Origin: Myxococcales bacterium
Lineage (GTDB): Bacteria; Myxococcota_A; UBA9042
Direction of reading: 5' to 3'
Assembly (NCBI GenBank): GCA_009692425.1
Contig: SHZF01000002.1
Coordinates: 62,001 to 126,000, forward strand
Length of the DNA: 64,000 bases
Position 1 is the first letter of the stretch; every line of letters begins with the position of its first letter. The translations under genes and the position numbers were made by a program. Positions 1-64,000 of this stretch are shown here, one piece after another. The notes beneath the pieces are model-generated. The model was given only the letters and a program-made list of their open reading frames with translations, was not told the DNA's origin and made no database searches.

Positions 1-951
1 TTGCAGAAGGCGGTCGCCACGGCGTCGGAAGAAGGGCTGCTCGGCCTCGCGTTCGACCCACAGTTCGCTGTCAACCGGCGCTTCTACACGAACAGCGTGG
101 TCACCGAGGGTGGCCAGGGGAAGACGACGCGCCCGGGCAACCCGACGATGCAGGACAAAACAACCATCGACGCGTGGCTGTTTCCGCTTGATGCACTGGG
201 TGCCGAGCCCGCCCAGCCCCTGTGGCGCGTGCTCTCGTTCGACCAACCGTACGCGAACCACAACGCAGGGCAGTTGGCGTTCGGCCCGGACGGCATGCTC
301 TACATCGGCACCGGCGACGGCGGCTCGGGCGGCGACCCGCACGGCCACGCACAGAACCCACGGAGTTGGTTGGGCAAGATGCTGCGGATCGACGTCGCGG
401 GGAGCACCGCGGCCCAGCCGTATCGCGTGCCCACCGACAACCCGTTCGTCGGCAACACCGCGTACTTGCCAGAAATCTGGGCCACCGGCCTGCGCAATCC
501 GTGGCGCTACAGTTTCGACGACACGGGTCGGCTGTGGGTGGGCGACGTGGGCCAGAACGCCTGGGAGGAGATCGACCTCGTCGAGCGCGGCGCCAACCTC
601 GGCTGGAATGTGCGCGAGGGCCGCCACTGCTTCGCGCCGCCCGCAGGGTGCTCGACAGCTGGGCTGGTCGACCCGGTCTGGGAAGGCGCGCATCCGTCCT
701 ACGTCTCACTCACGGGCGGCTTCGTCTATGCGGGAGTTGCCATCCCGGCGTTGCGCGGCAAGTACGTGTTCGGCGACTTCCTGGTCGGCCGGCTGTGGGC
801 GATCGAGCCACCGGCTGTGGGGTCGAGCACCAGCACGGCACAATTCTGGCTCACGGATCACGGTCTGATGGTGACCACGCTTGGCCGGCGCCGCGACGGC
901 GAACTGTGGGTCGGCGATTTCAAGGGGACGGTGTGGCTGCTCGTGCCGTGA
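1..951 (+). CDS. PQQ-type soluble aldose sugar dehydrogenase, C-terminal part (5' truncated)
   Basis: The reading frame is open from the left edge, so the true start lies outside the window; 316 residues are visible. The segments GLLGLAFDPQF, NHNAGQLAFGPDGMLYIGTG, GLRNPWRYSFD and GDVGQNAWEEID are the blade motifs of the six-bladed beta-propeller family of soluble glucose/sorbosone dehydrogenases (YliI/Asd type). These oxidise aldoses with PQQ and calcium in the periplasm or outside the cell. The signal peptide, if present, is off the window. The gene converges on the lipoprotein gene ending at 971 with a 19-base gap. The family is clear; the substrate and real PQQ use are inferred, since some family members are non-enzymatic. 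Confidence 0.85.
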   Translation: MQKAVATASEEGLLGLAFDPQFAVNRRFYTNSVVTEGGQGKTTRPGNPTMQDKTTIDAWLFPLDALGAEPAQPLWRVLSFDQPYANHNAGQLAFGPDGMLYIGTGDGGSGGDPHGHAQNPRSWLGKMLRIDVAGSTAAQPYRVPTDNPFVGNTAYLPEIWATGLRNPWRYSFDDTGRLWVGDVGQNAWEEIDLVERGANLGWNVREGRHCFAPPAGCSTAGLVDPVWEGAHPSYVSLTGGFVYAGVAIPALRGKYVFGDFLVGRLWAIEPPAVGSSTSTAQFWLTDHGLMVTTLGRRRDGELWVGDFKGTVWLLVP

Positions 952-970
952 TGCGCGAAGTCGGGCGCGG

Positions 971-1804
971 CTACTTTTTCATCCCCACCGACGTGTCGTA
1001 GGCCCGCACGCGGACAGATGCGGTGCCCCACTTCTGCGTCGCCATGTCGCGCGCGGCCACGCGGAGTTCGTACCAACGGTTGCAAAACTTGCCTACGATC
1101 GCAGAGTTGACTTCGGATCCAGTTTCGTCGGCGGAAAAACGCATCTCGAGTCCAGGCGTGGCCGCGTTGCCGAGCACGTAGCTGCCGTCACCCTGCAACT
1201 CCGGGTAGATGACGGGGTTGTTGCCATACGCCACCTGCGCGCATCCGGCCCGGACGACCATGTCGGTCTGCAGCTTGGCCTTGGGAACCGCGCTGCCGGG
1301 CAACTTGAAGCGCAGTCCCGCCCACACGTGGAAGCCGCCTTGGGACCCGTGCACCAACGGAACCCAGTCGCCGTCTTGATACGGCACGAAGACGCCGCCG
1401 GGGTTCACGACTCCGACCTCGATTGCGAGGGATTGCGGCGGCGGGGCCGTGCCCTTGAAGAACTGCGGGTCCTCCTTGGCACAACCGGCCGTGTCGGGCA
1501 CCGCCACGTCGCCCCAGCTTGCGTCGGCCGCGGGCTTCGCGGGGCCCGGACACACGATCGCGGTCACGGCATCGGCCAATTCGGCGCCGCCATCGACCGG
1601 GCCCGTGGCGCCGTCAGCCAGGGGCGCTGCGGTGTCTTTGAGGGCGTCCGGCACCGTGCCCGCCTGCGCGTCCGTGGGGGTCGCTGTTGCATCCGCTCCG
1701 TCGGTTGCCGCCGCCTTTGCGTCCGCGGAATCGGCCCCACCATTGCCGCAAGCCGCGGTGGTTGCGGCAACACACAGCGCCGCGGCAAGCTGTCGCCCCT
1801 GCAT
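971..1804 (-). CDS. Small secreted lipoprotein of unknown function
   Basis: Start chosen at the ATG at 1804 because it places a short hydrophobic stretch directly before TAAC, a lipobox with Cys at residue 19; the frame stays open upstream but encodes no signal. The 277-residue product has an Asp/Ala/Thr-rich spacer to about residue 100. A compact beta-rich domain follows, containing GGFHVWAGLRF and a Cys pair. No enzyme motif is visible. The lipobox-plus-acidic-spacer layout is shared with other lipoproteins in this window. It probably sits in the outer membrane, inferred from the signal only. Confidence 0.7.
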   Translation of the reverse strand: MQGRQLAAALCVAATTAACGNGGADSADAKAAATDGADATATPTDAQAGTVPDALKDTAAPLADGATGPVDGGAELADAVTAIVCPGPAKPAADASWGDVAVPDTAGCAKEDPQFFKGTAPPPQSLAIEVGVVNPGGVFVPYQDGDWVPLVHGSQGGFHVWAGLRFKLPGSAVPKAKLQTDMVVRAGCAQVAYGNNPVIYPELQGDGSYVLGNAATPGLEMRFSADETGSEVNSAIVGKFCNRWYELRVAARDMATQKWGTASVRVRAYDTSVGMKK

Positions 1805-1976
1805 GGACCGCGCCTTCGGGTGGGAACAAGGCTGGCTGAGGGGCACGCTCGCCTCCGACGTCGGGCAGGCACGCCGCGCCTGCCGACCCTTTTTGCACAC
1901 TAGCCAACGCCGCCGCCGAAGTCACGGCGGATGGCGCGGCGGCCGGGTCGCCGACACTGCCTGACACGATTCTGCA

Positions 1977-2006
1977 TTGTCCCGCGCTCTGTGGAGGTGG
2001 TACGGT
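1977..2006 (+). promoter_or_regulatory. Possible sigma70-type promoter of the FG-GAP lipoprotein pair
   Basis: TTGTCC at 1977-1982 and TACGGT at 2001-2006 are 18 bases apart, ending 60 bases before the ATG at 2067. The match is moderate and unproven. Confidence 0.3.
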
Positions 2007-2066
2007 GAACCGACTGTGGCCGTGCCGTGGCGAGCGGCACAGGACCGGGGAGATTCTGCTGGCGTG

Positions 2067-4157
2067 ATGCGAACGTGGACCGAGCGACTTGCCGCCGTCG
2101 CGGTGCTGGCAGGCGGTGCGTGCGGCCAGGCCCACGTGCCCGCCTCGGCTGCCGTCGATGCGGGTTCCGGCGCGAAGGCCGATCTGGTCGTCACCGCTCC
2201 CGACACAGGCGTGGCTGCGGCCGCGGACGCGGTCTCGCCACCCGGTGCCAGTTCCGATCTGGCCGACGTCGCGCCCGCCCGCGCCGCCGACGCCACACGC
2301 GCGGCAGAAGACAGTCTCGATGCCGTGGATGGCTCCACGTCCCCATTGCCCGACGCGCTCGCCACGGGTCCGGACGCGGCGCTGCCCGATGCCATCGAAA
2401 CCACGGCCGACGTGCCCGCTGTATCTACAGAAATCATTGATTCTACATCTGAAATGCAGCAATCCGCTGACACCCTCGATACCCTCGCCAGCGATGCCGC
2501 AGATGCCCCCGACGCCAACACCGCGCCACCCGACCTGACCAAACCGGTCCCGCAAGATCCTACGCTGCTGCCTCCCGCCCCGTTCGCCGATCTGACCACG
2601 GACTTCGGCTTCGACCCGCTCAAGATCCACGGCGCGTGCGTCGGTGTGGCGGATTTCGACAGCAACGGGCGCGACGACTTTCTCGTGATCGAGGTCAGCG
2701 GCAAGAAGGCGACCATCCACGCCGTGCTGTTGGGTGCCACCTTGCCAGTCCACGTGTTCACCGCCTTCGACACGACGCTGTTGCTGCCGACGACGGGTTG
2801 CTCGATTGCGGACATGGACAGCGACGGCAAGCCAGACCTCATTGCCGGGGGCCACGCTGGCGCGGCGCTCTACTTTGGCGACGGCAAGGGCGGCTTTGTC
2901 GACAAGAGCGAAGCGTGGCTGCCCTACATCATGGATTTCGCGACGTTGACGATTGCGCCAGTGGACCTCGACGGCGATGGCGACCTCGACCTTTTCGTCG
3001 GCGCCGGCGTGACCCCGGTGACGCCCAGCGGCGGTGGGCCGGCGTGCGGCTCGCTGGTGTGCGACTACGTCGACGACGACTTCGTGTGCACGATGAAGGT
3101 GAAGTTCCCCGAAGCGCCCCAGGAACTGCAAGACCGCGTGCTGATTCGCGGCGCGCAGTTGCCGATGACCGACGAGACGAAGGCGTGGAACGTGCCACTG
3201 GGCGGCATCTGGTCGAACGTGATGCCGATCGACATCGACGCCGACGGCAAGATGGACGTTGTGGTGGGCGACGATTTCGGTGCCCACCGACTGCTCCACA
3301 ACGTCGGCGGCAAGTTCACGGAATACCTGGCGGACATCGGCTTCCACAACTACGGCCATGCGATGGGCTGGAGCGTGGGCGACTTGAACGCCGACGGCCT
3401 TGCCGACCTCGTCATGGCGGATGCGGGACCGAACCCCGTGTTCGTGCGCAAGGCCAAGGCCGACGCGGGCGTGCCGTTCACGTTCGTCGACGAGGGCGGC
3501 GCGCGCGGCGTGTGGGGGCCGACGTGGACGGCCAGCACGTGGTCGCCGCTGCTGGCCGACTTCGACCACGACGGCCGCGACGACCTGATGATGGGCGTGT
3601 CGATCGCGACGACGCTGGAGCAGTTCCCGTCCGCAGCGGCTGGATGTCTCGGCACGAAACAGAAGCCCTACGACGGTCACCCGAACCCGGACCTGCTTTT
3701 CCTGTCGAACGGCAGCGGTACGACGTTCAAGCCGCACAAGTTCCCGAACGGGCCGTATTCGCACTTTGCCATGGTGACGCAGGCCGTCATCGACCTCGAC
3801 GACGACGGTGACCTCGACCTCGTGCAGACGCGGCCCAACGTGAACATGACGGCGGGCGTGCGGATCATGCGCAACGACGTGCCGAAGCTGGGCAAGTCGT
3901 TCGTCGTCAAGGTCACCGGCAAGGGCGGCAACCTCGACGCGCTCGGCACCGTCGTCAAGGCAACCATTGGGGGCGTCGTGCGCACGCGCTGGCTCAACGG
4001 CACGGGCGGTACGGGCGGCACGCGCAGCCGCATGGCTCACTTTGGCCTCGGCGGCGCGGAGAAGGCCACCGACGTCACGATTTTGTGGCCAGACGGCAAG
4101 CTGACGAAGCTCGGCGATGTCGCTGCGGGCCAGACCCAGGGGGCGACGTGGCCGTGA
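2067..4157 (+). CDS. FG-GAP/VCBS repeat lipoprotein with UnbV/ASPIC C-terminus (copy 1)
   Basis: The 696-residue product starts at ATG 2067, which gives a short signal ending LAGGAC (Cys 19, an imperfect lipobox). A disordered Asp/Ala/Thr spacer runs to about residue 165. Next come repeated calcium-binding loops of the FG-GAP/VCBS beta-propeller (VADFDSNGRDDF, DMDSDGKPDL, DLDGDGDLDLF, DFDHDGRDDL, DLDDDGDLDL). The last 90 residues match the UnbV/ASPIC module (HFGLGGAEKATDVTILWPDG). Such proteins are surface or secreted propellers of uncertain role, often proposed for adhesion or glycan binding. The stop overlaps the GTG start of a paralogue (GTGA, 4154-4157), implying translational coupling. 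Confidence 0.85.
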   Translation: MRTWTERLAAVAVLAGGACGQAHVPASAAVDAGSGAKADLVVTAPDTGVAAAADAVSPPGASSDLADVAPARAADATRAAEDSLDAVDGSTSPLPDALATGPDAALPDAIETTADVPAVSTEIIDSTSEMQQSADTLDTLASDAADAPDANTAPPDLTKPVPQDPTLLPPAPFADLTTDFGFDPLKIHGACVGVADFDSNGRDDFLVIEVSGKKATIHAVLLGATLPVHVFTAFDTTLLLPTTGCSIADMDSDGKPDLIAGGHAGAALYFGDGKGGFVDKSEAWLPYIMDFATLTIAPVDLDGDGDLDLFVGAGVTPVTPSGGGPACGSLVCDYVDDDFVCTMKVKFPEAPQELQDRVLIRGAQLPMTDETKAWNVPLGGIWSNVMPIDIDADGKMDVVVGDDFGAHRLLHNVGGKFTEYLADIGFHNYGHAMGWSVGDLNADGLADLVMADAGPNPVFVRKAKADAGVPFTFVDEGGARGVWGPTWTASTWSPLLADFDHDGRDDLMMGVSIATTLEQFPSAAAGCLGTKQKPYDGHPNPDLLFLSNGSGTTFKPHKFPNGPYSHFAMVTQAVIDLDDDGDLDLVQTRPNVNMTAGVRIMRNDVPKLGKSFVVKVTGKGGNLDALGTVVKATIGGVVRTRWLNGTGGTGGTRSRMAHFGLGGAEKATDVTILWPDGKLTKLGDVAAGQTQGATWP

Positions 4158-6259
4158 CCCGACCCCGTTCGCTTGCAGTGGCGCTCGTCGTCGCGTGGGC
4201 CGGCGCCGCCTGCACCACGGGGCCAGTCGCCGCGCCGGCCACGGAAACTTCGGCGCGGCTGTCCGACACGGCCGGGGGCGGTTCCACGTCCGACGGTGCC
4301 CCAGATGCGGTTGCCCCACTGGATGCGCCGCTGGACCTGGCGGACAACGACACACCCGTTGCCGTTGATTTCGACGCTGGCGCACCCCGGTCGGCGGACG
4401 CACTGGGCGACACCGAGCCGTTGGCGGACACGCCACCCGACGTGCCACCCACCGACTCCGTGATTGGCGACCCCACCGACAGCCAGACCGCCGAACTCGA
4501 CGCTGCCGCCGACGCGCTCACTGACGACGCGGGCGATGCGGCCCCGTTCGACGCGATCGATGGCGTTGCGCTGGAGACTGCGAGCGCGCTCGACGCCCTC
4601 GACACCGGCCCCGCAGTCGATTCCGACGCTGTCCCGCTGCCCGATGCCGCCACGGCCGCCTGGGGCAAGCCGGTCATGCCGGCCGACCTGCCGCAAGCCG
4701 CCTTTGCCGATGTCACGCTCGCTTATGGCCTGACGCCTTCGGCAAGTGTGGCGCCGTGCGTGGCCGTCGCGGACTTCGACAACAACGGCCGCGAAGACTT
4801 CCTGATCGTGAAGTACAGCGGCCCCAAGGCGATCATCCACGCGGTGCTGCTCAGCGCCGCCGCGCCGGTGCATGTCGAGAGCCCCTTCGACACGGCCATC
4901 ATCCAGCCCAACTTCGGCTGCTCGGTGGCCGACCTGAACGGGGACGCGAAGCCCGACCTGCTGGTCGGCGGCTACTCCGGTTCGGCGTTCTACCTCGGCG
5001 ACGGCGCTGGCGGCTTCGTCGACAAGAGCACCGAGTGGATGCCGTACATCACGGATTTCGCTGCCTTCAGCATCCAGCCCGCAGACCTCGACGGCGACGG
5101 CGATCTCGACATTTTCGTCGGTGCCGGCTTCGACCCGCCAAGTTGCACGGCCTTGGACTGCAAGTTCACCGAGACCGACCTCGTGTGTATCGTCAATCCG
5201 CCGCCTCCCAATACGCCCAAGTTGCAGGATCGTGTGCTGATTCGCGGCCCCGGCCTGCCGTACGTCGACGAGACGCCGAAGTGGAACGTGCCCGGCGGCG
5301 GCACCCAGACCGTGGCGCTGGCGCTCGATGTGGACGACGACGGCAAGGTGGACCTGCTCGTGGGCGACGACTTCGGCGGCCACCGGTTGCTGCACAACAA
5401 AGGCGGTACCTTCGCGTCGTTTGCGACGGACATCGGATTCCACGCCTATGCCGGCGCGATGGGCTGGACGATCGGGGAGTTCGATGGCGACGGACTGTTC
5501 GACGTCGTACTCGCAGAGTCCGGGCCCACGCCGCTCTACGTGCAAAAGGCACCTCAGGACGGAAAGCCATTTCAGGTCGAGGACAACGGCGGCGAGCTGG
5601 GCTCGTGGTGGCCGATGTGGGGCGCGAGCGCATGGGCTCCGCTGGCGGCCGATTTCGATCACGACGGCCAAGACGACCTCCAGTTGGGCGCGTCGGTGAA
5701 TTTCTCTCCCGAAAAGGCGGCGGATTTCAAGGCGGTGTGCGGTTCGAGCAAGACGAATCCCAGCGCCAACCCGTTCGCCGGCGAGACGAGCATCGACGTG
5801 TTGTTGCTGCGCAAGCCCGGCAAGGGGTTCACGCCGTTCGCGATGCCGGCCGGGCAGCACCCGCATGTCGTGATGCTGGAGCAGCGCCTGATCGATCTCG
5901 ATGCCGACGGAGACCTCGACATCGTGCAATCGCGGCCCGGGCCGTCGATGATGGCCTCGCGCAGCCGCATCTTGCGCAACGATTTGGTAAAACAAGGGAA
6001 AAGTATCCAGATCGTCGTCAAGGGCAAGGGGCTCAACCAGGACGCCCTCGGCACAACGGTGACTGCGACGATCGGGGGCAAGACGCGCACGCGCTGGCTC
6101 AACGGCGGCAGTTGGGGTGCGACGCCGGCGCGGTTTGCCCACTTCGGCCTGGGGACCGACGCCAAGGCGACTGACGTGACGGTGCGCTGGCCCGACGGCT
6201 CGAAGACGCCGATCGGCGACGTGGTGGGCGGCGAGACGAAGGCGGCGACTTGGAAGTGA
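4154..6259 (+). CDS. FG-GAP/VCBS repeat lipoprotein with UnbV/ASPIC C-terminus (copy 2)
   Basis: A tandem paralogue of the preceding gene. GTG at 4154 is preferred: it overlaps the upstream stop, has a GGGGG stretch about 12 bases upstream, and starts a signal ending WAGAAC (Cys 20). The 701-residue product repeats the neighbour's layout: acidic Ala/Asp/Thr spacer, FG-GAP calcium loops (VADFDNNGREDF, DLDGDGDLDIF, DFDHDGQDDL, DLDADGDLDI) and a UnbV/ASPIC end (HFGLGTDAKATDVTVRWPDG). The two align along their length but differ most in the spacer and signal, as expected after an old tandem duplication. Function unknown; probably cell-surface. Confidence 0.85.
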   Translation: MTRPRSLAVALVVAWAGAACTTGPVAAPATETSARLSDTAGGGSTSDGAPDAVAPLDAPLDLADNDTPVAVDFDAGAPRSADALGDTEPLADTPPDVPPTDSVIGDPTDSQTAELDAAADALTDDAGDAAPFDAIDGVALETASALDALDTGPAVDSDAVPLPDAATAAWGKPVMPADLPQAAFADVTLAYGLTPSASVAPCVAVADFDNNGREDFLIVKYSGPKAIIHAVLLSAAAPVHVESPFDTAIIQPNFGCSVADLNGDAKPDLLVGGYSGSAFYLGDGAGGFVDKSTEWMPYITDFAAFSIQPADLDGDGDLDIFVGAGFDPPSCTALDCKFTETDLVCIVNPPPPNTPKLQDRVLIRGPGLPYVDETPKWNVPGGGTQTVALALDVDDDGKVDLLVGDDFGGHRLLHNKGGTFASFATDIGFHAYAGAMGWTIGEFDGDGLFDVVLAESGPTPLYVQKAPQDGKPFQVEDNGGELGSWWPMWGASAWAPLAADFDHDGQDDLQLGASVNFSPEKAADFKAVCGSSKTNPSANPFAGETSIDVLLLRKPGKGFTPFAMPAGQHPHVVMLEQRLIDLDADGDLDIVQSRPGPSMMASRSRILRNDLVKQGKSIQIVVKGKGLNQDALGTTVTATIGGKTRTRWLNGGSWGATPARFAHFGLGTDAKATDVTVRWPDGSKTPIGDVVGGETKAATWK

Positions 6260-6280
6260 TGGGTGGTGCGTCGCTGGCGA

Positions 6281-6309
6281 TTGCCGCCCGTCGTCACCTC
6301 CGCTACACT
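6281..6309 (+). promoter_or_regulatory. Predicted sigma70-type promoter of the zinc-ribbon gene
   Basis: TTGCCG (6281-6286) and TACACT (6304-6309) lie exactly 17 bases apart, 40 bases before the ATG at 6350 and just after the upstream stop. Confidence 0.5.
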
Positions 6310-6349
6310 GTTCGGTCCCCCCGCTTCCACGCCGGGTGAGGTCGCCCCC

Positions 6350-6895
6350 ATGCCAACTGTCCACCGCCTCGCCCGCGCCGACGCAGAACCTGCCGTCGGG
6401 CGCGAATGCGATGCGCCCTGTACGCGCTGCAAGCTCGAATTGGCCCACACGATCGTTGCGATGGTCGGGCTCGAAGTAAAGCGGGTGCGCTGCAAGACCT
6501 GCGGCAGCGAGCACAACTACCGCTCGTCGCGTGAAGTCGCCGCCACCAAGCCGCGCGCCGAACGCACCCCGGTGCCGCCCGAGTCGGTGACGGAGCACTT
6601 GCAGGCCGCTGCCGACCGCGGGCCTGGCAAGGCCAAGCCGGGCAACGCCGCCCAGCGCCGCGCCGATGCGGTCACCGCGACGCGCGCCCGCATGGCTCGC
6701 ATCGCGTGGACCAAGGCGATGGGCGACCGCGATCGCAGCCGCGCCGTGCGCTACGCCGCCAGCGTGACGATCGCCCCCGGCCAACTCGTCGATCACAAGA
6801 ACTTCGGCTACGGCGTCGTCGAGTCCGTGCAAGACGGCAAGGCCCGGTTGTTGTTCGAAGACGGCTGGCGCGTGCTGGTGATCTCGCGGATCTAA
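6350..6895 (+). CDS. Zinc-ribbon protein with C-terminal SH3-like domain (paralogue 1)
   Basis: The 181-residue protein starts at ATG 6350 behind GTGAGGT. Four cysteines (24, 27, 48, 51) form a two-knuckle zinc ribbon, CTRCK and CKTCG, followed by a basic Lys/Arg/Ala-rich linker. The C-terminus (about 144-181), with DHKNFGYGVVESV and LLFEDGWRVL, resembles the small barrel at the end of PcrA/UvrD helicases and the CarD/TRCF interaction domain. This suggests a transcription- or DNA-associated role, but that is inference. The minus-strand gene at 41208-41831 has the same architecture and identical Cys spacing. No known family name can be given. Confidence 0.75.
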   Translation: MPTVHRLARADAEPAVGRECDAPCTRCKLELAHTIVAMVGLEVKRVRCKTCGSEHNYRSSREVAATKPRAERTPVPPESVTEHLQAAADRGPGKAKPGNAAQRRADAVTATRARMARIAWTKAMGDRDRSRAVRYAASVTIAPGQLVDHKNFGYGVVESVQDGKARLLFEDGWRVLVISRI

Positions 6896-6901
6896 GGGCC
6901 C

Positions 6902-9121
6902 GTGCAAGAATTACCGAATCGACTGCCTTTCTGCGAGTTGGATCGTGAAAGTTATTCGGCACGGTCCCTTGTCGCTGGTTGGGTCGCCAAGTTCGCGGCT
7001 GAATCCAACTCATCGCGACGTGAAGGCGATCGACTTACTCTTGCACGCATCCTGATCGCGTTGCGTCCGGTGTCGCCGCGCGCCCGAGTCGGTGGCCTTG
7101 CCGTCGTTGCTGGCCTGCTGTCGGTCGCGTGGTTGTGGCTTCCGAACCGCGCGCCGGCAGAGCGCCTGCCCAGCCTGCGTGACGCCCCATTTGCAGCATG
7201 GGTGGCCGCGCTCCCTGCGGGCGGCGCCGCGTCGAGCCGTGGCGCGCCCCTTGTCCTGGGGCCAGTTGAAGCCGGCGTGCGCATTCAAGCCGGGGCCTGC
7301 CGATTCGAGGTACTGGCGGCCGAACGCGCCCCGTCCGATGCGCTGCGCAGTCGCAATTTCGCCATCACCGCCGACCCGACACGGCGTGTGGACGCCGTGT
7401 GCGATCCGGTGCGCCGTGCTCTGGTGGCCGGGCTCCAAGCCTGGGACGTCGCGCTGCCAGGCATCCGCGCCGGTGGCGAAGTGCCGGCGCGATCGGCCCT
7501 CGATGCGGCGCTGGTCACCCTTGCCGCCTTTCTCGACGGGGTTGTCGCTGTCTGCGGCGTGGCCCTCGTGTTCGGGTTGGGCGCCCCGCTCCGGACCCTG
7601 TTCGTCGTCGTCGCAGCGCTCGCGTTTGCCGCGCGGGCCGCGTGGCCTCACGCCCTGACGGCCGTGGGGTTCGGCTACGAATGGTTCGCCGACGCGGCGT
7701 TCCTGCACAGCGTGCCGCGCTACGGTCCGGGCGCGCCGGCGCTGTGGGGCAAGTTGCTGGGCCCGCTGACCCATGACCACGGCGCCGTGCTGTGGTTGCA
7801 CGCCGCGCTGGGGTCGATCGCGTGCGGCATCTGGGCGGCGTTCGTTGCGACGGCGCGCGGCTCGCTGCGGGCGGGCTGGCTCGCCGGCGGCGCGCTCGCC
7901 TTGACGCCCCTGTTCTTGCGCGAGCACACCAGCGAATCGATGCACACGGCGGTTGTCCTGGGCCTCGGCCTGGCGGCTCTGGCGCTGGCGCAGCCCAGAC
8001 CTGCGCGCGGCGTTGCGGCGGCGGCGTTCGTCTGGGCCGTCGGCTGGCGCGTCGATGTGGGACCTGCCGCGGTCCTCACCCTGTCGGCTCTGCACTGGGC
8101 CCGGCGCGAGCACCGCCCGGGGTCCGAAGCGGCGCTGCCCGGTCGTCCTGGGTCGCCCGCACGGTGGCTGCTGCCGGCGCTGGCGGCGGGTGCCGGGTTG
8201 GTCGCGCTGGCCGTCTTCGCGCAAGGCCGCCTTGCCGCTGACCTCCACCAAGGTAACCTCCCGCAACTGCAAAGCTATCTCTCAGGACTTGGCTCGCGCC
8301 TGGCGGGCGAGGCGTTGCCGTGGCGGGCTGACTGGTTTCCCGTCGGGGTGTGGCTCGCCGTGCTGCTCGCGATCGCGCAAGTGCCCGGTCGCGCGCCGTG
8401 GCGCTGGCTGGCCGTCGCCGCAAGCGGGCTGCCGTGGCTGCTGCTGTCGTGGCTGGACTTCAACGAAACGTCGCTGCCCCGGCTGCAGGCGCCGGCGGCG
8501 TGGCTGGCGGTCGTCGCGGCGGCGGGCCTGGCGGATCTCGCGCTGGAGAACGTGTCGCGCCCGCGTGTCGCCGCGACGGTGCTGGTCTTCGGCTTTGCGT
8601 CGAGCGCCGTTCTGACCTTGCCGCAAGTCCTGCGCCGCACGAACAGCCACCTCGAAGACGACCTGCTGCGCGAGGCGATCGCCGCCCTGCCGAACGAGCG
8701 TCCGTTCGTACTCGCGACACGCACCTACGCCGAAGGCCCGGCGATCGGCCTGCACCTGCACCAGCCGACGTACGCGCTGCAGCCGCCGGCACTGCCGGGC
8801 ACCGTCGTCACCGCGACCGCCATGCTCGAGGCCCTGCGTGCGGGAACGCTCCCGCACGGCGAGTTGTGGTTCCTGCGCAGTCTGCGTTGCTACCTCGGTC
8901 CCGTCGGCTCGCCCGCCGCGGGCCGGGAGCATCCGGCGTGTGCGGCGCTGGCGGCATGGCCGGGAGCGGTGGCCGCGTTCGAGCGTGACGTGCCGAATCG
9001 GGGGGAGTCGCCGACGTTCGACGGCTACGGCAAGGCCCGCACGCTGCGCGTCGGCCTGTACCGCTTGCCGGAGACGCTCAATCGAACAGGATCAGCCGCG
9101 GCAGTTTTGGCGCCGCCTTGA
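6902..9121 (+). CDS. Large multi-spanning membrane protein, possibly GT-C-like
   Basis: Up to 739 residues with roughly a dozen hydrophobic segments and a soluble C-terminal region. The overall look (long periplasmic loop after the first helix, many short Ala/Leu/Val helices) recalls GT-C lipid-linked glycosyltransferases of the dolichyl-phosphate-mannose type, but no diagnostic catalytic motif was found. The start is uncertain. GTG 6902 has no well-placed ribosome-binding site and gives a poor N-terminus; GTG 7070, just before the first helix, is an alternative. The 3' end overlaps the convergent transporter gene by 44 bases. Function not assigned. Confidence 0.65.
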   Translation: MQELPNRLPFCELDRESYSARSLVAGWVAKFAAESNSSRREGDRLTLARILIALRPVSPRARVGGLAVVAGLLSVAWLWLPNRAPAERLPSLRDAPFAAWVAALPAGGAASSRGAPLVLGPVEAGVRIQAGACRFEVLAAERAPSDALRSRNFAITADPTRRVDAVCDPVRRALVAGLQAWDVALPGIRAGGEVPARSALDAALVTLAAFLDGVVAVCGVALVFGLGAPLRTLFVVVAALAFAARAAWPHALTAVGFGYEWFADAAFLHSVPRYGPGAPALWGKLLGPLTHDHGAVLWLHAALGSIACGIWAAFVATARGSLRAGWLAGGALALTPLFLREHTSESMHTAVVLGLGLAALALAQPRPARGVAAAAFVWAVGWRVDVGPAAVLTLSALHWARREHRPGSEAALPGRPGSPARWLLPALAAGAGLVALAVFAQGRLAADLHQGNLPQLQSYLSGLGSRLAGEALPWRADWFPVGVWLAVLLAIAQVPGRAPWRWLAVAASGLPWLLLSWLDFNETSLPRLQAPAAWLAVVAAAGLADLALENVSRPRVAATVLVFGFASSAVLTLPQVLRRTNSHLEDDLLREAIAALPNERPFVLATRTYAEGPAIGLHLHQPTYALQPPALPGTVVTATAMLEALRAGTLPHGELWFLRSLRCYLGPVGSPAAGREHPACAALAAWPGAVAAFERDVPNRGESPTFDGYGKARTLRVGLYRLPETLNRTGSAAAVLAPP

Positions 9122-11279
9122 CCGCGACCTCGAACTTGCGCAGTTCCTCGTCGAACATCGCCTGCACCCGCGTCTTGCGTTCGTCTTCGTCGAGCAGGAT
9201 CGCATCGCGCAGCAGGTCCTTCTCCTGGCGGTCGCGCCCCTCGTCGAATTGCTGGCGCAGCGCGAACTGTTGGCCCAGTCGCTCTTCGCGGATTCGCACG
9301 AAGACGGCGCGCACGCTGTAGCCGACCTCGCCGGTGCCGAACAGGATGTACATGAACGCGTTGACGACCGGCGTGCCCGAGTCGAGCAGTCCGATCACCA
9401 CCTCGTCGACGGCCAACTCGAGCGCGACGTAGGCGATGGCGTTGGCGACAGCGACCGCGTTGGAAATCTCAACGATCGAATCCTGGCCGTCGTCGACCAC
9501 CTTCACCTCGACCGGCGAGCTGAAATGCGACGGATCGTGGGTCAAGTTGACATGCAGAAACACGAATTTGACGTTCTTGCCCGTGTGGTGGTGGATGCGC
9601 CGCGCCTCACACTTCCTGCGCGCCTCGGGCGTCGGACTGCGCAGCGGAATGAGGACGACATAGTCGGCCTTCTTCAACTCGTTCCAACTGCGCTCGGAGC
9701 CACGGCTGTCGAATTCGATGCCGGCGACGCGCAATTCCGAGGCGCGCCGCCAGCGGCTCCACACACTCGCCACGACGACGGTGAGGATGAACAGCGCGGC
9801 GATCTTGAAGCCATCCGGGCGCTCCGCTGAGTTCACGACCAGCACGTACACGAACACGACGAGGATGATGCGAAAGGCCCACGTCAGCAGTGCGGACGCC
9901 TTTTCGGCGAGCAGCACGGCGAACGTGTCCATCGTCATCAGCACGAGCACGCCGGTCGCATAGGCGCCGCCCTGGGCCTCGACGTCGGCCTCGAACCGCC
10001 AGTTCACCAGCAGGCAGATGCCGGTGAGCACGAGCACGAGCGGGCGGCGATACTCGATCCACCTCGGGCTCATGCCGAAGCGCGGCAGGTAGCGCGGCAG
10101 GATGTTGAGCAGGCCCGCCATCGCGCTGGCGCCGGCGAACCACAGGATGAGCAGCGTGTTGATGTCGTAGACCGTGCCGAACACGGGTCCGAGCAGCGTG
10201 TGGGCCAGGTACGACAACGCGCGCCCCGCGGCCAGGCCACCGGGAGCGAATTCCTTCAGCGGAACGAGCGTGGCCGTGACGATCGAACTGCCGACGAGGC
10301 CGAGGCTCATGATGATCGCGGCGGCGACCAGCATCTTGCGGGTGTTGCTCACACGCTCGGCGTCGTTGGCCGCCTTGACGTGCATCATGACCGATACGCC
10401 GGTCTCAAAGCCCGACAGGCCGAGCGCGAGTTTGGGGAACACGAGCAGGCTGACCGCGGCCAGCATCCACGGTCCGCCACCGCCGAGGCCCCCCAGCGGA
10501 CCGTGCTGCCCGCCCGGCTCGATCTGGTGGAGTTCGCTCAGCAGGTGCGCCGTGTCGAAGGCCTGGATCTTGGCCCACCACGCCGCGACCAGTTCGGGGT
10601 GCGCCTGCAGTTCGCGCAGGCCCGTGCCGATGATCACGGCGTTCAGCGCCATGTAGGGCACCGCGATGGCGATGGCGATGCCGATCGCTTCCTTGAACCC
10701 TTTGAGGAACACGGCTCCCAGAGCCAGGATCAGCACGGCCGTCAGCGTGACCGGGCCGAATGGCAGGTGCCCGGCAAAAATCGGGTTCGCCAGCACGTGG
10801 TGCGTCGCGTCGGCCGACGACAACGTGATCGTGATCACGAAATCGGTCATCGCGAACCCGAGCAGCACCAGCACGAGCGTCTTGCCGAGCCAGCCGAGCC
10901 GGCCCCAGCCGGTGGTCAGGCGCTCCGTCATCTTGAGCGAGCCCTCGCCGTGCGGCACGTGCTTGGCGACCATCGCGTAGACGGGCACGGCGGCGAAGAA
11001 CGTGACGGCCACGAGGATCAGCGTCGCGATCGGGGCCACCGAGCCCGCCGCCATCACCGCGAGGCCCGGCGCATAGCCGAGTGAGCTGAAGTAGTCGACA
11101 CCCGTCAGCCACAGGGTCGCGTACCACGGGGCGGCGTGCGGTGCAGCGGTCGCCGGGGGCTTGGCGCGCTTGTGCCCCGCGTCTAGGGTCGCCTCTCCTC
11201 CGGCAGGCGCAGGCCCAGCGGGCTGGCCGTCGCGCATCCAGTCGTGGATGCGCGCTCCAAAGGCAAGGGGCAGGGCCAT
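9078..11279 (-). CDS. APC-superfamily transporter with cytosolic C-terminal domain
   Basis: 733 residues. A soluble N-terminal stretch precedes about twelve membrane helices beginning near TGVDYFSSLGYAPGLAVMAA, the helix-1 pattern of amino acid-polyamine-organocation transporters. After the membrane part (about residue 500), a soluble region of roughly 230 residues contains YVVLIPLRSPTPEARRKCEA and VANAIAYVALELAVDEVVIG, which looks like a universal-stress-protein-type alpha/beta fold. The KimA-like potassium importers have this APC-plus-USP layout, so a cation or amino-acid substrate are both possible. It starts three bases after the stop of the small gene upstream, implying one operon. Confidence 0.75.
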   Translation of the reverse strand: MALPLAFGARIHDWMRDGQPAGPAPAGGEATLDAGHKRAKPPATAAPHAAPWYATLWLTGVDYFSSLGYAPGLAVMAAGSVAPIATLILVAVTFFAAVPVYAMVAKHVPHGEGSLKMTERLTTGWGRLGWLGKTLVLVLLGFAMTDFVITITLSSADATHHVLANPIFAGHLPFGPVTLTAVLILALGAVFLKGFKEAIGIAIAIAVPYMALNAVIIGTGLRELQAHPELVAAWWAKIQAFDTAHLLSELHQIEPGGQHGPLGGLGGGGPWMLAAVSLLVFPKLALGLSGFETGVSVMMHVKAANDAERVSNTRKMLVAAAIIMSLGLVGSSIVTATLVPLKEFAPGGLAAGRALSYLAHTLLGPVFGTVYDINTLLILWFAGASAMAGLLNILPRYLPRFGMSPRWIEYRRPLVLVLTGICLLVNWRFEADVEAQGGAYATGVLVLMTMDTFAVLLAEKASALLTWAFRIILVVFVYVLVVNSAERPDGFKIAALFILTVVVASVWSRWRRASELRVAGIEFDSRGSERSWNELKKADYVVLIPLRSPTPEARRKCEARRIHHHTGKNVKFVFLHVNLTHDPSHFSSPVEVKVVDDGQDSIVEISNAVAVANAIAYVALELAVDEVVIGLLDSGTPVVNAFMYILFGTGEVGYSVRAVFVRIREERLGQQFALRQQFDEGRDRQEKDLLRDAILLDEDERKTRVQAMFDEELRKFEVAVKAAPKLPRLILFD

Positions 11280-11282
11280 CGC

Positions 11283-11570
11283 CTAGTCCGCAGCGAAACC
11301 GGCGGTGGCCGCGTCGGGGCGGGCTGCGCTGGCGGCGACTTGGCGCTCGAAGCCCGCCTGCTGCTCACGGAACAAGGCTTCGGCGCGGGCGCGCCGTTCG
11401 GCCGGGTCGAGGTGGACGGCCGCGCGCAGTAACGCTTGCTCGCGCTGGCGGCGTTCCGCGGAAAACCTACGCAGGCTGATGCGCTGGCAGTCGAGCAGGC
11501 CGTCGTGATGGCCCGAGAGCCAGCCCGTGACCGCCCGGAGCGCGCGCCCCGCACGAGAATCGAAGGACAT
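11283..11570 (-). CDS. Small charged protein upstream of the APC transporter
   Basis: ATG at 11570 is the most plausible start, giving 95 residues; the longer frame upstream has no coding character. The middle is rich in Arg, Glu, Gln and Ala (RRFSAERRQREQALLRAA), predicting a long amphipathic helix or coiled coil. There is no signal peptide or membrane segment. It ends three bases before the transporter start and is probably co-transcribed with it, perhaps as an accessory or regulatory subunit. Function unknown; no clear ribosome-binding site, so the start is tentative. Confidence 0.45.
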   Translation of the reverse strand: MSFDSRAGRALRAVTGWLSGHHDGLLDCQRISLRRFSAERRQREQALLRAAVHLDPAERRARAEALFREQQAGFERQVAASAARPDAATAGFAAD

Positions 11571-11887
11571 GGTGGGAACGAACCTCCACGGTTTGCCGGT
11601 GGGCGCGCGCTTGCGGCCCAGGCGCGGTGAACGGCACCGAGCCCCTTGCTGTGGCCCTGCCTCGGTGATCGACACCGAGCGATGTGGCCCCGGCTCCCCG
11701 CTCCCTGGACGGGATTGGGCGGCTCCGGCCCCTGCGACGGGGTCGAAGCGGCACGGATTCTACGCCGGTCCGGTCCCGGCGCAATGGGCATTGCGAGGGG
11801 CAGGGTTGCAGGACCTCTGCCCAGCCGCCGCCCGCTCGCGTATACTGCCGCCCCCGCCGGCCCGGCGCCTGACCACGTGCCCTCACC
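11571..11887. other. Intergenic region between divergent transporter operon and prfC
   Basis: About 317 bases without a credible gene. It must hold divergent promoters. The only strong element seen is TATACT at 11841-11846, facing prfC; no good -35 lies at 16-18 bases. No RNA gene or riboswitch was recognised. Confidence 0.5.
11841..11846 (+). promoter_or_regulatory. Possible -10 element of prfC
   Basis: TATACT lies 42 bases before the prfC ATG. A consensus -35 is missing at normal spacing; TTGCAG at 11806 is too far away (29-base spacer). Confidence 0.35.
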
Positions 11888-13480
<1,593 letters not shown>

Positions 13481-13489
13481 TTTACAGTT

Positions 13490-14503
13490 CTAGGTGCCGC
13501 GGGCCATGTCGCGCAACTGGGCCACGCTCGTCTCGGGCAACAACAGCGCCGTCGGCGTAGCCAGGAACTTGCGCGCCCGCGGCCCGTCGCCCAGCGCCAT
13601 GAGCGCCGCAGCTTGGACAGCAGCCATGTCGGCAGAAGCCGGCAATCGCTCCGCGTAACGCAGCGCATCTTCCCATTCACCCAGCCGCGCCGACGCGACC
13701 GCGAGCACGTGCCACACGTGGGTCAGTTCGGATTGCGACAGCCACGGCTCCGCGCGCGCCTGGTGGCTGAAGCGGATGGCGGCATCGTAGTCGCCGGTGT
13801 CGAAGGCAGCCCGCGCCTGGTCGAGCAGTTCGCGCACGCGGGCGTGCTTGTCGGTTTCGTGGCGCGCGGGGTCCACGTCGAGGGCCTTCAGCATCCGCCA
13901 GTTCTCGAGCGCGGCCATGCCGAGCATGATGCCCCCGAACATCCAGCCGCGCGTCAGCATCCAGGCGGCAACGAGGCCGCCGACGATGACGCCGGCCCGA
14001 TAGGTGACGCGATCGGCGCGCAACGGCGTGCGGATCACCTTGCGCAGCCCGGTGCGGAGCAGCATGCCGCCGTCGAGGGGCATGATCGGCAACAGGTTGT
14101 ACAGGCCCCAGATCACGTTGATCTGCATGCCGACGTTGCACACGAGCGCGACCAGGCCGTCTGCCTGCGTGCCGGCGATGGCGAACCCGATCGCGAGCAC
14201 GAAATTCATCGCCGGGCCGGCCGCGACGATCAGGAACTCGTGCAGGGGGCGCTGCGCCGGCTGGTGGCGACAGAATCCGCCGAAGCCGGTCAGCACGACC
14301 TCCGGTTCGAGGCCGAGCAACTTGCTGACCGTGCCGTGGCCCAGTTCGTGCGCCAACGTCGAGAAGCTGCCGACGAGCACGGCCGCGATACCGAATGCAA
14401 CGCCGTGGTTGAACGCCCACATGAAAAGCATCGCGAGGATAAGGAAGTGCCAGCCCGACACCCATACCGGGATGCCCAGCAGCACGAAAAGCGGTCGCGT
14501 CAT
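13490..14503 (-). CDS. Site-2-protease (M50) family zinc metalloprotease with TPR-like tail
   Basis: 337 residues from ATG 14503. The zinc motif HELGH (His 52, Glu 53, His 56) sits in a membrane helix, and the second motif MPLDGG follows near the middle, as in S2P/SpoIVFB-type intramembrane proteases. These cleave membrane-bound anti-sigma factors or signal-peptide remnants. After the last helix, about 120 residues look helical and repeat-like (ELLDQARAAFDTGDYDAAIR, a TPR-type pattern), probably cytosolic. The preceding membrane-protein gene ends 34 bases upstream, so the two are likely co-transcribed. The substrate cannot be predicted. Confidence 0.88.
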   Translation of the reverse strand: MTRPLFVLLGIPVWVSGWHFLILAMLFMWAFNHGVAFGIAAVLVGSFSTLAHELGHGTVSKLLGLEPEVVLTGFGGFCRHQPAQRPLHEFLIVAAGPAMNFVLAIGFAIAGTQADGLVALVCNVGMQINVIWGLYNLLPIMPLDGGMLLRTGLRKVIRTPLRADRVTYRAGVIVGGLVAAWMLTRGWMFGGIMLGMAALENWRMLKALDVDPARHETDKHARVRELLDQARAAFDTGDYDAAIRFSHQARAEPWLSQSELTHVWHVLAVASARLGEWEDALRYAERLPASADMAAVQAAALMALGDGPRARKFLATPTALLLPETSVAQLRDMARGT

Positions 14504-14537
14504 GGCTTCCCGGTCGGGCGGCGTCGGGCCGCGGCAC

Positions 14538-16583
14538 TCAATGTAGCACGGACGCTTGTTTCGGCACGGGGGGCTCCGCAGGTCCAGGCGCCCAGCCCGG
14601 CGCCGCTGGCGGGGCGGCTTCGGGCTCGGGCAGCCGCAACAGCCGCGGCATGTCGACCAGGCCGCGCGGAGCATGGCGCAAGGGCATCGGCGCCAGCATC
14701 CCCGGCGGCCGCTCTTCCGGCTGCGACGGGTCGGCGGCGCGGGCAGGGTCCGACGCGAACGGGTGGGCCGCCTCCAGGCACCGCAATGCATCGAGCAGAC
14801 CGGGACTGGGTGCTGCCGTGGCGTTGTCCACGGGTCCGAGCGGCGTCAGGCCCAGCTTTGCCCACAGGCACCGCTCCGCGTGCGGCACCGTCGCAAGCTC
14901 CGCAGCTGTCAGCGGCGGCGGCGGCGGCCACGGCGTCGGGTTTGGCACGCGGTACACCTGCCAACGCCCGCGTGCGTAGACGACAGGAAGCGCGCGCAGC
15001 TCCCCAGCGAAGGGTGGTGGCGCCGCAAACGGGTCGTGCCACGTGGCGATGTAGTCGTAGAAGCGGCCATGCTCCTCGAACGAAAACGTGCCGTGGTCGT
15101 CGCCGAGCGGCTGCGGGCGTGCGGCCCGGCTCCGCAGGCGCAGCGGCTGCAACATCGGGTCGGCAAAGGCCTGCGGCACATAGCCGCTCCCCGCCACATC
15201 CCACCACTCGCCGAGGTTGGTAAACGTCGGTTGCCGCAACCAGGCGCTGCCCGCCTGTCCGTGCAGTGTCAGAACGCTGGAACCATTGGGAATCGAACGA
15301 AAGGCGTCGCGCATCCGGTCGTACTCGGCGCTCCCCAACGTCACGGCTTGCAGCGCGAGGATCGGCACGCCGGCGGCCACGACGCCGAACGCGATCGTTC
15401 CCGCCCAGGTGCGCTTGCGGGCCTGGGGCGGCGGCGCCAACACGCGCAACGGCAGGGCGCACACACCCACGATCGCGATCGCCTCAACCAACCGCACGTT
15501 GACGTTGAAAAGCCACAGCGGCCGCAGCACCTGGCGCGGCAGCACGAAGTAGAGGACGGCCAACCCTGCCGTCGCGATCCCGAGGTAGCGGGCGCCGAGG
15601 TTATCCGCCGTATCATGGGGTTCTGACGCGTCGGCCAGTTCTAGTTCCGCCGCCTCGCGCTGGCCCTGCCGCACCGTGCCGAGCACCCACAGCGCCAGCG
15701 CGCCGAGCCAGACCGCACTGAGCATATCGCCCGGCCGCCGCAGCCACAGGTCGGCCATCGCCTCAAGGTGCTTGGGATGCGGCTGGAACTGGTCGAACAT
15801 CCGGTCCACGGCCGCGCGCAACGCCGTCAGCGGCAACTGCGCTTCGACCGCGAACGCGTCGCGCCACTGGGAGCCAAAAGACGCGATGTCGACCGAGCGC
15901 TGCGCCCACGGCAGCAGCAGTGCCACGGACGGCGCAATGCACGCGACCTCGCGCATCGGCCACAGGAGCGCCCGACTCCAGTGGCTGCGCGCTCCGAACA
16001 CCGCCGCGAGCCCCGGCAGCAGCACCAGGCCGGCCAGCCAGAACGCGTAGTGCGTGACCGCCAGCAGGGACACGAGCACGGACACAACGACGGCCTTCCA
16101 CAGCGCCGGCGCACGCACCAGACTCAGGTGCGCCGCGAGCATTGCGATGAACAGCGGCAGGGCGAGCGCGACGTGGAAGTAGCCCCACATCACGTCGGCG
16201 TTCCACATCCACGGCAGCACCGCGAGGACGAGCCACCGGCTGTGCCGGGCCTGGCGCAGCAACACGATCGCCGCCAACGGCAGCGCGGCCAACGACAGAG
16301 CAATCACCGCCCGCGCGGCACCCTCGACCCCGAGCAGCGGCGCCAGCAGACCGACGAGGCGGTACCACAAGAAGTACGGCGTCGGCACGCCAAGGCGCTC
16401 GAAGGCGGCGGCATAGGCGGGCGTCGCGTCCCAGCGCTGCAGGATCGCTGCCACGCGCAGGTGCTGGCCCGCGTCGAGGAATGGCAGCACATCGACCGTC
16501 GCCAGCGGGACAAGCGCCAGCGCCACGAACGCCGCGACGAGGCCCCAGAAGGCGAGGTGATAGCGGTCGGTGGGGGCCTGCAT
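14538..16583 (-). CDS. Multi-spanning membrane protein of unknown function
   Basis: 681 residues from ATG 16583, chosen because it begins just before the first helix; the frame is open for another 27 codons upstream. The first loop contains LPFLDAGQHLRVAAILQRW and is followed by about ten hydrophobic helices. A soluble C-terminal half has Pro-rich stretches and several Trp/Tyr-rich segments. The layout resembles GT-C-like membrane glycosyltransferases, but there is no clear catalytic motif. It probably forms an operon with the downstream M50 protease. TACACT on the minus strand at 16628-16623, 40 bases before the start, may be its -10. Confidence 0.7.
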   Translation of the reverse strand: MQAPTDRYHLAFWGLVAAFVALALVPLATVDVLPFLDAGQHLRVAAILQRWDATPAYAAAFERLGVPTPYFLWYRLVGLLAPLLGVEGAARAVIALSLAALPLAAIVLLRQARHSRWLVLAVLPWMWNADVMWGYFHVALALPLFIAMLAAHLSLVRAPALWKAVVVSVLVSLLAVTHYAFWLAGLVLLPGLAAVFGARSHWSRALLWPMREVACIAPSVALLLPWAQRSVDIASFGSQWRDAFAVEAQLPLTALRAAVDRMFDQFQPHPKHLEAMADLWLRRPGDMLSAVWLGALALWVLGTVRQGQREAAELELADASEPHDTADNLGARYLGIATAGLAVLYFVLPRQVLRPLWLFNVNVRLVEAIAIVGVCALPLRVLAPPPQARKRTWAGTIAFGVVAAGVPILALQAVTLGSAEYDRMRDAFRSIPNGSSVLTLHGQAGSAWLRQPTFTNLGEWWDVAGSGYVPQAFADPMLQPLRLRSRAARPQPLGDDHGTFSFEEHGRFYDYIATWHDPFAAPPPFAGELRALPVVYARGRWQVYRVPNPTPWPPPPPLTAAELATVPHAERCLWAKLGLTPLGPVDNATAAPSPGLLDALRCLEAAHPFASDPARAADPSQPEERPPGMLAPMPLRHAPRGLVDMPRLLRLPEPEAAPPAAPGWAPGPAEPPVPKQASVLH

Positions 16584-16679
16584 CGCGTCCGGGCGGCCGG
16601 CAAGCTGCCGACGCGCGGGCCGAGTGTACGGTGGCGGCCGTGCGGGCTCCAGTGCCCTGGGCACTCACTCTCGGTGCCG

Positions 16680-17324
16680 TCAGGGCAGGGTGTCCGCCGT
16701 CGAGGGTCCCGCCAGCGCCGCCAGCGCATCCGCACCGTGCCGACCGAGCGACAGTTCGACCTCGATCCGAAACACCTCGTGGCGCGGGGCAGGCCGGCCG
16801 GCTGTCGGCCGCTGGCAGTCGGCGCCGCCGAGTTCGCCCACGCTCTCTGCATCCCACTGCAATTCACCCTCTGAGCGCAACAGCGGGAACGTCGCACAAT
16901 CGAACGGCTTCAGTCCCGGCCACCCCAGCCCCAGCCGCTCGCTCGCCACCTGCAGCGCACAGCGCCAGTCGGCCATCAGCAGCACACAGCGCGGGGCGTT
17001 GGCCAACTCGGGCCGATCGATAAGTGCGGTCGGGATGCCCACGCCCGCCGGAAAGTCTGGATGTTCCCACGTCTCGTCGCCGAACCACTGGTCGGGATCC
17101 GTGCAACCGGGCTGCAAGAGCGGGATCACGTCAGCCGCGTGCGCCAGAATGCGCTGGGCCTGGTGGACATCGACCCAGATGCCGTTCGAGCAACACGCGG
17201 CGTGGCACTCGTCGATGCGGCAGCGCTCGCCCCGGGCCGGGTCGAACAGGGCCGGATCGACGCGCACGGTCTCGGCGCGGCGGCCCTGGATGGCGTGGGC
17301 GTCGAGCCGCGAGAGTTCACTCAT
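16680..17324 (-). CDS. Cysteine-cluster protein, YkgJ/DUF3109-like
   Basis: 214 residues starting at ATG 17324 behind a good AGGAGA. The N-terminal half carries ERCRIDECHAACCSNGIWVD, and further Cys residues (PGC, RCVLL, WRC, CATF) complete a likely metal- or cluster-binding set typical of the YkgJ/DUF3109 group. It is predicted cytosolic, with no signal or membrane segment. It is divergently transcribed from pckA, which is separated by 174 bases. The biochemical role of the family is not settled; binding of zinc or an Fe-S cluster is inferred from the cysteines. Confidence 0.75.
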   Translation of the reverse strand: MSELSRLDAHAIQGRRAETVRVDPALFDPARGERCRIDECHAACCSNGIWVDVHQAQRILAHAADVIPLLQPGCTDPDQWFGDETWEHPDFPAGVGIPTALIDRPELANAPRCVLLMADWRCALQVASERLGLGWPGLKPFDCATFPLLRSEGELQWDAESVGELGGADCQRPTAGRPAPRHEVFRIEVELSLGRHGADALAALAGPSTADTLP

Positions 17325-17437
17325 CGTTCAGTCTCCTATGGCGAGGCAGCGTACGGTCGGGCTCGCGCAGGCGCAAGATGGCCCCTGTGTCTCCTGCACA
17401 GCGCGACCGCACGTGCGGCACCGGACCGATTTTGGAC

Positions 17438-17466
17438 TCGACACATCCACCCCCGCCTCCTACACT
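17438..17466 (+). promoter_or_regulatory. Predicted sigma70-type promoter of pckA
   Basis: TCGACA (17438-17443) and TACACT (17461-17466) are 17 bases apart. The -10 ends 32 bases before the pckA ATG, which is also preceded by CCAGGAG at 17485-17491. Confidence 0.55.
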
Positions 17467-17498
17467 CCCGCGCCCCAACCACCGCCAGGAGCCCGCCC

Positions 17499-19088
17499 AT
17501 GACCGCCAGTCAACACGGCCTCGACCACCACGGCCTGCAACCCTCGGGCCGCGTCCACTGGAACGAAGACGGGCCGACCTTGCTGGAGCACGCCATCCGC
17601 CGCAGCGAAGGGCGGCTTACGGCCCACGGCGCGTTCGTGGCGTTGACAGCTCCGCGCACCGGCCGCTCGCCCAACGACAAGTTCGTCGTGCAAGAGCCTG
17701 GCAGCCAAGACCGCATCTGGTGGGGCAAATTCAACCGGCCGACCACGCCTGCGGTGTTCGCGGCGATGCTCGGCAAGGTGCAGGCCTACCTGTCGGAGCG
17801 TCCGGAGCTTTTCGTGCAGGACCTTCACGTCGGCGCCGACCCCGCCGCCCAGATGCCGCTGCGCGTCGTGACCGAGAACGCGTGGCACGCTGCGTTTGCG
17901 CGCAACATGTTCATCCGGCCGGCGGCCGACCGTCTTGCAGGCCATGTGCCTGAATTCACGGTGCTCCACACCCCGCACCTGCAGGCTGCCGGCAAGGCCG
18001 ACGGCGTGAATTCGGAAGCGTTCGCGCTCCTCGATTTCGACCGCAAGCTGATCCTGATCGGTGGCACGAAGTACGCCGGCGAAGTGAAGAAGTCGATCTT
18101 CACGGTGATGAACTACCTGTGCCCGCTCCAGGGAATCCTGCCGATGCACTGCTCGTCCAACGTGAAAGGCGACAACACCGCGATCTTCTTCGGCCTGTCG
18201 GGCACCGGCAAGACGACGCTGTCGGCGGACCCGAGCCGCGGCCTCATCGGCGACGACGAGCACGGCTGGGGCGACAGCGGCGTGTTCAACTTCGAGGGCG
18301 GTTGCTACGCCAAGATGATCAACCTGTCGCCTGAGGCCGAGCCGGACATCTTCGCGACCTCCCGGCGGTTCGGCACCATCCTCGAAAACGTGAAGTTGGA
18401 CGACCAGCGGGTGCCGGACTTCTACGATTCGAGCATCGCGGAGAACAGTCGCGGATCATATCCAGTTGATTTCATTGCCAACAACGTGCCGTCAGGGCGC
18501 GGTGGCCACCCGCAGAACGTCATCTTCCTGACCGCCGACGCGTTCGGCGTCCTGCCGCCGGTGGCGCGCCTGACGCCCGATCAGGCCGCGTACCACTTCA
18601 TCAGCGGCTATACGGCGAAGGTGGCGGGCACCGAGGTCGGCGTGACGGAGCCGCAGCCGAACTTCTCAGCGTGCTTCGGCGGGCCGTTCATGCCGATGCA
18701 TCCTTCGGTATACGCCGAGCTGCTGATGAAGAAGATGACGCAGCACGGCAGCCAGGCGTGGCTCATCTCGACGGGCTGGACCGGCGGGCCGTACGGCGTC
18801 GGCAAGCGGATGTCGATCCAGCACACGCGCACGCTGCTCAACGCGGTGCTCGACGGCTCGCTCGCCAACGTGGTGTTCCGCAAGGACCCACGCTTTGGCT
18901 TCGAGGTGCCAACGGCGTGCCCGGGCGTGCCCGCCGAAGTGCTCGACGCGCGCGCGACGTGGACCGACAAGGACGCCTACGACCGCTGCGCCGACAAGTT
19001 GGCCCGCATGTTCGGCGAGAACTTCCAGCAGTTTGCCGGGGGCTGCTCGGATGCCGTCAACAGCGCGGCCCCGCAGGCCGTCGGATGA
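17499..19088 (+). CDS. pckA: Phosphoenolpyruvate carboxykinase (ATP)
   Basis: 529 residues from ATG 17499 with CCAGGAG eight bases upstream. It has the ATP-type PEPCK signatures: RSPNDKF near the N-terminus, GGTKYAGEVKKS, the P-loop GLSGTGKTT from residue 232, and GDDEHGWG for metal binding. The enzyme converts oxaloacetate and ATP to PEP and CO2, the first committed step of gluconeogenesis, in the cytosol. The length matches the family's 520-540. The stop codon overlaps the ATG of the next gene (ATGA), so the MYXO-CTERM-like protein is translationally coupled to this housekeeping enzyme. Confidence 0.97.
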   Translation: MTASQHGLDHHGLQPSGRVHWNEDGPTLLEHAIRRSEGRLTAHGAFVALTAPRTGRSPNDKFVVQEPGSQDRIWWGKFNRPTTPAVFAAMLGKVQAYLSERPELFVQDLHVGADPAAQMPLRVVTENAWHAAFARNMFIRPAADRLAGHVPEFTVLHTPHLQAAGKADGVNSEAFALLDFDRKLILIGGTKYAGEVKKSIFTVMNYLCPLQGILPMHCSSNVKGDNTAIFFGLSGTGKTTLSADPSRGLIGDDEHGWGDSGVFNFEGGCYAKMINLSPEAEPDIFATSRRFGTILENVKLDDQRVPDFYDSSIAENSRGSYPVDFIANNVPSGRGGHPQNVIFLTADAFGVLPPVARLTPDQAAYHFISGYTAKVAGTEVGVTEPQPNFSACFGGPFMPMHPSVYAELLMKKMTQHGSQAWLISTGWTGGPYGVGKRMSIQHTRTLLNAVLDGSLANVVFRKDPRFGFEVPTACPGVPAEVLDARATWTDKDAYDRCADKLARMFGENFQQFAGGCSDAVNSAAPQAVG

Positions 19089-19888
19089 GTCCGTTGGTCG
19101 CGATCGCTCTCGGCACACTGGCCGCCGCCGCTTCTCCGACCGAGGCGGGCCCAACGGGTGCCTTCGCGACGGCACCGAAGCCGGCAGGGTTCCGCTATTC
19201 GATGGTCACCGAGGTGTGGGTGGAATCGCTGGGCGAGACCTACCTCTATGTGCGACGCGACAAGAAATCAACGTCGACGACTCCGGTGCCCGTGCCCGCG
19301 GACCGCGTGCTGCTGGCCCAATGTGTGACAGGCGGCACCCTCGACGACCTCGTGCCCGGTACGCTGATCACGGCGAAATTCGACAACCGCGGCGTGGTGC
19401 GGCCCGAGATCGTCATCATCAAGGCCAGCAGTGTCGAAGTGCTTGATGGCGCCAAGGTGCTCGATCGGGGCGGCAACAAGCTGTACGTGATCACATCGGA
19501 CGGCCAGTCGCGCGGCTTCGCACTGCCCGCCGGCCCCGGCAACTGGGCGGCGGCAGTTACGAACGGCAGCCCCGATGGCCTCAAGCCGGGCGTGGTCGTC
19601 CAGATCAAATACGACCCGAGTGGTAGGGCGGACCTGCGCATCACGTACCGCGACCCGCCGCCACCGGCACCGCCGGTCACAGCGGACAAGGGGTGTGGTT
19701 GTGGTGCCGTGCCGGGGCGCGTCGATGGCGCTGCGTTGGGTTTGGCGTTGAGTGGTGCGGTGCTGTGGTTGCGGGCTCGGCGGGGCAAGCGCAAGGATCG
19801 GGTGCACGTCGTTTCCGTCGCCCCGGCGCAGGCGCGGGGTCTGGCGAATGTCCAAGAAAATCATGGATTCATGCCTCCGCAGGAATGA
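19085..19888 (+). CDS. Secreted protein with MYXO-CTERM-like anchor and extended tail
   Basis: 267 residues, overlapping the pckA stop by four bases. An N-terminal hydrophobic signal ends near residue 15-20. The body has repeated beta-rich segments (DDLVPGTLITAKFDNRG, DGLKPGVVVQIKYDPSGR), suggesting two related barrel domains. Near the C-terminus, DKGCGCGA is followed by a hydrophobic helix and RARRGKRK, the Cys-helix-Arg layout of MYXO-CTERM surface anchors in Myxococcota. About 30 further residues follow the Arg cluster, which is unusual. Their end and the stop codon lie inside a palindromic repeat at 19862-19890, suggesting the natural stop was lost by insertion. Confidence 0.75.
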   Translation: MSPLVAIALGTLAAAASPTEAGPTGAFATAPKPAGFRYSMVTEVWVESLGETYLYVRRDKKSTSTTPVPVPADRVLLAQCVTGGTLDDLVPGTLITAKFDNRGVVRPEIVIIKASSVEVLDGAKVLDRGGNKLYVITSDGQSRGFALPAGPGNWAAAVTNGSPDGLKPGVVVQIKYDPSGRADLRITYRDPPPPAPPVTADKGCGCGAVPGRVDGAALGLALSGAVLWLRARRGKRKDRVHVVSVAPAQARGLANVQENHGFMPPQE

Positions 19889-19890
19889 CG
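19862..19890. repeat. REP/dRS3-like palindromic element
   Basis: The arms ATTCATGC (19867-19874) and GCAGGAAT (19879-19886) pair at seven of eight positions around a four-base loop, flanked by CATGG and GACGG. The layout resembles widespread proteobacterial GGAATGAC-type repeats. The stop codon of the MYXO-CTERM-like gene lies in the right arm. Confidence 0.5.
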
Positions 19891-20149
19891 GATCCGCAGC
19901 ACAGCGACATCCAGCCCCCGCAGACAATTCATTCAATCCGCCACCGCTCCAACGCTTCGACGTCGGCCAGACCCTGCAAACGCCCGGCCGCGCAAGCAAG
20001 TCTGGCATGCAAGGGTGAGGACCTGGACCCACAACACGACCCGTGCGGGCGCCCGTAGCCACTGCCCCGATCCCCCGCTACACTGCCCACCGCGCCCGCC
20101 CGACCCGGGTCGCACAGTCGCCCGCACGGGTGCGGGGGAGCAGACTCCG

Positions 20150-21205
20150 ATGGCCCAGGACCGCGAATTCGAAGCCCTCGTCTCCACCATCGCCGACCGC
20201 GTGCGTGCCGAACTGTCGCGGCAGCAGGGCGGCAGCGCGCTGTCGATCCACGCCGGCACCCAGGCCAAGCCAGCGGGTGGCCACGACCATGGGCACGGCC
20301 CTGGCCACGGGCACGGACACGCGCATGACCACCCACATGGCGATGCGCGGCCCGGCACACCCTGCAAGGCTGGCAAAGGCGAGTGCACCGGCTGCGGTTG
20401 GTCGATTTCGCGCCGGCCCCACGACGTCAAGACGCTGGTCGAACTCGGCGCCCAACGCATCGGCGCGGCACCCGGCGTGCCCGCCGACCTGATGCGCAAG
20501 GACCTCGCGCAGTACATCGACCACACGCTGCTGAAGGCCAACGCCAGCCGCGACGACCTCAAGAAGCTGTGCGAAGAGGCGCGGCTGCATCGGTTTGCCA
20601 GCGTGTGCGTCAACGCCGCCAATGTCTCGTATTGCGCGCGCGAGCTGCGCGGGTCGGGCGTGCCGGTGGTGGCGGTCGTCGGCTTTCCCCTGGGCGCGAT
20701 GACGCCCGGAGCCAAAGCCTACGAGTCCAAAGAGGCCGTGCGCGACGGTGCCGAAGAGATCGACATGGTACTCAACATCGGCGCCATGAAGTCAAAGGAT
20801 TATGCGCTGGTGCTCGACGACATCCGCAAGGTGGTCGAGGCGGCGGGCGGGCGCAAGGTCAAGGTGATCCTCGAAGTCGGCGAACTGACCCGCGACGAGA
20901 AGGTCATCGGCTGCGCGCTGGCGAAAGCGGGCGGCGCGGCGTTCGTGAAGACATCTACGGGCTTCGGGCCCGGCGGTGCGACGGCGGAGGACATCGTGTT
21001 GATGAAAGCGCTCGTTGGTCCCGAACTGGAAGTGAAGGCGTCGGGCGGCGTGCGCACCGCCGACGACGTCGACGCGATGCTGAAGGCCGGGGCCACGCGC
21101 ATCGGTGCTTCGGCTTCCGTCGCGATCGTGCGCGGCGCCACGGCGAAGGGCGACGGCAAGGGGGCTAGCGTGACGCCGATCAAGCGCGCGACGGGCGGGT
21201 ACTAG
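20150..21205 (+). CDS. deoC: Deoxyribose-phosphate aldolase with His-rich N-terminal extension
   Basis: 351 residues from ATG 20150 with GGGGGAG upstream; the usual family length is 220-260. The catalytic core shows EIDMVLNIGAMKS (Asp 205), the Schiff-base lysine in FVKTSTGFGPGGAT (Lys 267) and the second lysine in KASGGVRT (Lys 296). The enzyme cleaves 2-deoxyribose-5-phosphate to glyceraldehyde-3-phosphate and acetaldehyde in deoxynucleoside breakdown. The extra N-terminus has nine His between residues 45 and 63, alternating with Gly/Ala/Asp, then Cys 72, 79 and 82, and looks like a metal-binding head. TACACT at 20079-20084 is a possible -10. The hydrolase lipoprotein starts three bases downstream. 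Confidence 0.93.
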   Translation: MAQDREFEALVSTIADRVRAELSRQQGGSALSIHAGTQAKPAGGHDHGHGPGHGHGHAHDHPHGDARPGTPCKAGKGECTGCGWSISRRPHDVKTLVELGAQRIGAAPGVPADLMRKDLAQYIDHTLLKANASRDDLKKLCEEARLHRFASVCVNAANVSYCARELRGSGVPVVAVVGFPLGAMTPGAKAYESKEAVRDGAEEIDMVLNIGAMKSKDYALVLDDIRKVVEAAGGRKVKVILEVGELTRDEKVIGCALAKAGGAAFVKTSTGFGPGGATAEDIVLMKALVGPELEVKASGGVRTADDVDAMLKAGATRIGASASVAIVRGATAKGDGKGASVTPIKRATGGY

Positions 21206-21208
21206 GCG

Positions 21209-23368
21209 ATGCGCCCAGGAAGCTTTACGAATGGTTGGCGCAACGCCGACGCCAGGCAACCGACGGCGGCGCTCGCCGTCTTGGCAGTGTTCGGCGCAGC
21301 AACGGGTTGCGGGGAGACAGCGACTTCGACCGCAGATGCCAGCGTGCAGGATGCCGGCGCGGGACTGATCGACGGCGGCGCGTTCGACATCCACGCCGAC
21401 CCGTGGCCGAAGGAAAAAGTCGGCGCGACGGCGCGCTACGACCTAGCAGGCAAGGGCTGGCACGACCAACCCTTCCCGACCGATCTGCGCCGCAAGGCGG
21501 ACGGCAAGCCAGACATCGGCGGCTTCCCAGCCCCGACTGAGGGCTCGCCGGTGCAACTCCTCGACGACTATCTCAAGGCTGCCCAGTGGCGGCTCGACGG
21601 CTGGAGCATCCAGCCCACAATCTACGTGCCGTTCGACGCGCCGCTCGCCAAGCCGACGCCCGACACGACCCCCGGCGCGCCAAAGGGGGCCCTGCTGCCG
21701 TTGGGTACCGGCAAGCTCGAAAAACCCGTCGATACCGTCGTAGCCTCCTCGCCGTACGTGCTGGTCGACGTGACGCCGGCGAGCCCTGAGTATGGCCAAT
21801 TCGTGCCCGTCGCTGCCGCGCTTTCGCCGGCCAAGCGGGGCCAGTACCTGGAGCCCAACCTGTTGATCGCGCAGCCCGTGTGGGGGCGGCCGCTGAAGCC
21901 GAAGACGACGTACGCGTTCGTGGTGCGGCGCGGTTTTCGCGATGCCGCGGGCAGCGTGCTGGGCCGACCCGTCGCGTTGGCCGCTGCGCTCGATGGCGCG
22001 ATGGCCGGCAAGCCGCCGACGACGGGTGACGCGGGCCAGTTGGCCAGCCTGCTCGCGCCGCTCGTCAAGCTGCTGCAAGACGGCAAGCTCGCGGTGCCGT
22101 ACAAGGACATCGCGGCGGCCACGGTGTTCACGACCGGCAACCCGACCAGTCAGTTGACGGCGATGGCCGAGTGGGTGCGCACCAAGGCGAAGACGGCCGC
22201 AGTGACGGACTGGAAACGCGTCAAGGATGAAGCGGAATACACCTTATACACCGCGAGTTACGTGGCGCCCAACTTTCAGCAGGGCAAGTGTCCGTACGAC
22301 GAGGACGGCGGTTTCGCGTTCGCCCCCGATGGGTCACCGACCGTGCAGCGCGACGAACCCCTGCGCGTGGCGCTCGTCGTGCCGAAGGACCGTCGCCTGG
22401 AGCAAGAGGCGAAGGTGCCGATCGTGCTGTCCGCGCACGGCACGGGCGGCAACTGGATGAGCTTTCTCAATTCGTCTGGCGTCAACATCGCCAAACAGTT
22501 GACCGGCATCGGTGCCGCCGTCATCAGCATCGACCAGCCGATGCACGGGCCGCGCTGCGACCCGCCGATCAAGGACCTCGAACTCGACCTCAAGACGTTC
22601 AATTTCCTCAACCTCGAGGCGGGCCTGTCTGGCTTCCGCCAGTCGGCACTCGACTCGGTGTTCCTGACGCGCATGGTGCGCGAGGGCAAGTTCCAGGTTC
22701 CGGAGGCGATCGCGCCCAACGGCGTGGCCGTCGGCTTCGATCCGCAGCGCATGGCGTTCATCGGCCACAGCCAGGGCGGCTTGTCCGGGGCGCTTGCGGC
22801 GGCGGTCGAGCCGAACCTGGGTGCGTACGTGCTGTCGGGAGCCGGCGCGGGCATCTCGCTGACGCTGCTGCTGCGCAAGGACCCGGCCGACATCTCCAAG
22901 GCGGTCGCCGCGTTCGCCAACCTCGACGATGGCGAGTTGACGGAGTTCCACCCGATCACGTCGCTCATCCAGATGCTCGCCGACGTCACCGACCCGCTTG
23001 CCTATGGGCATCTGGTGTTCAAGCGTTCCAAGGGCGTGCGGCCGCCCCACATCTTGCTGACCGAGGGCCTCAAGGACGCCCAGACACCGTCCGCCACTTC
23101 CGAGGCCCTCGCTGCTGCGCTGGGCCTCGACGTGCTGGCGCCCATGGTACACCTGAACGACGCGATGAAGGTGCGCAAGACGAAGGTGCTCGACGGCCCG
23201 GTGAGCCTGAACCTGATTGCGGGCGAGTCGGCGGTGACCGGCATCGTGAGCCAGTGGGATGCGCTGGACCACTTCGTCATCTTCAAGTCGCCGGCCGCGG
23301 GCGCGCTGTACACGACGTTCCTGTCGAGCGCACTCGAAAGCGGCGACGCGACCGCGGTCCTCAAGTAG
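21209..23368 (+). CDS. Lipoprotein alpha/beta hydrolase
   Basis: 719 residues. The N-terminal signal ends at ATGC (Cys 34, a plausible lipobox), followed by a short Asp/Ala-rich spacer. The first half has beta-rich stretches. The hydrolase region has an oxyanion-type LSAHGTGG and the nucleophile elbow GHSQGG with Ser 521. A C-terminal DALDHFVIFK may hold the catalytic His. This pattern is seen in large extracellular esterase-like lipoproteins of Myxococcota. The substrate is unknown; an ester or lipid is likely. The start is three bases after the deoC stop, but a functional link to deoC is doubtful. Confidence 0.75.
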   Translation: MRPGSFTNGWRNADARQPTAALAVLAVFGAATGCGETATSTADASVQDAGAGLIDGGAFDIHADPWPKEKVGATARYDLAGKGWHDQPFPTDLRRKADGKPDIGGFPAPTEGSPVQLLDDYLKAAQWRLDGWSIQPTIYVPFDAPLAKPTPDTTPGAPKGALLPLGTGKLEKPVDTVVASSPYVLVDVTPASPEYGQFVPVAAALSPAKRGQYLEPNLLIAQPVWGRPLKPKTTYAFVVRRGFRDAAGSVLGRPVALAAALDGAMAGKPPTTGDAGQLASLLAPLVKLLQDGKLAVPYKDIAAATVFTTGNPTSQLTAMAEWVRTKAKTAAVTDWKRVKDEAEYTLYTASYVAPNFQQGKCPYDEDGGFAFAPDGSPTVQRDEPLRVALVVPKDRRLEQEAKVPIVLSAHGTGGNWMSFLNSSGVNIAKQLTGIGAAVISIDQPMHGPRCDPPIKDLELDLKTFNFLNLEAGLSGFRQSALDSVFLTRMVREGKFQVPEAIAPNGVAVGFDPQRMAFIGHSQGGLSGALAAAVEPNLGAYVLSGAGAGISLTLLLRKDPADISKAVAAFANLDDGELTEFHPITSLIQMLADVTDPLAYGHLVFKRSKGVRPPHILLTEGLKDAQTPSATSEALAAALGLDVLAPMVHLNDAMKVRKTKVLDGPVSLNLIAGESAVTGIVSQWDALDHFVIFKSPAAGALYTTFLSSALESGDATAVLK

Positions 23369-23540
23369 GACGCTGCGAAACTCCGTTTGGGCGGTTCGAA
23401 ACTGCGGCCACCGAACGGCGCGCGGCCAGCATGCGTTGCCGGCGCCGATTGCCCCACCACCGCAGCGTCAGTCGGCTCATCTGCACGACGAACGCGATCG
23501 TGCCGAGCGCGGCCATCACCTTGCCAAGCGTCGGGTCCAT
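23361..23540 (-). CDS. Possible small single-helix membrane protein
   Basis: A 59-residue frame from ATG 23540. One hydrophobic segment (LGKVMAALGTIAFVVQM) is followed by an Arg-rich tail. It overlaps the 3' end of the convergent hydrolase by eight bases and lies downstream of the amidotransferase gene on the same strand. There is no convincing ribosome-binding site. It could be a real small membrane protein or a chance frame in GC-rich DNA. Confidence 0.3.
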   Translation of the reverse strand: MDPTLGKVMAALGTIAFVVQMSRLTLRWWGNRRRQRMLAARRSVAAVSNRPNGVSQRPT

Positions 23541-23624
23541 CGCGCATCCGGGCCGCACGGCGGCGGCGGCACAATCAAGGACGGGGCGCGGCGTGCGCAA
23601 CCCAGCCCGCACTGACTCGCTCGA

Positions 23625-24314
23625 TCACGCCGCGCGAACGGTGGCTGCCAGCACATCGAGCCACGCCGCCAGCCACAGTTGCCCGCTGCCGCAGCCTGCG
23701 TCCCAGCCGGACTCCGGATGGAACTGCGAGGCCCAGATCGGCCGCTTGCGGTGGGCGATCGCTTCGACCGGCGACTCGGCGCTCGATGCGACGACCGCGA
23801 ACTCGGCCGGCACGCGCGTGAGGTGCTCGACGTGGCTCTCGAACACCTTGGCGCCGGCAGCGTCCCACCCGGCGAGACGGTTGTGTGCCGTGAGCGGAAG
23901 CCACACGGGCAGGTCGGCGGGGTGCAAAGTGACGTGCAACGGGCCGCGCACCTTGTACAGCCCTGCATAGTCGGTGCCGACCGCCGCCCCGGACACCGAC
24001 CCGAGCGCGCCGCCCCACGCCAGCGCCAGCGCCTGCATGCCGCCGCAGACGCCGAGCACGGGGCCGGAGAACGTCTCGACAGCGCCGCGCAGCCACGGCA
24101 GAAAATCGCCGTCGTAGCGAGAGAACGGTGTACCTTGGGGGCCTAGGACGAGGCCGTCGCACGGCCCGATCGCCCCGCCTGCCAGCGCCGCGAACGGAAC
24201 GACGTCGAGGGTCAGCGCGTGCGGCCCGAGTTCCGCGAGCGCCGCCGCGATGCGCGCGCAGCCCTGCGTCTCAGCCGGGTCGAGGTTCAAGTTGAGGACG
24301 ACGATGGCAGGCAT
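23625..24314 (-). CDS. Class I glutamine amidotransferase-like protein
   Basis: 229 residues. The nucleophile elbow GVCGGM (Cys 90) and the downstream SQFHPESG form a Cys-His-Glu triad typical of type I glutamine amidotransferase domains, as in GMP synthase and anthranilate synthase component II. It stands alone with no synthase domain attached, so it may hydrolyse gamma-glutamyl compounds or serve an unlinked synthase. It is predicted cytosolic. It lies downstream of the secreted-protein gene on the same strand, with an eleven-base gap. The specific substrate is not predictable. Confidence 0.8.
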   Translation of the reverse strand: MPAIVVLNLNLDPAETQGCARIAAALAELGPHALTLDVVPFAALAGGAIGPCDGLVLGPQGTPFSRYDGDFLPWLRGAVETFSGPVLGVCGGMQALALAWGGALGSVSGAAVGTDYAGLYKVRGPLHVTLHPADLPVWLPLTAHNRLAGWDAAGAKVFESHVEHLTRVPAEFAVVASSAESPVEAIAHRKRPIWASQFHPESGWDAGCGSGQLWLAAWLDVLAATVRAA

Positions 24315-24325
24315 GGCGCGGCGGC

Positions 24326-25846
24326 CTACATCCGGTATTCGAGCCCGATTGCGATGTGCAGGCCGCCCACCGCTTGCTCCTGGTCACTCACCGAGTTGAA
24401 GGTGCCGACCGTCGAGACGCCGCCGCCGAAGCGCTCCAGCGTCACCATGCGCGAGCCACCGATCGCAGTCGTCAGGATGAGCGTTTCGCGCGCGCCGACC
24501 CCGTGCAGGTACGTGCGGGTGCCAAACTCCCCGAAGCTGTGACTCGGGCTGCCGCCGGCCGCGGTGAACAGGTTGATGCTGCGCCCGATCGGCATGTCGA
24601 TCGACCCGTCGATCGCGCCGAACCGGAACTTGCCGCCATTGACGACGATCGTGTTCGTCAGGCGCAGGTTGAGGCCGTCTGCCGTCCCCAGCCGGAGGAA
24701 CTGCAGGATCGTGGGCCCTCCACGCTCGCAGCGCACCAGGCGCGGCTGCAGCACTGTGCCCGGGGTCGGGGCAGCCTCGTCGGCGCCAGAGTCCGTCGTG
24801 CCATCGCACTCCCACGTCTGCGCACCGTAGACCGAGCGGAGCCAACCGGTGCCCACGCCGAACTCCGCGGTGTCGGCGTCATACCCGGCCAGCACCTGGA
24901 AATTCGCAAGGTTGACGCTGTGGGGCACGCTGATGCCGAGCGGAGCCAGCCGCATGTCGATGTGCAGCCAGTCCCAGTAGTGCCCCCACGCCAGTTCAGT
25001 AACGGAGCCGACGTCGATCTCGCCGAAATTGAACAGGGGCCGCAGCATCACCCGCGCGTACTGGTCGTAGCCCGCGCGCGGCGCGATGAGCGGTGTGCGC
25101 ACCCACTCCTTCATCGACAGTTCGACCGTATCGCCGACGCCGGCCACGTCGCCGCGGTTCAACTCCGCAATCGCCTGCAGGCCCTCGACCTGGCGAACCT
25201 CGACGGTGGCCACCGGCGCATTCGAGACGATCTCCTCCTCCTTGCCCGTGAACAGGTTGAGGCGCATGGATTTGGCCTGGGACCGCACCAGCAACAGGTC
25301 GCCCGGCTTGACGGTGCCCGACTGGTCCAGTTCGACGAGCACGCTGCCGCGCTGCAGCGTGAGGACCTTGCCGAGCATGACGCGCACCGCCTTGCCGCTC
25401 GCGGTCGGGGCGCTGTCTGCCGTGGCCAGCGTGGAGCCCACCGCAACGGGCTGCGGCCGCCACGTAATGATCTGACCGCCGTCGCCGACCGTGAAGGCCT
25501 CGACCTTCTGCTCGGCAACCACCGCGAACACGACGCCATCGTGCACCCGCAGTTCGACAACCGGGGCGCCGAGGTCACGCTCGGACCGCTTCTGCGGCGT
25601 GCGGGGGGCGCTGACATCATAGGCAACGAGCTTGCCTTGCGCGGTCGCGCCGATGAGCAGGTTGCCAACGACGCGGTAGACGACGAGGTCGGCTGGCACC
25701 GCGACCCCAACGGATGTCGTCGTGCCTACGTTGGCAAGGGCCGGACTGGCGGCAGGAACGACCGGCTGACTGAAGGCGCTGCGCGGTGCAGCCGAGGCAA
25801 GCACGGCGACAACGGCGAAAAGGACCGCTTGGGGCTGGCTGACCAT
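24326..25846 (-). CDS. Exported protein, probable outer-membrane/beta-rich, unknown function
   Basis: 506 residues from ATG 25846, which follows AGAGAGG. A classical signal peptide (VLFAVVAVLASAAPRSAFS) is present. The middle region has short repeated beta motifs (VHDGVVFAVVAEQKVEAF, TVKPGDLLLVRSQAKS). The C-terminal half alternates polar and hydrophobic residues with many Gly and aromatic residues, ending LHIAIGLEYRM, as in outer-membrane beta-barrels. No enzymatic motif is visible. It follows the fibrinogen-like gene by 13 bases and is likely co-transcribed, so the two may act together at the cell surface. Confidence 0.7.
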   Translation of the reverse strand: MVSQPQAVLFAVVAVLASAAPRSAFSQPVVPAASPALANVGTTTSVGVAVPADLVVYRVVGNLLIGATAQGKLVAYDVSAPRTPQKRSERDLGAPVVELRVHDGVVFAVVAEQKVEAFTVGDGGQIITWRPQPVAVGSTLATADSAPTASGKAVRVMLGKVLTLQRGSVLVELDQSGTVKPGDLLLVRSQAKSMRLNLFTGKEEEIVSNAPVATVEVRQVEGLQAIAELNRGDVAGVGDTVELSMKEWVRTPLIAPRAGYDQYARVMLRPLFNFGEIDVGSVTELAWGHYWDWLHIDMRLAPLGISVPHSVNLANFQVLAGYDADTAEFGVGTGWLRSVYGAQTWECDGTTDSGADEAAPTPGTVLQPRLVRCERGGPTILQFLRLGTADGLNLRLTNTIVVNGGKFRFGAIDGSIDMPIGRSINLFTAAGGSPSHSFGEFGTRTYLHGVGARETLILTTAIGGSRMVTLERFGGGVSTVGTFNSVSDQEQAVGGLHIAIGLEYRM

Positions 25847-25859
25847 GGGGAAACCTCTC

Positions 25860-27524
25860 TCACCGGATCCAGATTTGCCCCTGCAGCACCGCGGTCGGCG
25901 GATTCGGCTGGGGCGTCCACGGATAGTGGTAATAGCCCGCGCCAGCGTGGATGCTCGGCGCGGCACCCTGGGATAGTCCGAAGCCGATGCCAGCGTCCTG
26001 GCTGTCTGACGCGTCGTTGTCCGCAGTAAAGCCGAAGCGGGCACCGCCATGTGAATTCGTGCCCGTGTGCCAGCCGAAGCGATGCCACGCGTAGGCGCCC
26101 CACACGCCACCGGCGGGGATCGATTTCCAAGTCGCGGTCAGCAGGTTGTTCGTGGCTTGCGCGGAACTCAGCGGTGCGCCGTTGGCGAGGTTCCGGGCCG
26201 TCTTGGCGGCATGGCTGACCGTCTCGCACGCATAGCCGACGCCGCTGTGGCGCAGGATGCACGCCCGCGTTTGCGTCGCCGCCAGTTTGTAGAAGGCGCG
26301 CGACACGGTATCGGCGTTGTCCAACGGCATGGGCACGGCGTCGCCCGGAACGTCGGTGTTGGTCCAGACCTCGTTGGTGTAGCCCCAGGGCGACTTGTCC
26401 GAGGTCTTGAGCGCGAGCGCCCAGCCGCCGCCCTTCTGGTCGCAGTACACCTTGAACGCCGGCGCCGCGTTGTCGGGCTTGAGCCAGTACACGCCGTCGT
26501 CCGCCGCGCCAAGGTCGGCGAGGTCCTTGCACGACAGGCCCGGATTGCTCGCGTCGGTGCCCGCGCTAGCGACTTTAGCGAACACCTGCCATTTCTTGCC
26601 GTTGCAGATCACGAGGGTGGTGGCGGCCGTGTTGTAGTATACTAGCCCAAGCGTGGCCGGCTCGCACGCGGCGACGTCCTTGTCGGCGTTCTGGAAGCGG
26701 AACAACAGCGCTTGGTTCATGTTGAACTGGACGTCTTTGCCAAACGCCTGTGCGCCGAGCCACGCGTTGTCCTTCGCCAGTGCGCCGTAGCCGGACAGGT
26801 CGGGACCACCGGCCAGGTCGGCGAACTGCCCCGACACCGCGACGGAGGCCAGTTGCTTGGTGCTGACGAGGTCTGCGGCAAACGTCGGCGCGACGGCCGT
26901 GGCCTTGACGCAACCGGAGCATTGCAAGCCCAATGCCAGCTTGGCCTCGTCGGTTGTCGCGGCAAAGTCGGCCACCTTGGCGCTGTCGGCGGACTTCGCG
27001 CTCCAGGCGGCGCCGCCTTTGGATTCCGAGCCCGCATACGCGAAGGCGACGTGTTGGGCCAACACCGCGCCTGCCGCCAGCATTGAGCCGTCGACGCACG
27101 CGCTGCACTGCAAGCTGGCTGCCACCTTGGCCGCCCGCGCCCAAACCGCTTGGGGCACATCGTGCAAGCGCACCCGCGGCAGTTCGGGGCCGGCGCCGAC
27201 CGTGACGCCCAGCCAGCGCGCCTCGCCGTTGAAGACCTTGTCGGGCAAAGGAGTCTTCAGGTCGTCGAACAGTTCGACCGAGGCGAAGCCGCCCTGGACC
27301 GGTACCGCGATGAAGAGCTTTTCGGCCAATGGCGTGCCACCCGTTGCTGCGTCGTGGATCTGGACCGACATGCCATAGTCGCCGTCGGGCACGGGGCCGC
27401 CGGCCAGCGTGCGCAGGAGGAGTTGGACGCCGAGGATGGGGGCGCCGGGCGCGGCCATGGCGGGCGCGGCGGCGCACAGCAGCAGCGCGAGCAGGCTGGC
27501 GAACGGGCGGGGCCGAGATAGCAT
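25860..27524 (-). CDS. Secreted protein with fibrinogen-like C-terminal domain
   Basis: 554 residues from ATG 27524 with a strong AAGGAGG eight bases upstream and a clear signal peptide ending AMA. The central part contains two LQCSxCV units (LQCSACVDGSMLAAG, LQCSGCVKATAV) followed by Ala/Asp-rich stretches, a pattern often near collar-like or stalk regions. The C-terminal part begins CKDLADLGAADDGVYWL and contains FKVYCDQKGGGWALALKT, the N-terminal signature of fibrinogen-related domains, which bind sugars or proteins. Several Cys and Trp/Gly-rich loops follow. It is probably extracellular. Fibrinogen-type domains are uncommon in bacteria. Confidence 0.78.
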   Translation of the reverse strand: MLSRPRPFASLLALLLCAAAPAMAAPGAPILGVQLLLRTLAGGPVPDGDYGMSVQIHDAATGGTPLAEKLFIAVPVQGGFASVELFDDLKTPLPDKVFNGEARWLGVTVGAGPELPRVRLHDVPQAVWARAAKVAASLQCSACVDGSMLAAGAVLAQHVAFAYAGSESKGGAAWSAKSADSAKVADFAATTDEAKLALGLQCSGCVKATAVAPTFAADLVSTKQLASVAVSGQFADLAGGPDLSGYGALAKDNAWLGAQAFGKDVQFNMNQALLFRFQNADKDVAACEPATLGLVYYNTAATTLVICNGKKWQVFAKVASAGTDASNPGLSCKDLADLGAADDGVYWLKPDNAAPAFKVYCDQKGGGWALALKTSDKSPWGYTNEVWTNTDVPGDAVPMPLDNADTVSRAFYKLAATQTRACILRHSGVGYACETVSHAAKTARNLANGAPLSSAQATNNLLTATWKSIPAGGVWGAYAWHRFGWHTGTNSHGGARFGFTADNDASDSQDAGIGFGLSQGAAPSIHAGAGYYHYPWTPQPNPPTAVLQGQIWIR

Positions 27525-27543
27525 GGTGCCTCCTTGGGGCCAG

Positions 27544-27573
27544 AGTGTGGACGATCGCCGTGCGCCGACGCAA
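27544..27573 (-). promoter_or_regulatory. Possible promoter of the fibrinogen-like gene
   Basis: On the minus strand, TTGCGT (27573-27568) and CACACT (27549-27544) are 18 bases apart, about 20 bases before the start at 27524. The -10 is imperfect. Confidence 0.35.
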
Positions 27574-27647
27574 GGCACGATTGATCCCCCGACCCGCTGG
27601 CGATGGAGGCTGCGCGGCGATAGGCTGGCACCTGCGCCGGAGGCCCA

Positions 27648-30440
27648 ATGCGACAAATCCTGAACGATTTCGATGCACGTTGGCTCCTGCTGCTTGCCTG
27701 TCTCGGCGGCTGTGGCAACGAAGACGCCCCGGTCGTCGGCGGCGGCGTCGACCCGACCGACAGCCGCAGCGACGTGGGCGGTGCGCTCGATGGAGCCCTC
27801 CCGACCGACACCGCCTCGGCTTCGACTGCGACGAAGGATGCCGACACAGCACTCAGTAGCGCTCCCGGCACCGACCCTGCTGCTGACGCTGCTGCAGACG
27901 TGCCTTCGGACTCCGCGCCGGCAGACACCGCTCCCGTCGATGCCGGCTGCACGTCTGTAGCGGCCTGCCCGGCCGGCCCTACGCCATGCCAGGTCGCGAC
28001 TTGCCTGGGTGGTGCGTGCGGCCTGGCGGTGGCCGCGGACGGCATCCCGTGCACCGACGGCAATGCGTGCTCTGTCGGCGATGCGTGCAAGAACGGCACG
28101 TGCCAGCCCGGCGCGCCGGTGGCCTGCAACGACGGCAACCCGTGCACCGCCGATTCGTGTGCCGCGGCAGTCGGCTGCCTCTCCCAGGAGACGACCCAGA
28201 CCTGCGACGACAACAACCTCTGCACCGGCGGCCCCGGCGCGGGCGGCCAGGGCGGCGATGCCTGCGCCGGCGGCAACTGTGTGCCCGGCCCGGCGCTCGA
28301 TTGCCAAGACACCAACCCTTGCACGACCGACAGTTGCAGTCCGTCCGTCGGCTGCGTCCACGCGCCCAGCAGCCAGCCCTGCCAGGACGGCAACGCGTGC
28401 ACCGTCGGCGACACTTGCCTCAACAGCGCTTGCGGTCCCGGCGCGGCGACAGTTTGCAACGACGGCAACCCCTGCACCGACGATGCGTGCCAGCCGGGGG
28501 TCGGCTGCGCGTTCAGCCCCAGTTCCAAGCTCTGCGACGACAACAACGCGTGCACGTCGGGCGACCTCTGCAAGAGTGGCACCTGCGTTGCCGGCGTGCC
28601 GCCTGCGTGCGACGACCAGAACCCGTGCACGACGGAAACCTGCGACCCCAGCCAGGGCTGCAAGAACATTGCCAACTCGCTGCCTTGCGACGACGGGAGC
28701 GCATGCACGGCAGGCGACCTGTGCAATGGCGGCAGTTGCGTTCCCGGCAAGCCCGTCACCTGCAACGACGGCAACCCGTGCACCGACGATGGCTGCGCCA
28801 AGGCGAGCGGCTGCAGCTTTCAGGCCAGCACGGCAACATGTGACGACGGCAACGGCTGTAGCCTGCTCGATGCGTGCAAGGACGGCGTGTGCCTGTCCGG
28901 CGTCGCCAAGGCCTGCGACGACGCCAACGACTGCACCACCGACGCCTGTGTGCCGGCCAAGGGCTGCGTATCTACCGCCAACGGTCTGCCCTGCAACGAC
29001 GGGAGTGTGTGCTCGGTGGGTGACGTGTGTCAGGGTGGCTCGTGCGTGCCGGGCAAGGCGGTCGCGTGCCAGGACGGCAGCCCGTGCACGAACGACGCGT
29101 GCGACCCGGGCAAGGGCTGCGTGTTCCCGGTCAACGCGGCCCCGTGCAGTGACGGCAACGTCTGTACGCTCGGCGACGGGTGCACGGGCGGCCTGTGCGG
29201 TGCCGGCTCGCTGAAGGTTTGCGACGACGCCAACTTGTGCACCAGCGACGCCTGCCACCCGCTCGACGGTTGCGTGGCACCGGCCAACGCGCTGCCGTGC
29301 GACGACGGCTCGGCCTGTACCAATGGAGACGCTTGCGCGGGCGGCAAGTGCGTCCCCGGCAAGGCCGTCGCGTGCATCGACGGCAACCTCTGCAGCGACG
29401 ACACGTGCGACGCGGGCGTAGGCTGCGTGTTTCCGCCCAATGCCGTCACCTGCAGCGACGCCAACGCGTGCACGGGCGGCGATGTCTGCCAGGCCGGCGG
29501 TTGCGTCGGCAAGGCCTTGAACTGCGACGACGGCAACGGATGCACGAGCGACTACTGCGACGCCCAGAAAGGCTGCCAGACGCTCGTCAACGCGGCGGTG
29601 TGCAGCGACGGTTCCGCGTGCACCGCCGGCGACGTCTGCACGGGCGGGGCTTGCAAGGGCAACGCCATCAACTGCGACGACGCCAATGCCTGCACCATCG
29701 ATGCTTGCGACCTCGCCAAGGGCTGCACGCAGACCCACGCTGGCGACGGCGCGACCTGCCCCGGCGGCACGTGCAAGGCGGGCGATTGCCTGCTCAGCGG
29801 GCTCATCGCCCACTACGCGTTCGACGAAGGCAGCGGCCTCAAGTTCCTCGACAGTTCCGGCAACGGCAACGACGGCACCCACAACGCGGCCTACGTGCTC
29901 GGCAAGAAGGGCAAGGCGCTGTCTTTCGGCGGCAGCGCGCTCGGCAAGGTCCAAGGTGCAGGCCCGACGTTCACCTGGGGCGCGGAGAACGCCGACTACA
30001 GCGTTGCCTACTGGATCTTCATCGTCGCCGCGCAGCCCAACTGGGTCGCTCCGTTCCACAAGTCGAACCTGGGTGGTGGCGATTGCTGCCAGGGCGGCCA
30101 GCGTGCGCCCGCCCAATTCTTTATCCCGGGCAAGACGAACCTGATCTGCGTGATGGCGACGGCCGCCGCCGCCAACCACTACAACGGCGTCGGCACGGGG
30201 AACTTGCCGATCGGGCAATGGACGCACTTTGCGGCGGTGCACGCCGATGGAGCGCAGTTGTTGTACCTGAACGGCAAGCTGGTGCTGACGGATGTGCTGG
30301 GGAGTGCCACCGTGGGCGGGCCGGGGTTGCTGTTCCTGGGCGGCGACGGGTACTACAGCGCGCTGAACGGGTACATGGATGAGGTCAAGATCTACAGCCG
30401 GGCATTGACGGCGGGCGAAGTGGCGGCAGATGCGCTGTAG
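27648..30440 (+). CDS. Cys-rich repeat lipoprotein with C-terminal LamG-like domain
   Basis: 930 residues from ATG 27648, with GGAGG at 27639-27643. The lipobox LGGC puts the lipid on Cys 22. A Thr/Ala/Asp spacer precedes 22 Cys-rich modules alternating between two types, CDDGxACTxGDxCxxGxC and CNDGNPCTDDACxxxxGC, in eleven pairs of about 51 residues. The C-terminal 220 residues start GLIAHYAFDEGSG and contain DSSGNGNDGTHNA and YLNGKLVL, the LamG/concanavalin-like jelly-roll fold. Such proteins are thought to act as long disulfide-stiffened surface stalks carrying a carbohydrate-binding head. Disulfides form only outside the cytoplasm, which fits the lipobox. Confidence 0.9.
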   Translation: MRQILNDFDARWLLLLACLGGCGNEDAPVVGGGVDPTDSRSDVGGALDGALPTDTASASTATKDADTALSSAPGTDPAADAAADVPSDSAPADTAPVDAGCTSVAACPAGPTPCQVATCLGGACGLAVAADGIPCTDGNACSVGDACKNGTCQPGAPVACNDGNPCTADSCAAAVGCLSQETTQTCDDNNLCTGGPGAGGQGGDACAGGNCVPGPALDCQDTNPCTTDSCSPSVGCVHAPSSQPCQDGNACTVGDTCLNSACGPGAATVCNDGNPCTDDACQPGVGCAFSPSSKLCDDNNACTSGDLCKSGTCVAGVPPACDDQNPCTTETCDPSQGCKNIANSLPCDDGSACTAGDLCNGGSCVPGKPVTCNDGNPCTDDGCAKASGCSFQASTATCDDGNGCSLLDACKDGVCLSGVAKACDDANDCTTDACVPAKGCVSTANGLPCNDGSVCSVGDVCQGGSCVPGKAVACQDGSPCTNDACDPGKGCVFPVNAAPCSDGNVCTLGDGCTGGLCGAGSLKVCDDANLCTSDACHPLDGCVAPANALPCDDGSACTNGDACAGGKCVPGKAVACIDGNLCSDDTCDAGVGCVFPPNAVTCSDANACTGGDVCQAGGCVGKALNCDDGNGCTSDYCDAQKGCQTLVNAAVCSDGSACTAGDVCTGGACKGNAINCDDANACTIDACDLAKGCTQTHAGDGATCPGGTCKAGDCLLSGLIAHYAFDEGSGLKFLDSSGNGNDGTHNAAYVLGKKGKALSFGGSALGKVQGAGPTFTWGAENADYSVAYWIFIVAAQPNWVAPFHKSNLGGGDCCQGGQRAPAQFFIPGKTNLICVMATAAAANHYNGVGTGNLPIGQWTHFAAVHADGAQLLYLNGKLVLTDVLGSATVGGPGLLFLGGDGYYSALNGYMDEVKIYSRALTAGEVAADAL
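28050..29756 (+). repeat. Eleven tandem 153-base Cys-rich units
   Basis: The 22 modules occupy 1,707 bases: eleven pairs of 153 bases plus one 24-base insertion (eight extra Gly-rich residues) in the third module. DNA identity between units is moderate, so the array is old rather than freshly expanded. Confidence 0.85.
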
Positions 30441-30670
30441 GCGACGTTTTTCGCGCCGTCCCTACTTGCCGGGACCGCAGCCGAACGGCTCGGGCGAGGT
30501 GGCGGCGACGTCGCGAGCGCACGTTTGGCAGCGCGGCCGGCAAGAACACGGCGATGCCTCCCGGTCCCGAGGACCCGACGCAGGCCGAGCGCGACGAGTT
30601 TGGCAACCCAGCAACGAAAACGGCGCCAGTTCAAGACCACCGGGATGTCGAGTTGTTTTCGTCGGCGCCC
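30441..30670. other. Convergent intergenic region
   Basis: About 230 bases between the Cys-rich gene and the end of the Liv operon. No convincing gene or terminator stem was found; short frames on both strands lack coding character. Confidence 0.4.
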
Positions 30671-31367
30671 TTACTCCCCCAAATAGGCCGCCTGCACCCG
30701 CGCATCCGCCAAAAGCCGCGCGGCATCATCGACCATCGTCACCTGGCCCGTCTCCAGCACGTAGCCCCGGTGCGCGGTCTTCAGCGCCATCCGTGCATTC
30801 TGCTCCACCAGCAGGATCGTCGTGCCGGCCTCGTTCAGCGTGCGGATCACCTCAAAAATCCGCTTCACGATCAACGGTGCCAGCCCCAGCGACGGCTCAT
30901 CCAACAAAAGCAGCCGCGGCCGGGCCATCATCGCGCGCCCGACCGCCAACATCTGCTGCTCTCCACCCGACAGCGTGCCCGCCACTTGTTGGGCGCGTTC
31001 CAGCAGGATCGGGAACAGCCCGTAGACCCGCTCGAAATCGGCCCGGATGCCGTCCTTGTCCTTGCGCGTGAACGCCCCCATCTCGAGGTTCTCGGCGACC
31101 GTCATGCGGGGAAACACGCGGCGGCCCTCCGGCGCCATCACCAATCCACGCCGCACGATGTCGTGGGCCGGCACGCGCGCGAGGTCCTCGCCGTCGAAAC
31201 GGACACTGCCCGACTTCGGCTTGAGCAGGCCCGCGATGCAGTTCAGGGTGGTGGTCTTGCCTGCGCCGTTCGCGCCGATCAACGTGACGATTTCGCCGGA
31301 GCGCACGTCGAGCGTGACACCGTTGACCGCCAGGATGGCACCGTAGGCCGCATGCAGGTCGCGCACT

Positions 31368-31375
<8 letters not shown>
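30671..31375 (-). CDS. livF: Branched-chain amino acid ABC transporter ATPase, LivF type
   Basis: 234 residues from ATG 31375. Walker A GANGAGKT (34-41), the signature LSGGEQQMLAVGRAMM, Walker B LLLLDEPSLGL and the switch LLVEQN are all present, with LivF-type spacing and the usual length. It pairs with LivG to power import of branched-chain amino acids or related amides through LivH/LivM. It overlaps the livG stop by eight bases, so the two are translationally coupled. Unlike livG, it has no insertion. Confidence 0.95.
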
Positions 31376-32800
<1,425 letters not shown>

Positions 32801-32804
<4 letters not shown>

Positions 32805-33916
32805 GCGGGACCGCCGCTCGATTCATGCAGTTCTTCGCGCACCCGCGACGACGGCCACAGGCCTTCAGGGCGCCAGCGCATCATCAGGACCAGGGCCACG
32901 CCAAACACGATCCAGCGCCAGTTGCTGAACGATGCCATGACATGACTGGACTCCCCGCCGATGGCCTGCTGTACCAGCCGCGTCAGCAACGGCGACGCCA
33001 CGTTGTCGAAGCCCAGCAGCAGCAACGCTCCCAGCAACGCGCCGCGCAGGGAGCCGAGGCCGCCGATGATGAGGCAGCACAGGACCATGATGCTGTAGTT
33101 GAAATCGTACGTGTTCGGTTCCGCCGTCGTTGTCAGGTTCGTCGCGTAGAGGCACCCCGCCGCGCCCGCCAAAGCTGCGCCGCCCGCAAATGCCGCCAGC
33201 TTGATGCGCGCCGGGTCCAAGCCCATGCAGGCTGCCGCCAGCGCGTCCTCCCGCAGCGCCACGAAGCGGCGGCCCGCGCGCGACTGCTCCAGCAACCGGA
33301 AACACACGACGGCAGCGACGAGGCAGCCCAACGCCAGATAGTACATCGTGCGGAGCTGGCCCTCCGAAGCGCCGCCCGCGCCGCCCAACTGTTCGCGCAG
33401 GGCCGGGGGCAGCCACGGCTCGGGGATGGGATTGAGGCCGCGCGGGCCGTCGGTGATGTTCTCCAGGTTCAGCAGCACCACGCGCATCACCTCGCCGAAG
33501 CCGAGCGTGACGATGGCGAGGTAATCGCCGCGCAGGCGCAGCGTCGGCGCTCCCAGCAAAAGGCCTGCCGCACCGGCGGCGACCGGGGCCAACAACAGCG
33601 CGCCCCACAGGCCGACCTGGAACGGGTACTTCTCGACCGTGACCACGCCCGTCGTCATCGCACCGATCGCGAAGAACGCCGCGACGCCCAGTTGCAAGAG
33701 GCCCGCGTAGCCGACCTGCACGTTCAGCGCGAGTGCCAGCAGGCCGAAGATGAACACGTTGACGAGCTGGCGGTCGATGCGCACGGCCTGGCCCGTCGCC
33801 GCTTCGATGCCCCAGTCGAGCACGGGCAGGAACGGATAGGCCAGCAGGATCGCCAACGCAATCGTTTCGAAGCGCAGCCAGCGCCGCCAGGGCAGGGTTC
33901 CGCCAGCCGGAGCCAT
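32801..33916 (-). CDS. livM: Branched-chain amino acid ABC transporter permease, LivM type
   Basis: 371 residues, about nine hydrophobic helices. It has the conserved LNVQVGYAGLLQLGVAAFFAIGA near helix 2-3 and the cytosolic loop RAGRRFVALREDALAAACMGLDPARIKLAAF that docks on the ATPase. LivM pairs with LivH to form the membrane channel. It starts at ATG 33916, four bases after the livH stop, and its stop overlaps the livG start. No unusual feature was seen in the docking loop, although its partner ATPase is modified. Confidence 0.94.
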
Positions 33917-33919
33917 CGG

Positions 33920-34888
33920 TTACACCTTCTCCCGCGCGGTCGAGCCGAGCAGGCCCGCGGGCCGGAACACCAGGATCACGATGAGGATGCCGAACAGCAC
34001 CGCCGGCTGCCACTGCGCGCCGATGAACTGGTCGGAGAACGCGCGCACCAGCCCCAGCACCAGGCCGCCGAGCACCGCGCCGGGGATGTTGCCGATGCCG
34101 CCGACGACCGCCGCCGTGAACGCATACAGGCCGTTCTGGTAGCCCATCTGGTAGTGGATCGTGTTGATGTAGAGGCTGTACACGACGGCAGCGACGCCCG
34201 CCAACGCGCCGCCGATCAGGAACGTCGCTCCGACCACTTTGTCGACGTCGATGCCCATGAGTCGCGCGGCGTTCGGGTCCTGTGCGGTCGCCCGCATCGC
34301 CTTGCCGAGTTTCGTATGGCGCACGAGGCCGTAGAGCGCGGCCATGATCACGACCGACGCGCCCATGACGAGCAGGTCCTTGGGGAGCAGGGTCAGCTTC
34401 GTTTCCACGCCGAACAAGCTCGCCGCCAGGTTCGTCTGGGGCAGGATGTCTGGAAAGGCCTTGGGCGCCGCCGCCTGGCCACCGCCGCCGAACACGGCCA
34501 TGGCACTGCCACCCCAGAACAGGCCCACGTTCTGCAAGATGAACGACACACCGATCGCCGACACGAGCGGCGCGAGCTTCGGTGCCCGCCGCAGCGGCCG
34601 ATACACGACCCGGTCGATGGCATAGTTCAGGCCGCCGGCAAACAGCGCGCACGCGACCACGATGCCCAGCAGGAGCGCAGCCAGCGTGCCGGGCGGGGTC
34701 TGCTGCGTCACGTCGAGGGCGCCGACCAACGTCAAGGCGAGGAACGCCGCCAGCATGAACACGTCGCCGTGGGCGAAATTGATGAACTCCAGAATGCCGT
34801 ACACCATCGTGTAGCCCAAGGCCACGAGCGCGAACACCATGCCGTTGGTCAGGCCGATGATAAGTTGCTGTGCGATGGTGTCGAACAC
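33920..34888 (-). CDS. livH: Branched-chain amino acid ABC transporter permease, LivH type
   Basis: 322 residues from GTG 34888. This start follows a GAAAGGCGA stretch and gives the typical LivH N-terminus (QQLIIGLTNGMVFALVALGY). LEFINFAHGDVFMLAAF and the docking segment TKLGKAMRATAQDPNAARLMGID are family hallmarks. A loop rich in Gly and Ala near the middle is longer than usual. The protein lies in the inner membrane with LivM. The gap from the livK stop is 28 bases. Confidence 0.94.
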   Translation of the reverse strand: MFDTIAQQLIIGLTNGMVFALVALGYTMVYGILEFINFAHGDVFMLAAFLALTLVGALDVTQQTPPGTLAALLLGIVVACALFAGGLNYAIDRVVYRPLRRAPKLAPLVSAIGVSFILQNVGLFWGGSAMAVFGGGGQAAAPKAFPDILPQTNLAASLFGVETKLTLLPKDLLVMGASVVIMAALYGLVRHTKLGKAMRATAQDPNAARLMGIDVDKVVGATFLIGGALAGVAAVVYSLYINTIHYQMGYQNGLYAFTAAVVGGIGNIPGAVLGGLVLGLVRAFSDQFIGAQWQPAVLFGILIVILVFRPAGLLGSTAREKV

Positions 34889-34916
34889 GGGTCGAGATCG
34901 CCTTTCGCCGCCGGAA

Positions 34917-36248
34917 CTAGGGCGCGGCGGGCCCTGCAGCCGGGGCGGTCCCAGCGGCCGGAGCCTCGACGGCGCCACCCAGCAGGGCTGCAAACTTGAA
35001 CTTGCCGGCTTCCACGCCCGAGCCCGACATCGTCGTCAGTGTGGTGTCGCCGTTGGCGTCAAATTTCCACGAGCCGAGCGCCCCGCCCTTGGCCTCGTAC
35101 TTCTCCATGGCGGCGCGGATGGTCTCGCGGTCCTTCGAACCCACCTGGCCCAGCACCTCGAGTGCGACCTTGGCCGCGACGTAGCCGTAGACCGCGTAGG
35201 CCTCGGGCTCGCCGCCGTACTTGGCGCGGTAGCTGTCGACGAACTCCTTGCCCTTGCCGACCATCTGCTCCGGGGGCACGCCGCCGAACGTGATGAAGGC
35301 GCGGCCGTTCACATTCTCCTGGCCCGCCGCGTTGATGAAGGCGTCTTCGCGGCAGCCGTCGGGCGCCATCAGCTTGGCGCGCATGCCGACGGCGATGATG
35401 TCCTTGGCGATCTGGCCGGCGTTGGTCTGCGTGGTGCCGCCGTAGAACACGAAGTCGGGGTCGAGCGCCTTGATTTTCGTCATCAGCGAGCGGTACTCCT
35501 GTGCCTTGGGGTCCATGCCCTCGTGGCCGAGCACCTTGACGCCGTAGCTCTCAGCGTTGGCCTCGAATACGTCCGCGATGCCCTTGCCGTACAGGCCGCG
35601 GTCGTCGAGCACGTAGGCGGTCTTGCCGCCCATCTTCTGCATCCACTCGGCGCCGGCGCGACCTTGGATGTCGTCGGCGGGCACCACGCGGAAGTAGCTG
35701 ACCTTGCCCGACGGCCGGTAGACGGCGGGCTCGTTCGGCTCGCCCATGCCGGGCTTCGTCAGGCCCGTATAGGTGTTGGCCGGCGAAATCATGACGAGCG
35801 CGGCCTTGTTGAGGATCGGCATCGCGATCTTGGCCGCGCCCGAGTTGTACGTGCCGAGGTAGGCGACGACGTTCGGGTCGTTGACGGCCTTGTCGGCATT
35901 GGCGGCCTCGACTTCGGGGTCCCAGTCGCCCTTCTTGGCCGAAGCGTCGTCCCAGTCCTCGTAGACGACCGTGAAGGGGCCGACCTTGCCGCCGGTCTCT
36001 TCGACCGCCATCTTGATGCCGTTGACGATGGTCGTGGTCTGCGCGTTGGCCGAGCCGGTGCGCGGCAGGCTGGAGACGATCTTGACCACGTTCGGGGCGC
36101 CGCCTGCGGGTGACGAGGGAGCCGCTGCAAGCTCCGGGGGCTTTTCGGTGCCTGGCACCAACACTTCAACGGGCTTCTTGCCGCAGCCGAGCGTGGCCAG
36201 CAGGGCCAGGGCGGTCGCCGCCGTGTGGAAAAAGGTTCGCCGTTGCAT
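34917..36248 (-). CDS. livK: Branched-chain amino acid-binding lipoprotein, LivK/LivJ type
   Basis: 443 residues from ATG 36248 behind GAGGAGA. The signal ends LATLGC (lipobox). The Leu/Ile/Val-binding fold is evident: VKIVSSLPRTGSANAQ at the start of lobe 1, AYLGTYNSGAAKIAMPIL, VMISPANTYTGLT, and FVFYGGTTQTNAGQIAKD. It captures ligand outside the inner membrane and delivers it to LivHM. The C-terminal tail is Ala/Pro-rich. Being first in the operon, it is read directly from the promoter at 36278-36306. The exact ligand (Leu, Ile, Val, amides or urea) is not predictable. Confidence 0.93.
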   Translation of the reverse strand: MQRRTFFHTAATALALLATLGCGKKPVEVLVPGTEKPPELAAAPSSPAGGAPNVVKIVSSLPRTGSANAQTTTIVNGIKMAVEETGGKVGPFTVVYEDWDDASAKKGDWDPEVEAANADKAVNDPNVVAYLGTYNSGAAKIAMPILNKAALVMISPANTYTGLTKPGMGEPNEPAVYRPSGKVSYFRVVPADDIQGRAGAEWMQKMGGKTAYVLDDRGLYGKGIADVFEANAESYGVKVLGHEGMDPKAQEYRSLMTKIKALDPDFVFYGGTTQTNAGQIAKDIIAVGMRAKLMAPDGCREDAFINAAGQENVNGRAFITFGGVPPEQMVGKGKEFVDSYRAKYGGEPEAYAVYGYVAAKVALEVLGQVGSKDRETIRAAMEKYEAKGGALGSWKFDANGDTTLTTMSGSGVEAGKFKFAALLGGAVEAPAAGTAPAAGPAAP

Positions 36249-36277
36249 GATCGTGTCTCCTCGTCGTGGCGCGGCGG

Positions 36278-36306
36278 ACTCTAGGGCATGGCGGCCCAAG
36301 GGGCAA
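36278..36306 (-). promoter_or_regulatory. Predicted sigma70-type promoter of the Liv operon
   Basis: On the minus strand, TTGCCC (36306-36301) and TAGAGT (36283-36278) are 17 bases apart. The -10 ends 29 bases before the livK start, leaving room for the GAGGAGA site. Confidence 0.5.
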
Positions 36307-36320
36307 CCCGAAAGGGCAAC

Positions 36321-36358
36321 CCGGATCCGCCGATATGGACCCATCTCGGCGGACCCGG
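36321..36358. repeat. Long near-perfect palindrome upstream of the Liv operon
   Basis: Arms CCGGATCCGCCGA (36321-36333) and TCGGCGGACCCGG (36346-36358) pair at 12 of 13 positions around a 12-base loop that itself can pair TGG with CCA. The right side runs into GGAATGAC, as in the repeat at 19862. Just upstream GGGCAACCCG is nearly repeated in tandem (36301-36310, 36314-36323). It may be a mobile repeat, an operator or a terminator-like stem; there is no T tract. Confidence 0.6.
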
Positions 36359-36481
36359 AATGACTTGGGGTGGTACATTCGGGGCAAGCGCTAGCTTGGC
36401 CCAGCCGGCTCAGCCGCCACCACCGGCTTGGGGGCCCGTCGTCTCCGGCCAGGTTCACGACACGCATCCAAGTGCCCGGGC

Positions 36482-36843
36482 CTAGCGCGGGGAATTCCGA
36501 CAACACCTTGCTCGCCGCGCGGAATTGAGGCAGTCCGTGTCACCGCCGGAGCCGCATTGCACGACCGTGGCGGGGTTCACCTTGCACGACAGTGGGAACG
36601 TCGCCTTGTCGCAATACAGCGACCCATTCCAGGGTTGCCGTCGTCGAGCGGCGTGCAGTCGGCGGCGAGGTGGCATGAACAGAGGTCGGTGCCGCCTGCA
36701 CACGGGTCGCCCACGCTGCACAACTGGCCATCTTCGCATGGCGAGCCATCGGGTCCGGGCACACCCTTGCACTTGCCGGCCTTGGAGTCGCACGCCGTCT
36801 GCAAGCACGGGCCGAGTTGCGCCGAAAGCGGCGGATCGGGGGT
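36482..36843 (-). pseudogene. Cys-rich repeat protein remnant 1 (one-base frameshift)
   Basis: One minus-strand frame reads LGPCLQTACDSKAGKCKG, DGSPCEDGQLCSVGDPC and CTPLDDGNP, and then loses sense. After about position 36634 the next frame continues as PWNGSLYCDKATFPLSCKVN and VVQCGSGGDTDC to a stop at 36482. Joined, these match the Cys-rich modules of Myxococcota surface proteins; the junction is explained by loss of one base near 36631-36634. There is no signal peptide or start, and the frame runs straight on from the kinase stop. It is a decayed fragment, or a sequencing indel in a short fragment. Confidence 0.65.
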
Positions 36844-36847
36844 CAGC

Positions 36848-38257
36848 CTACCACTTGCCCATGCGCACCAGAGTCGCCACCGTCGTCCAGCCCAGCATGA
36901 AGACGAGCGCGACGACGCCCACCCACAAGAATTGCATCACCGTGCGTCGCGCCGGCCGCCACAAGTGGGTCGGCTCCTGGGCGTTGCGCAGCCGAACCGG
37001 GTCGAAGGCGGGGCTGGCCACGGCCGGCAGCATCATGACCGGCACGGCCAGGGGCATCGACGCCGGCGCGCCCACACCCGGCGGTGCCCCTTCGAGGTCG
37101 GCGCGCTGGGCGGCGGACAGGCTGGCGCGCGGCACGTTTATGGACGGCACGCGCACGCCATCGCGCAGCAGTGCCGACCGCCGTAGGTTCGTCGCGCTGC
37201 GTTCGAGTTCCAGGGGCGACGCGGCGGCCACCGACAACTGCGAGGGCACATATTCGTCGCCACGCATCTTGGCCATCGGCGGCGTCGCGATCGCGCTCTG
37301 GGGCAGGGCTCCCGCCGGCGCCCGCGCCAGGACCGAGGAGACGTAAGAGGCCAGCTGCGCCGGCCCGTAGCCCGGCGCCGACGCCAGCAGCCAAGTCTCC
37401 AAGTCTACCGCCAGCGCCGCCATGGTCTGGTAGCGCCGCGCGACGTCGCGCTCGAGCGCGGTGTGTACAATCCGCGAGAGTTCCATCGGCATGCCGGGCG
37501 CCAGGTTGTGCACCTGGGCGATCGGGTCGTCGCGCACCGCGCGCAAGATCGCGAAGGGCGACGCGGCGCCGAGCGCGCGGAACAGCGGCCGGCCGCTGAA
37601 AAGCTCCCACATGCAGATGCCGAGGCTGAATACGTCGGAGCGCGCGTCGATGGCGTCGGCCGAAGCCTGCTCGGGACTCATGTAGGCGTACTTGCCCTTG
37701 ATGATGCCCGCCATCGTCTGCTGGATGCGGCTCGCGACCTTGGCGACTCCGAAATCGATGAGCCGCACCTCGCCGTCGCGCGCAATCAACACGTTCTGCG
37801 GGCTCACGTCGCGGTGGACGATGCCGAGCCGCACGCCGTTCTCGTCATGTAACTCGTGGGCGTAGCCCAAGCCGCGCGCCATCGCCAGGCTCACGCACGC
37901 CACCGCCGCAGGGTCGAGCCGGCCGCCGCGCGACTCGACGACGTTCGCCAGTGTGCCGAGGTCGATGCCATCGACGTACTCCATGATGAAGAAGTACGCG
38001 CCGTCGTGGCACCCCAGTTCGAAGGTCTGCGCGATGTTCTCGTGCGAGAACCGCATGCAGAGCTTGGCTTCCTGCACGAGCATCTCGACCGCACTCGGGT
38101 CTTCGCTCAACTGCGCGTGCATGCGCTTCAGCGCGACGAGCCGACCTTCGCCGCGCCGCGACGCTGCGGTGGCGAGGAACACCTCAGCCATGCCGCCGCG
38201 GCCCAACCGGCGGAGCAGTTCGTAGGGGCCGAAGGGTTGGGGGAATTCGCTGCGCAC
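36848..38257 (-). CDS. Hanks-type Ser/Thr protein kinase with C-terminal membrane helix
   Basis: 469 residues from GTG 38257. The kinase domain fills residues 11-285: glycine loop LGRGGMAEVF, VALK (Lys 44), catalytic HRDVSPQN (Asp 150), DFG (168-170) and YMSPEQ. The HRDVSPQN form is typical of the PknB-like kinases abundant in Myxococcota. A Pro/Ala/Arg-rich linker follows, and a single hydrophobic helix (about 441-461) lies eight residues from the end, so no sensor domain is on the far side. It is probably tail-anchored in the inner membrane with the kinase in the cytosol. A promoter ends eight bases before the start, suggesting a leaderless transcript. Confidence 0.92.
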   Translation of the reverse strand: MRSEFPQPFGPYELLRRLGRGGMAEVFLATAASRRGEGRLVALKRMHAQLSEDPSAVEMLVQEAKLCMRFSHENIAQTFELGCHDGAYFFIMEYVDGIDLGTLANVVESRGGRLDPAAVACVSLAMARGLGYAHELHDENGVRLGIVHRDVSPQNVLIARDGEVRLIDFGVAKVASRIQQTMAGIIKGKYAYMSPEQASADAIDARSDVFSLGICMWELFSGRPLFRALGAASPFAILRAVRDDPIAQVHNLAPGMPMELSRIVHTALERDVARRYQTMAALAVDLETWLLASAPGYGPAQLASYVSSVLARAPAGALPQSAIATPPMAKMRGDEYVPSQLSVAAASPLELERSATNLRRSALLRDGVRVPSINVPRASLSAAQRADLEGAPPGVGAPASMPLAVPVMMLPAVASPAFDPVRLRNAQEPTHLWRPARRTVMQFLWVGVVALVFMLGWTTVATLVRMGKW

Positions 38258-38265
38258 GGCACGGC

Positions 38266-38294
38266 AGCGTAGCCGTCGCAGACAGGAGCGGCAA
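38266..38294 (-). promoter_or_regulatory. Predicted promoter giving a leaderless kinase mRNA
   Basis: On the minus strand, TTGCCG (38294-38289) and TACGCT (38271-38266) are 17 bases apart, with only eight bases between the -10 and the GTG start. Transcription would begin at or within two bases of the start codon. Confidence 0.45.
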
Positions 38295-38404
38295 GGGCGC
38301 TAGCTGGCCCGTGGGGGCTTCGTATCTTGAACGGAGGAGCAGACTGCTGCACCATCCCTGCAACCCGTTCGTGATGGATCGTTTCGATCACGCCATCATG
38401 AGAT

Positions 38405-38419
38405 CTTTGAAGTTCAAAG
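38405..38419. promoter_or_regulatory. Perfect short palindrome over a stop codon
   Basis: CTTTGAA-G-TTCAAAG is a perfect seven-base inverted repeat around a single base and covers the stop of the flippase-like gene. It stands out as AT-rich in this sequence and could bind a dimeric regulator; it is too short for a terminator. Confidence 0.3.
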
Positions 38420-39727
38420 GATACGGGGCAATTTCAGATTCTCTGGCAATCGATCTGGGTTGCCGCGCTGCTCCGTGTCGTCCGCTTCGTCGGCGCCATC
38501 CTCCTCCGCGTCCGGGGCGTCGCCCTCCGCGTCGTCGTCGTCCCGCGAGCGCGCATCCGCCCACCAGCCCCAGGCGCCAAACGTCGACACCTGCAGCGTC
38601 TGCAGCAGCCACACGGCGAGGGCGAACGCGACCGTGCGGGGGGCGTCGGCGCGCACGCCGTACAATCCAGCGGGCAGCAGCAAGAAGTACCAGAACGACC
38701 CGACATTGCCGGGACTGTTGGGGATCATCATCCCGACCACGATGCACGCCATCATCGCGTAGCCGGCAATCACCGGCATGTGCACCTCAAAGCCGCGCGC
38801 CAGCAACCAGACACCCAGCCCGTTGACGCCCCAGTAGACGACCGTCAGCGCGACGAACTGCACGAGGTGCCACGGACTCTTGAGCACGACCAGGCCATCG
38901 ACGAACGCTTCGGCCAAGGCCGCCACTTTTTCGGCGACCTTGGTGCTAAGCGGCGTCAACACGGCCCGCGTGGTCCGCAGCGTCCAATCGCGCGCCACCA
39001 GCATCGCGGCGAGCCCGCCGAGCGCCATGGTGAACACGGCAAATGCGACCCACGCGCCGACGCGGACCTCGGGGTTGCGGCTCAGCGTCTCGGGATGCAC
39101 CTGGATCAATGCGGCGAACAGCAGGAGCGTCACGGTCAGCCCGTCCATCACGCGTTCGATCGCGATGGTGCCGAGTCCGGTGCCGAAGCCGATGCCGGTC
39201 GAGCGTGCCAGCATCAAGGGCCGCGCCAGTTCGCCCAGCCGCAACGGCAGCAGGAACACCGCCATGAAGCCCACGGCGCCCACGCGATTGAGCACCGAGA
39301 CGCGCACATCTTCGTAGGGCTGCAGCAGCGGTCGCCAACGCAGAACCCGCAACCAGTGGATCGCAAACAGCAGCACCAGGTACGCCGCAACGTGCGTCAA
39401 GCGCACCGACCACAGCACGCCGCCATGTTCCGCGCGCCGCAGCAGCAGGGTCCAAGCCCCGCGACCGTCGAGTCCGACCGTCAATGTGCCGCCGAACAGG
39501 TCGTCCAGCGGCCAGGACCGCGCCGACAGCCACGTGAACAGCACACCGAGCAACAGCCCCGCGACCCAGCGCAGGCCGTTGGACTGCCATGGCGGAGCGT
39601 GACGATGCGGCAGCAGCACACCGACCACGCCCAACGCGACCGGAGCGTCCGCAGCAGGGCGGGCGCCGGCGTGCGGCTTTGGCGAGGCGGCGCGGTCGGG
39701 CGCGACGCGGTCGGGCAGGTCGGGCAC
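38414..39727 (-). CDS. Lysylphosphatidylglycerol synthase TM/flippase-like (UPF0104) protein
   Basis: 437 residues from GTG 39727. About eight hydrophobic helices carry the family motif FLLPLRLGELARPLML and a late PNSPGNVGSFWYFLLLPAG, as in the AglD/LPG-synthase membrane domain. The last 50 residues are strongly acidic (ARSRDDDDAEGDAPDAEED), an unusual cytosolic or periplasmic tail. Members are implicated in lipid or lipid-linked sugar translocation. It starts six bases after the nucleotide-sugar dehydrogenase stop, so the pair probably serves surface polysaccharide or glycolipid synthesis. Confidence 0.8.
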   Translation of the reverse strand: MPDLPDRVAPDRAASPKPHAGARPAADAPVALGVVGVLLPHRHAPPWQSNGLRWVAGLLLGVLFTWLSARSWPLDDLFGGTLTVGLDGRGAWTLLLRRAEHGGVLWSVRLTHVAAYLVLLFAIHWLRVLRWRPLLQPYEDVRVSVLNRVGAVGFMAVFLLPLRLGELARPLMLARSTGIGFGTGLGTIAIERVMDGLTVTLLLFAALIQVHPETLSRNPEVRVGAWVAFAVFTMALGGLAAMLVARDWTLRTTRAVLTPLSTKVAEKVAALAEAFVDGLVVLKSPWHLVQFVALTVVYWGVNGLGVWLLARGFEVHMPVIAGYAMMACIVVGMMIPNSPGNVGSFWYFLLLPAGLYGVRADAPRTVAFALAVWLLQTLQVSTFGAWGWWADARSRDDDDAEGDAPDAEEDGADEADDTEQRGNPDRLPENLKLPRIL

Positions 39728-39733
39728 GAGCGC

Positions 39734-41059
39734 CTACAGCAGGAAAACGTGGGCGCGATCCCCAGTCACGTGCTTGGCCGCATTGCGGGTGTCGACCACC
39801 AGCCGGGAGCGTCGCACGATGGCCGGAAAGTCGAAGACCCTGTGGTCTGTCGTGATCACCACGAGGTCGTAGCCCTCCAGCCCGTCGAGATTGGCGATGC
39901 CGGTCAGGTCGTGGCCGTCGTGGCGCACGCGCGGCACGTGGGGGTCGAAGTAGGCGACGTCGGCGCCTTTGCGCTGGAGCAGTTCGATGACCGTCAGCGC
40001 CGGGCTCTCGCGGTAGTCCTCGATGTCCTTCTTGTAGGCGACACCGAGCACCAGCACCTTGGCACCCTTGAGCGCGCGGCTCTGATCGTTGAGTGCGTCC
40101 TGGCAGCGCTGCACGACGTGTGCGGGCATGCCGGTGTTGATCGCGTCCGCGAGTTCGATGAAGCGGGCCTGGTAGTTGAGCGACCGCAGCTTCCATGACA
40201 AGTAGAGCGGATCGATCGGAATGCAGTGGCCGCCAAGGCCGGGACCCGGATAGAATGGCATGAAACCAAATGGTTTTGTCGCTGCGGCGTCGATGACCTC
40301 GAACGTGTTCAGCTCAAGCTTGTGGCACATCAGGGCGACTTCGTTGACCAATCCGATGTTGACCGCGCGAAACGTGTTCTCGAGCAGCTTGACCATCTCG
40401 GCCGTGTCCGGGCTCGAGACCACGCGCACCGTGTCGATGAAGGCGGAGTACAGCGCGTGCACCGCTTCGCCACACGCTGGCGTCAGGCCGCCGACGATCT
40501 TGGGGGTGTTGCGTACACCGTACTTCGCGTTGCCCGGATCGATGCGCTCAGGACTGAACGCTACGTGGAAATCGACTCCCGCACGGAGCCCGCTGCCCTG
40601 TTCGAGCATGACGACCATCACCTCGCGCGTGAAGCCGGGGTAGGTCGTCGATTCGAGCACGCAGAGCTGGCCGCGCCGCATGTGGGGCGTGATCGCGTCC
40701 AACGCCTTGACGATGTAGCTGTTGTCCGGATCGCGCGACTTCGATAGCGGCGTCGGCACGCAGATCACGATCGCGTCCGCCTGCTGGATCACGTCGAAGG
40801 TCGTGTGGGCGCTGAGCGTGCCCGCCGCCACCAACGGCGCAAGGTCCGCGCTCGTGACGTCGCCGATATCGCTGATGCCGGCATTGATCCGGTCGACGCG
40901 GGTCTTCTGCACGTCGATGCCCAGCGTGCGCAGGCCGATGGCGGCGCAGCGTTGGGCAAGCGGCAGGCCGACGTAGCCCAAGCCGACGACAGCCACCTTG
41001 GCGGTGCGCTTTTCAATGCGATCGCGGAATGTGGTGGCGTGGGACGCGGTGAGGCTCAC
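39734..41059 (-). CDS. Nucleotide-sugar dehydrogenase (UDP-N-acetyl hexosamine type)
   Basis: 441 residues from GTG 41059, with GGAG upstream. An N-terminal Rossmann motif VVGLGYVGLPLA, PTPLSKSRDPD, STTYPGFT and the catalytic Cys 279 in PGLGGHCIPIDP identify the UDP-glucose/GDP-mannose dehydrogenase family. The pattern is nearest to the WbpA/WecC subgroup, which makes UDP-N-acetylglucosaminuronic or mannosaminuronic acid for surface polysaccharides. It oxidises C6 twice, using two NAD+. It is cytosolic and coupled to the flippase-like gene downstream. A possible -10, TACAAT, lies on the minus strand at 41169-41164. Confidence 0.92.
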   Translation of the reverse strand: MSLTASHATTFRDRIEKRTAKVAVVGLGYVGLPLAQRCAAIGLRTLGIDVQKTRVDRINAGISDIGDVTSADLAPLVAAGTLSAHTTFDVIQQADAIVICVPTPLSKSRDPDNSYIVKALDAITPHMRRGQLCVLESTTYPGFTREVMVVMLEQGSGLRAGVDFHVAFSPERIDPGNAKYGVRNTPKIVGGLTPACGEAVHALYSAFIDTVRVVSSPDTAEMVKLLENTFRAVNIGLVNEVALMCHKLELNTFEVIDAAATKPFGFMPFYPGPGLGGHCIPIDPLYLSWKLRSLNYQARFIELADAINTGMPAHVVQRCQDALNDQSRALKGAKVLVLGVAYKKDIEDYRESPALTVIELLQRKGADVAYFDPHVPRVRHDGHDLTGIANLDGLEGYDLVVITTDHRVFDFPAIVRRSRLVVDTRNAAKHVTGDRAHVFLL

Positions 41060-41207
41060 GGGGGCTCCGATTCTGGCGGGGTGATCCGCCACCTCCAGCT
41101 TTCCGGAGGCGGCAAAACCGGGCGCCGTTGTCCATGGCAGCCGCCTAGGCGGCGGAGCGTGGGATTGTAGCGGCGACGCGCGGTGGGTCAATGTGGCGGC
41201 GGATGGG

Positions 41208-41831
41208 TCAGCGGTCCAGCGCGCTGCGGGCCAGTGCCATCTCCAGTACGGTCTCCGCGTCGCGAAATAGCACCAGACAGGCGTTCGCGTGCACGACTCG
41301 CTCGACGATGCCGAGCCCGTGGGCCTTGTGCAGCAGCACATCGCCGATGCCGTAGGTCCGCGTGACTTGATACGGCTTGCCGTCGCGCCAACTGAGGTTG
41401 GCCGTCAGCGAACGCCAGCGTTCCGCGGTCGTCGAACTGACCCCGGAGGCCGGCGCGTCGGTTCCCGCGGCCGCCGTGGCCGTCGGGCGGGCGCTTGCCG
41501 CCAGGCGGGTACGAACCTCTTCGGCCAGCGCGGGCCCATTGAGGGCTTCGAGGGCCTTGAGCGGCGCATCGAAATCGCCACCCTTGCGCCGACCGCGCGA
41601 CGACACTTCGGGCGGCCCCGCCATCTTGCTGCGCTGGAGCTGCTGCAGCTTCTTGATCGCCTTCAGCCGAAACGCATCGACGCTGACCTCGGGGCGCCAG
41701 GCGAACTGATTTCGGCACGTGCGGCAGGTCGCCAACATCACGGAGTGCCCGTCCGTGGCGGCCACGATCTGGTACGTGTTCAGCTTGCAGCGCGGGCAGT
41801 GCCCGTCGATCTCGTCCCCGATCTTGTACAT
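41208..41831 (-). CDS. Zinc-ribbon protein with C-terminal SH3-like domain (paralogue 2)
   Basis: 207 residues from ATG 41831 behind CTCAGGA. Cysteines 12, 15, 36 and 39 (CPRCK, CRTCR) have exactly the spacing of the paralogue at 6350. A Lys/Arg/Gln-rich helix (LKAIKKLQQLQRSKM) and Ala-rich linker lead to a C-terminal barrel-like region, YGIGDVLLHKAHGLGIVERV and LVLFRDAETVLEM, similar to the CarD/PcrA-tail fold. It is divergently transcribed from dnaB, which, with the helicase-like tail, hints at a DNA or RNA polymerase-linked role (inference). Confidence 0.75.
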   Translation of the reverse strand: MYKIGDEIDGHCPRCKLNTYQIVAATDGHSVMLATCRTCRNQFAWRPEVSVDAFRLKAIKKLQQLQRSKMAGPPEVSSRGRRKGGDFDAPLKALEALNGPALAEEVRTRLAASARPTATAAAGTDAPASGVSSTTAERWRSLTANLSWRDGKPYQVTRTYGIGDVLLHKAHGLGIVERVVHANACLVLFRDAETVLEMALARSALDR

Positions 41832-42072
41832 GGCGAAAGTCCTGAGGTTCGAGGCGGCGTCCGGTGGCGACACAGGGGCCCCCGCTGTTCGGTGCAGGCA
41901 CGGGCCGGACGCCGAAAAGGTACTGGCAATCTGCAAGCTTTGGCGCGGGCTCTGCGCGCTCCCATGCGGCGGTGCGCACTGCGACACCCCCGGTCTCCAT
42001 CGGCACGCCGGGTTGGCCGCGGCCGTGGCGGGCGGCATGGTCCAGCCCGGGCGCGTGCAGTAGAATCGCCCC

Positions 42073-43812
42073 ATGCGCGCCCCGAATCAACCCCAAATCG
42101 ACGGCGAAGCGGCGGACCCGGCCGAGGTGGGCCTCGCAGTCCGCGCCTTCGACTCCGACGCAGGCCCAACGTCGCAGGAGCCTCCGCTGCATGAGCCGCC
42201 CGATTGGCTGACTGGTGCGCTCGACGCCGACGATGTGCCGTTCTTCGATGCCGGTGGGGCGCCGGTTGCCCCCATCGAGACAGCGCCGGACGGTGTGCCG
42301 CACTCCGCGAACACTCCCGGTCCGGCAACGCTACCCGCGGCGCCAGCGTCGCAAGCGGGCACCGGGCCCCACGCACGCTCCCACACCTTCCCCGCTGGCA
42401 GGCGCAACGAACGGGCTGCCGGCGGTGGCGGCCTTGGCGAGCCGCCGCCCTCGCCGCCGGCTGACATCGTGGCTGAGCGCGGCGTGATCGCCAGTTGCCT
42501 GCTCGACCCGAACAGTGTCGCGCTGGCCCAGACCCACGTGCGCCACGCTGACTTCTACGATCGTCGCCATGCGCTCGTGTTTCGCGCGATCGAGGAACTG
42601 TCGCTCGCCGGGCGCGACGCCGACCTCGTCAGCGTGTTCGAGACGCTGGGGCGCATGGGCGAGGCCGACAAGGTGGGGTTCACCTACCTCGTCGAGTTGA
42701 GCAACCATCCGTCGGCCGTGCTGTCGCTGGAGCCCTCCGCCCGCCGCGTCGCCAAGCTGGCGGCCGTGCATCGCCTCGCGGCCGTGGCGCAGCGGCTGGC
42801 GACCGACGCCTTTCGGCCCGGACTCGACCCCGACGAATACATCATCAGCGCGGAGGGGGCCCTGCGCACCGCGTTGCAGGATTCGGTCAAGGGTGGCGCC
42901 CACCGCGTCGGCGACATTGCGCCCGGCGTGTACCAGCGCGCGATGGAAGCTGGCCAGCGCAAGGGCCAACTGACCGGCATCTCGACCGGCTATCGCGACA
43001 TCGATCGCATGACGCACGGCCTGCACCCGAGCGACCTCATCGTGCTTGCGGCGCGGCCCGGCGTAGGCAAGACGTCGTTTGCGATGAACCTGGCGCTGCA
43101 CGTCGCATTCGGCCGCAAGCGCGATGCCAAGGACGAGTGGGACCACCCAGGCGTGCTCGTGTTCTCGCTCGAAATGGGCAAGGAGCAACTCGTGCAGCGG
43201 CTCATCTCGGCCCGCTCCGGGGTGCCGCTGACCAGCCTGCGCACGGGCGACATGAACGTCGACGAGCAGATCGAGGTGCGCAACGCCGTGGCCGATCTGA
43301 ACGAATTGCCGTTCTTCATCGACGACACGCCCGGCCTCACCTCGATCGATGTGCGCGCCCGGGCCAAGCGGGTCGCCCAGGGGCCGCACGGGCTCGACCT
43401 CATCGTCATCGACTACCTACAGCTCATGCGCGGCGCCACGCAGAACCGCAACGCGAACCGCGAGGAGCAAGTCAGCGAGGCGTCGCGCTCGCTCAAGGGC
43501 CTGGCGAAGGAACTGGGCTGCACCGTGATGGCGCTCAGCCAGTTGAACCGCTCCGTCGAACGCGAGAAGGACCATCGCCCCAAACTGGCCGACCTGCGCG
43601 AGTCGGGCGCGATCGAGCAGGATGCCGACATCGTGGCCTTCATCTACCGCGAATACATGTACACGAAGAATCCCGAGGACGAGAACAAGGCGACGCTCCT
43701 GATCGCCAAGCACCGCTCCGGAGAACTCGGCGACATCGCGCTGCACTTCGAGGGGCGGCTGACGAAGTTCACGACCGTCGCCAACGTGAACGACCAGTAC
43801 GCGGGCTATTGA
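42073..43812 (+). CDS. dnaB: Replicative DNA helicase DnaB with disordered N-terminal extension
   Basis: 579 residues, about 110-120 longer than usual. Residues 1-125 are Pro/Ala/Gly/Asp-rich and probably disordered. The DnaB N-terminal domain then begins near VAERGVIASCLLDP. The RecA-like core has ISTGYRDIDRMTHG, the Walker A ARPGVGKTSF (from residue 327), LDLIVIDYLQLM (Walker B) and SQLNRSVE with the H4 motif. The hexamer unwinds DNA at replication forks. The stop overlaps a TTG start of the next gene, and TAGAAT at 42061-42066 lies six bases before the ATG, a possible leaderless -10. Confidence 0.96.
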   Translation: MRAPNQPQIDGEAADPAEVGLAVRAFDSDAGPTSQEPPLHEPPDWLTGALDADDVPFFDAGGAPVAPIETAPDGVPHSANTPGPATLPAAPASQAGTGPHARSHTFPAGRRNERAAGGGGLGEPPPSPPADIVAERGVIASCLLDPNSVALAQTHVRHADFYDRRHALVFRAIEELSLAGRDADLVSVFETLGRMGEADKVGFTYLVELSNHPSAVLSLEPSARRVAKLAAVHRLAAVAQRLATDAFRPGLDPDEYIISAEGALRTALQDSVKGGAHRVGDIAPGVYQRAMEAGQRKGQLTGISTGYRDIDRMTHGLHPSDLIVLAARPGVGKTSFAMNLALHVAFGRKRDAKDEWDHPGVLVFSLEMGKEQLVQRLISARSGVPLTSLRTGDMNVDEQIEVRNAVADLNELPFFIDDTPGLTSIDVRARAKRVAQGPHGLDLIVIDYLQLMRGATQNRNANREEQVSEASRSLKGLAKELGCTVMALSQLNRSVEREKDHRPKLADLRESGAIEQDADIVAFIYREYMYTKNPEDENKATLLIAKHRSGELGDIALHFEGRLTKFTTVANVNDQYAGY

Positions 43813-43829
43813 CCCGTCCGGAGCCTCCG

Positions 43830-45614
43830 TTGCCCGCCACCGCCGCCCCGCCGTTCCCGGCCCACCGCCTGCGCCTGCTTGAGACGATCCGCACCTCGAT
43901 CGTGGGCGACGACCGCGTGATCGAGGGACCGTTCGGTCCACGCCGCGTCACGTACGCTGACTACACCGCATCGGGGCGCTCGCTCTCGTTCATCGAGGAT
44001 TTTCTGCGCGACGAGGTGATGCCGCTCTATGCCAACACGCACACAGAGTCGTCGGGCACGGGACGCCAGACCGGGCGCTTTCGCGAAGATGCCCGCGCAT
44101 TGATCCACCGGGCCGTGGGCGGCGGGCCCGACGACCTCGTCGTGTTCACGGGCTCCGGTGCGACGGCCGCAATCAACAAGCTGGTCGGCCTGCTCGGCCT
44201 GCGGTTGCCTGCCGAACTGGATGCACGCTGGGGCCTGCGTGGGCACATCCCGACCGTCGCGCGGCCGGTCGTGTTCATCGGGCCGTACGAACACCATTCC
44301 AACGAACTGCCGTGGCGCGAGAGCATCGCCGACGTCGTCACGATCGACGAGGACGCCGACGGTCATCCCGACCTCGCGCATCTCGACGCCGAGTTGCGCC
44401 GCTACACGGATCGCCCCCTGAAGATCGGTTCATTTTCCGCCGCTTCGAATGTAACCGGCATCGGTTCGCAGACGTGGGCGATCTCGACGCTGCTCCACCG
44501 CCACGGCGCGCTCGCCCTGTGGGACTTCGCCGCCGCCGCGCCTTATGTGCCGATCGACGTCAACCACGTCGGCTCCGGCGCCGATGCCGGGCTGGCCTAC
44601 AAGGACGCAGTCTTCCTGTCGCCGCACAAGTTCATCGGCGGCCCCGGTACCCCGGGCGTGCTCGTCGCCAAGCGCCACCTGTTCCGCTCGGCCGTGCCCA
44701 CGGCGCCGGGCGGCGGCACGGTGGCCTACGTCAATCCGGTCGAGCATCGCTACCTCGACGACCCCGTCCAGCGCGAAGAAGCCGGCACGCCCGCGATCCT
44801 GGAGGCCATCCGCGCCGGCCTCGTGTTCCAACTGAAGGAAGCCGTCGGCGCCGACCTGATCCGCGAGCGGGAGGAGCATTTCCTGCGCCGCGCCATCGAC
44901 GCCTGGCAGCGCCACCCCAACGTGCGCATCCTGGGCAATCTGGACGCGTGGCGCCTGTCGATCGTGAGCTTCATGGTGCGCCACCGCGACGGCTGGCTGC
45001 ACCACAACTACGTGGTCGCGCTGCTGAACGACCTGTTCGGCATTCAGGCGCGCGGCGGGTGCTCGTGCGCGGGCCCGTACGGCCATCGCCTGCTTGGCAT
45101 CGATCTGACGACGAGCCACGCGTTCGAGCAGGAGATCCTGCGCGGCTGCGAAGGCATCAAGCCCGGCTGGGTGCGGGTCAACTTCAATTACTTCATCGGC
45201 GAGACGCCGTTCGACTTTCTCGTGCGCGCCGTCGAATTCATTGCCGACCACGGCTGGAAGTTGCTGCCGCTCTATGCGTTCGACCCCTGGACCGGCTTGT
45301 GGCGGCACAGGGCCATCGACGCGGCGCCGCTGCTGCGCCTGCACGACATCCGCTACGACGGCGGCCGCCTGGAGTACCGGGCGCGCCACGCTACCGAGCC
45401 GGAGTTCGCCTTGGCCGGGTACCTCGACCTCGCCCACGGCATCGTGGCGCATACCGTCGAGGGTCTGGAACGTGCCGGAGCGGAACAGCCGGCGTCCCCG
45501 TTGGACCCGCCTGACGACCCTGCCGCACTCCGGCCGCTCAGCGCCGACTACCGCCGCTTGCGCTGGTTTCCGCTGCCCGACGAGGTACGCATGGAACTGG
45601 CGCGCGCACCCTGA
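43830..45614 (+). CDS. PLP-dependent class V aminotransferase-fold enzyme
   Basis: 594 residues from TTG 43830, which has GGAG upstream; a TTG at 43809 overlapping the dnaB stop is an alternative. The fold-type I signature is clear: TGSGATAAINKLV binding phosphate, ALWDFAAAAPYVPID, and the PLP lysine in SPHKFIGGPGTPG (Lys 267). GGCSCAGPYGH holds Cys residues that could act like those of cysteine desulfurases or selenocysteine lyases, but the reaction is not certain. The last 150 residues form an extra C-terminal region of unknown function. Coupling to dnaB may be transcriptional only. Confidence 0.82.
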   Translation: MPATAAPPFPAHRLRLLETIRTSIVGDDRVIEGPFGPRRVTYADYTASGRSLSFIEDFLRDEVMPLYANTHTESSGTGRQTGRFREDARALIHRAVGGGPDDLVVFTGSGATAAINKLVGLLGLRLPAELDARWGLRGHIPTVARPVVFIGPYEHHSNELPWRESIADVVTIDEDADGHPDLAHLDAELRRYTDRPLKIGSFSAASNVTGIGSQTWAISTLLHRHGALALWDFAAAAPYVPIDVNHVGSGADAGLAYKDAVFLSPHKFIGGPGTPGVLVAKRHLFRSAVPTAPGGGTVAYVNPVEHRYLDDPVQREEAGTPAILEAIRAGLVFQLKEAVGADLIREREEHFLRRAIDAWQRHPNVRILGNLDAWRLSIVSFMVRHRDGWLHHNYVVALLNDLFGIQARGGCSCAGPYGHRLLGIDLTTSHAFEQEILRGCEGIKPGWVRVNFNYFIGETPFDFLVRAVEFIADHGWKLLPLYAFDPWTGLWRHRAIDAAPLLRLHDIRYDGGRLEYRARHATEPEFALAGYLDLAHGIVAHTVEGLERAGAEQPASPLDPPDDPAALRPLSADYRRLRWFPLPDEVRMELARAP

Positions 45615-45617
45615 GGC

Positions 45618-46253
45618 TCACTCGCAGACGAGACCGCAGTGCTTGGCGGCGAGGCTCACGCAGCCCGGCTTCGGCGGCGCCTCGACCACGAAGCACAGGT
45701 TGCCGCCGGCGCCCGTGGCCGGGACGCACGCATCGATGCTGCACGGATTGTTGTCGTTGCAGTCGAGCTGCGGTTGCGCCGGTTTGCAGGCGCCGCCCGC
45801 GCACTTGGCGAAAAGGGTGCACTTGTTGCCGTCGTCGCAGGTGCCGCTGCTGTCTGCGTGCGTGCAGCCCAACGCGGCAGTACAGGAGTCGAGCGTGCAA
45901 CGATTGCCGTCATTGCAATCGGGCTGCGCGCCGCCAGCCTGGCACGCCATGTCGGCACACTTGTTGCCGACCGTGCACCCGTTGCCATCGCTGCACGTCA
46001 CCGCCCCGGACAACGGCGTTGCCACGCACCGCCCAGGTCGCAGTACCACGAGCCGGCCCAGAGGTTGGCAACTCCTTGCGCGCCCACATCGAGCGCGGGG
46101 GAACCCGTGTCGGTGGCGGTGTTGGCCGGTGGCCTTGCACATGCCGCGGCGCAGGACACCCCAGTGACGAGAGCCGGAGTCCAGTTGTGCGCCCAACTGT
46201 TGCCTATGCTCGCCCGGACTGGCTGGATGCGTCGTCTGCCAACGGCGCCCGAC
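45618..46253 (-). pseudogene. Cys-rich repeat protein remnant 2 (one-base frameshift)
   Basis: The minus-strand frame ending at 45618 reads CSDGNGCTVGNKC, CNDGNRCTLDSCTAALGC, CDDGNKCTLFAKC and CNDNNPCSIDACVPATG, the same modules as the intact lipoprotein at 27648. Further upstream the coding sense moves to another frame (GAQGVANLWAGSWYCDLGG); one lost base near 46028-46032 joins them as WYCDLGG-CVAT. No signal peptide or start remains between this and the PFKFB-like gene. It is a decayed 5'-truncated fragment, or a sequencing indel within one. Confidence 0.65.
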
Positions 46254-46256
46254 AGT

Positions 46257-47492
46257 CTACTCGGCCTCGATCGCCAGCGCATGGCGCCGCTCCACATATC
46301 CGTACGGCGCCGGGACCAGTTCGATCAGCGTGTGCAACGGCACTTCCACAAAGGGCGCCCGTTCGCGCGGCAGGTCCATGAAATAAGAGTACAACGCCCG
46401 CAGCACCGCCTGGTGGGCGACGATGACTACGGGTCTGCGCTGCCGCTCGCACTCGATGATCACGGGCTCGAGCCTTTCAATTACGTCCTCATAGCTCTCG
46501 CCGCGCGGGTAGCGGTAGCGCAGCTTGTCCTTGCGGCGGGCCGCGTACTCGTCGGGCATGCGCTCGGCGATCTCCCGATAGGTCAGGCCATCGCAGACGC
46601 CGGCATCGATTTCGTCGAGCGCCCGCCAAGGCATCGCCGGCACCGCCAGCGGTGCACACGTCGCGATCGTGCGCCGCAGTGTGCTGCACCAGACGACCGG
46701 TGGCTCCATCGCCTGGCGCCGCACGAATCGCGCCAGTTGCGCGGCGTAGCGGTGCCCGCGTGGGCTGAGATCCGGGTCGCCGCCGATGCGGTCTTCGACG
46801 TTGTGGGTCGATTCGCCGTGGCGCGTCAGCCAGATCGGCCGCCGCACCACGTGCAGGTTGATCAGCAGCGACACGAGGCGCGCGGGCAGGTAGCCCTCGA
46901 TGCGGTGCAGCACGACGATGCGCCCGACGTCGATGAGCCGCACGGAACTGGCCGGCTCGTCGGCATGGACCGGCTCGTACACTTTGGCGTAGTGGTCGAT
47001 ACGCTGGCGAAAATCGCGCACTGCGTCTTCTGGATCGATCCCGGCGTAGTCGGGCGACGACAGCTTCGTCTCGCGGATGTTCGCCTCCAGGATCGACGGG
47101 TCCTCACACACGGATTCGACGAACACGACCGTACACCCTGCCGCCGAGCAGCGCGCCCGTACCTGGTCTCTACGGGAGCGGGTCGTGTTCGTGGCGTCGT
47201 AGAGTGCGACCTCGCCGCCCAACCGCATGAAGCCGAGCAGGTCGGCGAGAGCCAGTTCCGCCATTTCGGAGCGGGCACGCGCACCCTCGTCGTTGCGCGG
47301 GTCGAAGAAATCGGCGCGGTGGCCCGCACCCAGCCATTTGCGGCGGTAGTCCCCGGCGTTGAAGACTTGGGCGTTGTAGCCGAGCCACGCCAGGTAGCGC
47401 GCGATCTTGCGGGCGATCCAGGTCTTGCCGCGGGCGGGCAGGCCGACCATGCACAGCACAAGGCGCGTAGGTTCAGGGGCGGACTTCGCCAT
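46257..47492 (-). CDS. Bifunctional 6-phosphofructo-2-kinase/fructose-2,6-bisphosphatase-like (PFKFB) protein
   Basis: 411 residues from ATG 47492 behind AAAGGA. The N-terminal kinase has the P-loop GLPARGKT (17-24), VALYDATNTTRSRR and VESVCEDPSILEANIRETK. The C-terminal phosphoglycerate-mutase-like phosphatase has ITLTRHGE-type WLTRHGESTHN (His 225), DEIDAGVCDGLTY (Glu 294), YRYPRGESYEDVIERLEPV and VAHQAV (His 360). These segments follow animal and plant PFKFB closely. Those enzymes set fructose-2,6-bisphosphate, a switch between glycolysis and gluconeogenesis. Whether the bacterial protein makes that compound is inference. The start is two bases past the esterase stop. Confidence 0.88.
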   Translation of the reverse strand: MAKSAPEPTRLVLCMVGLPARGKTWIARKIARYLAWLGYNAQVFNAGDYRRKWLGAGHRADFFDPRNDEGARARSEMAELALADLLGFMRLGGEVALYDATNTTRSRRDQVRARCSAAGCTVVFVESVCEDPSILEANIRETKLSSPDYAGIDPEDAVRDFRQRIDHYAKVYEPVHADEPASSVRLIDVGRIVVLHRIEGYLPARLVSLLINLHVVRRPIWLTRHGESTHNVEDRIGGDPDLSPRGHRYAAQLARFVRRQAMEPPVVWCSTLRRTIATCAPLAVPAMPWRALDEIDAGVCDGLTYREIAERMPDEYAARRKDKLRYRYPRGESYEDVIERLEPVIIECERQRRPVVIVAHQAVLRALYSYFMDLPRERAPFVEVPLHTLIELVPAPYGYVERRHALAIEAE

Positions 47493-47494
47493 CG

Positions 47495-48352
47495 TCAGTC
47501 CTTTCGGTCTGGCAGGGATCGGGCCCAGGCCAGATCGGCGGCGCGGGCGTGCTCCATGACACGGCGCACCACCTCGCTGCCTGCCTCCGTACGCGGCAGC
47601 AGGTGGCCGACGCGGGGCAGGGAGACCGCCACCAGCCCCGGTCCCATGGACCCCGTCAATTCGGCGAGGACGGCACGGCACGGGACCGTGCGGTCCGCCG
47701 CGCCGTGCAGCGCCAGCACGGGGCACGGCAAGGGGCCGAGCCCGCGCCGCACCACATCCTGCAGGTCTTCGAGTTCAGTTACGGCATTCAATGGGATCGC
47801 GTCGTAACACGGCGGCCGCGCGGCGCCGGGCAGGTCGGGAGCGTCCTTGCCGAGCACCTCGGGCCAGCCGAGTCGGGTCAACGCCGCCGCCGCGACGCGC
47901 TGCCACCCTGGCAGGTGAAGGGCTGTGGCGAGCAGCGCAACCGACGCGAGGGGCCGCCGCGCGGGACCGCCCACCTGCGGCCGCCGGTGGCGCGCCAGCA
48001 GCAGCGCCAGCAGCGCTCCCATCGACAGCCCGCACAGGTGAATGCGGTCGCAGCGGGTGTCCAGCCACGCGAGCGCCGCGTCGGCCGACGCCAGCCAATC
48101 GCGCCACCCCGTGCCTTGCAGCGCGCGCACCGACGTCGCGTGCCCTGCCAACACCGGCAAGGCGACGCTGAACCCGTGCGTCACAAATGCGTCGGCAAGC
48201 GGGCGTACCTCCCACGGCGACCCGGTCAAGCCGTGCAGGACCAACGCACCCGCACGCCCGCCGGAGTGCGCCAGCGGCTCGGCGCCCGTCGGGCAGCGGA
48301 CGGGAACGCGCAACGCGGCCGGCAATTCCAGCAGATCGGTGGGTTCAGTCAC
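47495..48352 (-). CDS. Carboxylesterase/monoglyceride-lipase-like alpha/beta hydrolase
   Basis: 285 residues from GTG 48352. LHGLTGSPWEVRP gives the oxyanion-hole loop (40-44), CGLSMGALLA the nucleophile Ser 110, LALHGAADRTVP the acid strand and GHLLP the catalytic His. This matches the Est30-type carboxylesterases and monoglyceride lipases that hydrolyse short or medium acyl esters in the cytosol. It overlaps the methyltransferase stop by eight bases and abuts the PFKFB-like gene, so all three appear to be one operon. The link to sugar-phosphate control is not obvious. Confidence 0.88.
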   Translation of the reverse strand: MTEPTDLLELPAALRVPVRCPTGAEPLAHSGGRAGALVLHGLTGSPWEVRPLADAFVTHGFSVALPVLAGHATSVRALQGTGWRDWLASADAALAWLDTRCDRIHLCGLSMGALLALLLARHRRPQVGGPARRPLASVALLATALHLPGWQRVAAAALTRLGWPEVLGKDAPDLPGAARPPCYDAIPLNAVTELEDLQDVVRRGLGPLPCPVLALHGAADRTVPCRAVLAELTGSMGPGLVAVSLPRVGHLLPRTEAGSEVVRRVMEHARAADLAWARSLPDRKD

Positions 48353-49430
48353 GGTCGCGTGCTCCCGCCGCCGCAGCGCCCCGCCGGTGCGGGCGGCGTG
48401 CCCCTGTTCGGTGCGCCTCCACCGTCCCCGCCACCAGCCAAAGCGGGCGTCCGCCTGCGACGACCCGGACAAACAAGGCATCTTCGGCGAGCGGCAGCGT
48501 GTCCGCCGCGCTCCGGTGGGGCAACGCAAAGCCCGCGCGCCAGCCTGGGCAGTCGCGTGCCAGCACGGCTCCGAGGCGCTGGAAAGTCCGCCGTGCCGCC
48601 GCCACGCCGCCGAGGCGGTCGCCCCACGGCGGATTGCACACAACGAATGCAGGAAGAGCCGTCGGAATCGGCTGGTGTGCGACGTCCCCCGTCACCCACC
48701 GGATCGCGTGCGCCACTCCCGCCCTCTCGGCATTGCGCTGGGCCCGCGCTACGCAGTCTGGATCGATGTCGCCGGCGCACACCGGGGGACCCTGCGCGGT
48801 TGCCTTCGCACCGCACGCCGCTTCGATCGCGAGCGTGCCGCTGCCCGTCATCGGGTCCCACAGCGCGCCGTTCCCGTGCCAGCCGACCAGCCGCAACAGC
48901 GCGGCCGCCACGTCCTCCCGCAGGGGCGCCGCGCCGGGCTCCTGGCGCCAGCCGCGCCGGGCCAGCAGGCCTCCGCCGGCGTCGATCGATAGCTCCACGC
49001 GGTCGCCGTCCGCCCGCGCCAGCACCACCAACTCGCCGCGCGCACCGGTCGCGGCGCCGACCCGCGCGTCCACCGCGCTGCGGGCCCCGAGCTGGCGCAG
49101 CAGTTCGGCCTGCATCCAGCGCATGCGATCCGGCGCTGCGCCGCGGCCGCTCCACGCCAGGCGAACGGCCTCGACCGGCGCCGGCACGTCGTGCCATGGC
49201 AGCCCGTCGACGAGTTGCGCGGCGTCCGTCACCGTGCGCAGCCGGCCGACACCCGCCCGGCGCCACAAGTGTGCACAACAGCGCAAGCGTCCCGCCACCG
49301 CGACAAGGTCGGCCGGCAGCGCGCGAAACGCCACGCCACCTGGCTCCGGGCTGCCGGGGAGGCCCAGATCGCCGAGTTCGGCGCACGCAAGCCCCTCGAG
49401 GCCGGGCAACGTCGCCGCGAACCAGTGCAC
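48345..49430 (-). CDS. RlmL-like THUMP-type rRNA/tRNA methyltransferase
   Basis: 361 residues from GTG 49430, with only a weak ribosome-binding site. The N-terminal start HWFAATLPGLEGLACAELGDL matches the THUMP/RlmL opening. The middle carries RAGVGRLRTVTDAAQLV and RGWRQEPGAAPLRED. The Rossmann methylase follows, with DPMTGSGTLAIEAA for S-adenosylmethionine and the catalytic NPPWG loop, as in RlmL/Trm14-type N2-guanine methyltransferases. It is predicted cytosolic. The C-terminal tail is Ala/Arg-rich. The target (rRNA G2445 or tRNA) is inferred from family resemblance. It is the first gene of the operon. Confidence 0.85.
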   Translation of the reverse strand: MHWFAATLPGLEGLACAELGDLGLPGSPEPGGVAFRALPADLVAVAGRLRCCAHLWRRAGVGRLRTVTDAAQLVDGLPWHDVPAPVEAVRLAWSGRGAAPDRMRWMQAELLRQLGARSAVDARVGAATGARGELVVLARADGDRVELSIDAGGGLLARRGWRQEPGAAPLREDVAAALLRLVGWHGNGALWDPMTGSGTLAIEAACGAKATAQGPPVCAGDIDPDCVARAQRNAERAGVAHAIRWVTGDVAHQPIPTALPAFVVCNPPWGDRLGGVAAARRTFQRLGAVLARDCPGWRAGFALPHRSAADTLPLAEDALFVRVVAGGRPLWLVAGTVEAHRTGARRPHRRGAAAAGARDRD

Positions 49431-49503
49431 ATCGGGCGTCGCGACGGGGTGCGCGAAAGGGCTCGTGGGCTGGGGCGGCAGGCCTCCCTGCTGCGGGTTT
49501 TGA

Positions 49504-49532
49504 TTGACGGTGTGGGGGTCGATCGCTAGACT
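49504..49532 (+). promoter_or_regulatory. Strong predicted sigma70-type promoter of the large lipoprotein
   Basis: TTGACG (49504-49509) and TAGACT (49527-49532) lie exactly 17 bases apart, the best promoter seen in the window. The -10 ends 54 bases before the ATG. Confidence 0.65.
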
Positions 49533-49586
49533 CCTGCGCCCGCTCGGCGCGGGGCAGCAGCTACCGGCCGTCCTGAGGCGCTACCC

Positions 49587-52232
49587 ATGTTCGCACGTTC
49601 GACCGTCGTCGTCACCACGGGCACCTGCCTGACCCTCGCCGCGCTGGCGTGCAGTTCGACCCAATCCCCGGCACCCGGCGCCGCCCAGTGCCTGCCGGGC
49701 ACGGTGGGCTGCGCCAATCCCGGCACTGGCGACGTGGGCGGCTCAGGCCGCGGGGTGGACGCGGGCGTGACCGGCGGCGACGCGTCACCCACCGGTGACG
49801 ACGCCGGCAACGACGGAGCGGGTACTGGCGCAGACGGAGCGGCATTCAATACCGACGGCGGCAGCACAAGTCCCAAGCCCGACGCCAGCGCGCCCCCCGA
49901 CGTACCCACACAGCCGTCGTCGAAGTTTACAGGGTATCCGTCTGCCGAACTCCAACTGCGCATCGTCGGGCCGAGCGGTCGCGGCCACGCCACGGTGTCG
50001 GGCCAGATCATCGAAGTCGCTGCCGTCCTGTTCGGCAACGCCGACGAGGTCGTGTGGTCGACGACGACGGGCGCCAAGGGCAACGCGCACAACGCTCCGT
50101 TCCTGCAGACCGACCCGATCAAGCTGGTGCCGGGCGACAACGTGGTGACGCTCACGGCATCGAACAAGGCCGAGGTCGTGACCGATCGCATCGTCGTGAC
50201 ATACAATCCGCTGTTTTCCTTTCAAGACCGCTTGCGCGTCAACCCGCGTGTGCTGAAGCGCGGCAAGGCCACAGCGGTGACTGCCGTCATCAGCCTCGGC
50301 AAGGCTACCAACATCGTCAAGGGCAGCGCGAAGCTGTTTCGCGTCGATGCCGATGGCGCGGCCATCACCACGCTCGGCGCCCTGGCCGACGAAGGCGTGC
50401 TGTCCGACGGCGACGAAATCAAGGCCGACGGCCTGTACTCCAAGAAGGTGACGCTCAACGAAGCCAGCGTCGGCACGGCGCGGCTGCGCGTCTCCATCGA
50501 CGTGGCGGGGATCGACGGCAAGACGATCGTGGCCTACAGCGACATCGCGGAGATCGACGTCGTGGACGACATCGCGCAGGCAGACTGCGACGCCGCTCTG
50601 GCGGCATTGGGTACCGCAAAAGCCGACGCGGGCAAAGCCGCCAGCCCCGATGCTGCCCGCAAGGCCGCCATCGACGCGCTGAAGGCCAACCCCACTGTCC
50701 TCGACGCCGGACCGGCGAGCGACGGTTTCGGCCAGGCCGGCACGGGGGCTTGGGTGCGGTTCAAGTCTGGCCTGCTCGGCATCGTGCGGCTGGGCGCGGC
50801 GACCAACCGCGGTGGTGGCGGCGACGGCGACGGCCCCACGCGTGCCATGGGTGGCCTGGTTGGCGACGAAGGCCTGCAGACGGTCGAAGTCGGCTCCAAG
50901 CGTGCACTCCTGCTCAACCCGTTCGCGACGGCGCTGGGCACCACGGAAGTGGCCCACGCCAGCAAGCTGATGGCGGACCTCGCGTGCCCGGCCTACACGG
51001 TCGACAGTGCGGCCGACGCCCTGGCAGATTTGTCGAAGCTGCGCCGGATGTTCGACTACGGCATCACGGCCATCGCCACCCATGGCGAAGCGGCGTTCAA
51101 GGGCGTGCCGTGGCCCGACAAGCAGGCGCTGGGTTGGCGCCATCCCGGCTCGCAGGAGGCCCTGTTCACCGGCCACGTCGTCAGTTGTGGCTACTTCGCG
51201 TCCGTGGGCAGCCCGAAGAAGTGCAGCGAGAGCACACCCTGCGGCCCGGAGGCCGAGTGCGTAGTCAACCAGGTGGGAGGCACCGGCGACTGTATCGACC
51301 ACCTTACGGCAGACCTGCGCAAGGGCCGTGTGGCGCTCACGTCGGACGGCACGTACGCGGTGCTTCCCGCCTTCATCGGTCGCCATGCCGAGCAGCGCCA
51401 CCCGCAGAGCCTGGCCTACCTGGGCGGCTGCCGCAGCCTGTTCAACGGCACGCTGGCGGGCGAACTGTTCGCCGCAGGAGCTGCCGCCGTCGCCGGCTTC
51501 AATGGCTACGTCTCGAACGAATTTGCCACGAAATGGGGCAAGACCATGTTCGCCAACCTGATCGAGCAGAAGCAACTGTCGGGCAGCGCGCACGCCCAGG
51601 TCGATGACCCGGCCAATCCCGGCTCGTGGTTCGGCCTCGTCGGCGCGCAGAACCTGAACGCGGCAAACATCGAAATCATGAATTCCAGTTGGGAATCCGG
51701 CAACATCCAAGGCTGGCTCAAGACCGGCGACGGCCGCGTCGTCGCCAAGCTCGGCTCCGCGATTCCGGTCGACGGCAAGTACATGGGCATCCTGTCCACG
51801 GGCCTCGGCTACACGACGCAGAAGGGAGAACTCGACCAGCGCTTCTGCATCCCGGCGGGCAAGGGCAAATTCTCCGTATGGTGGAAATTCTACAGCGAGG
51901 AGTTCACCGAGTACTGCGGCAGCAAGTTCCAGGACGCCCTCGTCATCAAGTTCGAAGGCAAGCCCGGCAACAAGACCGTGGTCGATGCAAAGGTCGACGA
52001 CCTGTGCGCGAAATCGAACTGCAGCGGCTGCGGCGGCCAGTACAAGGGGCTGACGGCGGCCGATGTCAGCTTCGACCAGGGCGGGGTGTACATGACGCCC
52101 TGGGTGCAATCGACGGCCGACATCACGCCGTTCGCAGGCAACGGCAACGTACGGCTGCGCCTGCTTGCGACCGACGTGGGCGACTCCGTGTACGACACCG
52201 CGATCCTGGTCGACAAGCTGGAATTCGAGTAG
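49587..52232 (+). CDS. Large lipoprotein with possible caspase-like (C25/CHAT-type) region
   Basis: 881 residues from ATG 49587; the lipobox ALAC puts Cys at 22. A Gly/Asp/Thr-rich spacer follows to about residue 105, then beta-rich domains (DNVVTLTASNKAEVVTDRI, GTARLRVSIDVAGIDGKT). The segment ITAIATHGEAAF (His 499) and LAYLGGCRSLFNGTLAGE (Cys 615), with AGAAAVAGFNGYVS after it, resemble the His-Cys dyad of gingipain/caspase-fold peptidases. The C-terminal 230 residues look like a jelly-roll binding domain (FCIPAGKGKFSVWWKFYSEE). It is probably cell-surface. Peptidase activity is inference only; the fold must be tested. Confidence 0.75.
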   Translation: MFARSTVVVTTGTCLTLAALACSSTQSPAPGAAQCLPGTVGCANPGTGDVGGSGRGVDAGVTGGDASPTGDDAGNDGAGTGADGAAFNTDGGSTSPKPDASAPPDVPTQPSSKFTGYPSAELQLRIVGPSGRGHATVSGQIIEVAAVLFGNADEVVWSTTTGAKGNAHNAPFLQTDPIKLVPGDNVVTLTASNKAEVVTDRIVVTYNPLFSFQDRLRVNPRVLKRGKATAVTAVISLGKATNIVKGSAKLFRVDADGAAITTLGALADEGVLSDGDEIKADGLYSKKVTLNEASVGTARLRVSIDVAGIDGKTIVAYSDIAEIDVVDDIAQADCDAALAALGTAKADAGKAASPDAARKAAIDALKANPTVLDAGPASDGFGQAGTGAWVRFKSGLLGIVRLGAATNRGGGGDGDGPTRAMGGLVGDEGLQTVEVGSKRALLLNPFATALGTTEVAHASKLMADLACPAYTVDSAADALADLSKLRRMFDYGITAIATHGEAAFKGVPWPDKQALGWRHPGSQEALFTGHVVSCGYFASVGSPKKCSESTPCGPEAECVVNQVGGTGDCIDHLTADLRKGRVALTSDGTYAVLPAFIGRHAEQRHPQSLAYLGGCRSLFNGTLAGELFAAGAAAVAGFNGYVSNEFATKWGKTMFANLIEQKQLSGSAHAQVDDPANPGSWFGLVGAQNLNAANIEIMNSSWESGNIQGWLKTGDGRVVAKLGSAIPVDGKYMGILSTGLGYTTQKGELDQRFCIPAGKGKFSVWWKFYSEEFTEYCGSKFQDALVIKFEGKPGNKTVVDAKVDDLCAKSNCSGCGGQYKGLTAADVSFDQGGVYMTPWVQSTADITPFAGNGNVRLRLLATDVGDSVYDTAILVDKLEFE

Positions 52233-52325
52233 CCGTCAGGTGTGTGCGGGTGGCAGAGGTCGGCAAATCGGTGCCCGCTTGCGGGCGCGCTTGACCCGCG
52301 CGTGCCGCCCCCCTAGCTTGAAGCC

Positions 52326-53507
52326 ATGACGGGGGTGGCTTCGCAGGAACGGAACCGAGGAATGCGACGGCGGCGCATGGGTCTGTCGCACGCCGCCGCA
52401 TTGGCTCGCAGTGGCTGCGCAATTGTCGTTGGGTTGGGCTTTGTCCTCGCGATGTTCGCCATGCTGGCCGCGGCGTTGCACGACGGTACGCCGGCCCGCC
52501 CCTCCGGGCTCATCGCGCACATGGGTCACCCGCGGTCGCAGACGAACCGCGGACCCGCCGCCGTGCCCGTGCCGAAGCGGCGCTCGCGTTTGCAACTCGT
52601 CGCCACGCCGACGCCGCCCAAGCCCAAGGTCGCGCCCGCCGAGGAGCGGCTCACTGGTCAGGTCGTCGAGACGGCCCGACCCCAGGTCGAAGAACACGCG
52701 CCGCTGGCCCAGTACCTCGGCCGCTACGACATGCGGGTCGCGCGCGAGGTCAAGGCCCGCTCGCGCCGATTGCCCAGCGAAGTCCCGGGTCGCCTCGAGG
52801 TCGCGCACGCGTCGAAGGTGCAGAGCCCGCAGTCTACGAGCCCGGAGCCGACCCGCATTCCCGAACGCGCGCCACTGCGACCGGTCGAGGTCGCGCCGGT
52901 CGCGCCGCAAGCGCCAGCCCACAACGGCAGCGCGCCGACACTCGGAACTGCACCCGCGCCCCCGACCGAAGCGAGCCCGGGGAGTCCCAGTCCCGCCGTG
53001 GTGCGCCGGCCGAGCGACGCATTGCTGCTGCCGGCCACGTCGCCGGGCAACGTGCTTCACAACCTGCAAGCCTTGGCGGGTTCGCCCGGCACGCTGGACT
53101 ATCTCCCCGACGTCGATGAACTGGGCGACACGAACCTGTTGAATACGAGAAAATTTCGCTACTGGGACTTCTTCCAACGCGTCAAGGACCGCGTTGCCGG
53201 CGAGTGGGAGCCGGGCCAAGTCTGGAGCACGCGCGATCCGAGCGGCGTCAAGTACGGCGTCAAGGACCGGTTGACCGTGTTGCGTGTCACGCTCGACCCC
53301 GAAGGCGCGCTGAAGCGAGTGGCCATCGCGCGCCGGTCTGGGCTGGAGTTCCTTGACGAGGAGGCCGAACGCGCCTTTGCTGCCGCCGGGCCCTTTCCGA
53401 ATCCCCCGGTGGGCCTGCGCAACGACCGTGGCGAAATCGAATTCCAGTTCGGCTTCATGTTCGAGATCGCCACGCAGAAGTTCAGGTTCCAGCGACTGAA
53501 TCCGTGA
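52326..53507 (+). CDS. TonB-like energy-transducer protein
   Basis: 393 residues from ATG 52326. A basic N-terminus and one membrane helix (about 29-51) precede a long Pro/Ala/Arg-rich stretch to about residue 270. The last 110 residues (DFFQRVKDRVAGEWEP, LTVLRVTLDPEGALKRVAI, DEEAERAFAAAGPFPNPP) form the TonB/TolA C-terminal fold. It would span the periplasm from the inner membrane to contact outer-membrane proteins. No ExbB/ExbD genes are nearby. Its stop overlaps the GTG start of the protease downstream (GTGA). Confidence 0.82.
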   Translation: MTGVASQERNRGMRRRRMGLSHAAALARSGCAIVVGLGFVLAMFAMLAAALHDGTPARPSGLIAHMGHPRSQTNRGPAAVPVPKRRSRLQLVATPTPPKPKVAPAEERLTGQVVETARPQVEEHAPLAQYLGRYDMRVAREVKARSRRLPSEVPGRLEVAHASKVQSPQSTSPEPTRIPERAPLRPVEVAPVAPQAPAHNGSAPTLGTAPAPPTEASPGSPSPAVVRRPSDALLLPATSPGNVLHNLQALAGSPGTLDYLPDVDELGDTNLLNTRKFRYWDFFQRVKDRVAGEWEPGQVWSTRDPSGVKYGVKDRLTVLRVTLDPEGALKRVAIARRSGLEFLDEEAERAFAAAGPFPNPPVGLRNDRGEIEFQFGFMFEIATQKFRFQRLNP

Positions 53508-54700
53508 CCGCGACTGCCCACCGACCTGTCGGCGAAGGTGTCCTCTGCTGCCGCCGCCGCCGCCACGCGCGCACGTGGCTCGCTGCGTGGTCGGTTGCGC
53601 TGGCCTTGGCGCTGCCGTGTCTGGCCCTGGGCAAGCCGTCCGTTGCCGACACGGCGCCGATGCGCCTGCACGTTCATCTTCACGGGATCGACGAAGACCG
53701 CCGCCCTCCGCTCGAACGCCTGAGCCGCGACGCAGTGCGCCGGGTCGAAGAAGACCTCGTGGCCCGGCTGCACGGCGACCTGCACATCGACTTCGTCGGC
53801 AGTCCTGCCGATTTCAAGTCCGTCATGGACGCCCACGGTGTCGTCGGCTGGCCCGAGGCTTGGATCGCTGGGCTCGCGTTGCTCGGGCAGGATCGCGTCA
53901 TCGTCCAGGTCGGCGGCCCGGGCGCGCTGAAGACCGCCGAGACCGTCCGGCACGAGATGGCCCACGTGGCCCTGCACGCGCTGTCAGGCGGCGGCTGGAC
54001 GCCGCGTTGGTATCACGAGGGCGTCGCCATGTGGCTGGCAGGCGAGGCGACGTATGAGCGGCTCAAGGAGGCCGCAGGTGCAGGCGCATTCGGCACCCTC
54101 GACAGCCTCGCCGACCTTGACGGCAGCTTCGACCCGCAAGGCAACCAGGTGGCGGTGGAGCGTTCGTATGCTGTCGCGGCCGGCTTCGTGCGGTTTTCCG
54201 TCGTGCGGATGGGCGACCGGCGCGCGATCGTGCAGCTCCACGAGCGGATGATGCGGGGCCTCGATTTTCGTGCCGCCTGGACGGCGACGTTCGGCATGGC
54301 GCCCGAAGCCTTGTTTGCCCTCTACGTCACGCACCTGGGCACGCATGGCTCCGCCTGGACGGTGGCCTTGTCCGATGGGCTGATCTGGGGGCTTGTCTCG
54401 GTGCTGGCGCTGCTGGCGACGGCGACGGCATGGCGGCACCGCCCGCGCTACGAACCGGACGACGAGCCGCTCGACTTGGAGGCGATCGCCGAGGCCGGCC
54501 GCGCCGCATTGGATCGGCCCTGGCTTCGCCGCGACTTTGCCGCCGCGCCCTTGCAAATCGACGCGACCGACAACGCACAATGGCCGCCTGCGCCCGATGG
54601 CACCGCTGCCCCGGCGCCCGACGCGTCACCTGACGCCATGCTGGGCCCAAGCCGCGTTGCGCCCGACACCGTTGACGGTCTGCGCGAGCCCCGCCTATAA
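53504..54700 (+). CDS. Gluzincin (peptidase MA-like) membrane-anchored protease
   Basis: 398 residues from GTG 53504. The N-terminal signal/anchor (LAAWSVALALALPCLALG) is followed by the zinc site RHEMAHVAL (His 150, Glu 151, His 154) and RWYHEGVAMWLAGE (Glu 172), the HExxH-E pattern of peptidase MA-type gluzincins. A second helix (LIWGLVSVLALLATATAW) lies at about residues 293-310, and an acidic/Pro-rich tail ends the protein. It is probably periplasmic with a C-terminal cytosolic tail. Coupling to a TonB-like gene suggests a joint role in the envelope (inference). Confidence 0.8.
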   Translation: MTATAHRPVGEGVLCCRRRRHARTWLAAWSVALALALPCLALGKPSVADTAPMRLHVHLHGIDEDRRPPLERLSRDAVRRVEEDLVARLHGDLHIDFVGSPADFKSVMDAHGVVGWPEAWIAGLALLGQDRVIVQVGGPGALKTAETVRHEMAHVALHALSGGGWTPRWYHEGVAMWLAGEATYERLKEAAGAGAFGTLDSLADLDGSFDPQGNQVAVERSYAVAAGFVRFSVVRMGDRRAIVQLHERMMRGLDFRAAWTATFGMAPEALFALYVTHLGTHGSAWTVALSDGLIWGLVSVLALLATATAWRHRPRYEPDDEPLDLEAIAEAGRAALDRPWLRRDFAAAPLQIDATDNAQWPPAPDGTAAPAPDASPDAMLGPSRVAPDTVDGLREPRL

Positions 54701-54765
54701 CCCGTCCATCTACCGGAGCCTGGGAGCCCTCACGGTGCTCCCCACCGCCGCCCTCGGCGGCCCCC

Positions 54766-55983
54766 ATGGTCGAACCTGGTGCCATCGTTCACTCCTTGCA
54801 CGCGCGGCTGTTGGCGCGGGCCCACGTGCGCGTGCTCGTCGCCGCAGTCGGGTATGGCCAGAAGCAGTTTGACCGCGCGCTCGTGCACCGGGCGGCGACG
54901 GCGTTCCTGGGTGTCGAAGTCGTCGATCGCGCCGACCTGGAGGCGGTGCTCGATGAGCGCGAGGCCCACGCCCAGTTCTTGCCGTGGCTGTTGTGGGACG
55001 CTCCCCGCGGCCCGCGGAAACCGCCGCTGGCCGCCGACCTGCGCGACCGCTTTCGTACTGGCGTCGAACGCACCGTCCTGGATGGGCTGCTGACCGTCAG
55101 GCCCGACGCCTATTGCGTCGCTTGCGTCGATGCCGCGGGCGTCGTGCTGGAGCGCCTGGCAGATGGCTCGCGCACGCACCTCAGCGAGCCGACGCTGCGC
55201 GCGGTGGCGGCCGTCGGCGAAATCTACATCGCCCGCATCCTCCACGTCGGCGACATCGCGCTGCTCGATGCGGTGCACGCGTGCATGCCGGCCGCCGCAC
55301 GTCCCCAACTCGAAAAGGCCGCCGTGCGGGCGGCGCGCGGCTCCCGCAGCAAGGCCCTGCCGACGCTGATTGCGGCGTGCCAGCAGGTAGCACAGCGCCT
55401 TGCCCGGTTGCAGCCTGGGTTGGCCGAAGTGCGTGGACAAATGCACGCCACGTTGGTTTTTGCGTTGACGCCGGGCGCCGACGTGACCGCGCGCCTGGAT
55501 GGCCTCGCCGCGTCGGGCGAACTCGAGAGGCTGCGCGGCCGGCTCTCGATCCGGCACCCCGCGATCGGGCCGGTGGGCACCGTGCTGCGCTTGAGCGACG
55601 GCCGTCTGTTGGCATCGACGTCTGCGCCGTGGCGGGCGCGCAGCCTGCGGATCGCTGTCGAGCGTGCGGTGCCGGGCGTGCGCTACGTGTGCACTCTGTT
55701 TCGCGATCTCGGTCCACTGTTCGATCTCGGCCGCCGTGAGGAACTGCCGCGCCACGAACTGCGCAGGCTGGCGGAGGATTGGCTCGGCGAGTGCCTGCTC
55801 ACATTCTCGGATACCCCGCACGTGTGGCTCGACGGCGCCACGCCGCGCGAGGCCGTGCGCACGGCGTCGGGTCGCACGCAGGTCCAGGCGTGGCTGCGGG
55901 ACGTGGAGCGCGTCGGCGAGGTGGCGGGTCCAGCCTGTCGGGCTGCGGTCGATTCGCTGCGGCAGGAACTTGCACTCGCTTGA
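54766..55983 (+). CDS. Uncharacterised protein resembling SEC-C-associated families
   Basis: 405 residues from ATG 54766. FLPWLLWDAPRG near residue 67 and TPHVWLDGATPREAVRTASG near residue 350 are the two conserved spots of a large family often seen with SEC-C/YecA-type zinc tails, but no zinc tail is present here. No membrane helix or signal was found, so it is likely cytosolic. The gap from the protease is 65 bases. Function is unknown; links to toxin-antitoxin or translocation proteins would be guesses. Confidence 0.65.
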   Translation: MVEPGAIVHSLHARLLARAHVRVLVAAVGYGQKQFDRALVHRAATAFLGVEVVDRADLEAVLDEREAHAQFLPWLLWDAPRGPRKPPLAADLRDRFRTGVERTVLDGLLTVRPDAYCVACVDAAGVVLERLADGSRTHLSEPTLRAVAAVGEIYIARILHVGDIALLDAVHACMPAAARPQLEKAAVRAARGSRSKALPTLIAACQQVAQRLARLQPGLAEVRGQMHATLVFALTPGADVTARLDGLAASGELERLRGRLSIRHPAIGPVGTVLRLSDGRLLASTSAPWRARSLRIAVERAVPGVRYVCTLFRDLGPLFDLGRREELPRHELRRLAEDWLGECLLTFSDTPHVWLDGATPREAVRTASGRTQVQAWLRDVERVGEVAGPACRAAVDSLRQELALA

Positions 55984-55998
55984 TCGCCCTGGGCACCG

Positions 55999-56259
55999 TC
56001 AAGAACCGTCCGGCTCGAACGCCTTGCAGAACTCCGGGATTCCGTCGGTTCGCACGATCTCGAGCAGCGCAAGCGTCGGGGTGTGCAGCGCGGCGTTCGG
56101 CCAGCCCAGACTGCAGGTGCCGATTGACGCCACGACATAGGCGCAATCGTCGCAGCGGAATTGCAGTGCCAGCGCGCTCGCCTCGGCCCGAAACTGTGCG
56201 TTGACATCCGTCCGCTTTTCTCCGCTGTGCAACAACCGCGGCTGGAAGGCTTGCTTCAA
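55999..56259 (-). CDS. Small conserved cysteine-containing protein
   Basis: 86 residues read from TTG 56259, whose last bases overlap the stop of the upstream gene (TTGA). Conserved-looking segments are LQFRCDDCAYV and IGTCSLGWPNAALHTP. This Cys-Cys then Cys-Pro-Asn-His pattern recalls small metal-binding proteins common in Myxococcota, though it has no named family that I can give. No membrane helix. It probably forms a short operon with the upstream exported-protein gene. Confidence 0.6.
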   Translation of the reverse strand: MKQAFQPRLLHSGEKRTDVNAQFRAEASALALQFRCDDCAYVVASIGTCSLGWPNAALHTPTLALLEIVRTDGIPEFCKAFEPDGS

Positions 56260-57002
56260 CGTACGGACTCCTCGCGATCGAGCGCCTTGCGCGCCGCCGC
56301 TACGAGCGCCGCCTCTGCGGGCGCCAAGGCGGTGCGCTCCGCCTCGATCAGCATTGCGTTGCCCCGCCTGCGTCCCTGGGCCAGCGCGCGCAGCACCGCG
56401 ACGTGGACGCCTCCGCGCTCGCCCGCCAGTTCTGGCCCGCTGGCCCGCCAGTCTCCCGCCGCCTGAACCCGCACTACAGCGAGCGCGACGCGCGCCAGGG
56501 CGTCCTGACCGATGCCGCCAAGGCTGGCCACGAACGGCAGCGCAAGGTCCGGCCGTCCGGCGCGCACGCACGAATCGACGCCGAGGGCGCGGAACAAGCG
56601 CGCGGCTACCAGCACTTCTGCGGTGATCTCGAAAAGTGGCGTCGGGCCGCGCACATTGGCCGTCAGGAATCTGTCGATGCCGGCAAGGTCGGCGTCTGCC
56701 CGCTGCGCCCCGAAGAAAACGCCGGCTGCGGTGCGCATCCGCTCGGCCCGCAGGGTCGCTGTCGCCGTGCAGGCTACGCTCCAGTTGGCGCGGGCGTGGG
56801 CTACGGCGGACAGTCGCAGCGCCGGCGGGGCGTCTTGCGGGCGCGCCAGGCGAGGCCGCAGCGGTTGGATCTGGGCCAGCAGATCAACGGATGGAGCCGC
56901 CGCGCTGGCGTCGTGGCCCCACAGGACACCGAATGCGGCCGCGATCGCCGCAGAGGAACCTGCAGCGCGCGCGATGCTCCGAAACGGTCCAACTCCCCTC
57001 AT
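56256..57002 (-). CDS. Exported protein of unknown function
   Basis: 248 residues from ATG 57002 behind a perfect GGAGG; the frame is open for 16 codons more, but this start is better. A signal peptide (AAGSSAAIAAAFGVLWGHDASA) is present. The body is mostly alpha-helical and Ala/Arg-rich, with no recognisable domain. The gene is divergent from the Gld-type cassette and couples to the small Cys protein downstream. It cannot be assigned to a family. Confidence 0.6.
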   Translation of the reverse strand: MRGVGPFRSIARAAGSSAAIAAAFGVLWGHDASAAAPSVDLLAQIQPLRPRLARPQDAPPALRLSAVAHARANWSVACTATATLRAERMRTAAGVFFGAQRADADLAGIDRFLTANVRGPTPLFEITAEVLVAARLFRALGVDSCVRAGRPDLALPFVASLGGIGQDALARVALAVVRVQAAGDWRASGPELAGERGGVHVAVLRALAQGRRRGNAMLIEAERTALAPAEAALVAAARKALDREESVR

Positions 57003-57281
57003 GATCCTCCGCCCCGACGCTCCGGCCGCCTTGACAGCCCACTGCAGCATCCTAACGTGCGCCCGCCGCGCTGGACAGGCGGTGGATGCCGATCTGGCTC
57101 CGCCGTCCGCGTGCGGTCAGGCTCGCGGGCCTCGGGAGCGGGCGTGTGCTGGGGGTGCCAGGGCCGGCGCGCCGGGCCGGGAATACCTCAGCGCTCCGAC
57201 CGGTTCCCGCCCGCCCACGGCTCCTGCGAGGTCCGTGCTTTGCAGGTGTTCGGTCGGCCGACGCCGTTTGCAGGAGATAGA
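57003..57281. other. Divergent intergenic region
   Basis: About 280 bases between the exported-protein gene and the Gld-type cassette. It should hold both promoters, but no element better than chance was found. Confidence 0.4.
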
Positions 57282-58244
57282 ATGACGCCCCATCCGGTCA
57301 TCCAAGTGCGCGACTTGGTCAAGCGCTACCCGACGAAGACGGCGCTGGACGGCGTCTCATTCGACGTACACGCTGGCGAGATCCTTGGCCTGCTCGGACC
57401 CAACGGCGCGGGCAAGTCCACGAGCATGAAGATCTTGACGTCCTACCTGTCGCCCAGCTCCGGCAAGGTGACGGTGGACGGCATCGACCTCGACGTCGAT
57501 CCGGTCGGCGTGCGCGCCCTGCTGGGCTACCTGCCCGAATCGACGCCCCTGTACCTTGACATGGTGGCCTACGACTACCTGATGTGGATCGGCGAGATGC
57601 GCGGCTTCGATCGCGCCACCTGCCACCGCCGCATCGCCGAAGTCGCCAGCGTCGTCGGGATCAAGGAAGTCATCGGCATGCAGATCGGCCAGCTGTCGAA
57701 GGGCTACAAGCAGCGCGTAGGTCTCGCCCAGGCGCTGCTGCACAATCCGAAAATCCTCATCCTCGACGAGCCGACTTCGGGCCTCGACCCCAACCAGATC
57801 GTCGAAATTCGCAACCTGATTCGGGATCTCGGCAAGTCGCACACCGTGATCCTGTCGAGCCACAATCTCGCCGAGGTGCGCCAGGTCTGCGACCGCATCG
57901 TGATCATCCACCGCGGCAAGGTCGTGGCCGACGGCTCGGTCGACGAACTGGAAGGCAAGGTCGGCGCGTCGCACAAGCTCGTCGTCGGCGTGGCTCCGGC
58001 GGCCGGTGCGCCGACCAGCGCCGTCGCAGCCCTGCTGGCGGGACTGCCGCGCGTCAAGGCTGCGATCTTCACACACGACGTCCGGGCGCCGGTACCGCAC
58101 GCGGTGTACGACGTCGAGGCCGACGCCGACGTGAGGCCAGAACTCGCCGACGCGATCGGCAAGGCCGGCCACACCATCGTCGAACTGCGCCGCAAATCGA
58201 TGGACTTGGAAGCGATCTTCCAGCAGTTGACGCACGACGTCTGA
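57282..58244 (+). CDS. GldA-like ABC transporter ATPase
   Basis: 320 residues from ATG 57282 with AGGAGA upstream. Walker A GPNGAGKS (39-46), GQLSKGYKQRVGLAQAL, Walker B ILILDEPTSGLDPNQI and SSHNLAEV are complete. The GYLPESTPLYLDM segment and LSKGYKQRV are typical of the GldA/NatA branch. The last 80 residues form the regulatory tail common to ABC-2 type ATPases. It would energise the permease encoded 31 bases downstream. Confidence 0.92.
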   Translation: MTPHPVIQVRDLVKRYPTKTALDGVSFDVHAGEILGLLGPNGAGKSTSMKILTSYLSPSSGKVTVDGIDLDVDPVGVRALLGYLPESTPLYLDMVAYDYLMWIGEMRGFDRATCHRRIAEVASVVGIKEVIGMQIGQLSKGYKQRVGLAQALLHNPKILILDEPTSGLDPNQIVEIRNLIRDLGKSHTVILSSHNLAEVRQVCDRIVIIHRGKVVADGSVDELEGKVGASHKLVVGVAPAAGAPTSAVAALLAGLPRVKAAIFTHDVRAPVPHAVYDVEADADVRPELADAIGKAGHTIVELRRKSMDLEAIFQQLTHDV

Positions 58245-58275
58245 TCGCGCCACTGCCGTCTTGAGGAGACTGACC

Positions 58276-59103
58276 ATGAGCAACACCGCTACGGAATCGC
58301 TGGCGCCATCGCCCACGCGCGGGGCGTCCGCAACCGCGATCGCCACGCCGCGCCCGCCGCGGGCCTCGTCAATGCGGCCGGTCATCACGATCGCGCGCCG
58401 CGAAATGGCCGCGACGTTCGATTCGCCGATCGCGTACATCGCCGGTACCGTGTTCCTTGTCGTGACCGGGTTGCTGTTCTTTTTTGGTGTGAGCGGAGCC
58501 GACGATTTCTTCGCCGCCCGCGAGGCCACGCTGCGGCCCCTGTTCGAGTACGCGCCGTGGGTGCTCGCCGTCATCCTGCCGGCCGTCACCATGCGGTTGC
58601 TGGCCGAGGAGAAGAAGGCGGGGACGCTCGAACTGCTCGTGACGCTGCCCGTCACCGACCTGCAGATCGTGCTGGGCAAGCTGCTCGGCGCCGTCGGCTT
58701 TTTGGCGGTGGCGTTGCTCTTGACCGGTGTGTTCCCACTGCTCGTCGCCATGAAGGGCGCTCCCGACCTCGGCGCAGTGGCTGGCGGTTATCTGGGGCTG
58801 TTTCTCGTAGGCACGGCGTTCTTGTCGTTGGGGCTGATGACATCGACGTGGACCCACAACCAGATCGTCGCATTCATCGTCGGACTGCTCCTGTGCGCCT
58901 TCTTCTGGACGGCCACGGACGCGCTGCTCAAGGCCGTATTCGATCCGGTTCCGTCGGTGCTCCAGCTGCTGAATTTTCAGAACCAATTCAGCGATTTCTC
59001 CAAGGGAGTCGTCGACCTGCGCAATGTTCTGTACTTCGTTGCTGTGACTGCCGTGGGCGTCGCGGTTTCGACCTACTCGCTGCAATCGCGCCAGTGGAAG
59101 TGA
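58276..59103 (+). CDS. GldF-like ABC-2 permease
   Basis: 275 residues from ATG 58276 behind GAGGAGAC. A Thr/Ala/Pro-rich tail of about 30 residues precedes six hydrophobic helices. The motif LAEEKKAGTLELLVTLPVTDLQIVLGK, on the first cytosolic loop, is the ABC-2 permease signature. It forms the membrane part with the upstream ATPase. In Flavobacteria this cassette supports gliding; in Myxococcota its substrate is unknown. Confidence 0.9.
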   Translation: MSNTATESLAPSPTRGASATAIATPRPPRASSMRPVITIARREMAATFDSPIAYIAGTVFLVVTGLLFFFGVSGADDFFAAREATLRPLFEYAPWVLAVILPAVTMRLLAEEKKAGTLELLVTLPVTDLQIVLGKLLGAVGFLAVALLLTGVFPLLVAMKGAPDLGAVAGGYLGLFLVGTAFLSLGLMTSTWTHNQIVAFIVGLLLCAFFWTATDALLKAVFDPVPSVLQLLNFQNQFSDFSKGVVDLRNVLYFVAVTAVGVAVSTYSLQSRQWK

Positions 59104-59174
59104 GCGCTTTCCACTTCTGACACCCCCCTGCGCTGTCCGGCCATCCGTTGCGGTGGCACCCGACGAGGCAATCC

Positions 59175-61679
59175 ATGGCAACCGCTACTCCCGCCAGCCC
59201 GGCCGCCGCTCCGGCGACCCGCAGCCGCACCGACGCCGTCGTCATGCTCGGCGCCACGATCGGCATCGCCGTGGTCATCAACGCGCTGGCGTTGCAGACA
59301 TCGGTCCGCCTGGATCTGACCGAACAGAAGATCCATACGCTTTCGGACGCCAGCGTCGCGGCGGCCCAGGCGCTCGACAACGTCGCCGTCACCGTCTACG
59401 TGTCGAAGAAGCTGCCGGAAACGATCCCGACCCCGCAGGGCAAGGTTCCCTTGCGCGGCATTGAGCGGTCGTTTCGCGACAAGATCGACGAGTACCTGCG
59501 CGCGTCGGGCGGCCACATGAGCATCGCCTACGCCGACGACAACAGCCCCGGCGTCGGCACGATCGAGGAGCAGGGCGAAGCGGCGAAGCTCGAGCCGTTT
59601 TCGTCCACGGAGGCCGAAGTCACCGGCGGCCAGCTGAAATTCGCGCGCTTCGTCATGGGCGCCACCTTTCACTACAAGACCGTGCACGAGGTGCTGCCCA
59701 AGGCCCTCCAGCCGGGTTTCTATGAGTTTGAGATCACGAAGATCCTCTTGCGGCTGAAGGAAAAACACGACAACGCTGAGTTGATGAAGGAGCCGCTGGC
59801 GCATGGCAAGGCGCTGTTCGAGGGCGTGAAGGCGTGCAACGAGGCGGTGCAAAAGGCTGCGAAGGTCGACGAAAAAGAAGCCGACACGACGGCCGGGCTC
59901 AACCTGAAGGCCGCGACCGACCCCACCCAGAAGAGGCTGGACGCGCTCAAGCTGGCCCGCCCCGACCTCGACAAGGTGTGCAAGCCCGTCGGCGATCTCG
60001 TCACGAAGGAGGGCGGACCGCTGAAGGGCAAGAACCAGTTCGGCGACAACCTTGTGCAGGCAGCCAACCAGTTCCGCGAGGCTTGGGACGACTTGGCGCA
60101 GACCGTCGGGCCGGCCGGCAGCGCGGAGCCCGACAAGAAAGCCGTGATGCCGCCGCACATCGTGGTGCCGCAGCTCGTCAACGTGCTCGAGCAGCTGTTT
60201 CGCGAAGTGGACCGCGCGCACCAGACGCTGACCGACAGTCCGGGGCGCAAGCAGATCGGCTTCCTGTGCGGCCACGACGAATTCTGCCCGTTCGGCGAGG
60301 CCGAGCCCTTCGTGCAGGAGCAGCTCGCCATGATGATGGCGCAGAACAACCCGATGATGAAGCAGATCGTCCAGGCCGCCACCCAGATCGCGCAAGGCAT
60401 CGACGAGACGAACGGGCGCATTGGCGACAACCTGTTCACGAAGCGCGGCTACTCGATCCGGCGCGTCGATCCAGGCGAGCCGATCGGCAGCGACATCAGC
60501 GCCTTGATCGTGTATGCGCCGCGCAAGGCCGTCAGTGAATACACCAAGTTCCAACTCGACCAGTTCCTGCTCTCGGGTCGCGCGGTCGTGATGCTGGCGC
60601 AGGAATGGGAAGTCGCACTGATGAACATGGCCGCGTCCGACGACATCGGCAACGACATGCGCACCGACTACACCGCGATGACGGCAACCACATCCAACTT
60701 GGGCGACATCCTCAAGGGGTGGGGCATCGAGCTGAAGAAGGAGCCAATCCTCGATTCCGAGCACGTCGATACCGTGCGCGTCATGCAGCTCGTCAACCGG
60801 GGTGGGCTGCAATTCCAGACGCAGCAGGATTTTCCCTACGGTCTGATTCCGGTCGCCGTCGATTTCGACCGCAGCCATCCGCTGACGCGTTCGCTCTCCA
60901 ACCTCGCCCTGCCGTACACCACGAGCCTCGAAGTCACGACGGCCCTGCGCAACGACAAGCGCTTCGAGGTCGTCGACGTGATCAAGAGCTCCAAGACGTC
61001 GGTGCGCAAGGCCCCGCCGATTCCGGTGATTCCGCCGGCGCTGAACGAACTCGTCAAACGCACGCCGCCGACCGGGCCGCACACGCTGGCGCTGTACGTG
61101 CGCGGTCCCTTCCCGTCGCTGTTTGCGGGCAAGGAACTGCCGAAACGGCCCAAGCGTGAAGACAAGGGCAAGGACCCAATGGGCATGGAGCGCCCCAAGG
61201 ACACGGACGAAAACGTCGACAACGACTGGGCGTTGGCCAAGCGCCAGTTTCGGGCCGAGGGCTCCGGCAAGCTGCTCGTGGTCGCGTCAAACCTGGGCAT
61301 CGAAGGGCTCAGCCGCGCCACGGTGCTCAGCGGCTTCGACCTGTCCAAACTGACGCAGTTTTCGGCGGACACGATCAAGCTGTACCAGCAGTGGCAGGCC
61401 GGTTTCCAGAACTGGCAGATTCGCATTGGCCAAGTATCGCACCTGCTCGGTGACAACCTGCAGTTTCTCTACAACGTGCTCGACTGGGCCAGTTCGCACG
61501 AAGCGCTGGTCGCGATCCGATCGAAGGGCGACACGCGTCGACCGCTGGAGCAGATCGAGAATGACGACGCCCGCCGGTTGCGTCTCGGGGCCTTGTTGGG
61601 CGCGCCCCTTCTTCTGGTGGGCGCAGGCCTGGCGCGCTGGCGGATGCGCCGGCGCCGCGATGCGGCGTTGCAGGTGTAG
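59175..61679 (+). CDS. GldG-like ABC auxiliary protein with long helical insertion
   Basis: 834 residues from ATG 59175. A membrane helix near residues 24-42 precedes LTEQKIHTLSDASVAAAQAL, the conserved opening of the GldG/ABC-auxiliary family. The usual periplasmic domain follows. Between about residues 195 and 345 is a charged, Lys/Glu/Asp/Ala-rich region (EKHDNAELMKEPLAHGKALF, KKAVMPPHIVVPQLVNVLEQ), probably a helical or coiled-coil insertion. A C-terminal helix (ALLGAPLLLVGAGLARW) ends the protein. It probably works with the GldA/GldF-like transporter. Confidence 0.88.
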   Translation: MATATPASPAAAPATRSRTDAVVMLGATIGIAVVINALALQTSVRLDLTEQKIHTLSDASVAAAQALDNVAVTVYVSKKLPETIPTPQGKVPLRGIERSFRDKIDEYLRASGGHMSIAYADDNSPGVGTIEEQGEAAKLEPFSSTEAEVTGGQLKFARFVMGATFHYKTVHEVLPKALQPGFYEFEITKILLRLKEKHDNAELMKEPLAHGKALFEGVKACNEAVQKAAKVDEKEADTTAGLNLKAATDPTQKRLDALKLARPDLDKVCKPVGDLVTKEGGPLKGKNQFGDNLVQAANQFREAWDDLAQTVGPAGSAEPDKKAVMPPHIVVPQLVNVLEQLFREVDRAHQTLTDSPGRKQIGFLCGHDEFCPFGEAEPFVQEQLAMMMAQNNPMMKQIVQAATQIAQGIDETNGRIGDNLFTKRGYSIRRVDPGEPIGSDISALIVYAPRKAVSEYTKFQLDQFLLSGRAVVMLAQEWEVALMNMAASDDIGNDMRTDYTAMTATTSNLGDILKGWGIELKKEPILDSEHVDTVRVMQLVNRGGLQFQTQQDFPYGLIPVAVDFDRSHPLTRSLSNLALPYTTSLEVTTALRNDKRFEVVDVIKSSKTSVRKAPPIPVIPPALNELVKRTPPTGPHTLALYVRGPFPSLFAGKELPKRPKREDKGKDPMGMERPKDTDENVDNDWALAKRQFRAEGSGKLLVVASNLGIEGLSRATVLSGFDLSKLTQFSADTIKLYQQWQAGFQNWQIRIGQVSHLLGDNLQFLYNVLDWASSHEALVAIRSKGDTRRPLEQIENDDARRLRLGALLGAPLLLVGAGLARWRMRRRRDAALQV

Positions 61680-61736
61680 CGGGCGGCAGCCCAACCAGGA
61701 ACGGGGCGCGATGGCGTTCGACAGCAGAGGGAGTCC

Positions 61737-63668
61737 ATGAAGCGATCGACATGGTACGTGGTCGGAACGTTTGCAGTCCTGCTCGCGGCTTATGCCGCCA
61801 TGTCGTGGCGCCCGAAGGCCGATACGCCGCCGCCGCTCTCCATCGACGGCTACATTGGCAACCTGTCGGAACAGGACGCGCGCAGCCAGGCCAAGGACAC
61901 TCCGCCGCCGGTCAAGCGGATCGTGATCCGGCGCAAGGATGAGGAGATCACCCTCGACCGGCTGCCACCCGCCAGCAAGGACAAGCCCGAGGCCGTCACC
62001 GAGTTGAAGTGGACCGCCAAGCGGGTCGCCCACGGCAAGACGACGGAGACGAAGGCGCAGGGCTTTCGGGCGCAGAGCATGTCGGAAACGCTGATGCGAT
62101 CCATCCGGTCGTCGCACACGCGCAAGGTGAGCGCAGCCGAATTGAAAGACTATGGACTGGACGCCGACCACCGCATCGAAGTTGAGTGGACCCTCGACAA
62201 CCGCACCGTCAAGATTCGCCTCGGGTTGCTGCAAAAGCCAGAAGAGGGGGACCCGAGCACGTGGGTGCAGGCCGCGGGGGTGGACGATGTCGTCTACCAG
62301 GTGGCGGCGCGCGACCTGCGCACCAGCTTCGATGTGACCTGGAGCGACCTGCGCGACCGTTCGGTGTTGAGCCTCAAGCTCGAAGACGTTGACCGCATCG
62401 AAATCGAGAACCCTGCGGACGCCAAGGCGAAGAAGGTCGTGGCGCAGCGCCCAGGCCTATCCGACGTCCAGCGCAAGGAACTGGCCGACAAGAAGCAGGA
62501 ACGGGACGCCAACGAAGGCTGGGCGCTCCAGGAGCCGGCGGGCGTCGTCACCGGCGACATCGGCGACTGGTTGAAGGCGATCGATCGGTTCAGTGTGAGC
62601 GAATTCATCGACTCCGCTACGGTGGCCGACAAGAAGCTCGACACGGGCTTGGACGATCCCGCGACCCGCGTGGTCGTCACGGTGACCGCAGGCAAGGACA
62701 AGACCGTGATCGTGTTCGGTCGCACCGACGCCGAGCGCCCCAACAAGGAAGCCTATGCCCGCATCGAGGGTCGCGACGAACTGTACCTCGTGGCGTCGTA
62801 CACGAAGGACCAGATCGTGCAGACCTTGGACCAGTTGCGCGACCGTCGGCTGCTCGGCGCGCGCCACGGCAAGGACGCGACAGCCTTCAAGCTGACGTCC
62901 GGCGCGATGCGGCTCGACGGCACGCGCGGTCCCGCGGGCTGGACGCTGGCGGGCGCCGAGGTGCGGCCGAGTGCTGCGGCGATCGACACGTTCCTGGGTG
63001 ACCTGGACGCACTCAAGGTGGACTTTGCCGCACCCGAGGCTCCCACGGCGACGGGTCTCGACGCTCCCGGGGCCACTGCGGAATTTCAGTTTGGCGGCGA
63101 GACGGTGCGCTTCGACCTTGGCAAGGAGGTCGATGGCAATACATGGGGACGGTCGTTCGCCGGTGGCCAGCCTGGCGACACGTTCAAACTCAGTTCGTGG
63201 AACGCCGGCAAGCTCAAGAAGACCGGCGCTGACCTTGCCGACAAGCACCTGATCGAGGTGGCCCGCGACGACATTGCAGAACTGTGGCTGACACCGCCCG
63301 CTGCTGCCGATGCGGTGCACCTTGTGCGCGACGTAACGGGCAGCGGCTGGTCCGGAGACGGCGGAGGAAAGCGTGGGAAAATCAAGGAGGACGCGGCCAA
63401 CGACCTGATCCGCGCGGTGGCCGACGCCGAATGGTCCGCCGTGCACGCGGATAAGGCTCCGGCAAGTGTGGGGTTGGATGGGGGACATTTCAGCGTAAAG
63501 GTGCGCACCCGGGCTGGGAAAGAGGCAGAAATCCGCCTTTCTGAACAGAAGGCGGGCGAGGATCCCTACGTCGTAGCGGTCGTGGCCGGCAAGATGGACA
63601 AGGTCGCGGCAATCGGGTCGTGGGCGGCTGGCAATCTGCGCAAGGTCGCGAAAGACTTCTTTGAGTGA
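61737..63668 (+). CDS. DUF4340 domain protein
   Basis: 643 residues from ATG 61737. A membrane anchor (WYVVGTFAVLLAAYAAM) is followed by several repeated beta-rich units: KRIVIRRKDEEITL, TWTLDNRTVKIRLG-like EWTLDNRTVKIRLGLL, AYARIEGRDELYLVA and RFDLGKEVDGNTWG-type segments. DUF4340 proteins are typically encoded just after GldG-like genes, as here, and are predicted to face the periplasm. The role in the transporter is unknown. Confidence 0.85.
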   Translation: MKRSTWYVVGTFAVLLAAYAAMSWRPKADTPPPLSIDGYIGNLSEQDARSQAKDTPPPVKRIVIRRKDEEITLDRLPPASKDKPEAVTELKWTAKRVAHGKTTETKAQGFRAQSMSETLMRSIRSSHTRKVSAAELKDYGLDADHRIEVEWTLDNRTVKIRLGLLQKPEEGDPSTWVQAAGVDDVVYQVAARDLRTSFDVTWSDLRDRSVLSLKLEDVDRIEIENPADAKAKKVVAQRPGLSDVQRKELADKKQERDANEGWALQEPAGVVTGDIGDWLKAIDRFSVSEFIDSATVADKKLDTGLDDPATRVVVTVTAGKDKTVIVFGRTDAERPNKEAYARIEGRDELYLVASYTKDQIVQTLDQLRDRRLLGARHGKDATAFKLTSGAMRLDGTRGPAGWTLAGAEVRPSAAAIDTFLGDLDALKVDFAAPEAPTATGLDAPGATAEFQFGGETVRFDLGKEVDGNTWGRSFAGGQPGDTFKLSSWNAGKLKKTGADLADKHLIEVARDDIAELWLTPPAAADAVHLVRDVTGSGWSGDGGGKRGKIKEDAANDLIRAVADAEWSAVHADKAPASVGLDGGHFSVKVRTRAGKEAEIRLSEQKAGEDPYVVAVVAGKMDKVAAIGSWAAGNLRKVAKDFFE

Positions 63669-63911
63669 TTGCACACGAGGGAGTCGCTTTCTCCAGCCCG
63701 ACGCACTGCCGCCGCGGGGTTTCGCAGCGCCCCGCCACAGACTGGCACAGACGCCAAGTGACCGGTTTCGTATGGATTCAGTCCGACAGACGCCAACTGT
63801 ACGACTTCGTGCGCTTCTGTCGTGTCTGCGGATCCACACTGCATTGCGCGGCGAAATGTCCCGCAAAGGTTGCTTGTCGCGGCCCACACAGACGACTACC
63901 ATCCGGCGCCG
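63669..63911. other. Intergenic region before the right-edge ABC gene
   Basis: About 240 bases with no gene. No clear promoter or terminator could be identified. Confidence 0.4.
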
Positions 63912-64000
63912 ATGATTCGTCTGCACCAAGTCAGCAAGAGCTACGGGCACGGAACCACCACCGTGCACGCCCTGCGCGACGTGACGCTGCACATTGGTGC
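63912..64000 (+). CDS. ABC transporter ATPase, N-terminal fragment (3' truncated)
   Basis: The frame from ATG 63912 reads MIRLHQVSKSYGHG and ALRDVTLHIG and runs off the right edge before the Walker A motif. This opening is typical of FtsE/LolD/MacB-type ABC ATPases. Only 29 residues are visible, so the exact subfamily cannot be given. Confidence 0.6.
   Translation, partial: MIRLHQVSKSYGHGTTTVHALRDVTLHIG

Follow-up and report, generated by a model that had tools for sequence, protein, structure and literature searches.

Does a bacterium carry PFKFB?

The question raised by one gene in a 64,000-nt stretch of Myxococcales DNA (the window) is whether a signal known from eukaryotes, fructose-2,6-bisphosphate, could also be made and broken in a bacterium. 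In animals, plants and fungi this is done by the bifunctional 6-phosphofructo-2-kinase/fructose-2,6-bisphosphatase (PFKFB), and the metabolite serves as the main control that sets whether sugar is burned or made. In the part of PMC9721465 that cites Rider 2004, fructose-2,6-bisphosphate is described as absent from bacteria save Desulfovibrio desulfuricans. The literature searched, which omits most subscription journals, yielded no account of a bacterial bifunctional PFKFB, so that its absence carries little weight; on the other side, the Pfam 6PF2K model recognizes the window protein so strongly that genes of this kind must already be annotated automatically. What is new here is the head-to-head linkage of PFKFB to PFK-1 in one Myxococcota family (f17) and the phylum-wide association of PFKFB with class I fructose-1,6-bisphosphatase (FBPase).

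The window protein has the fused architecture and fold of PFKFB

The preliminary description of the window had proposed that a single bacterial protein joins the kinase and the phosphatase in the manner of animal PFKFB. This proposal is borne out by the two Pfam domains found (Table 1), beside which there was only one weak, overlapping match to AAA_33, and by a phmmer search of all PDB chains, in which the best match was human PFKFB3, across residues 10–399 (E 2.9e-118, 46% identity). The other PFKFB isoforms followed in the ranking, and single-domain histidine phosphatases had E-values of 5e-13 or worse. The motifs named in the same description, GLPARGKT, VALYDATNTTRSRR, YRYPRGESYEDVIERLEPV and VAHQAV, were each found in the protein. 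The AlphaFold model (pLDDT 90.7, pTM 0.87) was compared by Foldseek with the solved structures of PFKFB1–4, giving TM-scores of 0.90–0.94 when normalized to the query, and the phosphatase domain was 51% identical to the rat liver FBPase-2 domain, with an rmsd of 0.9–1.0 Å. A chance match is not an issue for this protein.

Table 1. Features of the PFKFB locus, in window coordinates
Feature	Position	Strand	Residues	Basis or remark
PFKFB-type bifunctional 6-phosphofructo-2-kinase/fructose-2,6-bisphosphatase gene	46257..47492	-	411 aa	ATG start, TAG stop; ORF, Pfam, PDB search, AlphaFold, Foldseek
6PF2K kinase domain	46848..47468	-	9–215	PF01591, 229.8 bits (cut-off 27)
Walker A GLPARGKT	47421..47444	-	17–24	Alignment of bacterial sequences and PFKFB3
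Histidine-phosphatase (fructose-2,6-bisphosphatase) domain	46293..46835	-	220–400	PF00300 (His_Phos_1), 141.7 bits (cut-off 21.7)
RHGE catalytic motif, presumed phospho-accepting H225	46812..46823	-	224–227	No variation at R224 or H225 among bacterial sequences and PFKFB3
AAAGGA, Shine-Dalgarno-like, 6 nt 5′ of the PFKFB ATG	47499..47504	-		Sequence
Alpha/beta hydrolase gene, upstream operon neighbor, outside the conserved function	47495..48352	-		Inferred start GTG at 48352; the longest ORF reaches 48643
RlmL-like (UPF0020) RNA methyltransferase gene, first in the local operon	48345..49430	-		Not conserved beside PFKFB elsewhere

The window protein thus shares with animal PFKFB1–4 the domain order, the length of the catalytic core, the active-site residues that were checked, and the fold. 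It differs from them in being bacterial and in lacking the phosphorylatable N- and C-terminal tails: its kinase domain begins after about 8 residues, its phosphatase domain ends about 11 residues short of the C-terminus, and PFKFB3 is 520 residues long. Such regulatory tails belong to the animal isoforms only and do not define the PFKFB family as a whole. The stand-alone bacterial histidine phosphatases CobC, PspA and GpmB have the same branch-1 fold and the RHG motif, but they have no kinase domain, and the phosphatase domains of PFKFBs separate from them in a tree; the window protein scored far under the NCBIfam cut-offs of the CobC, PspA and GpmB-type families.

The active-site residues of both domains are retained

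The ligand contacts of the fructose-6-phosphate pocket of PFKFB3 include Arg74, Arg75, Arg98, Asp124, Thr126, Arg132, Arg189 and Tyr193 (PMC3177832), and these correspond to the identical residues R50, R51, R74, D99, T101, R107, R164 and Y168 of the window protein. Its K143 corresponds to Lys168 of PFKFB3, which is not among the pocket contacts given in that source. On the phosphatase side, E294, Y305, R319, K323, Y334, Q361 and R365 are identical to all seven bisphosphatase-site residues given for PFKFB2 (PMC12097583), while R224, H225, N231, E294 and H360 match the catalytic RH pair, Asn259, Glu322 and His387 of PFKFB3. The Walker A residues G17, R21, G22 and K23 were kept in 101 of 101 bacterial sequences and in PFKFB3, and the position of T24 was occupied by Thr or Ser. 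Loss of key kinase residues in an alignment had been named beforehand as an observation that would speak against a PFKFB, and none of those checked was lost in the window protein.

Most of the checked residues were invariant across the 101 bacterial sequences. The exceptions were Thr at Asn163 (10 sequences), Gln at Glu255 (18 sequences), a variable Gln388, and Leu at the position of PFKFB3 Arg98 in 12 homologues, mostly from Polyangiaceae (Sorangium, Polyangium, Minicystis, Byssovorax), which suggests that substrate handling or affinity may vary. Leu was seen at this position in loci L037, L039, L040, L043, L045, L049, L050, L061, L064 and L099. The occurrence of Leu in some members, together with the fact that no bacterial member with a measured activity was found in the literature searched, could suggest that the PFKFB fold was retargeted, such that the bacterial family produces and removes another 2-phosphorylated ketose phosphate, with the specificity seen in eukaryotes having arisen later. 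We regard this as unlikely, given the identity of the window residues to the fructose-6-phosphate contacts of PFKFB3 and to the bisphosphatase-site residues of PFKFB2, and given that PFKFB stands head-to-head with PFK-1 in family f17 (see below). It is instead probable, judging from these sequence comparisons, that the window gene is a genuine, tail-less bacterial PFKFB, which would control PFK and FBPase through fructose-2,6-bisphosphate.

In the window protein, arginine (R274) takes the position of PFKFB3 Ser302, as in the FBPase-2 domain of rat liver and the heart form, PFKFB2, and all 100 bacterial sequences that have a residue at this position also have Arg. Ser302 is presumably linked to the low phosphatase activity that PFKFB3 shows, and hence the arginine predicts that the bacterial enzymes are phosphatase-competent. 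A strong phosphatase would also fit a protein with a single working half in vivo, such as one that acts mostly as a phosphatase, like the monofunctional paralogues of some unicellular eukaryotes, in which such decay is established. This explanation appears quite improbable, because both sites are intact in the window protein and in about 100 homologues, while an inactive half should have lost residues in some lineages.

The gene belongs to a family spread across Myxococcota

A 6PF2K domain was found in 20 of the 22 genomes of the window's own family (in one of these as fragments only), with the two remaining genomes being 84% and 67% complete, and 83 of 379 sampled Myxococcota had a match above the cut-off. 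A scan of 84,980 GTDB species detected 287 related stretches; nearly all of the best 80 were labeled as Myxococcota, deltaproteobacteria or plain proteobacteria, and they included Sorangium cellulosum, Minicystis rosea, Polyangium and Nannocystis. A few of the best 80 were labeled as Binatota, Acidobacteriota or Rhodobacterales, and could be mislabeled bins. The window gene is therefore one member of a bacterial PFKFB family that is found across the phylum. Pairwise dN/dS values of 0.03–0.32 showed that the gene is under purifying selection. No relatives were encoded on viral contigs, and the plasmids searched gave no match.

The closest characterized proteins are all eukaryotic, which might be taken to indicate that the gene was recently acquired from a eukaryote or is a contaminant. 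This explanation, to which we assign almost no probability, is already contradicted by the presence of the gene in nearly the whole family and by the grouping of the own-family sequences with the window sequence in one clade of 18 rows with 98% SH-aLRT support. The own-family sequences are 55–68% identical to that of the window, as compared with 44–51% identity between the bacterial sequences and human PFKFB3. The gene also lies in a bacterial operon, behind a Shine-Dalgarno-like stretch, within a 174-kb contig of a 4.9-Mb genome, and its third codon positions are GC-rich. In a phosphatase-domain tree with outgroups, which had long branches and one animal sequence only, the monophyly of the bacterial sequences was not rejected (p-AU 0.71).

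PFKFB is linked to PFK-1 in one family

The examination of related loci showed that in six of the nine PFKFB-bearing genomes of family f17 (L120, L121, L122, L123, L124, L125) a PFK-1 gene stands head-to-head with PFKFB, with 37–305 nt between the first aligned codons of the divergent pair. Genus g39 accounts for five of these genomes and genus g68 for the sixth; over an 11-kb stretch the two genera have PFKFB and PFK in common but no other genes, with different genes on the flanks. In the four of the six genomes that were searched genome-wide, the adjacent PFK was the sole PFK. Given a PFK frequency of about 2 genes in 5,000 and the roughly 96 adjacent slots that were inspected, we put the probability of one such adjacency at about 4%. 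The six cases would amount to a few independent events at most, so that the linkage is supportive, but not a proof.

The head-to-head PFK contains GGDDT and PKTIDND in g39 (five of the six genomes), and GGDGT in g68. We take GGDDT followed by PKTIDND to be the signature of pyrophosphate-type PFKs, and in this respect the g39 arrangement is a functional parallel to the plant F2KP and its fructose-2,6-bisphosphate-activated pyrophosphate-dependent PFK. The window genome differs from this parallel, as its one PFK gene has GGDGT with PKTIDND, is not adjacent to PFKFB, and is nearest to ATP-dependent bacterial PFKs. This PFK is of bacterial size and any site for fructose-2,6-bisphosphate on it is putative, which was counted against its role as a target.

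PFKFB co-occurs with class I FBPase

Class I FBPase is the class that is inhibited by fructose-2,6-bisphosphate in eukaryotes. It was present in 55 of 58 PFKFB-containing Myxococcota genomes versus 24 of 58 genomes without PFKFB (Fisher p 3e-10), the latter set being non-random, as it was chosen partly by listing order. Counted by family, it was found in 12 of 13 families with PFKFB versus 10 of 24 without (p 0.004), and the sole informative contrast within a family was f21, with class I FBPase in 2/2 genomes with PFKFB and 0/7 without. Few independent lineages lie behind the association. Class II FBPase was encoded in 1 of the 58 PFKFB-containing genomes versus 10 of the 58 others. The presence of PFK itself was uninformative as a correlate (57/58 versus 56/58). 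In the window genome a single gene encodes a class I FBPase, whose closest sequences are PDB 2gq1 and animal FBPases, and hence both presumed targets of fructose-2,6-bisphosphate, PFK-1 and class I FBPase, are encoded there.

The AMP site of animal FBPase lies at the N-terminus. The class I FBPase matches in f17 and f21 begin at about profile position 5–19 rather than 1–2, which suggests a shortened or divergent N-terminus. In family f45 (G173:C122, G196:C1, G356:C1) class I FBPase and PFK are located about 3–12 kb apart on the same contig, possibly as a glycolysis/gluconeogenesis cluster. PMC12965863 makes mention of FBPase suppression.

Proposed function and its implications

In the proposed mechanism, the N-terminal P-loop kinase would convert fructose-6-phosphate and ATP into fructose-2,6-bisphosphate, and the C-terminal histidine phosphatase would return it to fructose-6-phosphate by way of a phospho-H225 intermediate. 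Because the window protein has no N- and C-terminal phosphorylation tails, the balance of the two activities is probably tuned by metabolites rather than by kinases that modify tails. The product would most likely act, in a eukaryote-like manner, on 6-phosphofructokinase and/or class I FBPase, and we infer such signaling with the support of the head-to-head PFK in other genomes and of the class I FBPase co-occurrence.

Since the same gene occurs across Myxococcota, the "eukaryotic" fructose-2,6-bisphosphate signal probably exists in bacteria too. A broader reading, to which we give an even chance on the present comparisons, is that fructose-2,6-bisphosphate is a regulatory metabolite across much of Myxococcota, with PFKFBs setting the PFK/FBPase balance, in certain lineages via a pyrophosphate-dependent PFK transcribed from the intergenic region that it shares with PFKFB, and that these PFKFBs and the eukaryotic ones descend from one fused ancestor. 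If there was such an ancestor, the fusion may predate eukaryotes or may have been donated to them. Myxococcota have also been discussed as a source of eukaryotic sterol synthesis (PMC12004948); PFKFB would be a second shared "eukaryotic" metabolic trait, which is relevant to how eukaryotic metabolism arose. The view that fructose-2,6-bisphosphate is exclusive to eukaryotes is now directly testable in cultured Sorangium, Minicystis and Polyangium.

Neighboring genes

The preliminary description had placed the PFKFB gene in an operon with an esterase and a methyltransferase. The gene spacing bears out a local operon, as the stop codon of the hydrolase gene (47495–47497) and the PFKFB start (47492) are separated by 2 nt and the methyltransferase gene overlaps the start of the hydrolase gene, but the arrangement has no counterpart elsewhere: neither partner was found near any of 80 related loci, with flanks of up to 8 kb, and no Pfam family was shared by three or more of the 60 adjacent genes sampled at 40-odd loci. 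Outside f17 there was no conserved neighbor. The operon partners were thus ruled out as functional evidence, because partners that are not conserved are uninformative about the function of PFKFB. The ATP-dependent phosphoenolpyruvate carboxykinase gene that had been pointed out in the window is real (17061–19088), but its distance of 27 kb rules it out as a gene linked to PFKFB. Downstream of PFKFB there is a short cysteine-rich ORF (45618–46196, minus strand) with a 43-bit match to Dicty_CTDC, a slime-mold repeat, and similar ORFs are also present in L023, L024 and L064.
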